Source: a virus
Strand: one strand, 5' to 3'
IMG/VR virus record: IMGVR_UViG_3300020215_000426
Location: 1-30,030 of that record
DNA length: 30,030 bases
Shown: positions 1 to 30,030 of the stretch, piece by piece
How the letters are laid out: each line of letters begins with the position of its first letter
How positions within the stretch are numbered: position 1 is the first letter of the stretch
Translations under genes and position numbers: made by a program
Notes under the pieces: generated by a model
Told to the model about the DNA's origin: nothing
The model's database searches: none
The model's input: the letters and a program-made list of their open reading frames with translations, nothing else

Positions 1-247
1 GCAGGAGGACCCCGGCAACCCAGAGTTGCACCCCCCCCTACCCCTGGTTGCATTGGGCGCGGCTGGGGCGCTGGGCCGGCGGGGTGCCTGCGTAAGGCGC
101 CCCACGGCGGGCCACAGGCGGGCGCTGGGGCGGGTCTGGGCTGCGGAGGCGGGCCGGGGCCGCCTAGGCGGGGAGCGGGGCTGTAGCGGGCGCCGTTGGG
201 CTGCTGTGATCCCCTGCCCCCGTGCTCTCCGGCCTAGGCGGTTCGGA
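1..247. other. Non-coding, G-rich segment with two CCTAGG palindromes
   Basis: No convincing gene is visible here; the open frames are compositional. The plus strand is strongly G-rich. It holds the perfect 12-bp palindrome CCGCCTAGGCGG (160-171) and a second copy of GCCTAGGCGG (232-241), 70 bp apart. The segment lies downstream of an HNH gene on the minus strand, where related phages usually place cos and terminase. A cos or terminase-binding function is therefore possible but not shown. Confidence 0.4.
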
Positions 248-574
248 TCACCATGCTCGCTGGTGGCGCTTGGTGCGCTCGGCTGCGGTCTTCGTGGAAT
301 GGCATGAGGCGCATTTCAACCCGACGTTGGATGGGTCAAGCGGTGCGCCCCCATCCTTCAGTTCCACCAGATGGTCTGCATAGATGCGCACGCCTTCGTT
401 CCCGCAGACCTCGCATCGGGCGCCCCGGTCCCGGATGATCCGGGCTCGCAGGGCTTGCCACTCGGGCGAGGTGTAGAACGGATCGGCGACCTTGGGTGCG
501 AAGCCCACGCTGCGGCCGATGGTGCCGAGGCGGGCGGGTGCGGAGCGGAGCTTGGCGCGGGCGGGGCGTGGCAT
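248..574 (-). CDS. HNH endonuclease (packaging-associated type)
   Basis: A 108-residue HNH nuclease. A basic N-terminus (about 1-30) is followed by a typical segment FYTSPEWQALRARII (about 33-47), then the zinc and metal-binding core: CEVCGN (about 54-59), DHLVEL (about 67-72) with the catalytic-type His, and CASCHSTKT (about 88-96). In many HK97-like phages a small HNH protein of this form is encoded just before the small terminase subunit and is needed with terminase for DNA cleavage and packaging. That role is inferred from its place as the last gene before the non-coding left end. Its start overlaps the stop of the 62-aa gene upstream by one base, so the two are probably co-transcribed. 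Confidence 0.88.
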   Translation of the reverse strand: MPRPARAKLRSAPARLGTIGRSVGFAPKVADPFYTSPEWQALRARIIRDRGARCEVCGNEGVRIYADHLVELKDGGAPLDPSNVGLKCASCHSTKTAAERTKRHQRAW

Positions 575-762
575 CAGGGGGTGCAGGCGCGTTCAAGCGC
601 CCGGCCGATGCGCTCCATGGCGCGGGCTAGGCGCTCGTCGTCGGGGTGCGGAACGGGCTCACGGTCCTTGACCTGAAGCGTGGCGAGGATGCGTTCGCGC
701 TCGATCTCGGCTGGGGTGGGGCGGAGGTAGTGGCCGGTGGGGAGCAGCGGGACGTGTGCCAT
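574..762 (-). CDS. Small hypothetical protein, 62 aa
   Basis: I do not recognise a family. The predicted product is 62 residues, charged, with an Arg/Glu-rich helical C-terminal half (ERERILATLQ and DDERLARAMERIGRALERA) that could form an amphipathic helix. It sits between the NusG-like gene (195 bp gap) and the HNH gene, which it touches. The ATG start is supported only by the tight junction downstream. It belongs to the leftward operon that would continue into the packaging genes. Confidence 0.6.
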   Translation of the reverse strand: MAHVPLLPTGHYLRPTPAEIERERILATLQVKDREPVPHPDDERLARAMERIGRALERACTP

Positions 763-957
763 GCGATGCGCTCCGTGGGGTGGTGACCGGCTTCCGGCCT
801 TTCGCTGCTTGCACGCGCCTGGGAGAGGTGGCGCCCTCGCCGCAGCCGACCCTGGATCGCGCCCGTGAAACCATGCTGGGGGCGGGCGCGGCAGAGAGGT
901 CCGGATGGTGGCCCCTGCGCCGGTGCAGGGGGGGAAGGAGGCGAGGCCCCGAGTGGG
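763..957. other. Intergenic gap with GC-rich hairpin after the NusG-like gene
   Basis: The 195-bp gap between the NusG-like gene and the 62-aa gene contains the inverted repeat CCCCTGC (912-918) / GCAGGGG (925-931) with a 6-nt loop. No T-run follows it on the minus strand, so it is at best a weak or factor-dependent terminator, or a target for the antitermination factor encoded just upstream. No gene is seen in the gap. Confidence 0.4.
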
Positions 958-1506
958 CTAGGCGGGTTCGACGTGATCGCGCCGGGCGATGATGCGGCGC
1001 TGGCCGCCCATGATCTCGTAGAGCAGGGCGACGCGGTTTTCGCGCGATTGCTCGCAGAGTGCGATGCGGCCTGAGAGCGGGCCTTTGAGGACGCGGACGA
1101 AGGAGTTGGCCGCGATCTCGGGCAGGACATCCGGGCGGAGGTAGCGGACGTCGGGCGCCCACTCGTCGGAGAGGACACCAGTGGGGGAGGCTACGGCGAG
1201 CATCGCCTCGACGAAGGCGGTCGGGACGGTGGCGGGCACGTCGGGGTCGCCGACCGGGGCGAGGATGTGGGCGACGCCCTTGGCGGCCTTGACGCGGTCC
1301 CAGCGGTCGGAGGGTGCCCAGAGGGCGAAGAGGTAGCCTGGGAAGGCGACCTGGATTTCGATGCGGGCGGGGCGGCTTTCGGTGGCGGGGACGGAGACGC
1401 GGACGCGGGGGAGGAACCGCTGGAAGCCGAGCGCGAGGAGGGAGGCTGCGGCGAGGTCTTCGGCCTGGAAGTCGGTGGCGAGGACGTGCCAGGCGGGCGC
1501 TTCCAT
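958..1506 (-). CDS. NusG/RfaH-like transcription elongation (antitermination) factor
   Basis: From the ATG at 1506 the product is 182 residues. It starts with WHVLATDFQAEDLAAASLLA, the NGN-domain opening of NusG/RfaH proteins. FPGYLFALW and the segment around VAHILAPVGDP are NGN landmarks. The C-terminal part (GPLSGRIALCEQSRENRVALL) fits a KOW domain. NusG paralogues bind RNA polymerase and suppress pausing and termination; in a phage this gene just before the packaging and structural genes suggests a late-operon antiterminator (inference). An in-frame GTG at 1653 would add 49 low-complexity residues and overlap the previous stop. I prefer 1506 because the extension holds a good promoter and a leader hairpin and does not resemble NusG. 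Confidence 0.85.
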   Translation of the reverse strand: MEAPAWHVLATDFQAEDLAAASLLALGFQRFLPRVRVSVPATESRPARIEIQVAFPGYLFALWAPSDRWDRVKAAKGVAHILAPVGDPDVPATVPTAFVEAMLAVASPTGVLSDEWAPDVRYLRPDVLPEIAANSFVRVLKGPLSGRIALCEQSRENRVALLYEIMGGQRRIIARRDHVEPA

Positions 1507-1521
1507 GCGTCCGCACGGCTC

Positions 1522-1537
1522 GTCGCTTTTTTGCGAC
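1522..1537 (-). promoter_or_regulatory. Leader hairpin upstream of the NusG-like gene
   Basis: On the plus strand GTCGC-TTTTTT-GCGAC forms a 5-bp stem with a 6-nt loop. On the minus-strand transcript it would be a small hairpin with an A6 loop about 15 nt before the ATG at 1506. It may affect initiation or processing of the NusG-like mRNA. Function is unknown. Confidence 0.35.
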
Positions 1538-1560
1538 AACGCCGTCCTGATGGGAGCGGA

Positions 1561-1589
1561 ACCTATCGGATGCGGAGCGGCTATGTCAA
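1561..1589 (-). promoter_or_regulatory. Sigma70-type promoter for the NusG-like gene
   Basis: The minus strand has a perfect -35 TTGACA (1589-1584), a 17-bp spacer and ATAGGT (1566-1561) at the -10 position. The same arrangement, TTGACA-N17-ATAGG, occurs at 21924-21952 on the other strand. A GCTTAC half-site like those of the switch operators lies at 1606-1611. The predicted transcript would start near 1555 and give a leader of about 50 nt. Confidence 0.5.
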
Positions 1590-1649
1590 CACTCGATTGT
1601 GAGCCGCTTACGCTGGAACCGTTGCGGATATAGGCCATGGCGGTGTGCA

Positions 1650-2174
1650 TCACTCCCCCTCGATTGGCAGCGCGCGGATTGCGGCGGCGATGGCGCGGGC
1701 GATGTGCTGGGCGCCGCTGAGTTGCGCGCGGTCTGGGTGACCGGGGTCAGGCATGATCTCGCGCGTATGGGCCACCGCGTTCTCACACACCCCCGCCGCG
1801 CGCTCGCGCATCGCGCGCTGGCCGGCGATGCGGGCGGCATCACGTTCGTTGATGATCCGGCAGCCCTCGTTCACGGCGGCGGCGAGCGCGATTTCCATTG
1901 TGGCGCGAGCCTCCCGCAACCTTGCGACCTCCGCCTCCAGCTCCGCGATGCGGGCCTCCGCGCGGTCAGCGCGGTCGCATTCGTCGTCACCCTCGCGGAT
2001 GGCCTTGGCGAGTTCATCGCGCAGCTCCGCGATGCGGGCGTCTGCGGCCTGCGCGCGCTGGTCGGCCTCTGCGCATCGGAGCCGCCACCACTCAGCCGCG
2101 TCGCGATGGCCCGCGCGGTAGGCGTCCCCGGCCTTCGCCTCGGCCTCACGGTAGCCGGCGAGGAAGCGGCTCAT
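1650..2174 (-). CDS. Coiled-coil hypothetical protein, 174 aa
   Basis: No family is recognised. The sequence is mostly helical: residues about 35-115 are a heptad-rich, Glu/Arg/Ala-rich coiled coil (for example ARIAELRDELAKAIRE, then ARIAELEAEVARLREARA). The C-terminal part (about 120-174) includes INERDAARIAGQRAMRERAA and a short tail. The ATG at 2174 overlaps the stop of the previous gene by 4 nt, so translation is probably coupled. Coiled-coil small proteins are common fillers of phage early operons; a specific role cannot be given. Confidence 0.75.
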   Translation of the reverse strand: MSRFLAGYREAEAKAGDAYRAGHRDAAEWWRLRCAEADQRAQAADARIAELRDELAKAIREGDDECDRADRAEARIAELEAEVARLREARATMEIALAAAVNEGCRIINERDAARIAGQRAMRERAAGVCENAVAHTREIMPDPGHPDRAQLSGAQHIARAIAAAIRALPIEGE

Positions 2175-2563
2175 GGAGTTTGATCCGAGTTTGGGTGAAC
2201 CCTCGCCGCCGGGTCCGCTTCGCGCATCGCCTCGCGGAACTCTGGGTCGCGCTCCATGCGCTCGCGCACCGTGTCCGCGAAGGGCCGGGGCGCCGCTTCG
2301 AAAGCCGCCAGCTTCTTCGGGTCCACCACGAACTCGGCGCCGTATTGCTTGGCAATCCTATGTCCCGCCGCGATCACCTGCTCGGCTTCGGCCGAGAGGA
2401 CCCGCTTCTCGGGCATAAGCGGGTGCGTTCTGGCGAAGTCGTCCGGATGCCGCTCCTCGATCATCCGCAGGACCTTGCGCGCAATCCACTTGTCTTGTGG
2501 AGCCGCGAATGCCGCCAAGTCGTAGAGGTCGCGCACAGTCTCGCGCCACGGATTGTCGCTCAT
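2171..2563 (-). CDS. Hypothetical protein, 130 aa
   Basis: The start is taken at ATG 2563 (MSDNPWRETV), just past the stop of the preceding gene, with GGGAGGGG upstream as ribosome-binding site. A longer frame to the right exists but is antisense noise over the preceding gene. The product is soluble, with helical segments such as DKWIARKVLRMIEERHPDDF and an acidic/basic C-terminus. I do not recognise the family. It is part of the chain of overlapping small genes between the methylase and the NusG-like gene. Confidence 0.68.
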   Translation of the reverse strand: MSDNPWRETVRDLYDLAAFAAPQDKWIARKVLRMIEERHPDDFARTHPLMPEKRVLSAEAEQVIAAGHRIAKQYGAEFVVDPKKLAAFEAAPRPFADTVRERMERDPEFREAMREADPAARVHPNSDQTP

Positions 2564-2565
2564 GC

Positions 2566-2850
2566 TCACCCCTCCCTTTCGGGCATCGGCGAGCCCGCGA
2601 GCGCGGCCGTGCTGTCGTAAGCCTGCTTCGCCTTCTGCCATGCGTCGTAGGGGTGCGGCGTGGCGCGCAGCTCGGTCCAGTCCAGCATGGCCTTCGCACC
2701 GTCGCGCATCTCCCGCAGCGCCGCCCGCAGCTTCTCGATCTCGGCGTCGCGCTGCTCGATGGCGGCGGCGGCGGCGTCCATGTGTCGCCCGAGCGGGCCG
2801 GGCTGCGCGTTCTCGCGAAGCCATACCGCGTAGTCGCGAATGTCACTCAC
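2566..2850 (-). CDS. Hypothetical coiled-coil protein, 94 aa
   Basis: The GTG start at 2850 gives MSDIRDYAVWLRENAQPGPL. Residues about 25-60 (AAAAIEQRDAEIEKLRAALR) form a predicted coiled coil. A segment with WTEL and HPYDAWQKAKQAYD follows. It overlaps the preceding 24-codon frame by 8 nt, and the next gene begins 3 nt downstream. Proteins with this pattern are frequent, uncharacterised members of phage early operons. No function assigned. Confidence 0.68.
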   Translation of the reverse strand: MSDIRDYAVWLRENAQPGPLGRHMDAAAAAIEQRDAEIEKLRAALREMRDGAKAMLDWTELRATPHPYDAWQKAKQAYDSTAALAGSPMPEREG

Positions 2851-2917
2851 GCTCGCCCTCCATCTGCTTGGCGAGCAGCAACAGCCACAGCGCCAGCCCA
2901 GGCATCGGGTCTTTCAT
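2843..2917 (-). CDS. Possible 24-aa membrane peptide
   Basis: A tiny frame starts with ATG at 2917, overlapping the previous stop by 4 nt. It encodes MKDPMPGLALWLLLLAKQME plus a few residues: one short hydrophobic stretch with a charged tail. The overlap at both ends is the only support that it is translated. It could equally be a translational bridge between neighbours. Confidence 0.35.
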   Translation of the reverse strand: MKDPMPGLALWLLLLAKQMEGERE

Positions 2918-3090
2918 CGCTCGCCCTCCATCTGCTCGACGATCTCCAGCACGGCGCGGCCTAGCTCGCCCTCGCGGTGCCACTTCCGCACGGCATCCAG
3001 CAGCCCCAGCCGCTCGCGATCCGCGCGGCGGCGCGCTTCGTCGGCGCGCCATTGCGGCCCCAGCGTCGGCGGCGGCAGCGGCGCGGTCAT
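2914..3090 (-). CDS. Small hypothetical protein, 58 aa
   Basis: The ATG at 3090 overlaps the methylase stop (3087-3089) in the ATGA pattern. The product begins MTAPLPPPTLGPQWRADEAR and continues as a charged, helical, Arg/Glu-rich peptide. The reading frame extends far upstream over the methylase, but that portion is antisense-type noise. No family recognised. Confidence 0.6.
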   Translation of the reverse strand: MTAPLPPPTLGPQWRADEARRRADRERLGLLDAVRKWHREGELGRAVLEIVEQMEGER

Positions 3091-4679
3091 GCGACCACCG
3101 CGAGCAGCGGCGCGTCGGCGGTCAGCCGCTCGCGGGCGATCTGCGCATACTCGGGGTTCAGCTCGCAGATCGTGGCGTGACGGCCGAGCCGGTCTGCCAC
3201 GAGCGCGGTTGTGCCGGCGCCGCCGAAGGGGTCCAGCACCATCTGCGGCACGGGCGCGTGCTCGGGGCAGTCGCAGGACGGCGACCAGCCGGTTGTGGTG
3301 ACGGTCGCCAGCATCCGCGGCATGTCGCCGTCCATGCGATCCGTGCAGCCGACCTTGGCCCGTCCGGTGTGCCGCGTCGGGTCTTTGAAGCGCTCGACTT
3401 CCGTCTGCCGCTGCCACGGTGCGCCGCAATGCTGGCACTGTCCGCGTTCGGATGTGCCGGCGCGGATGCAGCGCTCGGCGAGGTCCGGCGGCATGGTGGC
3501 GAAGTGCGCGCCGCTGAACGGCTGCGTCGCGATGGTCCACACGTTGCGCGCGTTGCGGCGCTCGCGCTCGTAGTTCACGGACAGGTCGCCGCCCTTGCCG
3601 TGGTGCCCGCTCTCCTGCAACGCGCGGACCTTCGGCGGCTGAACGCCTGTCGTATGCTGCCGACCGAAGTTCTCTGCATCCTCGGCAATCGCCTCTGCGT
3701 CGTAGAAATACCGCGCCTGCTTCGCCAGGAGGAACACCATCTCGTAAGCGCTGGTCGGCCGGTCGCGCACGCTCTCGGGCATGGGGTTCGGCTTCGCCCA
3801 CACGATGGCGGAGCGCAGATACCAGCCGTCCGCCTGGAGCGCGAAGGCGACCAGATGCGGGGTGCTGACGAGATCCTTCGCCTTGAGACGAAGGGACGGA
3901 ATGGCTAAATATGCCCAGCAGATTCCGCACCCCTGACAGGACACATCGCCACATGCCGACGCCGAAGGTTCCTTGCCCATCGTGTGGCAAGCCGATGAAG
4001 GCAACGTCTCGGACGTGTCGCCCATGCTCGGCGCCATACGAGCGGACCGCGGCGCATCGGGAGCACATGTCCGCGCTGACCGCGGGGAAGCCAAAGCCTC
4101 ACCTTCAAGGCCGCAAGCGTCCGGAGCATTCGCGCCAGATGCGGGAATGGTGGGACGAGCAGCGCCGCGAAGAGAAGCGCCAGGAAATGCTGCGGCGCAA
4201 TCCAGCGGCCCGGTATCACGGCCTGTCGGCTCGTGCGGCGGCTGCGCTGGTTGCGCAGGTTGGCCAATGCCAGCGGTGCAGCCATGACGGCAGCACGAGC
4301 CGTCTTGAGGTCCACCACATTGACCGCGACAAGCGGAACCAAGCGCCGGAGAATCTGCTGATCCTATGCCACGCGTGCCATATGCAGGACCACGCGCAGG
4401 CTGGGGAAACTGGCTGGCACGCATACCACCGGCGGCGTAGGACGAGCCCAGGTTAACCCAAGCGGTTCCATCGTCGCGGAGGACGCGGCGAACCTCCCGA
4501 AAGACGCTGACCAGCTTCGCGACATACTCCTCCGCTGTCGGCTCCAGCCCAATCTGGCCATCAACCCCGTAATCCCGAAGGAGATGGTAGGGCGGCGAGG
4601 TCACGCAGGTCTGGAACACGCCCGCCGGCAGGGCGCGCATCTGCTCCACGCAATCGCCGATCAGCACCCGCGTCGTCAT
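3087..4679 (-). CDS. Site-specific DNA methyltransferase (N4/N6 amino type) with a long central insert
   Basis: A 530-residue amino-methyltransferase that transfers a methyl group from SAM to adenine-N6 or cytosine-N4. The catalytic motif TSPPY is near residues 27-31. The SAM-binding motif DPFGGAGTTAL lies near the C-terminus, giving the beta-class order (catalytic motif first). The segments WVNLGSSYA (about 74-82) and LKAKDLVSTPHLVAFALQADGWYLR (about 265-289, quoted here only as a landmark) are normally separated by a short variable loop. Here about 180 residues rich in Ser, Pro, Ala, Gly and Cys intervene (about 84-262). That stretch is exactly opposite the plus-strand HNH gene at 3953-4456, yet the frame stays open. 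A Cys-rich CQGCGIC lies just before the conserved part resumes. The start overlaps the 49-aa gene upstream by 4 nt. Likely role: protection from host restriction or epigenetic regulation. Confidence 0.88.
   Translation of the reverse strand: MTTRVLIGDCVEQMRALPAGVFQTCVTSPPYHLLRDYGVDGQIGLEPTAEEYVAKLVSVFREVRRVLRDDGTAWVNLGSSYAAGGMRASQFPQPARGPAYGTRGIGSADSPALGSACRGQCGGPQDGSCCRHGCTAGIGQPAQPAQPPHEPTGRDTGPLDCAAAFPGASLRGAARPTIPASGANAPDACGLEGEALASPRSARTCAPDAPRSARMAPSMGDTSETLPSSACHTMGKEPSASACGDVSCQGCGICWAYLAIPSLRLKAKDLVSTPHLVAFALQADGWYLRSAIVWAKPNPMPESVRDRPTSAYEMVFLLAKQARYFYDAEAIAEDAENFGRQHTTGVQPPKVRALQESGHHGKGGDLSVNYERERRNARNVWTIATQPFSGAHFATMPPDLAERCIRAGTSERGQCQHCGAPWQRQTEVERFKDPTRHTGRAKVGCTDRMDGDMPRMLATVTTTGWSPSCDCPEHAPVPQMVLDPFGGAGTTALVADRLGRHATICELNPEYAQIARERLTADAPLLAVVA
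3953..4456 (+). CDS. HNH homing-type endonuclease with NUMOD3, nested antisense in the methylase
   Basis: A 167-residue protein on the plus strand, wholly inside the minus-strand methylase gene. Its start is ATG 3953 (MPTPKVPCPSCGKPM); an in-frame ATG at 3911 would add 14 residues. It has an N-terminal CxxC...CxxC zinc element (residues about 7-28) and a NUMOD3-like DNA-binding stretch (KPHLQGRKRPEHSRQMREWW, about 46-65). The HNH core has CQRC, LEVHHIDRD with the catalytic-type His pair, NLLILCHACH (about 107-148) and a basic tail. This is the architecture of phage homing endonucleases, which cut a cognate site lacking the insertion and spread by repair. Its 3' end overlaps codons for the conserved WVNLGSSY methylase motif. 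AGGACA 12 nt upstream may serve as ribosome-binding site. Both strands appear to encode protein. Confidence 0.82.
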   Translation: MPTPKVPCPSCGKPMKATSRTCRPCSAPYERTAAHREHMSALTAGKPKPHLQGRKRPEHSRQMREWWDEQRREEKRQEMLRRNPAARYHGLSARAAAALVAQVGQCQRCSHDGSTSRLEVHHIDRDKRNQAPENLLILCHACHMQDHAQAGETGWHAYHRRRRTSPG

Positions 4680-4825
4680 GCGCTCACCACGGCGGCCATG
4701 AGATCCTCCAGCATCGGCGCCGGCTCCTCCGCGCTGTCCTCGTCCGCGAGCGCCGCGCGACGCTCGGCCTCAAGCTCCGCCAGGCGGCGCGCGATGGCGG
4801 CGAAGTCGTCCGCGGCGGGGGTCAT
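4676..4825 (-). CDS. Small helical protein, 49 aa
   Basis: ATG at 4825 overlaps the stop of the membrane-peptide gene by 4 nt, and its own stop overlaps the methylase start by 4 nt. The peptide is acidic and helical (MTPAADDFAAIARRLAELEA, then DSAEEPAPMLEDLMAAVV). No family recognised; support comes from coupling on both sides. Confidence 0.55.
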   Translation of the reverse strand: MTPAADDFAAIARRLAELEAERRAALADEDSAEEPAPMLEDLMAAVVSA

Positions 4826-4944
4826 GCACAATCCGCCAGACGCAGCGCGCAGGCGCAGGTGACGGCGACGAGCCCCACGAGGCACAGCGCGAGCGCCAGC
4901 CCAGTCGCCCCGAAGATGATGTCAGGCGGCTCCCAACCCCTCAT
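4822..4944 (-). CDS. Small single-pass membrane protein, 40 aa
   Basis: ATG at 4944 overlaps the PAPS-reductase-like stop (ATGA). The product is MRGWEPPDIIFGATGLALAL followed by a continuing hydrophobic stretch to about residue 32, so one transmembrane helix with a Cys-containing C-terminus. Role unknown. It is one of three tiny membrane proteins in this operon. Confidence 0.55.
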   Translation of the reverse strand: MRGWEPPDIIFGATGLALALCLVGLVAVTCACALRLADCA

Positions 4945-5762
4945 ACGCCACACATCCCTTCGCACTCGTTCTGGAATAGGTCGGGCTGGCCCCGCTCGCT
5001 CCACGTCGCGAGATCAACTTCGGCGAGAGGCACCATGCTGCGATGCATGAACTGCTCGCCCCGAATACCGCGCGACTGCCCGCCGGTGCGGATCAGCGCG
5101 TCTAGCCGACACGCTTCCGCCCATTCGTCCGGCGAGCCGTCGCGGATTTCCCGCCATTGCGCGTCGCTGTGAAAGGGGCAGCCGACACAGGAGGACTTTG
5201 GCGCCGACCAGCCCGCGCGCTCCAGCCAACGCAGGCAAGCTGCCCGCGACATGCCCGCGTCAATCAGCGGCCAGACGTTCCGCATATAGCGCACGCGCGC
5301 CGGCCGCATCCTCGCGGCCTCGTCTGTGGAGATACCGACCATGATCTCCGCGAAGCCTTGCACTCGGCCGCGCGGTGTGGCGCCCAACAGCTCGCGGACC
5401 TTCCGCGCCAGCGGTTCCAGCTTGTAGTGCGCCGTGCATTGGCGCCGCCCCATGCCCGCCGAGCCGTCCGGGTTCCGGAGATACCACGGCACCGCGGCGA
5501 TCCGGCCGGTTCGCCGCGACGCGCCACGCTCGATGTCATCCCGCAGGTTGCCCGCGCTCACCACGTGCACCGGGTAGGTCAGCGCCTCGCGCAGCCGCGC
5601 CAGGTGCTCATAGACCGCCCGCGGCTCCCAGCCCGTGTCCGCGAAGATGGCACAGTCCGGCGCCTCGATCTCGCCACGCGCCGCCATCAGCGCCAGCGTC
5701 GTGGACTGCACGCCCGCGCCGAGAGACAGGATGCGCAACCGCGCGCGCGTCTCGGCGGTCAT
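4941..5762 (-). CDS. PAPS-reductase-like (phosphoadenosine phosphosulfate reductase family) protein
   Basis: A 273-residue member of the adenine-nucleotide alpha-hydrolase/PAPS reductase fold. The nucleotide-binding loop is SLGAGVQSTTLALM (about 13-26), followed by FADTGWEP (about 40-47). A conserved GMGRRQCTAHYK lies at about 103-114. CVGCPFH (about 192-198) and the C-terminal CEGMCGV supply cysteines for a likely iron-sulfur cluster. Canonical CysH reduces PAPS to sulfite. This phage-type subgroup lacks proof of that activity and resembles sulfur-transfer enzymes such as DndC-type proteins. Its place directly before a DNA methylase suggests a part in nucleic-acid modification or host-defence evasion (inference). 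Alternatively it is an auxiliary sulfur-metabolism gene. Confidence 0.85.
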   Translation of the reverse strand: MTAETRARLRILSLGAGVQSTTLALMAARGEIEAPDCAIFADTGWEPRAVYEHLARLREALTYPVHVVSAGNLRDDIERGASRRTGRIAAVPWYLRNPDGSAGMGRRQCTAHYKLEPLARKVRELLGATPRGRVQGFAEIMVGISTDEAARMRPARVRYMRNVWPLIDAGMSRAACLRWLERAGWSAPKSSCVGCPFHSDAQWREIRDGSPDEWAEACRLDALIRTGGQSRGIRGEQFMHRSMVPLAEVDLATWSERGQPDLFQNECEGMCGV

Positions 5763-5926
5763 GGCGCGCTCTCTTCCCGCAGCATTTCGACCAACGCAGC
5801 GTCGAACCTCGCATCAAACTCGGCACGGGTGAGTTCCGGGGTGACCAGCTTCGTGAGTGCCCATAGCGGCTCGCGCTGCTGCGCAAATGCCTCCGCGGTG
5901 AAGTCGTCGTTGTCGTCCTCGCTCAC
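5759..5926 (-). CDS. Small acidic hypothetical protein, 55 aa
   Basis: The GTG start at 5926 overlaps the stop of the upstream 44-aa gene (GTGA), and its stop overlaps the PAPS-reductase-like ATG (5762). The peptide MSEDDNDDFTAEAFAQQREP continues as an acidic helical segment ending LVEMLREESAP. The frame remains open upstream but without protein character. No function known. Confidence 0.55.
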   Translation of the reverse strand: MSEDDNDDFTAEAFAQQREPLWALTKLVTPELTRAEFDARFDAALVEMLREESAP

Positions 5927-6057
5927 AGCACTTTCCCCCAGACGATGCCGGCGGCGAACGCGGCGGCGGTGTAGAGCCACAGGCGGAAGCGCAGGCGTGC
6001 CAGCGCGGCTTTGGCCTCGGCGAGCTGGATGGACGGCAGGAACAGGCGCGGGGTCAT
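5923..6057 (-). CDS. Small membrane protein, 44 aa
   Basis: ATG at 6057 gives MTPRLFLPSIQLAEAKAALA, then a basic stretch and the hydrophobic segment LWLYTAAAFAAGIVW (about 27-40), a single likely membrane helix. It is the first gene after the iteron array on the minus strand. Its stop overlaps the next GTG start. Recognition rests on size, hydrophobicity and coupling. Confidence 0.5.
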   Translation of the reverse strand: MTPRLFLPSIQLAEAKAALARLRFRLWLYTAAAFAAGIVWGKVL

Positions 6058-6088
6058 GGCGCCAGGGCCTTGCGGATCTGCGCGGCGC

Positions 6089-6362
6089 TGCATCGAAGTG
6101 TGCGCGTAGCGCTAGCGTAGCGCGCACCTTCGATGCATGGGTTCGAATGCGCCGAAGTAGGGCGCATCGAACCACGAATACCCGTAGGGTATTCCGCGCG
6201 CGCGCACGCGATATATGGGAGCGCGAAAAACCCTCGTGTTTTCAGAGGGTCATCGAAGATCGCAGCGCACCCAACTTCGATGCATTCCGATGCGCTCGTT
6301 CCCGCATCGAAGTGGCTTTTCGGGGCCATTTTCGATGCGCGCTTTGATGCAAGTTCGATGCG
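6089..6362. repeat. Iteron array, candidate replication origin
   Basis: Seven exact copies of the 8-mer GCATCGAA (either orientation) lie at 6090-6097, 6129-6136, 6164-6171, 6276-6283, 6304-6311, 6331-6338 and 6354-6361. Near copies lie at 6142-6150, 6250-6258, 6285-6293 and 6343-6350. The first two copies form the arms of a larger dyad (6089-6137) whose stem continues into GTGCGCG/CGCGCAC around TAGCGCTA. Other elements are the dyad ATACCC-GTA-GGGTAT (6178-6192), an alternating CG tract and an A/T-richer patch near 6205-6250. The array starts 3 bp after the primase-helicase stop codon. Iterons beside a replication gene are the usual mark of a theta origin, so an initiator-binding origin is the best reading. 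The initiator itself is not identified with certainty. Confidence 0.75.
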
Positions 6363-6364
6363 CC

Positions 6365-8653
6365 TCATGCCGCGCCCTCCTCCCATGTTGCCGCCGGGCG
6401 CCCGCTCGGCGCGCGCAGTCCGCTGCGCCGCACCCGGTCCTTGTTGCGGTATTCCTGCACCGTGAACCCCTGTGCGAGCATGGTGTTCAGCAGCGCCTTC
6501 TGAGCGGCGGGCTTTTCGATGCCATGGCGGGCCATCACCGCGGCGATGGACCGGGCCTGATCGGGCGCCAGGCGCGGGCTGTAGGGGCCGTGTGGCGTGC
6601 CCCGCTCGGCCTCCGCACAGATGAGCGCGACGACCTCAGGGTCCGGTCCTTTGGCCCGCGGTGGGGCGTTCGGGAACCACGGCTCAGCCGCTGCCACGTC
6701 CTCACCGTTGGCGAGCGGCCAGGCCACCATCTCGTGCCAGCGGGCTTCGCTCGCCGGGCTGTAGTTCGCCTTTGCGCTGTCCACACGAAAGAACGACCGC
6801 CGCCGGTCGCGCGGCACGCCGACCTCATCGGCCTCTTCCACCGTCATGGGCGTAACCGTCAGGACGATGCGGCAGGCGCCCACGATGGATGACGCTCCAC
6901 GGAGGCTCTCCGGATCGCCGGCCATGCCCCCCTTTCGCGTGTGATGCACCAGCACCACGGCGCAATCCCGGCGCTGCGCCAGCGCCCGCAGATGGGCGAT
7001 CACGAGCCGCAACGCCGTGTTGTCGTTCTCCCCGGCGGTGTGCAGCTCCACCAGCGGATCGAGCACAACCACGTCCGGCTGATGCTCCTCGATGAGGTCT
7101 TCCAGGTCGTGCCATGCGTCCGTGAAGCGGATCATCCCGGTGGCCTGGTCCTGCTCGATCAGAGTGCCAATGGCCTTGGGATGCGCGCGGATGACGCGCC
7201 CGGCGAAGTCCTGCGGCGTGCGCTCGAACTGCCGCAGCGCGGCTGAGTAGCGCCGCCGCTGCTCGTCCTCGTCATCCTCCATGTTGACCGTCAGCACCCG
7301 GTGGGGCTCGCGGCCGATCGGCTTGAAGTCGCCGTAGTCCATATTCAGCGCGAGAGCCGCCGTGCATGCGACGATGTAGCTCGACTTGCCAGCCGAGCCC
7401 GGACCGCCGATCAGGCTCACTGCGCCGCGCATGATGTATCCCGGGGCGATCCACTTGCGCTTCGGAATGGCGGCCTCCGCCCAGTCATCGGCGCACACCC
7501 GGAACGCCGAAGGGCGCTCCCGAGCGGACCGGGGCGGTTCGGGCTGGGCGTTGTGCGGTGGGGCCTCTGCCTCCCCCGCGTCGGGAAAAGGGTCTGGTTC
7601 CCAGCCTGGGTCTGGATCGGGCGGCGGTGGGTCCTCCGCCTGCCGGCGCCAGCCCGCGGCGCGGGCCAGGAAGAAGATGGTCCCGGCACCGATGCGGTTC
7701 GGCGGCGAGGCCGCGAAATGCGCCCAGCGGTCCAAGCACGCCTGTTCGTCATGCTTGCCGGACTTCGCGGACCAGTCAGCCCAAACGGCGCGTCCCTCCT
7801 CGCTGCCGCCGGTGGCACGCCACACGGCCATGCCCATCCGGTTCCAGTCGTCCCAGGACAGATCGGGATTCGCGACATGGGCCAAGGCCGCCGCCACGTC
7901 TGCCAGGGGCGCCTGCGGCTGGCCCGGGGTGCGACGTCCGGCAATGCCCGCCTGCATGAGGCCCGCGGCTTCCACGGCCTCCTGGAGCGCCGCGAGCGCG
8001 TCATCCAAATGGATTTCCGCCGCCTCGTTGCACTCCACAATGCGGGCGAGCCGCGGTCGGCGCTTCAGGTTCCACGAGCCCGGCCAGCGAAGCGGATGGA
8101 CGGGCGGCGCGGCGGAGCGGTCGGCGCCGACCAGGACTGCGGCCAGCCACCGTGCTTCGCGCAGCTTGGCATGATCCGCGTCAGTCCGTGTCGGTTCGGT
8201 CAGGCGCCAGTGGAAATGCACCTTGGGGTGCAGTTCGCCCGTGTCGGGGTCCAGCCATTCCGATCCGGACTGGACAACCAGCGTCGGCCTGCCGAGCAGC
8301 ATGTCGAGCTTGGCGCGGGCGCGGACAGGTGAGCCTTCGTCAAGTTCGACGGAGAGCGCTACGCCGTTGGCCAGGTGCGCCGCGCCGGCCTTGCGGGCAT
8401 CCCGGAAGGTGGCCACGGGGGGCGCGAACACGGCCGGCTTGTCGCCATTGGCGGCGCGCGCCGCTGCGGCCACAGCCCGCGCAATGATGCGATCCGGTGA
8501 GCCGTTGACGGGTACGCCCTCGATCAGGATCGGAGCCTGCCCGCGGTCGGATTGATGGAATGCGCGCAAGGACACGAAGGTGCCCTCGTCCGCATAGCGG
8601 AACAGCGCGCCGAAGAAGCGGGAGAGTTCGGCTGTGTCGGGGGCGAGGCTCAT
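6365..8653 (-). CDS. Primase-helicase (RepB-like primase, PriCT, RepA-like AAA ATPase)
   Basis: A 762-residue replication protein. Residues about 20-210 fit the RepB/archaeo-eukaryotic-type primase fold: an acidic catalytic stretch SVELDEG (101-107), KVHFHWRL (144-151) and the late motif HPLRWPGSWNLK (186-197). Residues about 250-335 resemble a primase C-terminal (PriCT) helical domain. A Pro/Glu-rich linker (about 338-380) follows. The C-terminal part is a RepA/RecA-fold helicase with Walker A GGPGSAGKSS (416-425), Walker B VVVLDPLVEL and VLVHHTRKGG (sensor-like). It probably primes and unwinds phage DNA at the adjacent iteron array. The start overlaps the HNH stop upstream by 4 nt. The overall arrangement resembles plasmid/phage primase-helicase fusions; I see no frameshift or missing core motif. 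Confidence 0.88.
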   Translation of the reverse strand: MSLAPDTAELSRFFGALFRYADEGTFVSLRAFHQSDRGQAPILIEGVPVNGSPDRIIARAVAAAARAANGDKPAVFAPPVATFRDARKAGAAHLANGVALSVELDEGSPVRARAKLDMLLGRPTLVVQSGSEWLDPDTGELHPKVHFHWRLTEPTRTDADHAKLREARWLAAVLVGADRSAAPPVHPLRWPGSWNLKRRPRLARIVECNEAAEIHLDDALAALQEAVEAAGLMQAGIAGRRTPGQPQAPLADVAAALAHVANPDLSWDDWNRMGMAVWRATGGSEEGRAVWADWSAKSGKHDEQACLDRWAHFAASPPNRIGAGTIFFLARAAGWRRQAEDPPPPDPDPGWEPDPFPDAGEAEAPPHNAQPEPPRSARERPSAFRVCADDWAEAAIPKRKWIAPGYIMRGAVSLIGGPGSAGKSSYIVACTAALALNMDYGDFKPIGREPHRVLTVNMEDDEDEQRRRYSAALRQFERTPQDFAGRVIRAHPKAIGTLIEQDQATGMIRFTDAWHDLEDLIEEHQPDVVVLDPLVELHTAGENDNTALRLVIAHLRALAQRRDCAVVLVHHTRKGGMAGDPESLRGASSIVGACRIVLTVTPMTVEEADEVGVPRDRRRSFFRVDSAKANYSPASEARWHEMVAWPLANGEDVAAAEPWFPNAPPRAKGPDPEVVALICAEAERGTPHGPYSPRLAPDQARSIAAVMARHGIEKPAAQKALLNTMLAQGFTVQEYRNKDRVRRSGLRAPSGRPAATWEEGAA

Positions 8654-9279
8654 TCAACCCTCGCCGGCAGATGGGCGTCATGCCATTCGTCGTCCGCGGC
8701 GTGCAGCCGCTCATGGCAAGGGCGGCAGACGGCGCGCATTTCCCACAGGGGAGGGAACAGCCCGAAGGCATAGGTCAGGTGGTGCGCCTGCTCGGCCGGG
8801 GCCTTGCCGCACGCCTCACACTTGAAGCCAGCCCGAGCCAGCACGGCTTGCCGGAACCGGCGCCATTCGGGCGTGTTCCGCACTTCACGGTATTCTTCGC
8901 GCTTCTGATCGGGAGTGATGATACGAGCCCGCGCAGCCGCGTGCTCTGCCTCCCACCGCTCCTGCACGGCCTTCCACCATGCCTCCCGCTTGTCGCCGTC
9001 CCACTCGGGGAAGTCGCTGTAGAACGGGAAGTCATGTCGGCTTAGGGAGCCGGTCAGGGATTTGCCGCACTGGTCGCACTGCAAGGCGACCGACAGGGCG
9101 CCGATGGAGTTCCGGCGCTTGCGCATGGACGCCTGCGTGCCGCCGCAATTGCAGCCGCCCTTCAGTGCGTCGCGCACCCGTTGGCGTGCTGTATCGGAGG
9201 AACAGCGGGGGGCGCCCGTGTCGTTGAAGTCCTGCTCAACGGGCAGAACCATCGGGACCGGGATGGCGCGCTCGCTCAC
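8650..9279 (-). CDS. HNH endonuclease with N-terminal zinc ribbon
   Basis: A 209-residue protein. Cysteine pairs CNCGG (about 43-47) and CDQCG (about 68-72) suggest a zinc-ribbon-like N-terminal domain. A middle helical linker with EWDGDKREAWWKAVQERWEA follows. The C-terminal HNH core has CEACG (about 155), EQAHHLTYAFG with the catalytic-type His pair, and AVCRPCHERLHAAD. HNH proteins of this form sit in the replication modules of many proteobacterial phages; possible roles are recombination-intermediate or foreign-DNA cleavage. Start and stop each overlap neighbours by 4 nt, placing it firmly in the operon between VRR-NUC and primase-helicase. Confidence 0.85.
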   Translation of the reverse strand: MSERAIPVPMVLPVEQDFNDTGAPRCSSDTARQRVRDALKGGCNCGGTQASMRKRRNSIGALSVALQCDQCGKSLTGSLSRHDFPFYSDFPEWDGDKREAWWKAVQERWEAEHAAARARIITPDQKREEYREVRNTPEWRRFRQAVLARAGFKCEACGKAPAEQAHHLTYAFGLFPPLWEMRAVCRPCHERLHAADDEWHDAHLPARVE

Positions 9280-9707
9280 CGCACCACCCCCGCCGCGCGG
9301 AAGACGGCCTGTGCATCGTCGAGCGACCGCACCACGGCGACGCGATGCCCGATGGCGCGCAGCCGCTCGTGGAACTCGATCTGTGCCGCGGTGACGACGC
9401 CGCGCGGCGCCTTGGCCTCCAGGAAGATCACCCCGCCGCCGGGGAGCGCAACGGTGAGGTCCGGTGCGCCCTTGGCAGCCCCGGCCGCGCGGCGCTTGCC
9501 CATCATCGCCCAGCCCTCGCGCTTGTTGTCAGCGCGATAGGGGACTTCGTTCGGGCTGCCCCAGACCACGGCGCCTGGCACGGCGAGCATCAGCCAGTGG
9601 CGGATGGCCTTGACGACGGCGATCTCCGGATTGCCGCGCTTGGCCTTCCGCGACGAGAGGATCACGTCGTCCTCCTCGCCAAGCAGGGTTTCCGCCGGCG
9701 CGCTCAC
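9276..9707 (-). CDS. VRR-NUC domain nuclease
   Basis: A 143-residue single-domain nuclease of the PD-(D/E)xK superfamily. The core is GAPDLTVALPGGGVIFLEAK (about 80-99), giving the D...E-x-K metal site, followed by TAAQIEFHERLRAIGHRVAVV (the Q-containing helix and last strand). VRR-NUC proteins such as phage counterparts of FAN1-type nucleases cut branched or flapped DNA; here it probably processes replication or recombination intermediates. It overlaps both neighbours by 4 nt (ATGA). Residues 20-45 (KAKRGNPEIAVVKAIRHWL) form the usual leading helix. Confidence 0.87.
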   Translation of the reverse strand: MSAPAETLLGEEDDVILSSRKAKRGNPEIAVVKAIRHWLMLAVPGAVVWGSPNEVPYRADNKREGWAMMGKRRAAGAAKGAPDLTVALPGGGVIFLEAKAPRGVVTAAQIEFHERLRAIGHRVAVVRSLDDAQAVFRAAGVVR

Positions 9708-9904
9708 TGGATGCGCACTCCCGCCGCGGTGCGCAGGTAGTGCAGCTTGACGGCCACGGCGTTGGCGCGGCGGATCGGCGGCCCGGGCATCGCATTCAGT
9801 TCGCGCATCAGTTCGGCCAGCCGCCCGTTGTGCAGCCGCGTGCCGATGTGGCGCCGCAGCAGCGCGAGGCGGTCTTCCGTCCAGGGCTGGTGACGGGCGC
9901 TCAT
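9704..9904 (-). CDS. Single-domain GcrA/Myb-like DNA-binding protein
   Basis: A 66-residue protein that is essentially one copy of the repeat found four times in the next gene upstream: PWTEDRLALLRRHIG (7-21), LAELMRELNAMPGPPIRRAN (29-48), then AVAVKLHYL. The shared pattern is W-T-x-x-R-x-x-L, a helix ending L-N-x-x-P-G, and a last helix with A-x-x-L-x-L. This resembles the helix-turn-helix of alphaproteobacterial GcrA and of SANT/Myb folds. It starts with ATG 9904 overlapping the stop of the four-repeat gene by 4 nt, so both are made together. It could pair with, compete with, or regulate the larger protein (inference). Confidence 0.68.
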   Translation of the reverse strand: MSARHQPWTEDRLALLRRHIGTRLHNGRLAELMRELNAMPGPPIRRANAVAVKLHYLRTAAGVRIQ

Positions 9905-11415
9905 GCGCGGCGTTCCTCGCGGACTATCGCCGCGAGGCGGTATATCTCGCGATGCGGCAGTCGCGTGTGCATCTGCACCACGCTCGGATCGGTGCCTCGG
10001 CGGAGCATCGCCAGCGCCTTTTCCGTGCGCGCCTCGACGGAGGACGGCCGGCTTGGATCGTAGGGCGGCGGCTCGTCATCGGCCGGCGGTGCGGGCGGCG
10101 GCGGTTCGCGAGGCGGCAGCGGACGCGTCGCAGGTGCCGCCACAACCTTCGCCGCCGCCGCCGTCCGCCGCGGCAGCTTCAGCGCGCCGACGGCATAGGC
10201 CGACACCTGATGGCCCGGGATGGGATCGCCCGGGAGGGCGTTGAGCATCTCGGCGATCCGCGCGCCGGGCGTGCCCTTGGGCCACTCTGCCCGGATCAGA
10301 TCACGTCGGGCTTCCGTCCACTTCTCCGGCTTGGCTGACGGCGGATTGGCCGGGCGCCGCCGCACATGCGGCCGGGGCGACTTGCGCGGCTTGAACTGGG
10401 TGCCGACTGCCGGGCCAGGCGGACGGCTCAGGCCGAGCACCCAGGCGCGGGCCTTGAGCGCCTTGACCGTGATCTCGCGGTTGCCGAGCGCCGTGATCCG
10501 GCGCGCCAGGTCGGCGAGGTCCACCGTCTTGATCGGATAGTCCGTGCGGAGGAGCTCGTCGCGCTCGGCGCTCCAAAGCCGCGGCGCGCGCTGCTGTTCC
10601 TGCTGTCGCGCCCGGACGTGACGCATCCCCTCCTCGGACCGCTTGAGGCCGAGCTTGCGCGCCTGGACCGAGACTGCCTCGGCGGAGCCGATGTCCATCT
10701 CGCCGGGGATGGCGTTCAGCGCCGTGAGAATGTCCTCTCGCGGATCGCCGCGCTCATAGGCCGCGCGGAGATAGGCCAGGCGCTCGGGGTTCCAGACCAC
10801 GCGCTTTTCGCGTCGGCCGAGGCGCAGTTGCGCGTGGGCGTAGCCGAGCACCTGATGCGTCGTGATCGGCTCGCCGGGCAGGCTGTTCAGCGCCTCGGCG
10901 ATTTCGGCCGCGGAGACGTCGGAGGACCAGAGCCGCGTCAGTTCCGCAATGCGCTCGTCAGTCCACTTGTTCAGGTTTCGGTTCGGTAGGTGCTGCCGGG
11001 GGGCGGCGGCGGCCTCAAGGATGGCGAGGCGGGCCTCGACGCTGGCCAGCCGCTGCATGATGGCGGCGACGGCCTCCTCCTGGAAAAGAGCCGCCGAGGC
11101 GTGAGCCCCGGCGGCAGTTGGGGAGGAAGCACGGCCCGCGGCGGCACCGCCGGCGGACGCCGGCGATCCTGTTCCGGCCCGATCCAGCAGGCCGAGGAAG
11201 TCGTCCCGCGCCACCATGACGACGGCGGGGCCTTGCGCGACCAGCGCGCGGTATTCGTCGAGGGGCGTGGAGACGCCATGCGGAACGGATGCGTCCGCGA
11301 GCGCCCAGCGGGCGTCACGCTCTCGCGATTCCGTCGTCGCGCCGCAACCGGCGGTCTGATCCATGGTTTCCGCGGTGTCGGCGGCAACCGACACCCCCCG
11401 TTTGTTTGCACACAC
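9901..11415 (-). CDS. Protein with four tandem GcrA/Myb-like DNA-binding repeats
   Basis: A 504-residue protein (GTG 11415; in-frame GTG 11394 and ATG 11364 are alternative starts). The N-terminal 140 residues are Ala-rich, with a short coiled coil (EAVAAIMQRLASVEARLAIL). Four related units follow at about 150-201, 207-257, 280-331 and 365-416. Each has an opening W-x-x-E/A-R, a middle helix with IAEALN or similar, a P-G or G-N turn and a last helix ending L-x-L. This is the layout of the GcrA/SANT-type helix-turn-helix. A Pro-rich linker (420-455) leads to a C-terminal helix-turn-helix-like segment (465-500). It lies in the early operon after the CII-like and membrane-protein genes. Repeated DNA-binding units suggest recognition of an array of sites or DNA bridging. 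Function is unknown; GcrA kinship is judged from pattern only. Confidence 0.72.
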   Translation of the reverse strand: MCANKRGVSVAADTAETMDQTAGCGATTESRERDARWALADASVPHGVSTPLDEYRALVAQGPAVVMVARDDFLGLLDRAGTGSPASAGGAAAGRASSPTAAGAHASAALFQEEAVAAIMQRLASVEARLAILEAAAAPRQHLPNRNLNKWTDERIAELTRLWSSDVSAAEIAEALNSLPGEPITTHQVLGYAHAQLRLGRREKRVVWNPERLAYLRAAYERGDPREDILTALNAIPGEMDIGSAEAVSVQARKLGLKRSEEGMRHVRARQQEQQRAPRLWSAERDELLRTDYPIKTVDLADLARRITALGNREITVKALKARAWVLGLSRPPGPAVGTQFKPRKSPRPHVRRRPANPPSAKPEKWTEARRDLIRAEWPKGTPGARIAEMLNALPGDPIPGHQVSAYAVGALKLPRRTAAAAKVVAAPATRPLPPREPPPPAPPADDEPPPYDPSRPSSVEARTEKALAMLRRGTDPSVVQMHTRLPHREIYRLAAIVREERRA

Positions 11416-11421
11416 AAGCCA

Positions 11422-11451
11422 AAGCCCCGTCGGGACCTCCCGGCGGGGCTT
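11422..11451 (-). terminator. Strong hairpin between the membrane-protein gene and the repeat-protein gene
   Basis: AAGCCCCGTCGGGA (11422-11435) pairs with TCCCGGCGGGGCTT (11438-11451): a 14-bp stem with one G-U-type pair and a 2-nt loop. It lies 4 bp after the stop at 11456 and directly before the first possible start of the four-repeat gene. No long T-run follows on the minus strand. It may be a terminator that early transcription must read through, or a translational barrier. Confidence 0.6.
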
Positions 11452-11455
11452 GTCG

Positions 11456-11671
11456 TTAGGCGATCAGGACGTTGACCCAGCTCCATGCCAGGACGGCCAG
11501 CGCCAACAGCACGACCCAGAGAACGCTGCTGGCGGCGAGCACGAGGAGGACAGTCGCGGCGCTTGGCAACGAGCCGGACGAAAAGGTTTCATCGGGCAGC
11601 GGCGGCGCTGAGCGCGCAGCGTATTCAGACTTCTGTGACCGAACGGGCGGAAATGGTGCGATGACGCTCAT
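11456..11671 (-). CDS. Small membrane protein, 71 aa
   Basis: From ATG 11671 the protein is 71 residues: a hydrophilic N-terminus (MSVIAPFPPVRSQKSEYAAR), then a Ser-rich linker, then one long hydrophobic segment from about residue 36 to the end (for example TVLLVLAASSVLWVVLLALA). A single C-terminal membrane anchor is likely. It lies between the CII-like regulator and the hairpin at 11422-11451. Function unknown; superinfection exclusion is one possibility. Confidence 0.6.
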   Translation of the reverse strand: MSVIAPFPPVRSQKSEYAARSAPPLPDETFSSGSLPSAATVLLVLAASSVLWVVLLALAVLAWSWVNVLIA

Positions 11672-11688
11672 GCGGACGCTCTCCCCTG

Positions 11689-12174
11689 CTACCGCGCGAC
11701 GACCAGCCGCGCGGCGGTTGCACACACGCCAGGACCGCGCAGCCGGGCCATCGCGGCACAGGCTGCGCGCTGTAGCTCGTCGAGTTCCGTCAGCAGCCCT
11801 TGCCGCTCGGCCTCAGTGATCTCGCCGTCCTCGATGGCTTCCGCCCAGCGCGTGGCCAGTTCCCCCGCCTCGCGGAACACGGCTGCGATGGCGCGCGCGT
11901 CGGACCCGCCGCCCTCGCCGATGGGCACGAGCACATGGCCCGAGAGCCGCGCGAGCTGCGCGGTGACCAGCGGCGCATGGGCGACGCGTTCGAGGTCCGC
12001 GAGCACGTCCACCGGGACGGAGGTCTCGGCGTGGTGCGGTGACGCGTAGTCCGCGAGCGCGGACTTCTTCACGCGGGTGATGGTGCCCGCGGCCTCGACG
12101 CCGCCGATGCGGAGCAGGAGCGCGGAGGTCGCGGTCTTGAGCGCGGCGACTTCCTGCGGGGTTACGGCGCGCAT
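11689..12174 (-). CDS. CII-like phage regulatory protein (putative)
   Basis: A 161-residue protein starting at ATG 12174, preceded by GGAGGT at the right spacing. Residues 3-75 read as a helix-turn-helix: a first helix (TPQEVAALKTATSALLLRIG), then GVEAAGTITRVKKSALADYAS, then a VPVDVLADLERVA helix and the phrase LARLSGHVLVPI. This is the pattern of the Phage_CP76/CII regulator family. The C-terminal half is helical (EAGELATRWAEAIEDGEITE). Its place directly after Cro in the leftward transcript mirrors lambda cro-cII. It probably influences the lysogeny decision. Family assignment is by pattern, so moderate. Confidence 0.6.
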   Translation of the reverse strand: MRAVTPQEVAALKTATSALLLRIGGVEAAGTITRVKKSALADYASPHHAETSVPVDVLADLERVAHAPLVTAQLARLSGHVLVPIGEGGGSDARAIAAVFREAGELATRWAEAIEDGEITEAERQGLLTELDELQRAACAAMARLRGPGVCATAARLVVAR

Positions 12175-12189
12175 GGCGCACCTCCGCAA

Positions 12190-12431
12190 CGGAACGCTTC
12201 CGCTTGGCCGCCGCTGGGGGCTGGGCCTAGTGCTGGCCGGGCAAGCGCGGAGGCGGTGATGGAGGAGCGGGCCGGCAGCGGCGGGATGCGACTGCCGGCC
12301 CGCGGCGCCGGCCAGGCTGCCGAGGGGAGGGTTGATGCCTGGGCGGCGATTGGGGTGGGCCGGCGCGAACCGTTGACGGCGCGAACCGGCCCGGCCTCGA
12401 TGGCGGGCGGACCAGCCAAGGAGGCAAGGCG
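12190..12431. other. Intergenic region with hairpin and short direct repeats upstream of the lipoprotein gene
   Basis: No gene is seen. A perfect 12-bp inverted repeat, GCGGGCCGGCAG (12267-12278) and CTGCCGGCCCGC (12292-12303), can form a strong hairpin with a 13-nt loop. Further right, GGCGCGAACCG occurs twice (12362-12372 and 12378-12388), 16 bp apart and flanked by GGGCCGG/CCGGCCC. The direct repeats sit 44-70 bp before the lipoprotein start and could be a regulator-binding site. AAGGAGG before 12432 is the lipoprotein ribosome-binding site. Confidence 0.45.
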
Positions 12432-12755
12432 ATGAAGCGATGGATCGTGGCCGCGGCGATGGCGGCGCTGGGCGGGTGCATGGATGACATCCCGCTCACG
12501 GTCCTGCCGCATCCGAGCGACCCGGAGCGTCTGCTGGCCCAGGTGCCCGCGACTGATAACGTGACGCTCATGGACAGCGCCGAGCGGCGCGGTGAACTGA
12601 TCGTCGGGCGGCTCCGGCGCCAGTGCGGCGAGCCCGTGATCGAGGAGACGCGCGTCACGCCGGGCGGAACCGTGGGGTTCTTCCGCGCACCGACGCGCCT
12701 CTACACCATGACCGTGCGCTGCCCCGGCGGGGCCACGCGGCCGGTAGAGCGGTGA
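12432..12755 (+). CDS. Small lipoprotein (possible lysogenic-conversion gene)
   Basis: A 107-residue protein with a typical signal peptide: MKRW, a hydrophobic core VAAAMAALGG and a lipobox ending in Cys16 (ALGGC). The mature part contains two further cysteines (around QCGE and VRCPGG) that could form a disulfide, and a beta-rich look (TPGGTVGFFRAPTRLYTMTV). AAGGAGG lies 7 nt before the ATG. The gene points rightward between Cro and the CII-like gene, against the flow of the lytic operon, so it probably has its own promoter and may be expressed in the lysogen. Phage lipoproteins placed like this often alter the host surface or block superinfection; here that is inference. Confidence 0.75.
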   Translation: MKRWIVAAAMAALGGCMDDIPLTVLPHPSDPERLLAQVPATDNVTLMDSAERRGELIVGRLRRQCGEPVIEETRVTPGGTVGFFRAPTRLYTMTVRCPGGATRPVER

Positions 12756-12772
12756 GAGGTGCGCCGGTGACA

Positions 12773-12970
12773 TCACTTCGCGCGCTCCGGCTCGGGGAAC
12801 AGGTCGGGGCGCAGCCTGTGCGGCGGCAGCCCAGTGACCCGCGAGACGGCGTGGACGCGCGCTGGGGGAACCTGACGCCATTTCACGACCGCGGCGCGCG
12901 TGATGCCGAGAGCCTTGGCGGTCTTCGCCATCAGCCCGCGGGTTGCCCGGATTTGGTCCATTGCCTCCAT
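12773..12970 (-). CDS. Cro-like repressor (YdaS/Cro-type HTH)
   Basis: A 65-residue protein that is almost only a helix-turn-helix: RATRGLMAKTAKALGITRAA (8-27), VVKWRQVPPARVHAVSRVTG (28-47) and the ending LPPHRLRPDLFPEPERA. The KTAKALGITRAAVVKW segment and the VTGLPPHRLRPDLFP ending are characteristic of YdaS/Cro-type phage regulators. It is divergent from the repressor gene, and the 17-bp operator 12979-12995 lies 9 bp before its start. It is the first gene of the leftward lytic operon. The ATG at 12970 is taken; ATG 12961 is an alternative. Confidence 0.82.
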   Translation of the reverse strand: MEAMDQIRATRGLMAKTAKALGITRAAVVKWRQVPPARVHAVSRVTGLPPHRLRPDLFPEPERAK

Positions 12971-12978
12971 GCGGGGAT

Positions 12979-12995
12979 GCTTACCATGCGTAAGC
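12979..12995. promoter_or_regulatory. 17-bp repressor operator (Cro side)
   Basis: GCTTACCATGCGTAAGC is a perfect 6-bp inverted repeat with a 5-bp centre. The same half-sites with the same spacing occur at 13715-13731. Extra half-sites GTAAGC (13026-13031) and GCTTAC (13041-13046) lie between this operator and the repressor start. A possible minus-strand -10 TATTTT (13015-13010) would place it just downstream of the Cro transcription start. Confidence 0.8.
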
Positions 12996-13036
12996 GCGGG
13001 CTGTCCAGCAAAATACTGCCCGCGAGTAAGCGTCAG

Positions 13037-13426
13037 ATGTGCTTACCTAAAGTGGTGGAAATCAAAGACCTAATACGAATCGAGCGGCAGCGTCGGGGTT
13101 GGTCGCAGCGGGCGCTTGCGCGCGCGCTCGGCGTATCGAACGGGCTAGTGGCGCAATGGGAGACCGGCCTGAAGCGGCCCGGGTTCGCCCTGTTCGTTGA
13201 CATTTGCAACGTGTTCGGGCTTTCGGTCCGCGGCTTCACTGGACCGGACGGCCCCTATCAGGGGGAGATCGTGGACGACCCCGACGAGATGACGCTGCTG
13301 ACGCTGTGGCGCGCGTTGCCGCCGGAGGACCGCCCAACGCTCCTGCGCCTCCTGGCTAAGTCGCCCCCCGGGCGCGTAATCGGCGAGGGTCGTGAGGCGC
13401 AGCCGTCGCGGAAGGGCAATGACTAG
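13037..13426 (+). CDS. XRE-family repressor without a LexA-type protease domain
   Basis: From ATG 13037 (GTG 13052 and ATG 12986 are alternatives; the latter lies inside the operator) the protein is 129 residues. The HTH_XRE domain covers about 9-66: IKDLIRIERQRRGWSQRALA, then RALGVSNGLVAQWETGLKRP with the recognition helix, then FVDICNVFGLSVRGF. The short C-terminal part has one conserved-looking helix pair (DEMTLLTLWRALPPEDRPTL), probably for dimerisation. There is no S24/LexA-like peptidase domain, so RecA-stimulated self-cleavage is not expected. It lies between two matching operators and opposite Cro, so it is the best candidate for the lysogeny repressor. Its mRNA may have little or no leader. 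Confidence 0.8.
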   Translation: MCLPKVVEIKDLIRIERQRRGWSQRALARALGVSNGLVAQWETGLKRPGFALFVDICNVFGLSVRGFTGPDGPYQGEIVDDPDEMTLLTLWRALPPEDRPTLLRLLAKSPPGRVIGEGREAQPSRKGND

Positions 13427-13749
13427 TGAAGTCACGTTCACGGCCGGCTGCTCCATGTTACCCGGCGGAACAATACCGGAACGCGCGCGACCCATCTAGG
13501 ATAATCCCCCTACCCGCTCGGATTGATCGGACCAGAGTCTCCCTGGGACTGCGCTGCGCGTTTTGAGCCGGCACTAGCAGCCTCGACCTTTTGCCGGGCA
13601 TCACGGGCACCGTCCACCTGGTTCCACGCGAGTTACATCACATAATCGTTAGTCCACCGCTGCAAGGTGTTTGCTAGCATGAGGTAAGCAGATTTCGCTG
13701 GACAGGCCCCCTGTGCTTACGTAAGGTAAGCGCATCGCCACCCGAGGGG
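13427..13749. other. Regulatory region upstream of the rightward early operon
   Basis: No gene is supported in these roughly 320 bp, which are less GC-rich than the flanks. The right end carries the operator at 13715-13731 and a further half-site GTAAGC (13684-13689). TTGCTAGCAT (13670-13679) could contain a weak -10 (TAGCAT) for the rightward operon, but no convincing -35 is seen. GAGGGG at 13744-13749 is the ribosome-binding site of the first operon gene. Confidence 0.5.
13715..13731. promoter_or_regulatory. 17-bp repressor operator (rightward operon side)
   Basis: GCTTACGTAAGGTAAGC has the same 6-bp arms and 5-bp spacing as the operator at 12979-12995. It lies 44 bp before the first rightward gene. 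The repressor or Cro probably binds both, giving coordinated control of the leftward and rightward early operons as lambda OR and OL do. Confidence 0.78.
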
Positions 13750-13758
13750 ATGCCGCCG

Positions 13759-14016
13759 ATGCCGCCCGACGCCGCCCACCCTGACCTTTCCGCCATGCCG
13801 CCCGGCGCCAAGCCGGTGGCGCCGCGCGACGCCGCCGCGGATGCGCTCGGCGCCTGCATCGCCGACCTGCGCAAGCACGCAGCGGCCCAGGCCTCCGCCG
13901 GCGACCGCGCGGGCTGCGACGCCACCTTCGACCTGATCGAGCACGTCGCCCGCCTCGCCCAGATGCACGCCCGCGGCTCGGTGCCGAAGCCCCGCGCGCG
14001 CCGGGAGGCCGCGTGA
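13759..14016 (+). CDS. Hypothetical protein, 85 aa (first gene of rightward operon)
   Basis: ATG 13759 is chosen over the in-frame ATG at 13750 because GAGGGG then lies 9 nt upstream. The protein has a Pro/Ala-rich start and a helical centre (ADALGACIADLRKHAAAQAS, then DATFDLIEHVARLAQMHARG), ending in a basic tail. No family recognised. Being the first gene behind the operator, it is expressed early. Confidence 0.6.
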   Translation: MPPDAAHPDLSAMPPGAKPVAPRDAAADALGACIADLRKHAAAQASAGDRAGCDATFDLIEHVARLAQMHARGSVPKPRARREAA

Positions 14017-14288
14017 TGGCCGGGGGAGCACAAGAAATGCAGACCGCCACCGCCCAGCCGATTCCTGTCGGCTTTCAGTGGAAGCACATCGCATCCGGCA
14101 AGCAGTGGGTCGTGACACGCCTCCGGCCGGGCGGCGTCTGTGAAATCCATCAGGTCGGACGCTACGTCTCGGGCGAAACGCAGACCCGCTGCATCCGCAG
14201 CATGATTGCGGATGGGGTCGCGATCCCAGTGGAAACGAGCGAAGAAGCACGCCGCATCCTGCGCCGCTGCTGCGGGAGCGCCGCGTGA
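14016..14288 (+). CDS. Hypothetical protein, 90 aa
   Basis: The ATG at 14016 directly follows the stop overlap of the previous gene. ATG 14037 has the better ribosome-binding site (GGGGGAG, 8 nt upstream) and would give 83 residues. The sequence looks like a small beta-rich domain: PVGFQWKHIASGKQWVVTRL, then GVCEIHQVGRYVSGETQTRC, then a helical end with EEARRILRRCC. No family recognised. Confidence 0.62.
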   Translation: MAGGAQEMQTATAQPIPVGFQWKHIASGKQWVVTRLRPGGVCEIHQVGRYVSGETQTRCIRSMIADGVAIPVETSEEARRILRRCCGSAA

Positions 14289-14599
14289 TGCTCGGCTACG
14301 ACCCCACCCGCCACGCCGGGCTGGCCTTCGCCGGCCCGTCGCTGCGCGAGGAGCGCGAGGCCGAAGCCCGCGCCGACGCGCAGGCCGAGCAGGACGAGCG
14401 CGACGAGGCCGGCACCCGGCTGTGCGAGGAGGCCGAGGACTTCTTCCTCCTCTGCGACCGCGCGACCTACAGCGCCACGGTCGAGGAGATCGGCGTCATC
14501 CGCCAGCGCCTCGCGGCGCTCTGCGACTACGCCATTGGCGTACTGGGCGACAACCGCCCGCGCGGCCAGCTTCCGCTGTTCGAGGAGCGCGCGGCATGA
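14288..14599 (+). CDS. Hypothetical protein, 103 aa
   Basis: ATG 14288 overlaps the preceding stop; a GTG at 14285 is also possible. The protein has a strongly charged helix (REEREAEARADAQAEQDERD) around residues 21-40, and a second helical part with EEIGVIRQRLAALCDYAIGV. The C-terminal RGQLPLFEE resembles the short QLPLF-type motif that some bacterial and phage proteins use to dock on the DNA sliding clamp (suggestive only). No family recognised. Confidence 0.62.
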   Translation: MLGYDPTRHAGLAFAGPSLREEREAEARADAQAEQDERDEAGTRLCEEAEDFFLLCDRATYSATVEEIGVIRQRLAALCDYAIGVLGDNRPRGQLPLFEERAA

Positions 14600-14829
14600 G
14601 CGCGCCGAAGATTACGCCGATGCAGCGCAAGACGCTGGAAGCCCTGGCCGCGGCCGAGAACGGCACGCTGACCTTTGAGGAGATGCGGAAGGCATGCCGC
14701 GCCACGATACGCGGGCACCGGATCGTCCGCATGAATCTGGAGGACGCTGGCCTGATCGAGCGCGCGCCATACGGCGGGCGCCCGAGCATGACCATCACGC
14801 AGGCCGGGCGGGAGGCGATCCGGTCATGA
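14596..14829 (+). CDS. Small winged-helix-like protein A, 77 aa
   Basis: ATG 14596 overlaps the previous stop (ATGA). The product starts with MTPMQRKTLEALAAAENG-like text after a short leader. It continues through a helix with FEEMRKACRATIRGHRIVRM to LEDAGLIERAPYGGRPSMTI and the ending TQAGREAIRS. The order helix-helix-'L-x-x-AGLI'-beta wing-'T-x-AGR' is the usual winged-helix pattern of small phage regulators. The next gene is a clear paralogue. Confidence 0.68.
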   Translation: MSAPKITPMQRKTLEALAAAENGTLTFEEMRKACRATIRGHRIVRMNLEDAGLIERAPYGGRPSMTITQAGREAIRS

Positions 14830-15053
14830 AGATGACGCCAGCCCGCCGCCGGACGCTTGAACTCTTATCGGACGGCGAAAGCCGCCCGGTTTGGAAGATC
14901 ATCGCGCAGAGCAAGAGCTACGCGTCCGGTTATCGCGTGATCGAAGCCCTGTATGCAGCAGGGCTTATTACCGCCAAGCCGAGCCATTCAGACCCTTGGT
15001 ATTACATCACCGACGCGGGGCGCGCCGCGCTCGGCGAGGAGCGCCGGGCATGA
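14826..15053 (+). CDS. Small winged-helix-like protein B, 75 aa (paralogue of A)
   Basis: ATG 14826 overlaps the previous stop. The opening MTPARRRTLELLSDGESRPV, the segment RVIEALYAAGLITAKP and the ending YYITDAGRAALGEE line up with protein A: same length, same 'MTPxxRxTLE', 'AGLI' and 'T-x-AGR' landmarks. It probably binds DNA. The pair looks like a tandem duplication that has diverged. Confidence 0.68.
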   Translation: MKMTPARRRTLELLSDGESRPVWKIIAQSKSYASGYRVIEALYAAGLITAKPSHSDPWYYITDAGRAALGEERRA

Positions 15054-15118
15054 GCGCGCGCCTGCTCGACGCGGAAGCCCACTACGCCGCGTGCCTCGCG
15101 CGGAGGCTGCCGCTGTGA
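15050..15118 (+). CDS. Possible 22-aa peptide
   Basis: An ATG at 15050 overlaps the stop of the winged-helix gene B and ends in a GTGA overlap with the next gene. It encodes MSARLLDAEAHYAACLARRL plus two residues. It may only serve to carry ribosomes to the next gene; translation is not otherwise supported. Confidence 0.35.
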   Translation: MSARLLDAEAHYAACLARRLPL

Positions 15119-15306
15119 CCGACGACCAAGAGATCGAGCGATGGATCACGCTCCTTCGCAACGCCATGGCGCGCCCCAGCGACACCGTTGTCCTGGCGGT
15201 CTGTGGCGAGGCCGGTGACTTGATCTGCATGTCGCGCGTCCTGCGCGGCACAGACCTGCGCGCCATCGCGAGCACGCTGCGGAACCTACGGAGAGACCCG
15301 GCATGA
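15115..15306 (+). CDS. Small hypothetical protein, 63 aa
   Basis: GTG 15115 overlaps the preceding peptide stop. The product reads MTDDQEIERWITLLRNAMAR, then VVLAVCGEAGDLICMSRVLR, then a helical end. It has an alpha-beta-alpha look and is acidic at the start. No family recognised. It stops in an ATGA overlap with the next gene. Confidence 0.58.
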   Translation: MTDDQEIERWITLLRNAMARPSDTVVLAVCGEAGDLICMSRVLRGTDLRAIASTLRNLRRDPA

Positions 15307-15608
15307 CCGCCCTTCCCTACGAAGTCCGCGCGCACCTGGAGCGGCTGCTCAAGCTGGACCAGCGCCGCGTGGCGCTCCTGATGGAGAACGTCCGCGCCGT
15401 CGCCGCCCAGCCGGTGCGGAACGGCGAGGCGTTCATGGAGGCGCAGCAGGAGGCCGACGCCGCCGTGAGCGACGTCCACAGCCTGACGCGCATCCTCGCG
15501 GCCGACAACGCGGTGCGAGGGTGGAGGGCCGGGCCGAACGTGATCCCGATCACCGTCGGCAGGCCGCCGAGCCTCGCCGCGGTGTTCCCGGAGGCGCGCG
15601 GGCTGTGA
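15303..15608 (+). CDS. Hypothetical protein, 101 aa
   Basis: ATG 15303 overlaps the previous stop by 4 nt. The first 60 residues are helical (YEVRAHLERLLKLDQRRVAL, then NVRAVAAQPVRNGEAFMEAQ); the end is VIPITVGRPPSLAAVFPEA. No family recognised. It immediately precedes the exonuclease gene, with a GTGA overlap. Confidence 0.62.
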   Translation: MTALPYEVRAHLERLLKLDQRRVALLMENVRAVAAQPVRNGEAFMEAQQEADAAVSDVHSLTRILAADNAVRGWRAGPNVIPITVGRPPSLAAVFPEARGL

Positions 15609-16462
15609 GCGGCGAAATCCTCATGATCTCCGCGGACGACTATCACGCGGACTGCTGCCCGGCGCCGTCCCTGTCCAGTGGCATCGCCAAGCTGCTGATC
15701 CGGCGCTCGCCGCGACACGCGCACCACGCGCACCCGCGCCTCGGTGGCGAGCGCGCCGACGATCCGACCCGCACGATGGACAACGGCTCCATCATCCACA
15801 AGCTGATGCTCGGCCGCGGCGCCGGGTTCGCGATGATCGCCGCTGACGACTACAAGACGAAGCGCGCCCAGGAGGCGCGCGACGAAGCGCGCGCGCAAGG
15901 GCTGGTCCCGGTGCTCGCGAAGACCCTAGAGCAGCTTCAAGCAGCAGCCGATGCCGCGCTCGCTCAGATGCGCGCCCACCCGGACTGTCAGGCGTTCTTC
16001 GATCCCGGCCGGTCGGAGGCCGTCATCACCTGGCAGGAGCACGATATCTGGCTCCGCTGCATGGTGGACCGCCTGCCGGACGATCCGACTGCGCCGTGGT
16101 TCGACATCAAGGCGACGCAGTTGAGCGCGGCGCCGGTGGACTATCAGCGAGCCATCATCCGCGACCACGCATTCCAACGGAGCTTCTACCTGCGCAGCGC
16201 GCGGCACGTCGGCTATCTCCCGTCGGCGTTCCTGTTCGTCGTCGTGGAGCAGAAGCCGCCCCACGCCGTCTCGGTAATGACGGTCGCCCCGTCGCTGGCG
16301 GAGATCGCGGATCGGGAAGTCGAGCGCGCCGTCGCGCTCTGGCGAAGCTGCATCAGGTCCGGCGTCTGGCCCGGCTACGCGATGAAGACAGCTTATGTGG
16401 ACGCGCCGGGATGGATGACGGCCGCCGAGCAACTGGATGAACCCGAGGAGGAGTTGGCATGA
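15605..16462 (+). CDS. RecE-type exonuclease (PD-(D/E)xK, DUF3799-like)
   Basis: A 285-residue protein (GTG 15605; ATG 15623 also possible). ISADDYHADCCPAPSLSSGI at the start and DNGSIIHKLMLGRG (about 61-74) are typical of the exodeoxyribonuclease VIII-like PD-(D/E)xK family. The metal site is carried by WLRCMVDRLPDD (about 162-173) and WFDIKAT (about 178-184), followed by QRAIIRDHAFQRSFYL and FLFVVVEQKPP. Such enzymes resect one strand of double-stranded DNA ends for phage homologous recombination. The next gene, a RecA-fold ATPase, is its likely partner. The two overlap by 4 nt. Confidence 0.82.
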   Translation: MSGEILMISADDYHADCCPAPSLSSGIAKLLIRRSPRHAHHAHPRLGGERADDPTRTMDNGSIIHKLMLGRGAGFAMIAADDYKTKRAQEARDEARAQGLVPVLAKTLEQLQAAADAALAQMRAHPDCQAFFDPGRSEAVITWQEHDIWLRCMVDRLPDDPTAPWFDIKATQLSAAPVDYQRAIIRDHAFQRSFYLRSARHVGYLPSAFLFVVVEQKPPHAVSVMTVAPSLAEIADREVERAVALWRSCIRSGVWPGYAMKTAYVDAPGWMTAAEQLDEPEEELA

Positions 16463-17484
16463 CGTTCACGCTGCGCCCGGCGGTCCGGGAGAAGATCGGG
16501 TTGTTGTTCGGCATTGCCGGGGCGTCCGGGTCAGGGAAAACCCTGTCGGCATTGATGCTCGCACGCGGCGTCTGCGGCAGCGAGGGGAAAGTCGCCGTTA
16601 TCGACACAGAGGCCGGGCGCGCCCTGCACTACGCGCCCAAACCCGGCACCAAGGGCGACGGCATGCGGACCTTCGATTTCCTTCACCTGGACTTCCAGCC
16701 GCCGTTCACGCCGGAGCGATACATCGAGGCGATCCGCGCCTGCGAGGAAGCCGGCGCGACAGTGATCGTCATCGACAGCATGTCACACGAATGGTCCGGC
16801 GAAGGCGGCTGCTCGGATATCCAGGCGGCCGAAGCCGAGAGGATGGCGACCGACCGCAACGGTAATCTTCAGGCGTGGAAGATCGAGGCCGTCACGGCGC
16901 CCGCCTGGAAGAAGCCGAAGCTGCGGCACCAGCGGATGATGGCCCGCCTCATTCAGTGCCGGACGCACCTAATCTTCTGCTTGCGCGCGCAGGAAAAGGT
17001 CAAGTTCGTGAAGGTGAAGAAAGACGGCCGGGACGTGACGGAGATCGTGCCCCAGGGCTTCATGCCGATTTGCGAACGATCCTTTATGTTCGAGTTGTCC
17101 GGCAGCATGACGCTGCACCCCGAGACGCCCGGCCAGCCGCGTTACGACCTCCCGCACAAGCTCAACGACGACCTCCGGGGCATCTTCCGCGAAGGCGAGT
17201 TGATCGGGACTGACGCCGGCACGCGGCTGCGCGAATGGGCGGAGCAAGGCGATATACGTCCGCCCGTGGACAAGATCGCGGAAGGCGTCCGCGAACTCGT
17301 CGAGCGTATCCAGGATGCGTCCGGCCCGGCGGCGCTCCGCCTGATCCTCGGCGAAAAGGACGTCGAGAAGCGGCGCGCCTGGCTCGCGAAGAACCGGCCC
17401 GACCGCAGCCAATACCTTGAAAGCGTCATCAGCGCCGCGGAGGAGCAGTTCGCGGGCGAAGCCGCCGAAGGAGAGGCGGCATGA
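16459..17484 (+). CDS. RecA-fold ATPase (AAA_24/Sak4-like) of the recombination module
   Basis: A 341-residue NTP-binding protein. Walker A is GASGSGKT (about 18-25), VAVIDTEAGRA follows (about 45-55), and Walker B is TVIVIDSMSHEW (about 102-113). HLIFCLRAQEKV (about 172-183) fits a sensor strand. The C-terminal third (about 255-341) is helical and acidic. Phage proteins of this type (AAA_24 family; Sak4 in some phages) act as single-strand annealing or strand-exchange factors. Pairing with an upstream RecE-like nuclease supports that role. This protein is longer than typical Sak4, so the exact subfamily is uncertain. It has the canonical ATPase residues and overlaps both neighbours. Confidence 0.78.
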   Translation: MTFTLRPAVREKIGLLFGIAGASGSGKTLSALMLARGVCGSEGKVAVIDTEAGRALHYAPKPGTKGDGMRTFDFLHLDFQPPFTPERYIEAIRACEEAGATVIVIDSMSHEWSGEGGCSDIQAAEAERMATDRNGNLQAWKIEAVTAPAWKKPKLRHQRMMARLIQCRTHLIFCLRAQEKVKFVKVKKDGRDVTEIVPQGFMPICERSFMFELSGSMTLHPETPGQPRYDLPHKLNDDLRGIFREGELIGTDAGTRLREWAEQGDIRPPVDKIAEGVRELVERIQDASGPAALRLILGEKDVEKRRAWLAKNRPDRSQYLESVISAAEEQFAGEAAEGEAA

Positions 17485-17600
17485 CCATGGACGTTCACGA
17501 TCCCGGCGACGAGCCGCCGGAGCCGCGCTGGGTTGACCGCCTGCTGTGGGTGGCCGTGGCCATCGCGCTGGCAGGCATCGGGGGAGGGCTATGGCTGTGA
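17481..17600 (+). CDS. Small membrane peptide, 39 aa
   Basis: ATG 17481 overlaps the ATPase stop. It encodes an acidic, Pro-rich start (MTMDVHDPGDEPPEPRWVDR) followed by a hydrophobic segment LLWVAVAIALAGIGGGLWL: one membrane helix. It overlaps the next gene by 10 nt. Role unknown. Confidence 0.5.
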   Translation: MTMDVHDPGDEPPEPRWVDRLLWVAVAIALAGIGGGLWL

Positions 17601-17854
17601 GCGAGCGATGGCAGGAGCAGGAGCAGCGCGCGCGCGAGTGGATATCGTCGCAGATCACCGCTGCCGGCGCAGACAACGAGGCTGTGATGATGGTGTTCTG
17701 CACCACAATCACCGCCGCCGGCTTCCTCGCCAACGCGCTGAACAAAGGCGGCGCGATCAACGACATGCCGCTGTTGGAGCGCATGGCGCAGTCGTGGTTG
17801 CGCGCCTCCATGCGCGGCGAGCCCGAGCCTCACTTGCGGAGTGCCATGACATGA
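17591..17854 (+). CDS. Hypothetical protein, 87 aa
   Basis: ATG 17591 has GGGGGAGGG just upstream. The protein begins MAVSERWQEQEQRAREWISS and continues with a moderately hydrophobic segment (VMMVFCTTITAAGFLANALN). The end is helical, with ERMAQSWLRASMRG. It could be a small membrane-associated protein. No family recognised. Confidence 0.6.
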   Translation: MAVSERWQEQEQRAREWISSQITAAGADNEAVMMVFCTTITAAGFLANALNKGGAINDMPLLERMAQSWLRASMRGEPEPHLRSAMT

Positions 17855-17913
17855 CCCCCACCACCCAGGCCCGCGCCGCCCTCGCGCAGCGCGGGGAGGG
17901 CTCCGATGGGTGA
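17851..17913 (+). CDS. Possible 20-aa peptide
   Basis: An ATG at 17851 overlaps the previous stop and the frame ends inside the next gene's start. It encodes only MTPTTQARAALAQRGEGSDG. The end GGGGAGGGCTCCG also supplies the ribosome-binding site of the next gene, so it may be a translational link and not a functional peptide. Confidence 0.3.
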   Translation: MTPTTQARAALAQRGEGSDG

Positions 17914-18148
17914 CGACGCGGAGGCCCGCGCGGTGGCGGGGCGGCTGATGGCTCGGTTTCGCGACTTGCTGATGTCGCTGCCTGTGGATGGTGAGCGGCA
18001 GTCGTGCATGAGCACGCGCACGGATTTGGTCCAGGCCGAACGGATGGGGCTGTGTGAGAGACGGCAGGCAAGCAACGCCCGCTTTTTCCGGCTGACCCCA
18101 CTCGGCGTCCGCGTCCGCGCCGTGCTGATGGAGCGCGGCGATGGCTGA
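17906..18148 (+). CDS. Hypothetical protein, 80 aa, winged-helix-like end
   Basis: ATG 17906. The first half is helical (EARAVAGRLMARFRDLLMSL). The second half, DLVQAERMGLCERRQASNAR followed by FFRLTPLGVRVRAVL, resembles the wing and last helix of winged-helix regulators and recalls the two paralogues at 14596-15053. A DNA-binding role is possible. No family is identified with confidence. Confidence 0.58.
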   Translation: MGDDAEARAVAGRLMARFRDLLMSLPVDGERQSCMSTRTDLVQAERMGLCERRQASNARFFRLTPLGVRVRAVLMERGDG

Positions 18149-18194
18149 CCTCCGCACGCTCGCGCAGGTGGCGGAGGCGTGGGGCCATGGCTGA
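18141..18194 (+). CDS. Possible 17-aa leader peptide before excisionase
   Basis: ATG 18141 starts inside the end of the preceding gene, and the frame stops 8 nt into the excisionase gene. It reads MADLRTLAQVAEAWGHG. The contained GGCGGAGG serves as ribosome-binding site for the excisionase start. A functional peptide is unproven. Confidence 0.25.
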   Translation: MADLRTLAQVAEAWGHG

Positions 18195-18510
18195 GCGCGT
18201 GCGGGCCGCTGAGGTGGCGCGGATGACCAGCCTTTCCGTCCGGAAGGTGTTGGAGCACGCGGCGGCTGGCACGTTCCCGGCAATGAAGGTCGGCGGCGTG
18301 TGGCTGTTCGACCCCGACGCCATCGAGGCGTGGCTCAGACGAGAGGAGGCCCGACAGTGGCGCGAAAGGGCGAAGGCGGGAACATCTACCTCCGCGGCGA
18401 CACCTACTGGGGACGTGTTAAGATTGCCGGCCGCGAGTATCGCAGCACGCTTAGAACGTCTGATCCCCGCGAGGCGAAAAAGCGCCTCGGGCCGTGGGTC
18501 AAGAAGCTAA
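18187..18510 (+). CDS. Excisionase-like HTH (MerR/AlpA-type) protein
   Basis: A 107-residue protein whose first 52 residues are a typical excisionase/HTH_17 domain: RAAEVARMTSLSVRKVLEHA, then GTFPAMKVGGVWLFDPDAIE, then AWLRREEA. The C-terminal half (from about residue 57) is Ser/Ala/Arg-rich and read in another frame over the first 154 nt of the integrase gene. The short domain alone would be enough for DNA bending and for directing excision. GGAGG lies upstream of ATG 18187. Its position directly before the integrase supports Xis function; a regulatory AlpA-like role is also possible. Confidence 0.75.
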   Translation: MAERVRAAEVARMTSLSVRKVLEHAAAGTFPAMKVGGVWLFDPDAIEAWLRREEARQWRERAKAGTSTSAATPTGDVLRLPAASIAARLERLIPARRKSASGRGSRS

Positions 18511-19427
18511 AGGAAGAGGCGGTCACAGGCGCGCCCACGCCCACCTTCGAAGAGGCGGTCGTGAAGTGGGGCGAGGAGGTGCTGCCCGGGGCCGTGAAGC
18601 CCGCTGTTGCCAAGCGATACCTGTCCAGCATCGGGCAGATGTTGGACATGTTCGGGCCGCTCCCGATGAACCGCCTGACGGCGCGTGACGTGGCCGGCTA
18701 TGTGTCGAGCCGCAGCGGCAAGGTTTCCAACGCTACCATTAAGCGCGACCTCACGGCCCTCTCGCGGCTGCTGGCGGCTTGCGTGGCGTGGGGCTGGCGC
18801 GCGGACAATCCAGCGCTGGCCTATGACCGTTCCATGGTTCGCGAGCGCCGCGACCCGATCCGGCCGCCGGACCCGGAGGCCGTGCGGGCGCTGATCGAGG
18901 CCGCGCCGGAAGGCATGGCCGCCGTGCTGGCGCTGCTGCACGAGACGGGGATGCGCGAGGCAGAGGCCGTGAACCTGGCCGGCGAGGAGGTTGATTGGGA
19001 GCGGGGCCAGATTCGGCTGCTGAAGACGAAGACCAGCCGCCCGCGCGTGCTGGCATGGCGCACCATCGGGGGGGATGCGGGGCCGGTCCTGCTGCGCGTG
19101 AAGCGCGCACATGGGCCGCTGTTCCGGGCCGACACTGGGCGCCCCTATCGGAACTTCAGCAGCAACGTCCGGCGCGTCATGGCTGCCGCCGAGGCTGCAC
19201 ACCGGAAGGCCGGCAAGCCTTTCCGCCGGTTCCGGGTCCACGACTTGCGCCACGGCTTCGCCATCCGTTGGCTGAAGGCTGGCGGCGATATCTACGGCCT
19301 GAGCCGGCACCTGGGGCACAGTAGTATTAAAACCACTGAGCTATATTTGGGTTATCTGACCGAGGAGGAACGGCAGAGTGTCCAGCGATCTCACGAGGCT
19401 TCTGGCTCGGTTGAAGCCCGAAGGTGA
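18357..19427 (+). CDS. Tyrosine site-specific integrase
   Basis: GTG 18357 is chosen because GAGGAGG sits 9 nt upstream, giving 356 residues. The N-terminal part (about 5-50; GNIYLRGDTYWGRVKIAGRE) is the arm-binding domain, and residues about 62-160 form the core-binding SAM-like domain. The catalytic domain has Arg200 (HETGMREAE), HDLRH with His295 and Arg298, HLGHSS with His321, and nucleophile Tyr330 (TELYLGY). All expected residues are present. It catalyses recombination between the phage core and the host tRNA-Ser gene; the tRNA 3' fragment lies 455 bp downstream. The last 50 nt overlap the HNH_3 gene. Confidence 0.93.
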   Translation: MARKGEGGNIYLRGDTYWGRVKIAGREYRSTLRTSDPREAKKRLGPWVKKLKEEAVTGAPTPTFEEAVVKWGEEVLPGAVKPAVAKRYLSSIGQMLDMFGPLPMNRLTARDVAGYVSSRSGKVSNATIKRDLTALSRLLAACVAWGWRADNPALAYDRSMVRERRDPIRPPDPEAVRALIEAAPEGMAAVLALLHETGMREAEAVNLAGEEVDWERGQIRLLKTKTSRPRVLAWRTIGGDAGPVLLRVKRAHGPLFRADTGRPYRNFSSNVRRVMAAAEAAHRKAGKPFRRFRVHDLRHGFAIRWLKAGGDIYGLSRHLGHSSIKTTELYLGYLTEEERQSVQRSHEASGSVEARR

Positions 19428-19878
19428 CTGCCTTGTCTGGCCTCTGTCCAGGAACCGCGGAGGCTATGGGCAAGTGAAATGGAATGGGAAGGTGCAGCTC
19501 GCGCATCGGCTGGCCTTCCGCCTGGCGAACGGGCCGCTGCCGCCGGGGCTGCTTGTCTGCCATCGCTGCGACAACCGCGCCTGCGGTAACCCGGCGCACC
19601 TGTTCGCTGGGACGCACCGCGACAACAACCGGGATATGTTCGCCAAGGGGCGGGGGCACCGCCTCGACGGCTCGCACATCCGGGGGCTGAAGAACCCGAA
19701 CGGGAAGCTTTCGCAAGGCGCTCTTGCAGAGGCGCGGGCGCTGCGCCGCTCAGGCCACAGCCTTTCGGCCGTCGCGGCCCGCTTCGGAGTGACGAAGCAG
19801 GCCATCGCCTACCACTTCCGGTCGGGGGCACAAACGGGGGCACAGACCCCGCCGAAAACCCCAAGCGCGAAGCGGTAG
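19378..19878 (+). CDS. HNH_3-type endonuclease with C-terminal HTH
   Basis: A 166-residue nuclease starting at GTG 19378, with GAGGAGGAAC upstream and inside the integrase end. Residues about 15-85 match HNH_3 homing-type enzymes: CLVWPLSRNRGGYGQVKWNG, LAHRLAFRLANGPLPPG, then LVCHRCDNRACGNPAHLFAG and THRDNNRDM. A NUMOD-like stretch with GLKNPNGKLSQGALAEAR follows, and a C-terminal helix-turn-helix (LSAVAARFGVTKQAIAYHF). It is a freestanding homing-type nuclease between integrase and the attachment core. It could promote its own spread or that of the integration module. It ends 4 bp before the tRNA-derived sequence. Confidence 0.85.
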   Translation: MSSDLTRLLARLKPEGDCLVWPLSRNRGGYGQVKWNGKVQLAHRLAFRLANGPLPPGLLVCHRCDNRACGNPAHLFAGTHRDNNRDMFAKGRGHRLDGSHIRGLKNPNGKLSQGALAEARALRRSGHSLSAVAARFGVTKQAIAYHFRSGAQTGAQTPPKTPSAKR

Positions 19879-19882
19879 GAAA

Positions 19883-19948
19883 TGGCGGAGGGGATGGGAT
19901 TCGAACCCACGAGACGGGTTGACCCCGTCTAACGGTTTAGCAAACCGC
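19883..19948 (-). other. Attachment core: 3' part of tRNA-Ser(GCU)
   Basis: Read on the minus strand, this is the anticodon arm to CCA end of a serine tRNA. The anticodon stem is GCGGT/ACCGT with loop TTGCTAA (anticodon GCU); the long variable arm is AGACGGG/CCCGTCT. The T-arm is GTGGG-TTCGAAT-CCCAT, followed by acceptor strand CCCCTCC, discriminator G and CCA. The D-arm and 5' acceptor strand are absent, so it is not a functional tRNA gene. Tyrosine integrases commonly use tRNA 3' ends, and the integrase gene is adjacent. Phage genes continue on both sides, so this is attP or a tandem-prophage junction. Confidence 0.88.
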
Positions 19949-19973
19949 GGATAAGAGAGAGGAAAGCGGGGAT

Positions 19974-20429
19974 ATGCCGGATTTCCAAGGAAACTCGGGC
20001 CGCGAGAACCGCGAACAGAACGCGATTCCGCGACGTGCTATGGCACAAGAAGGGGCACAGGGCGTCCTCTACGTCGTCTATTCCTACCACGGCTACACGA
20101 AGATCGGGCGGAGCCGGAACGTCGCGGCCAGACTGAAGCAAATCCGATGCGGCCATATCGGGCGGCTGTGCCTGCTCAGGCAGTTCCCCGGCATGGGGAA
20201 CCGCGAGGGCGAGGTCCATGCTGCGCTAGATCCGTGGCGCACGCATGGCGAGTGGTTCGCGGATACGCCACTCAGCCGCTTCATGCTGGCGGAAGTGACG
20301 GGCGCAGCGGACTTCGAATGGCCGGCGCACCCCAACAAGCACCGCGACGCCGACTTTGTGACGCCCGCCGAAATGGCATGGCTCCAGGCGATGATGAAGA
20401 AGCGTCCGGCAGGCGAGCGCCCTTGGTAG
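19974..20429 (+). CDS. T5orf172/GIY-YIG-like nuclease-fold protein
   Basis: From ATG 19974 (GAGG and GGGG upstream) the protein is 151 residues; ATG 20040 would give 129. The core GVLYVVYSYHGYTKIGRSRN (about 30-49), then VAARLKQIRC, the middle NREGEVHAALDPWRTHGEWF and the ending helix match the T5orf172/MUG113 branch of the GIY-YIG fold. The catalytic-type Tyr, Arg and Glu appear to be present. Such phage proteins are often called DNA-binding or putative nucleases. The start lies only 25 bp from the attachment core, so after integration its upstream sequence would change. Confidence 0.75.
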   Translation: MPDFQGNSGRENREQNAIPRRAMAQEGAQGVLYVVYSYHGYTKIGRSRNVAARLKQIRCGHIGRLCLLRQFPGMGNREGEVHAALDPWRTHGEWFADTPLSRFMLAEVTGAADFEWPAHPNKHRDADFVTPAEMAWLQAMMKKRPAGERPW

Positions 20430-20572
20430 CTGTTCCAAGCGCCCGGCGCCGCGCCATCCGTGCCACCGGGCGCCAGCGTGTGACGATCACCTCAGCGCCG
20501 CCCGATACCGCTCGCGCCAGCCCGGAACCCCCGGCCGGTCTGCCGCGTTCCTCGCGAATCCAGGAGGATGCC

Positions 20573-21058
20573 ATGGCGATTGGACGCTTCGTCGCGCCGG
20601 TTGCGGCGCCGGATAGCCCCGCGGCCGAGGCCGCCGCCCTGCCCCCGGCGCCCCCGCCGCCGGTCACGACCTTCCCCCGGGTGAGCGTCAGCGATGCGCG
20701 GGCTCTAGAGGGCGAGGTGCTGGTCTTCACGGTGACGATGGACCGCCCGGCCGCTTTCGACGTGACGGTGTACTACAACACGGTGAGCCGCACCGCGCTC
20801 GGCGGGCAGGACTTCCAGCCCTATACGGGGCTGCGCACCGATTACGTCGTCATCTCATCCGGGCAGACCAGCGCCGCCTTTACCGTGCAGTCTATCGAGG
20901 ACCGGCTGATCGAGCGGCATGAGACGTTTGAGGTGACCATTGGCACGAGCAAGGGCGCGGGCATCGCCGACGGCCGCGGCGTGGGGACGATCCTCAACGA
21001 TGATTTCGGCGGCCTGTCGCGGGGCTTCTTTCCGCAGGCGACGGACTGGGCGCTCTGA
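20573..21058 (+). CDS. Calx-beta domain protein, 161 aa
   Basis: ATG 20573 follows AGGAGG at ideal spacing. Residues 1-40 are Pro/Ala-rich. Residues about 40-148 form one complete Calx-beta domain: VSVSDARALEGEVLVFTVTM, FDVTVYYNTVSRTALGGQDF, VISSGQTSAAFTVQSIEDRL, then ERHETFEVTIGTSKG and the closing GVGTILNDD with calcium-binding-type acids. A short tail GFFPQATDWAL ends it. Calx-beta domains mediate calcium-stabilised adhesion, usually in large secreted proteins. A single-domain phage version may be a virion decoration or a lysogeny-expressed surface factor. No signal peptide is seen. Confidence 0.82.
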   Translation: MAIGRFVAPVAAPDSPAAEAAALPPAPPPPVTTFPRVSVSDARALEGEVLVFTVTMDRPAAFDVTVYYNTVSRTALGGQDFQPYTGLRTDYVVISSGQTSAAFTVQSIEDRLIERHETFEVTIGTSKGAGIADGRGVGTILNDDFGGLSRGFFPQATDWAL

Positions 21059-21093
21059 ACGCATGCCAGCCCGTCGCTGACTGGACATTGCCC

Positions 21094-21279
21094 TTATCGG
21101 CCATCGCGCCGCTCCATAAGACCGAGGATCAGCAAAGCCCCATTCAGTTCCGCCCGCGCGGTGGCGTAGTGGCCGAGCGTCACAGACTTTCGGGCGGCGT
21201 CCAGTTGAATGTCGAAATCCTCCCGGTCCAGTTGCCGCTCACGAAGCACCTTATCGAGTAGCGTCGTTTCCTTCGTCAT
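21094..21279 (-). CDS. Hypothetical protein, 61 aa
   Basis: ATG 21279 overlaps the serine-recombinase stop by 4 nt. The peptide MTKETTLLDKVLRERQLDRE continues into DFDIQLDAARKSVTLGHYAT and a final helix. It is helical and soluble. Coupling suggests it works with, or is regulated like, the recombinase. No family recognised. Confidence 0.6.
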   Translation of the reverse strand: MTKETTLLDKVLRERQLDREDFDIQLDAARKSVTLGHYATARAELNGALLILGLMERRDGR

Positions 21280-21869
21280 TCCTCTGCTCCTGAAAGGCGC
21301 ATGGCCCACGGCCCGCGCATCTGCGTGTAGAGGTGGCTGCGGCTGATCTTCCACTTCTCGGAGACCGCCACCACCGTCATCTCGCGAAGGTCTGCGATGA
21401 TCTGAGCCTCGTTCTCCGGCTTGATCTTCCAGTTACGCCGACCGCCCACGCGGCCTTCCTTCTTCGCCGCTTCCAGCCCAGCTTTCGTGCGCTCCCGGAT
21501 CAGGTCACGCTCGAACTCGGCGAAGGCTCCGATCATGTGAAACATCAGCCGGCCGGTCGGGGTGCCGGTGTCAATCGCCGTGGTCAGGATGCGAAGGTGG
21601 GCGCGCTTCTTCTCGATCCGGTCAGCGATCAACTTCAACTCCCAGAGGGAGCGGGCCAGACGGTCGAGCTTCCACGCGACCAGCGTGTCACCCTCGCGCA
21701 GCGCCTTGATCGCGGCCTCTAGGCCGGGGCGCTTCTTCCCCGCGCCAGAGAGCTTGTCGGAGTAGATGCGGCGGACGGCGACGCCGGCTTCGCGCAGGGC
21801 TTCGGTCTGTAGCCGAAGCTCCTGGTCCTCCGTCGAGACACGCGCGTAGCCGATCAGCACATTGGTCAT
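21276..21869 (-). CDS. Serine site-specific recombinase (resolvase/invertase family)
   Basis: From ATG 21869 the protein has 197 residues, the size of a small resolvase/invertase. The catalytic Ser12 lies in IGYARVSTEDQELRLQ. LVAWKLDRLARSLWEL (about 64-79), GRLMFHMIGAFAEFERDLIR (about 105-124) and the E-helix/arm are all in place. The C-terminal HTH is IIADLREMTVVAVSEKWKIS followed by RSHLY. It may invert or resolve a DNA segment of the phage, for example in tail or host-range genes. No paired crossover site was proved; the repeat at 22873-22969 is a candidate. It sits 1.3 kb from attP and has a different chemistry from the integrase. Confidence 0.9.
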   Translation of the reverse strand: MTNVLIGYARVSTEDQELRLQTEALREAGVAVRRIYSDKLSGAGKKRPGLEAAIKALREGDTLVAWKLDRLARSLWELKLIADRIEKKRAHLRILTTAIDTGTPTGRLMFHMIGAFAEFERDLIRERTKAGLEAAKKEGRVGGRRNWKIKPENEAQIIADLREMTVVAVSEKWKISRSHLYTQMRGPWAMRLSGAEE

Positions 21870-21923
21870 GGCTGTTGGTCGCACATCGTCAAACGAGGGT
21901 CAACAGAAAATCTCACAAGTTGC

Positions 21924-21952
21924 TTGACATTACCGCACAAGGCGGAATAGGG
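21924..21952 (+). promoter_or_regulatory. Sigma70-type promoter in the divergent region
   Basis: TTGACA (21924-21929), a 17-bp spacer and ATAGGG (21947-21952) match the arrangement at 1561-1589. It would drive the rightward 65-aa gene at 22003. The recombinase is transcribed the other way from the same intergenic region. Confidence 0.5.
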
Positions 21953-22002
21953 TGCCGACACAGGCCCGGAGACGGGTCGTGAGACAGACCCCGGAGGCTG
22001 CT

Positions 22003-22200
22003 GTGACTAGCTTGGAGCCGGTCAAGGTCCGCAAGCGCGAACGGCGCGGCGGCCGTCCCCGAGAGGGCCTCGACTACACCTGGACCGAATGGCAGGTCGT
22101 CAGCGGGCGCCGGGTAGTGAGCCGACATGACACGGAGCGGTTTGCACGTGAGGCTGCTGAAAGGCTCTCCGATGCGCGCCGTACCCGAGTTGCCCGCTAA
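22003..22200 (+). CDS. Small basic protein, 65 aa
   Basis: GTG 22003 has GGAGG 5 nt upstream; an in-frame GTG at 21952 lies over the promoter and is less likely. The sequence MTSLEPVKVRKRERRGGRPR is very basic, followed by EGLDYTWTEWQVVSGRRVVS and a helical end with ERFAREAAERLSD. It may bind nucleic acid. It is the only rightward gene in this lysis/tail part and has its own promoter. Confidence 0.6.
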   Translation: MTSLEPVKVRKRERRGGRPREGLDYTWTEWQVVSGRRVVSRHDTERFAREAAERLSDARRTRVAR

Positions 22201-22266
22201 ACCCCCGTACGCGCGAAAGGCGCCGAGCGGTCTCCCACCCAGCGCCTCGCTTGATTCTCGCGGCCG

Positions 22267-23025
22267 TCAGAGCGCCCGCATCGCCGCCTCGTATCGCTTG
22301 AGCACGTCGTCCAGGCCGTTCAGCCCGCCGTTCACGCGGCGGCGCACGGCCTTGATGTCGCCCGTATCGGCGAGCTCGTTGCAGCCCGCGTCCTGCCACC
22401 ACCAGGCAGCCGTCTCGGCCGCGCCATCGGGCGTGATGATCCAGCGCAGGAACTCGTCCAGCGGATGCGCGAGCGCCGCGGCAGCGCGTTCGTAGTTCGC
22501 CCGGCCGGTGAGCTGGATCAGGCCGCGCCCGCGGAACAGGAAGCCATCCCCCGGCACGATGTTGCCGAGCCTGCCGCTATAGACCTTCTCGGCGATCCCG
22601 CGCTGGTCTGCCGCCTTGCCCACGCCGCGGCCGAGCCGCCGGGCCTCGTCCGCGTCGAACCGCGAGGGCCAGGTCCGCATCAGGCCCTCGGGGCTGTAGT
22701 CCAGGCTCTCGGTCAGCCGGCGGAACCCGCCCGTCTCGTGCAGCACGGTCGCCAGGAACGCCGCCGCGCGGGGCTTCGTGGTGATGCCCCGGCGCCGCAT
22801 GGCGCGGGCGAGCGGCGCGGCCCAGGCGTCCGGCTCGGCGGCGCCGAGCGCGCGCAGGAGGTCGGGCGTCACTGAAATTTCGCCGGATGTCACAACTCGC
22901 CCGCCCGCCCCTGTGTTTTCAAGGGGTTGACGAGGGCCAGATGTCACAACTCCATCCGGTGAAATTTCACCGCGGGGCCGGAACAGCGCCGCCAGCGCGC
23001 GGAGCAGGTCGGAGAGCCAGGTCAT
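22267..23025 (-). CDS. Endolysin, GH19 chitinase-like (lysozyme)
   Basis: ATG 23025 overlaps the spanin stop by 4 nt (MTWLSDLLRALAAL), giving 252 residues. Residues 1-50 carry a short hydrophobic start and a repeat-bearing linker. The catalytic domain shows AAFLATVLHETGGFRRLTES with the GH19 catalytic-type Glu, YSGRLGN, the landmark GRGLIQLTGRANYERAA, and the end VRRRVNGGLNGLDDVLKRYE. GH19-type phage enzymes hydrolyse peptidoglycan glycan strands. The hydrophobic N-terminus might act as a signal-arrest segment, but this is uncertain. Its place beside spanin and holin genes fits a lysis cassette. Confidence 0.85.
   Translation of the reverse strand: MTWLSDLLRALAALFRPRGEISPDGVVTSGPRQPLENTGAGGRVVTSGEISVTPDLLRALGAAEPDAWAAPLARAMRRRGITTKPRAAAFLATVLHETGGFRRLTESLDYSPEGLMRTWPSRFDADEARRLGRGVGKAADQRGIAEKVYSGRLGNIVPGDGFLFRGRGLIQLTGRANYERAAAALAHPLDEFLRWIITPDGAAETAAWWWQDAGCNELADTGDIKAVRRRVNGGLNGLDDVLKRYEAAMRAL
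22873..22969. repeat. Composite inverted and direct repeat inside the endolysin gene
   Basis: TGAAATTTCGCCGGATG (22873-22889) and its near-exact inverse CATCCGGTGAAATTTCA (22953-22969) flank two direct copies of GATGTCACAACTC (22886-22898 and 22940-22952). The elements abut or overlap, making an ordered, less GC-rich motif within the linker-coding part of the endolysin. Such order suggests a binding or recombination site. Confidence 0.7.
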
Positions 23026-23270
23026 GCGCACACCGCCCGCCAGCGGGCGCGGTAGGACGCCAGCTCCTCGATCATCCGATGCACCGGGCTCGCCGCCGGC
23101 AGCCCGTCCAGGTCCGCGAGCGCCCGCAACTGCGCCGCGGCGTCATACGGCACCGGCCGCGCGAAGGCCCGGCAGGCGCCGTCAGAAGTCGCCCCGCCGC
23201 AGCCGCTCACGAGCGCCGCCATCATCGCGCAGGCGACGATCCGCGTCCTGCGCCCGATCCACTGCCGCAT
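23022..23270 (-). CDS. Rz1-like outer-membrane spanin lipoprotein (putative)
   Basis: An 82-residue lipoprotein: basic start MRQWIGRRTR, hydrophobic core IVACAMMAALVSGC with the lipobox Cys24, then a short mature part (GGATSDGACRAFARPVPYDA and a helical end). It overlaps the i-spanin-like gene in another frame by 89 nt, the classic Rz/Rz1 arrangement. The mature protein is less Pro-rich than typical Rz1, so the call leans on context. It would sit in the outer membrane and join the Rz-like protein for the last lysis step. Confidence 0.65.
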   Translation of the reverse strand: MRQWIGRRTRIVACAMMAALVSGCGGATSDGACRAFARPVPYDAAAQLRALADLDGLPAASPVHRMIEELASYRARWRAVCA

Positions 23271-23424
23271 TGTCCCTCGCCTCCTGCACCCGCTCGGCCA
23301 TCCGCCGCCCCTCGCGCCGCTGCCAGGCGCCGAAGGTCACCACGGCCATCACCACCGCGCCGGCCATCGCCAGCGCCCGCCCGATCCGCGAGGTCGCGAA
23401 CCAGAGCGCCACGGTCGCGATCAC
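23182..23424 (-). CDS. Rz-like inner-membrane spanin (putative)
   Basis: GTG 23424 overlaps the holin stop (GTGA). The 80-residue product has a membrane segment (LWFATSRIGRALAMAGAVVM, about 7-26, continuing a few residues) followed by a coiled-coil-rich, charged periplasmic part (RREGRRMAERVQEARDNAAV, then RAQDADRRLRD). This is the i-spanin layout. The overlapping lipoprotein gene supports it. An N-in, C-out topology is expected. Confidence 0.65.
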   Translation of the reverse strand: MIATVALWFATSRIGRALAMAGAVVMAVVTFGAWQRREGRRMAERVQEARDNAAVDRAQDADRRLRDDGGARERLRRGDF

Positions 23425-23627
23425 GGCTCGGCCTTCGCGCGCTTGAGGATCAGCAGCGCCCCGGCCACGATCCCGCCCATCGCCGTCACGCGACCGCCGA
23501 ACTCGACCAGCTGCTCCGTCGTGAAGAAAAACACCCCCACCAGCCCGCCGGCGCAGATCGCGCCGCCGAGCCACGTCGTCCACTCGCGCAGGGCCTCCGC
23601 GCGCAGCGTGCGCAGGTCGTGCCACAT
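23421..23627 (-). CDS. Holin-like small membrane protein, 68 aa
   Basis: ATG 23627, with GGAGG 7 nt upstream. The protein starts with an amphipathic, charged stretch (MWHDLRTLRAEALREWTTW), then has two hydrophobic segments: LGGAICAGGLVGVFFFTT (about 20-37) and VTAMGGIVAGALLIL (about 47-61). The end KRAKAEP is positively charged. Two membrane helices, short length and the place before spanin and endolysin genes fit a class II holin that triggers lysis. The first 29 codons are duplicated at 23803-23889. Confidence 0.68.
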   Translation of the reverse strand: MWHDLRTLRAEALREWTTWLGGAICAGGLVGVFFFTTEQLVEFGGRVTAMGGIVAGALLILKRAKAEP

Positions 23628-23800
23628 CACGCGGCCTCCTTCGGGATGGGCCGGCTGCCGGCCTTCACGCGAATGCGGGGCTTCGCGAGTTTGCGGGCAA
23701 GATCGTGCGCACACTCGCGGCAGATCGCCGGGCCTCCGCAGCGCGCCTTGATGCCGTCCGCACGCGGGAAGACATGGCCGTGCCCAGTGTTGCCGTTCAC
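23627..23800 (-). CDS. Cys-containing hypothetical protein, 57 aa
   Basis: GTG 23800 overlaps the truncated holin stop (GTGA). The protein MNGNTGHGHVFPRADGIKAR continues with CGGPAICRECAHDLARKLAK and a basic end. The CxxxxxCxxC pattern suggests a small zinc-binding protein. It ends at the holin start codon. No family recognised. A different 61-aa Cys-rich protein lies just upstream. Confidence 0.55.
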   Translation of the reverse strand: MNGNTGHGHVFPRADGIKARCGGPAICRECAHDLARKLAKPRIRVKAGSRPIPKEAA

Positions 23801-23889
23801 AGCAGCCCGCCCGCGCAGATCGCGCCGCCGAGCCAGGTCGTCCACTCGCGCAGGGCCTCCGCGCGCAGCGTGTGCAGGTCGTGCCACAT
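23797..23889 (-). pseudogene. Truncated holin duplicate, 30 aa
   Basis: ATG 23889 (GGAGACGG upstream) encodes a 30-residue peptide identical to the holin start except Arg6 to His, up to CAGG, then LL and stop. The second membrane segment is lost and the first is cut short. It retains a ribosome-binding site, so it may still be translated as a membrane-associated peptide that interferes with the holin. Otherwise it is duplication debris. Confidence 0.65.
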
Positions 23890-23956
23890 GGGCCGTCTCC
23901 GGGTTGTGGGAGGATCAGCGCCCGCGCGGGGCGCCGCTTCGCCGTGGCGGCGGAAG

Positions 23957-24142
23957 CTACTTCGCGGTCCTGCGGACGATGTGCCGCTCGACGGCGCGGA
24001 TGACCTTGCGCGCGGTGGTCAGGCAGGCATGGCACGGGCCGGTCGTCCGATTGCTGCCGCAGTTGCCGGGGCAGAGGCCCCAGGCGCCCGCGACGACGCG
24101 CGGGTCGCGCAGCAGATCGGCGTGTGTCGGTTCGCCGCTCAC
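23957..24142 (-). CDS. Cys-rich hypothetical protein, 61 aa
   Basis: GTG 24142 overlaps the stop of the secreted-protein gene (GTGA). It encodes MSGEPTHADLLRDPRVVAGA, then WGLCPGNCGSNRTTGPCHAC with four cysteines spaced for a zinc knuckle, then a basic helix with TARKVIRAVERHIVRR. Small zinc-binding phage proteins of this type often bind nucleic acids. No family recognised. Confidence 0.6.
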   Translation of the reverse strand: MSGEPTHADLLRDPRVVAGAWGLCPGNCGSNRTTGPCHACLTTARKVIRAVERHIVRRTAK

Positions 24143-24630
24143 AGCAGCGGGGCGGGCATCAGACACCAGATCACCATTCGACTGCCGCGCGAGCCCTGGA
24201 TGACGTGCCGTCCGTCCGGCTCGCCGTAGCCCTGCCCCGGCACGGTGCGGAACAGCAGCGCCTCGCCATAGGGCGGCGGATCGTCCGGGTTCGGGCGCAT
24301 CAGGCGGCCTGGCGGGACGCGGAACCACTCGCCGCCGACCTCGACCTCGTAGCGCCCATTGACCATGCGCCAGCGCACGTCATGGAGGACTTCGACGTCG
24401 TTCGGGTTGCAGCAGAGCGCGCCGTCAATGGCCCGCTGCCGGCGCAGCCAGTCGTTGTGCATCGCGTGCAGCGGCGCGTGCTCCGGGTCGAAGTGCCCGC
24501 CATCGGCGAAGGCGTCCGGCGGCGCCGGGCCGTCCGAGCCGCTTTCCTGCCATTGCGAAACCGCCGGCCCAGCGAACGCCAGGACCAGCGCAGCGGCAAT
24601 GGCGCGCAGAAGCGCGCGTTGGCAACGCAT
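24139..24630 (-). CDS. Secreted hypothetical protein, 163 aa
   Basis: ATG 24630 (GGAGAA upstream) gives a clear signal peptide: MRCQRALLRAIAAALVLAFA followed by GPAVSQW, with cleavage likely after about residue 25. The mature part has HNDWLRRQRAIDGALCCNPN, then DVRWRMVNGRYEVEVGGEWF, RVPPGRLMRPNPDD and GEALLFRTV. An adjacent Cys pair and a later Cys are present. I recall similar secreted proteins from alphaproteobacterial prophages, but no characterised function. It may act in the periplasm during lysis or in the lysogen. Confidence 0.7.
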   Translation of the reverse strand: MRCQRALLRAIAAALVLAFAGPAVSQWQESGSDGPAPPDAFADGGHFDPEHAPLHAMHNDWLRRQRAIDGALCCNPNDVEVLHDVRWRMVNGRYEVEVGGEWFRVPPGRLMRPNPDDPPPYGEALLFRTVPGQGYGEPDGRHVIQGSRGSRMVIWCLMPAPLL

Positions 24631-24670
24631 GGGCTTCTCCATTGTGGGGCAGTCGGTTGAGATCAGCGGC

Positions 24671-24877
24671 TCACGGCCGCCGCATCGCCTCGGCGATCTC
24701 GCAGAGCGCCGTCCACACCGCGTCGCGCTCGCCGCGCTCGCCCCGCTGCTGCGCCATGTCCTCCACCGCCGCCGCGATGGTGCGCGCGAAGCACGGCCAG
24801 TCGGGCTTGGGCGAGGCGTAGTGCTCCCGCACCGCCGCCTGGATCACCGTATCCGGGTCGAGCCAGTCGGCGGCCAC
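24671..24877 (-). CDS. Hypothetical protein, 68 aa
   Basis: GTG 24877 lies just past the stop of the preceding gene. The helical product includes MAADWLDPDTVIQAAVREHY, FARTIAAAVEDMAQQRGERG and DAVWTALCEIAEAMRRP. No signal or membrane segment. No family recognised. It is followed by about 40 bp without a gene before the secreted protein. Confidence 0.58.
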   Translation of the reverse strand: MAADWLDPDTVIQAAVREHYASPKPDWPCFARTIAAAVEDMAQQRGERGERDAVWTALCEIAEAMRRP

Positions 24878-24878
24878 G

Positions 24879-25256
24879 TCAGGGCGCCGGCCGCGCCGAG
24901 TAATCAAGCCGGCGCTCGATGCGCTCCAGCGTGGTCTGCATGGCCCGCATCGTCGCCACCGCCTCAGCGGTGCGCTCCACCTGGACCAGCCGGGCCGCCG
25001 CGTCCTCGCGGTTCTGCCGTTCCAGCACCTCAAGCCGTTGCAGGAACTCGATACGGCTTGCGACACGGATGGCGTCCACCTCGTTGAAGCGCGCCGTGGT
25101 CAACGCCGCCTGCGTCTGGAGGTCCTTGACGCTTACGATGACCCATGAGCCGAGTGGCACGCCAATCAGGCTTGCGGCGATCATCGCGACCCGCGCCACT
25201 GCGGTCATGATCGTGTTGTTCGCAACCCGCTCCGCCAGGGTTTCCGCTCGCGACAT
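24879..25256 (-). CDS. Membrane-anchored coiled-coil protein, 125 aa
   Basis: ATG 25256 has GGAGGT 7 nt upstream (an ATG at 25271 overlaps that site). Residues about 15-45 contain a membrane segment (VARVAMIAASLIGVPLGSWV, then IVSV). A long coiled coil follows: IRVASRIEFLQRLEVLERQN and VQVERTAEAVATMRAMQTTL. Such proteins between the tail-fibre and lysis genes may be accessory lysis or holin-associated factors; evidence is positional. Confidence 0.63.
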   Translation of the reverse strand: MSRAETLAERVANNTIMTAVARVAMIAASLIGVPLGSWVIVSVKDLQTQAALTTARFNEVDAIRVASRIEFLQRLEVLERQNREDAAARLVQVERTAEAVATMRAMQTTLERIERRLDYSARPAP

Positions 25257-25271
25257 ACCGACCACCTCCAT

Positions 25272-25679
25272 TCACGCTGTGGGCCACACGATCAGCGCAG
25301 CGGCGCGCACCTCCGCATGCGTCGTGGCCGCCTCGATCCTGAGCTTGGCCGCCCGGCGGAGTGCCTTGATCGCGCTGCCCACGGCGCCCCAGGCATCGGC
25401 CTGGGCGACGATCTCGGCGGCGACGGCGGATGCGGCAGGCGCGGTGCCGGTGGCGATGTCCACCGCCTGCACCTCGGCCGCGAGGAATGGGTAGTCGGCC
25501 AGCACGGGCGCGGCAGCCGCCAGATAGGCCCGGGCCTGCGCCTCGGTGGCCTGGTATTCCAGCGCCTGCCCGGCGCCGGCCGTGATGAAGCGGAGCCGGG
25601 CGGCCTCGGCCTCGGCGTCCACGCGCGCGAGGGCAGCCGCCTTGGCGTCCGCAAGGGACGGGCCAAGATCAAGACGCAT
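25272..25679 (-). CDS. Tail-fibre-associated protein (DUF4376-like)
   Basis: A 135-residue helical protein rich in Ala. The opening LADAKAAALARVDAEAEAAR, then LRFITAGAGQALEYQATEAQ, ARAYLAAAAPVLADYPFLAA and the end with IKALRRAAKLRIEAATTHAE are typical of the DUF4376-like region of small phage tail/fibre-assembly proteins. It follows the two Ig-like tail proteins on the same strand. Role likely in tail-fibre assembly or as a virion component (inference). Confidence 0.62.
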   Translation of the reverse strand: MRLDLGPSLADAKAAALARVDAEAEAARLRFITAGAGQALEYQATEAQARAYLAAAAPVLADYPFLAAEVQAVDIATGTAPAASAVAAEIVAQADAWGAVGSAIKALRRAAKLRIEAATTHAEVRAAALIVWPTA

Positions 25680-25705
25680 GGCAGATGATGTCCCCCGGTA
25701 GTGGC

Positions 25706-26131
25706 CTAAGCCGCCGTGACCTTGCCCTTCCAGGGCTTGTGCGTCGGATTGGCGACGACGTGGATCGTGATCTCGCCGGGCGTGGTGCTCGTGACCGTCA
25801 CCGCGCCGCCCACGACGGCCGGCTCCGCGTTCACCGCGCCGCGCAGCCGCACCGTGGCCTCTTCCGGGAGGCCGGTGATCACGCTCTCGGCCACACCATT
25901 GGCCGCGATGGTCGGCGCGCTGATCTCTGCCTCGATCACGGTGCGCGCCACGATGGCGCTACCGTTCCACCGAAAACCCTGATGGTCGCTGTTGACGGAG
26001 GCGAGGGTCGGTGCCGACACCTCCACCGTGGCGCCGCCATCGGGCGCATAGGCCAGCGCCGGGCTGCCCTCGGGCGCCCGGCCCCACTGGACGATCACGC
26101 CGTCCGCGTTGGTCACAACATAGGGCTTCAT
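25706..26131 (-). CDS. Ig-like tail protein A, 141 aa
   Basis: ATG 26131 has GGAGG 7 nt upstream. The start MKPYVVTNADGVIVQWGRAP, then a short loop with YAPDGGATVEV, resembles small tail-fibre N-termini. The C-terminal 80 residues form a beta-sandwich, Ig-like unit: AEISAPTIAANGVAESVITG, then ATVRLRGAVNAEPAVVGGAV and TVTSTTPGEITIHVVANP. Protein B next door is a clear paralogue. Probably a fibre-tip or virion decoration protein. Confidence 0.7.
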   Translation of the reverse strand: MKPYVVTNADGVIVQWGRAPEGSPALAYAPDGGATVEVSAPTLASVNSDHQGFRWNGSAIVARTVIEAEISAPTIAANGVAESVITGLPEEATVRLRGAVNAEPAVVGGAVTVTSTTPGEITIHVVANPTHKPWKGKVTAA

Positions 26132-26559
26132 GCGAGCGCCTCCACCGTGCCGCGCCAGGGCTTCCACGCCGGGTCCGCCGTGACGCTGATCCGTATCTCG
26201 CCGGCCGCCGTGCTGGTGAGCGTCAGGCTCCCGCCCGTGACCTCGACCGGCCCCGCGCTGACGGCGCCGCGCACCGTCACCATGCACGGGTCAGGCAGGC
26301 CGGAAATCACACACTCCGCCACGCCATCGGCGGCAAAGCTCGCCGCGCTGATCTCGGGCGCCATGGCGGCACGCTCCACGAGCTCGCCGTCCAGCAGGCG
26401 CCAGCCCTCGGGCTGCATCCCGACCGCCTCGTAGGTCTCACGATCCACCACCGTGGTCGCGCCGCCGTCGGGCGGCATCTGCATCGCCGCCAGGCCGTCA
26501 GGGCAGTTGCCCCAACTGTCCACGGCCCCGCTCGCATCCGTGCGCACGAAGTATTCCAT
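26128..26559 (-). CDS. Ig-like tail protein B, 143 aa (paralogue of A)
   Basis: ATG 26559. The sequence starts MEYFVRTDASGAVDSWGNCP and has the same order as protein A: PPDGGATTVV, APEISAASFAADGVAECVIS, then MVTVRGAVSAGPVEVTGGSL and TLTSTAAGEIRISVTADPAW, ending KPWRGTVEALA. Shared landmarks (PDGGAT, A-x-GVAE-x-VI-x-GLP, VRGAV, T-x-GEI) show a tandem duplication. It overlaps A by 4 nt. It lies two genes downstream of J. Confidence 0.7.
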   Translation of the reverse strand: MEYFVRTDASGAVDSWGNCPDGLAAMQMPPDGGATTVVDRETYEAVGMQPEGWRLLDGELVERAAMAPEISAASFAADGVAECVISGLPDPCMVTVRGAVSAGPVEVTGGSLTLTSTAAGEIRISVTADPAWKPWRGTVEALA

Positions 26560-26564
26560 GGTGC

Positions 26565-26822
26565 CTACCGCTTCATGTTGGCGTAGGCGACCTGCTGCCG
26601 CCCCGAGACCACGATGCTGTCGATGTCGGTGCCGTCGCGCACGGCCGCGGCGCCGAGGACGATAATATACTGATAGTCGAAGTCGCCGGCGCTGGGATTG
26701 TCCACATACATGTCGCGCTCGCCATTCACCCAGGTGACATGCGTCCAGTTGGACGGGTCGCTGCCGGCCGGCTTGCGGATGAGAGCAATGCCCTTGTCCG
26801 TGTTCGCATAGCTCAGCGCCAT
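26565..26822 (-). CDS. Small putative tail protein, 85 aa
   Basis: ATG 26822 has GGGAGAC upstream and lies just past the J stop. The product includes MALSYANTDKGIALIRKPAG, WTHVTWVNGERDMYVDNPSA and DSIVVSGRQQVAYANMK, a beta-rich pattern. I do not recognise the family. Its position between J and the Ig-like proteins suggests a tail-tip component. Confidence 0.62.
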   Translation of the reverse strand: MALSYANTDKGIALIRKPAGSDPSNWTHVTWVNGERDMYVDNPSAGDFDYQYIIVLGAAAVRDGTDIDSIVVSGRQQVAYANMKR

Positions 26823-26824
26823 GG

Positions 26825-29800
26825 CTAGTCTCCCGGATGTCCGCTGTCGCCACCGGTCCCGCCACCTTCGAGGTTGTAAATGACGTTGGCGAAGGAGTGC
26901 AGGATCAGCACCTTCGCATCGCCAGTGACGCTCATCGTCCACGAGGCGATGGCGGTCGTCGCGTAGCCGGTGCCCGGCTCGGTGCGGGTCTTCGTGGTGG
27001 TGCTGCTGACGCTGCTCCACTCACTGACGGCGCTGCCCGCGATCTTGAGCGTGCTGACCTGCAAGTCGCCGATCTGCGCCGTGGCGATGCTGGCGCTCTC
27101 GATGCTGACGCCGACGCCCGCGACCGTCCCGCTCGCCGGGCCTTGCCACGCGCTGTATTGGTTCGAGGTGTTCCGCGCCCTGATCCAGTAATACCAGGTC
27201 GTGCCGGCCGTCAGGGTATCCTTGTCGGTGTCCACCCATTGCGTGCCCATGATCTCCTTGAGCACGGTCGCGTTGCCTTCGACGTTGTCCGGGCTGCGCT
27301 TGATCTGAATGCCGGCCAGGTCGAGGTTCGCCGGATTGACCCACAGCAGCGTCAACTCGCGGATGCCGCCTCGCACCGTGAAGGATGTCGGCGCGGCCGG
27401 CGGGTCGTTCACGCCGTCCACCACAACCGTCGCCGAGACGGCCCACGGGCTCGACGCGCCCTGCTGGCTGACCGCGCGCACCGCGAAGGTATAGTCCTGC
27501 TTGCGCAGGTTCTCGAAGTCCACCGAGAGCCCGCGCACGACGCGGCTTTCGAGATGCCCGTCCGCGCCGCGCGCCTCGACCTCATAGCTGAGCGTGCGCA
27601 GGTCCGGGCTGGCCGCCCAGGAGACGGTGACGACCGTGACCAGCGATGAGCCGGCGCCGCCGCGCACGTAGTCCTGGGCCGTTACGTTCGTCGGCGGCGC
27701 CATTGCCTGCACGGCACTGGGCAGGATGGACGTGCCCGGCGCGTCGAAGTGAATGCCCTGCTCGACGCGGGCGAACTTCGTGGGATCGTGCTCCAGCGCC
27801 GTCAGCTTGAAGAGGTGCTCGCCCTCCGGGACCATGGAGAGCACGGAGAACTGCCGCGGCACCACGGACAGAGCCGGCGTGGTGGTGTGCGCTTCCTTGA
27901 GAAGCCAGACGGAGCCCGCAACCGGCAGAAGCGGCAGGGGGGCCGCCATGTTCAGGACGCTATGCTCGCCCGGCGTCATGGAGGCGACGAGCCGTTCGCG
28001 CTGCGTTGCGATGTCCGTCGAGCCTTGGATATCAGCCGCCCGCGTATAGGCCGTAAGGCTGCCCGGCACGCCCAGGATCGGCGTGGTCGCTGCGGCGCCC
28101 TGCTCCATCTGGGGAATGCCGATCCGGAACGTCACATCAAGCGCGCCGGCGGCGATCTCCGCAAAGAACCCGAAGCGAATGTCGATGGTGCCCGCGGAGA
28201 GCGTCGCCGGGAGCACGGCTCGTTGCGTTCGCAGCGCCGCCCCGGTGGGGGTGATGGCGACATAGGGGGAACCGAGGTCCACACCGCCGACGCCGCGTTG
28301 GTAAATAGCGATCCGCGGGCTGGCCGGCGCTATCCCTGTCAGCGAGCCTGCTGCCAGTTTCACAAAAGCGGACGCCGCCCAGGCGTCCCCATCCACCGCT
28401 GTGGTGTAGGCGCTGTCGAAGACGAGCCATGCGTAGCTTCCGCCGCCGCCGACCGTGCCGGAGAACCGGACGTCCACATAGGGAATGCCGTCCTCCGTGC
28501 CGGTGCCGACGATCTGCCGAGCGAGGCCGTTGCCGCCGCTCATATCGAGCCAGTTCGTCGGCATGGTGCCCGGGGTGCCGGCCGCCGCGCCCTCGCCCCG
28601 CGGGTTCCGGATGACGTTCGTCCGCGCCGGCTCCACGATGGGCGCTTGCGCTTCGGTCGTGATCGGATCGTAGGTGTAGCGCGTCTCGTTGATCGCGGCC
28701 TGCGTCAGCACGCCCGAGATGTTGAAATACCACGCAAGCGACGCGCGCGTGTAGGTCGTCACCTCGCCGATGAAGGAGAGGTAATAGGTCCGGTCGGACT
28801 TGATCTCGACGGTGCGGTCGAGCGTGACCTGCGTCGTCGTCGCGCTGATGATGCGCCCGCCTAGCGAAATGCCGGCGTAGTGGCGATCTGCGACTTCCAC
28901 CACATCGCCCGGCATGAGGTCCGCGTTGTCGAAGCCGACGACGCATTCCATCGTCTCGCCGCGCTTGTCGCTCTCGACCAGCCACTTCGCGGCCGTGAGC
29001 GCCTGCCCGCGCTCATAGGCGCCGAAGGCCACGACCTCCGCCTCGCGCAGCCCGTAGCGCGCAATCGCCTCGTCGTCCTGATAGGCTTCCGGCACACGCC
29101 GCCAGCCATCGGTCGGGTCGTTGAACCAGCAATAGGCGAAGGTATGCCGCGCGCGGAGCGAGACGCCCTGGTAGGTGAACCGCCCGTCGATGACGTTGGC
29201 GTTCGTCAGCAGCTTGACCGGGACTTTCGGCATATCCGCCGTGATGCGGACCTGACCACCGCCAGCCCAGACCATGCCACGGAAGGCCGACGCCACGGTC
29301 TGCACCGCGCGCCAGGCTTCCTCGCGCTCGGTGATGGACGTGGCGCAGCGGTAGCGCGGGCGGGTGCCGCCATAGCCGTCCGGGATCAGCTCGTCGCAGT
29401 ATTTGGCGATCTGGTAGAGCGTGAACACGTCCTGGAGCGCGTCCGGGATCAGGTCGCCCAGGCCCCAGCGGTCGTTGACGAGGAACGAATAGACCCACCA
29501 TGCGGGGTTGCCGCAGACCTGATCGTGGAAGGTCGCATAGTCCCAGTCGCCCATGGACGTGCCGGCGCCGCTGGTCGCATAGGTGCGCGTGGACGGCGTG
29601 TAGTTCCGCGGCACGGGGATTTTGACGCCCGACACCTCGAAGCTGATCTGCGGCACCTTACCGCCGAGCTTCTCGGCGTCGAGGCCGATCATGATCATGT
29701 GGCAGTTGGGATAGGTCAGCTTGCTGTTGGTGCGCTCGGTGTAGAGGCCGAGCGTGATGGCGTTCTGCACGGCCACGCTGCCGGGGGCTGCGGTGTCCCG

Positions 29801-30030
29801 GACGACGCGAAACTCCCATGGTGCCGTGAGTTCGCCCCGGCTGACCACGCGGGTCCGCTCATAGGGGCTGGTGTTCTTGCCCTTGATGGTGTCGGTGAGC
29901 ACGCGCGTCCATGTGCCGCCGGCGGGGCGCACGTCCACGCCCCAAACAACGGTGGTCGGCAGAATGTCGCCGTTGGTTGTGTCCTGCCGCAGAAAGACCG
30001 GCGCCCTGATCGTGATGGCGACCTCGTCCA
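26825..30030 (-). CDS. Tail-tip host-specificity protein J (5' end beyond window)
   Basis: The frame is open from the stop at 26825 to the right edge, 1,068 codons; the true start lies outside. (Residue numbers here count from GTG 29938.) The upstream in-frame text (TIRAPVFLRQDTTNGDILPT) is typical of the protein J N-terminal region. Residues 1-390 match the phage tail-tip attachment core (VCGNPAWWVYSFLVNDRWGL, RRVPEAYQDDEAI). Residues about 395-635 form an inserted fibre/lectin-like module. The J core then resumes (PRQFSVLSMVPEGEHLF). Two fibronectin-III-like domains follow (about 748-920), then a short helical end with IESASIATAQIGDLQVSTLK. It sits at the tail tip and recognises the host receptor. 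Confidence 0.9.
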   Translation of the reverse strand, partial: DEVAITIRAPVFLRQDTTNGDILPTTVVWGVDVRPAGGTWTRVLTDTIKGKNTSPYERTRVVSRGELTAPWEFRVVRDTAAPGSVAVQNAITLGLYTERTNSKLTYPNCHMIMIGLDAEKLGGKVPQISFEVSGVKIPVPRNYTPSTRTYATSGAGTSMGDWDYATFHDQVCGNPAWWVYSFLVNDRWGLGDLIPDALQDVFTLYQIAKYCDELIPDGYGGTRPRYRCATSITEREEAWRAVQTVASAFRGMVWAGGGQVRITADMPKVPVKLLTNANVIDGRFTYQGVSLRARHTFAYCWFNDPTDGWRRVPEAYQDDEAIARYGLREAEVVAFGAYERGQALTAAKWLVESDKRGETMECVVGFDNADLMPGDVVEVADRHYAGISLGGRIISATTTQVTLDRTVEIKSDRTYYLSFIGEVTTYTRASLAWYFNISGVLTQAAINETRYTYDPITTEAQAPIVEPARTNVIRNPRGEGAAAGTPGTMPTNWLDMSGGNGLARQIVGTGTEDGIPYVDVRFSGTVGGGGSYAWLVFDSAYTTAVDGDAWAASAFVKLAAGSLTGIAPASPRIAIYQRGVGGVDLGSPYVAITPTGAALRTQRAVLPATLSAGTIDIRFGFFAEIAAGALDVTFRIGIPQMEQGAAATTPILGVPGSLTAYTRAADIQGSTDIATQRERLVASMTPGEHSVLNMAAPLPLLPVAGSVWLLKEAHTTTPALSVVPRQFSVLSMVPEGEHLFKLTALEHDPTKFARVEQGIHFDAPGTSILPSAVQAMAPPTNVTAQDYVRGGAGSSLVTVVTVSWAASPDLRTLSYEVEARGADGHLESRVVRGLSVDFENLRKQDYTFAVRAVSQQGASSPWAVSATVVVDGVNDPPAAPTSFTVRGGIRELTLLWVNPANLDLAGIQIKRSPDNVEGNATVLKEIMGTQWVDTDKDTLTAGTTWYYWIRARNTSNQYSAWQGPASGTVAGVGVSIESASIATAQIGDLQVSTLKIAGSAVSEWSSVSSTTTKTRTEPGTGYATTAIASWTMSVTGDAKVLILHSFANVIYNLEGGGTGGDSGHPGD

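Follow-up and report, generated by a model that had tools for sequence, protein, structure and literature searches.

A tandem-unit phage protein with four GcrA-DBD/Myb-like units, most likely a virus-specific gene regulator in the early operon of a temperate phage

Phage record and gene layout

The window analyzed here is the entire 30,030-base IMG/VR record IMGVR_UViG_3300020215_000426, which is probably a fragment of a phage genome. It carries the gene set of a temperate tailed phage, with an integrase (18300 to 19427), a repressor, and homologs of Cro and CII, and it also encodes a RecE-type exonuclease, a primase-helicase, and a central tail fiber J. A gene coding for a protein of 504 amino acids, referred to here as the tandem gene, is placed between the CII gene and the nuclease and primase-helicase genes, in the following layout.

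11689 to 12189, minus strand: CII-like transcriptional activator gene, upstream of the tandem gene (phrog_101, 1.3e-16)
11456 to 11725, minus strand: possible small membrane-protein ORF in the interval between CII and the tandem gene (ORF list)
11422 to 11451, minus strand: GC-rich hairpin and adjoining TTT, a short distance upstream of the tandem gene (-23.2 kcal/mol, z -2.8)
9901 to 11415, minus strand: tandem-unit protein gene, 504 aa (ORF, GTG as predicted start)
9704 to 9904, minus strand: 66-aa single-unit protein gene (ATG start; pI 11.9)
9276 to 9707, minus strand: VRR-NUC nuclease gene, downstream of the tandem gene (profile match)
8650 to 9279, minus strand: HNH endonuclease gene, downstream (profile match)
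6365 to 8653, minus strand: primase-helicase gene (PriCT_2 and AAA_25 domain matches)
3087 to 4679, minus strand: N6/N4 DNA methylase gene, further downstream (domain matches; below the CcrM model cutoff)

The hairpin could possibly act as a terminator or attenuator and so set CII apart from the remaining operon. A scan of the operon for the sigma70 promoter consensus gave no match, although host promoters may differ, and the Rfam search gave none either. A tRNA-Ser-like fragment (19878 to 19948) adjoins the integrase, is 87.5% identical to Komagataeibacter phage phiKM1, and is probably the attachment site. From this fragment and the avoidance of GANTC described below, the host is likely alphaproteobacterial; the relatives were drawn from viral records, and host range is only inferred. 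Elsewhere in the window, the ORF at 21276 to 21884 contains MTNVLIGYARVSTEDQELRLQ and reads like a serine resolvase/invertase.

The repeated units

An earlier note on this DNA had described four mutually homologous units in the 504-aa protein and a fifth copy in a 66-aa gene overlapping the tandem gene by 4 nt. Both descriptions hold, as a hidden Markov model (HMM) trained exclusively on units from other phages, which avoids circularity, recovered all of them: unit 1 at residues 151 to 194 (39.2 bits), unit 2 at 207 to 259 (47.4 bits), unit 3 at 280 to 332 (22.7 bits, i-E 1.6e-6), unit 4 at 366 to 415 (39.4 bits), and the unit of the 66-aa protein at its residues 7 to 58 (43.6 bits), with the coordinates of the overlap exact. 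Shuffled and reversed decoys gave a best E of only 0.035 (related core profile). The units are located as follows.

10810 to 10965, minus strand: unit 1, residues 151 to 202, GcrA-DBD/Myb-like trihelical, the sole unit over the PF07750 cutoff
10639 to 10797, minus strand: unit 2, residues 207 to 259 (HMM and structure model)
10420 to 10578, minus strand: unit 3, residues 280 to 332, degenerate (HMM and structure model)
10165 to 10320, minus strand: unit 4, residues 366 to 417, sister of unit 1 (46% identical)

Pairwise comparison against shuffled sequences gave p values of about 0.0005 to 0.001 for the similarity among units 1, 2, and 4 and the 66-aa unit, while that of unit 3 to the others is weak or borderline (p 0.002 to 0.03). 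The consensus given in the earlier note, W-T-x-x-R...LN-x-x-PG, is not literally true of all four, as unit 2 starts with WNPER and the degenerate unit 3 reads WSAER...ITALGNREI, without the LN-x-x-PG core. By a profile independent of the window, the 504-aa protein carries at least one W-x-x-x-R...LN-x-[LIM]-PG...helix-3 unit of the kind that defines the "LNxLPG" tandem-unit family. A tree of the 54-residue units grouped unit 1 with unit 4 (0.88), and support elsewhere was poor except for some close pairs. Unit 3 has a basic linker on either side. Basic residues are sparse in helix 3 of units 1 and 4, and units 1 and 2 come close to neutral, which means that some units may not bind DNA.

Predicted fold

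The GcrA-DBD/Myb fold proposed in the earlier note is supported for the units. The unit model (AlphaFold2, 35-row alignment, pLDDT 76) has helices at 11 to 22, 27 to 35, and 44 to 53, and its best PDB match is the DNA-binding domain (DBD) of Caulobacter GcrA (5yiu; Foldseek probability 1.00, TMt 0.76, rmsd 1.3, 38% identity), with Myb repeats next. The VIA Z scores were 7.3 for the GcrA DBD and 6.4 to 6.6 for c-Myb R2R3, with an rmsd of about 2 over 46 to 47 residues; a VIA Z below 8 shows fold only, and the unit structures used are predicted models. In VIA, unit 1 also matches the N-terminal helix-turn-helix (HTH) domains of small terminases, an identity that we rejected on gene context.

The full-length AlphaFold2 model has trihelical domains near residues 150 to 203, 207 to 254, 281 to 327, 366 to 412, and 460 to 503, with block pLDDT values mostly of 83 to 97. 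By these predictions, the protein holds five trihelical domains of the DNA-binding type on one chain, namely, four GcrA-DBD/Myb-like units and a C-terminal HTH. This last domain and an N-terminal helix were absent from the earlier note.

9904 to 10041, minus strand: C-terminal predicted helix-turn-helix, residues about 459 to 504 (AlphaFold2, pLDDT about 96)
11005 to 11115, minus strand: N-terminal long helix, residues 101 to 137 (AlphaFold2)

In the model, the N-terminal helix could possibly serve as a coiled-coil or dimerization segment. C termini similar to the HTH of the window are found in the related loci L012, L016, L020, L024, and L036, and direct reading reveals a second type ("...VN..R...GLPPF.L") in L009, L015, L019, L021, L027, and L034. 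Searched with Foldseek, the whole model had no significant PDB match, and it matched the uncharacterized viral protein A0A6J5SV53 at 2e-6.

Relationship to GcrA

Unit 1 scores above the PF07750 cutoff (41.6 versus 26.9 bits), in a match that covers only positions 2 to 51 of the 155 in the profile. Compared with the DBDs of phage GcrAs, the units align with an hhalign probability of 96.6% (E 5e-10), their LPGxPI loop falling in a gap of the alignment. The GcrA DBD is a relative of the unit family, and the 504-aa protein, though similar to one part of GcrA, is not itself a GcrA. With GcrA of Caulobacter, the cell-cycle sigma70 cofactor (PF07750; 5yiu, 5yiv, 7ye1), it shares the DBD fold and the W-T-x-E-R...helix-2 sequence, unit 1 being about 38 to 41% identical over the DBD. 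It differs in its four copies plus C-terminal HTH, in the 5- to 7-residue LPGxPI insertion before helix 3, and in length (504 versus 173 aa). Four helix-3 residues are invariant in phage GcrAs (N33, V35, G37, and R41), and unit 1 retains two of them by direct reading, the V and the G, lacking the N and the R. The sigma-interacting domain (SID), which occupies residues 108 to 173 of GcrA (PMC7403470), is also absent: its profile, which recovers phage GcrAs although six of these were used to build it, found none among all window ORFs (best E, 3.5). Likewise, the 504-aa protein scored 21.9 bits with the GcrA equivalog model (NF050816), far from the cutoff of 280.

True GcrA homologs are encoded by phages of the phiCbK type, e.g., phiCbK gp222 (PMC3556154), and phage GcrA homologs are also mentioned in PMC9437464. 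These phage GcrAs (phiCbK gp222 and those of L002, L006, L019, L021, L026, and L027) are phage borne and have the same DBD fold as the units, but they consist of one DBD and a Cys/His SID-like C terminus, and they are encoded by a separate gene where they occur together with a tandem-unit protein, a gene that lies directly downstream of the tandem gene in L021 and L027. A separate near-full-length GcrA match was found in 8 of 18 tandem-unit records and a C-terminal-half match in 1 more, versus 0 of 17 other phage records. This co-occurrence is suggestive only, as the counts are not independent (L016, L024, and L030 are near relatives, and so are L021 and L027) and the controls were unmatched for host.

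GANTC sites and the DNA methylase

The earlier note had placed a DNA methylase in the operon of the tandem gene, and it does lie downstream on the same strand. It was rejected as a CcrM ortholog (72.9 versus 830 bits by the CcrM model). GANTC itself is scarce, with 13 sites in the 30-kb record versus 113 expected from dinucleotide shuffles, and 7 in coding sequence versus 31 +/- 4.6 in synonymous-codon shuffles, a depletion of about 4-fold. Coding sequence shows no such depletion of GATC or of most control motifs, CTNAG and GGCC being moderately low. The depletion of GANTC recurs in L002, L034, L036, L009, and L021, whereas L011 and L016 do not show it. Between 11332 and 13076, an interval that takes in the upstream sequence of the tandem gene as well as that of CII and cro, there is no GANTC at all. 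Because of this depletion and local absence, a GANTC-methylation switch of the early operon by the 504-aa protein is unlikely, and the near absence of the motif from the record makes binding of m6A-GANTC by the tandem-unit protein less likely too.

These data bear on the idea advanced in the earlier note that the protein imitates GcrA, as a sigma70 cofactor reading methylated GANTC with its reader domains multiplied. In its favor are the likeness of unit 1 to the GcrA DBD in fold and sequence, the likely alphaproteobacterial host, and the true GcrA homologs of phiCbK-type phages. However, the missing SID, the equivalog score, the loss of two of the four helix-3 residues, the LPGxPI insertion, the lack of GANTC around the early promoter region at 11332 to 13076, and the encoding of true GcrA by a separate gene in relatives run counter to methylation-dependent sigma70 control, and we regard this explanation as very improbable.

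Relatives of the tandem-unit protein

A tblastn search with the whole 504-aa protein found no match in annotated phages or plasmids, and a related-locus search with the whole protein or two units found none in viral or genome contigs. Relatives were gathered instead by a custom degenerate DNA pattern scan of viral contigs; because W-T-x-x-R and LN-x-x-PG were part of the collecting pattern, conservation at those positions is biased by ascertainment, while other conserved positions and extra units lacking the pattern are free of this bias. A second scan added just two loci, one of which, L041, is a single weak match. In total, 18 viral records carry units, one unit in 6 of them, two in 9, and three in 3. 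Homologs of the kind sought by the earlier note therefore exist, but none has the same repeat number, the four units of the window being the most. The dN/dS values of five close pairs (0.29 to 0.40) indicate that the family is under purifying selection where sequence comparison allows a test. We found no description of it in the open literature, most subscription papers lying outside the reach of the search.

Of the readable neighborhoods, the majority belong to early operons and place the gene next to CII, helicase/primase, or Mu-type transposition genes. L021 and L027 share the order CII, tandem gene, full GcrA, small ORF, GapR homolog, ATPase, and DnaB, with CII directly upstream of the tandem gene in a 4-nt overlap. 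The tandem gene of L034 overlaps DnaB by 4 nt, and primase or helicase genes are found downstream of it in L011, L009, and L015. L036 and L039 are Mu-like, the gene preceding the transposase in the former and lying near a MuB-type transposition gene in the latter, and L018 carries its own replication initiator plus a tandem-unit protein. The homologs of GapR, a nucleoid protein, are at L021:7855-8445 and L027:3539-4141, close to the phage GcrA; the one in L021 scores 73 bits, below the equivalog cutoff, and has a weak Rmf-like match at its C terminus. In L018, AGCGAGCCG repeats with a regular 36-bp spacing (5649 to 6052) probably represent a coding repeat.

The Mu-like loci, together with the many DNA-binding domains, their basic linkers, and the small-terminase HTH matches of unit 1, could point to a DNA-organizing or end-protecting protein, such as a phage chromatin, transposition, or packaging accessory. 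We consider this quite unlikely: no terminase neighbor was recognized beside the gene in the examined loci, the position is that of an early operon, and the single-unit members would be poorly suited to bridging.

Iteron-like array and replication

Among the 8-mers of the record, TTCGATGC shows the strongest clustering, with 7 exact copies in 272 bp, the largest cluster in 40 shuffles being 4.

6090 to 6361, no strand assigned: iteron-like array of 7 exact TTCGATGC and 3 one-mismatch copies in both orientations (8-mer clustering)

The array sits directly after the primase-helicase gene, about 3.5 kb from the tandem gene, and is a putative replication origin or operator array, likely an origin. 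Arrays of other motifs follow primase/helicase genes in L002, L003, L009, and L011, and that of L030 adjoins a 635-aa ORF that aligns with the helicases of these loci. No tie between the tandem gene and the iteron motif emerged: L011 and L030 share GGTGTGAA, yet their helicases and their tandem proteins are both about 29% identical.

With such an array at hand, the 504-aa protein could be an origin-binding initiator like lambda O, which would bind iterons through several domains and recruit the primase-helicase. It occupies a gene slot like that of O, after CII and before the replication helicase genes, and the gene orders of the window, of L021 and L027, and of L034 all agree with this. The iterons of lambda sit inside the O gene, whereas the array of the window comes after the primase-helicase gene, and iterons sought inside its tandem gene were not found. 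In two relatives, a 14-bp palindrome, GGTGAAATTTCACC, does lie inside the tandem-unit gene, with three copies at L015:633-925 and two at L034:1323-1390 (core 12 bp identical). However, the peptide encoded by all of these copies is almost identical (GEISP/CEISP), and the palindrome may therefore reflect a coding repeat. No tandem-unit protein was found in the fetched records of L002 and L003, which show the same layout of an array after the primase-helicase; the array is thus better assigned to the primase-helicase, which makes an initiator less probable. Moreover, the protein is present in the Mu-like L036 and L039, which do not need a theta origin, and in L018, which encodes an initiator of its own. 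Altogether, an initiator role seems fairly unlikely, though it is the strongest of the competing explanations.

A proposed multivalent regulator of the early operon

The explanation that we favor, with moderate confidence, gives the 504-aa protein the role of a multivalent regulator that binds DNA sequence specifically and acts on the early operon of a temperate phage; its computed basis is domain content, fold prediction, context, and conservation. Five DNA-binding-type domains on one chain and the location between CII and the nuclease and primase-helicase genes are in line with it, and the profile phrog_323, "transcriptional regulator, D5-like," matches the protein at E 1.3e-11 (residues 150 to 392 on profile positions 7 to 175 of 319). 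Position alone cannot separate regulation from replication, since early operons carry replication genes too. Nevertheless, a regulator fits the DnaB/primase phages, the Mu-like L036 and L039, and L018, while an obligatory origin initiator does not.

Such a regulator would use its units to grip several neighboring half-sites at once and could thereby bind clustered operator sites tightly and cooperatively, setting the level or timing of the early lytic genes. The 66-aa single-unit protein might compete for the same sites or extend them. Because there is no recognizable sigma-contacting domain, any effect on RNA polymerase would be exerted via DNA occupancy or another surface. A broader scenario, which we deem unlikely, would join these elements: phages of GcrA/CcrM bacteria would have multiplied the GcrA-type reader domain into multisite DNA readers with between one and four units; working alongside a true phage GcrA, these would assemble on phage-specific repeat arrays and couple early transcription with replication timing.

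Comparison with known systems and significance

A parallel in design is D5 of phage T5 (phrog_323), likewise a phage early protein of several HTH domains, which is described in the T5 record as DNA binding and required for replication and late transcription, with shutoff also noted. The direct hhalign comparison of D5 with the units is insignificant (10.7%), the number and type of HTH domains differ, D5 has no LN-x-LPG units, and there was no A3 match in the T5 record. The eukaryotic c-Myb R2R3 also consists of tandem trihelical repeats of similar fold (the VIA Z scores given above), but its W pattern, loop, and organisms differ from those of the units, which makes it a likeness of fold and not of membership.

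Most likely, then, the 504-aa protein serves as a virus-specific regulator of genes. It belongs to a phage protein family, undescribed in the literature searched, whose building block is the DNA-binding half of GcrA, a conserved cell-cycle regulator of alphaproteobacteria. The tandem-unit family lacks the RNA-polymerase-contacting half of GcrA and multiplies the DNA-binding one, so that phage genes annotated as "GcrA" fall into two distinct kinds. The early-operon regulator, the neighboring phage GcrA, and the iteron array are testable candidates.
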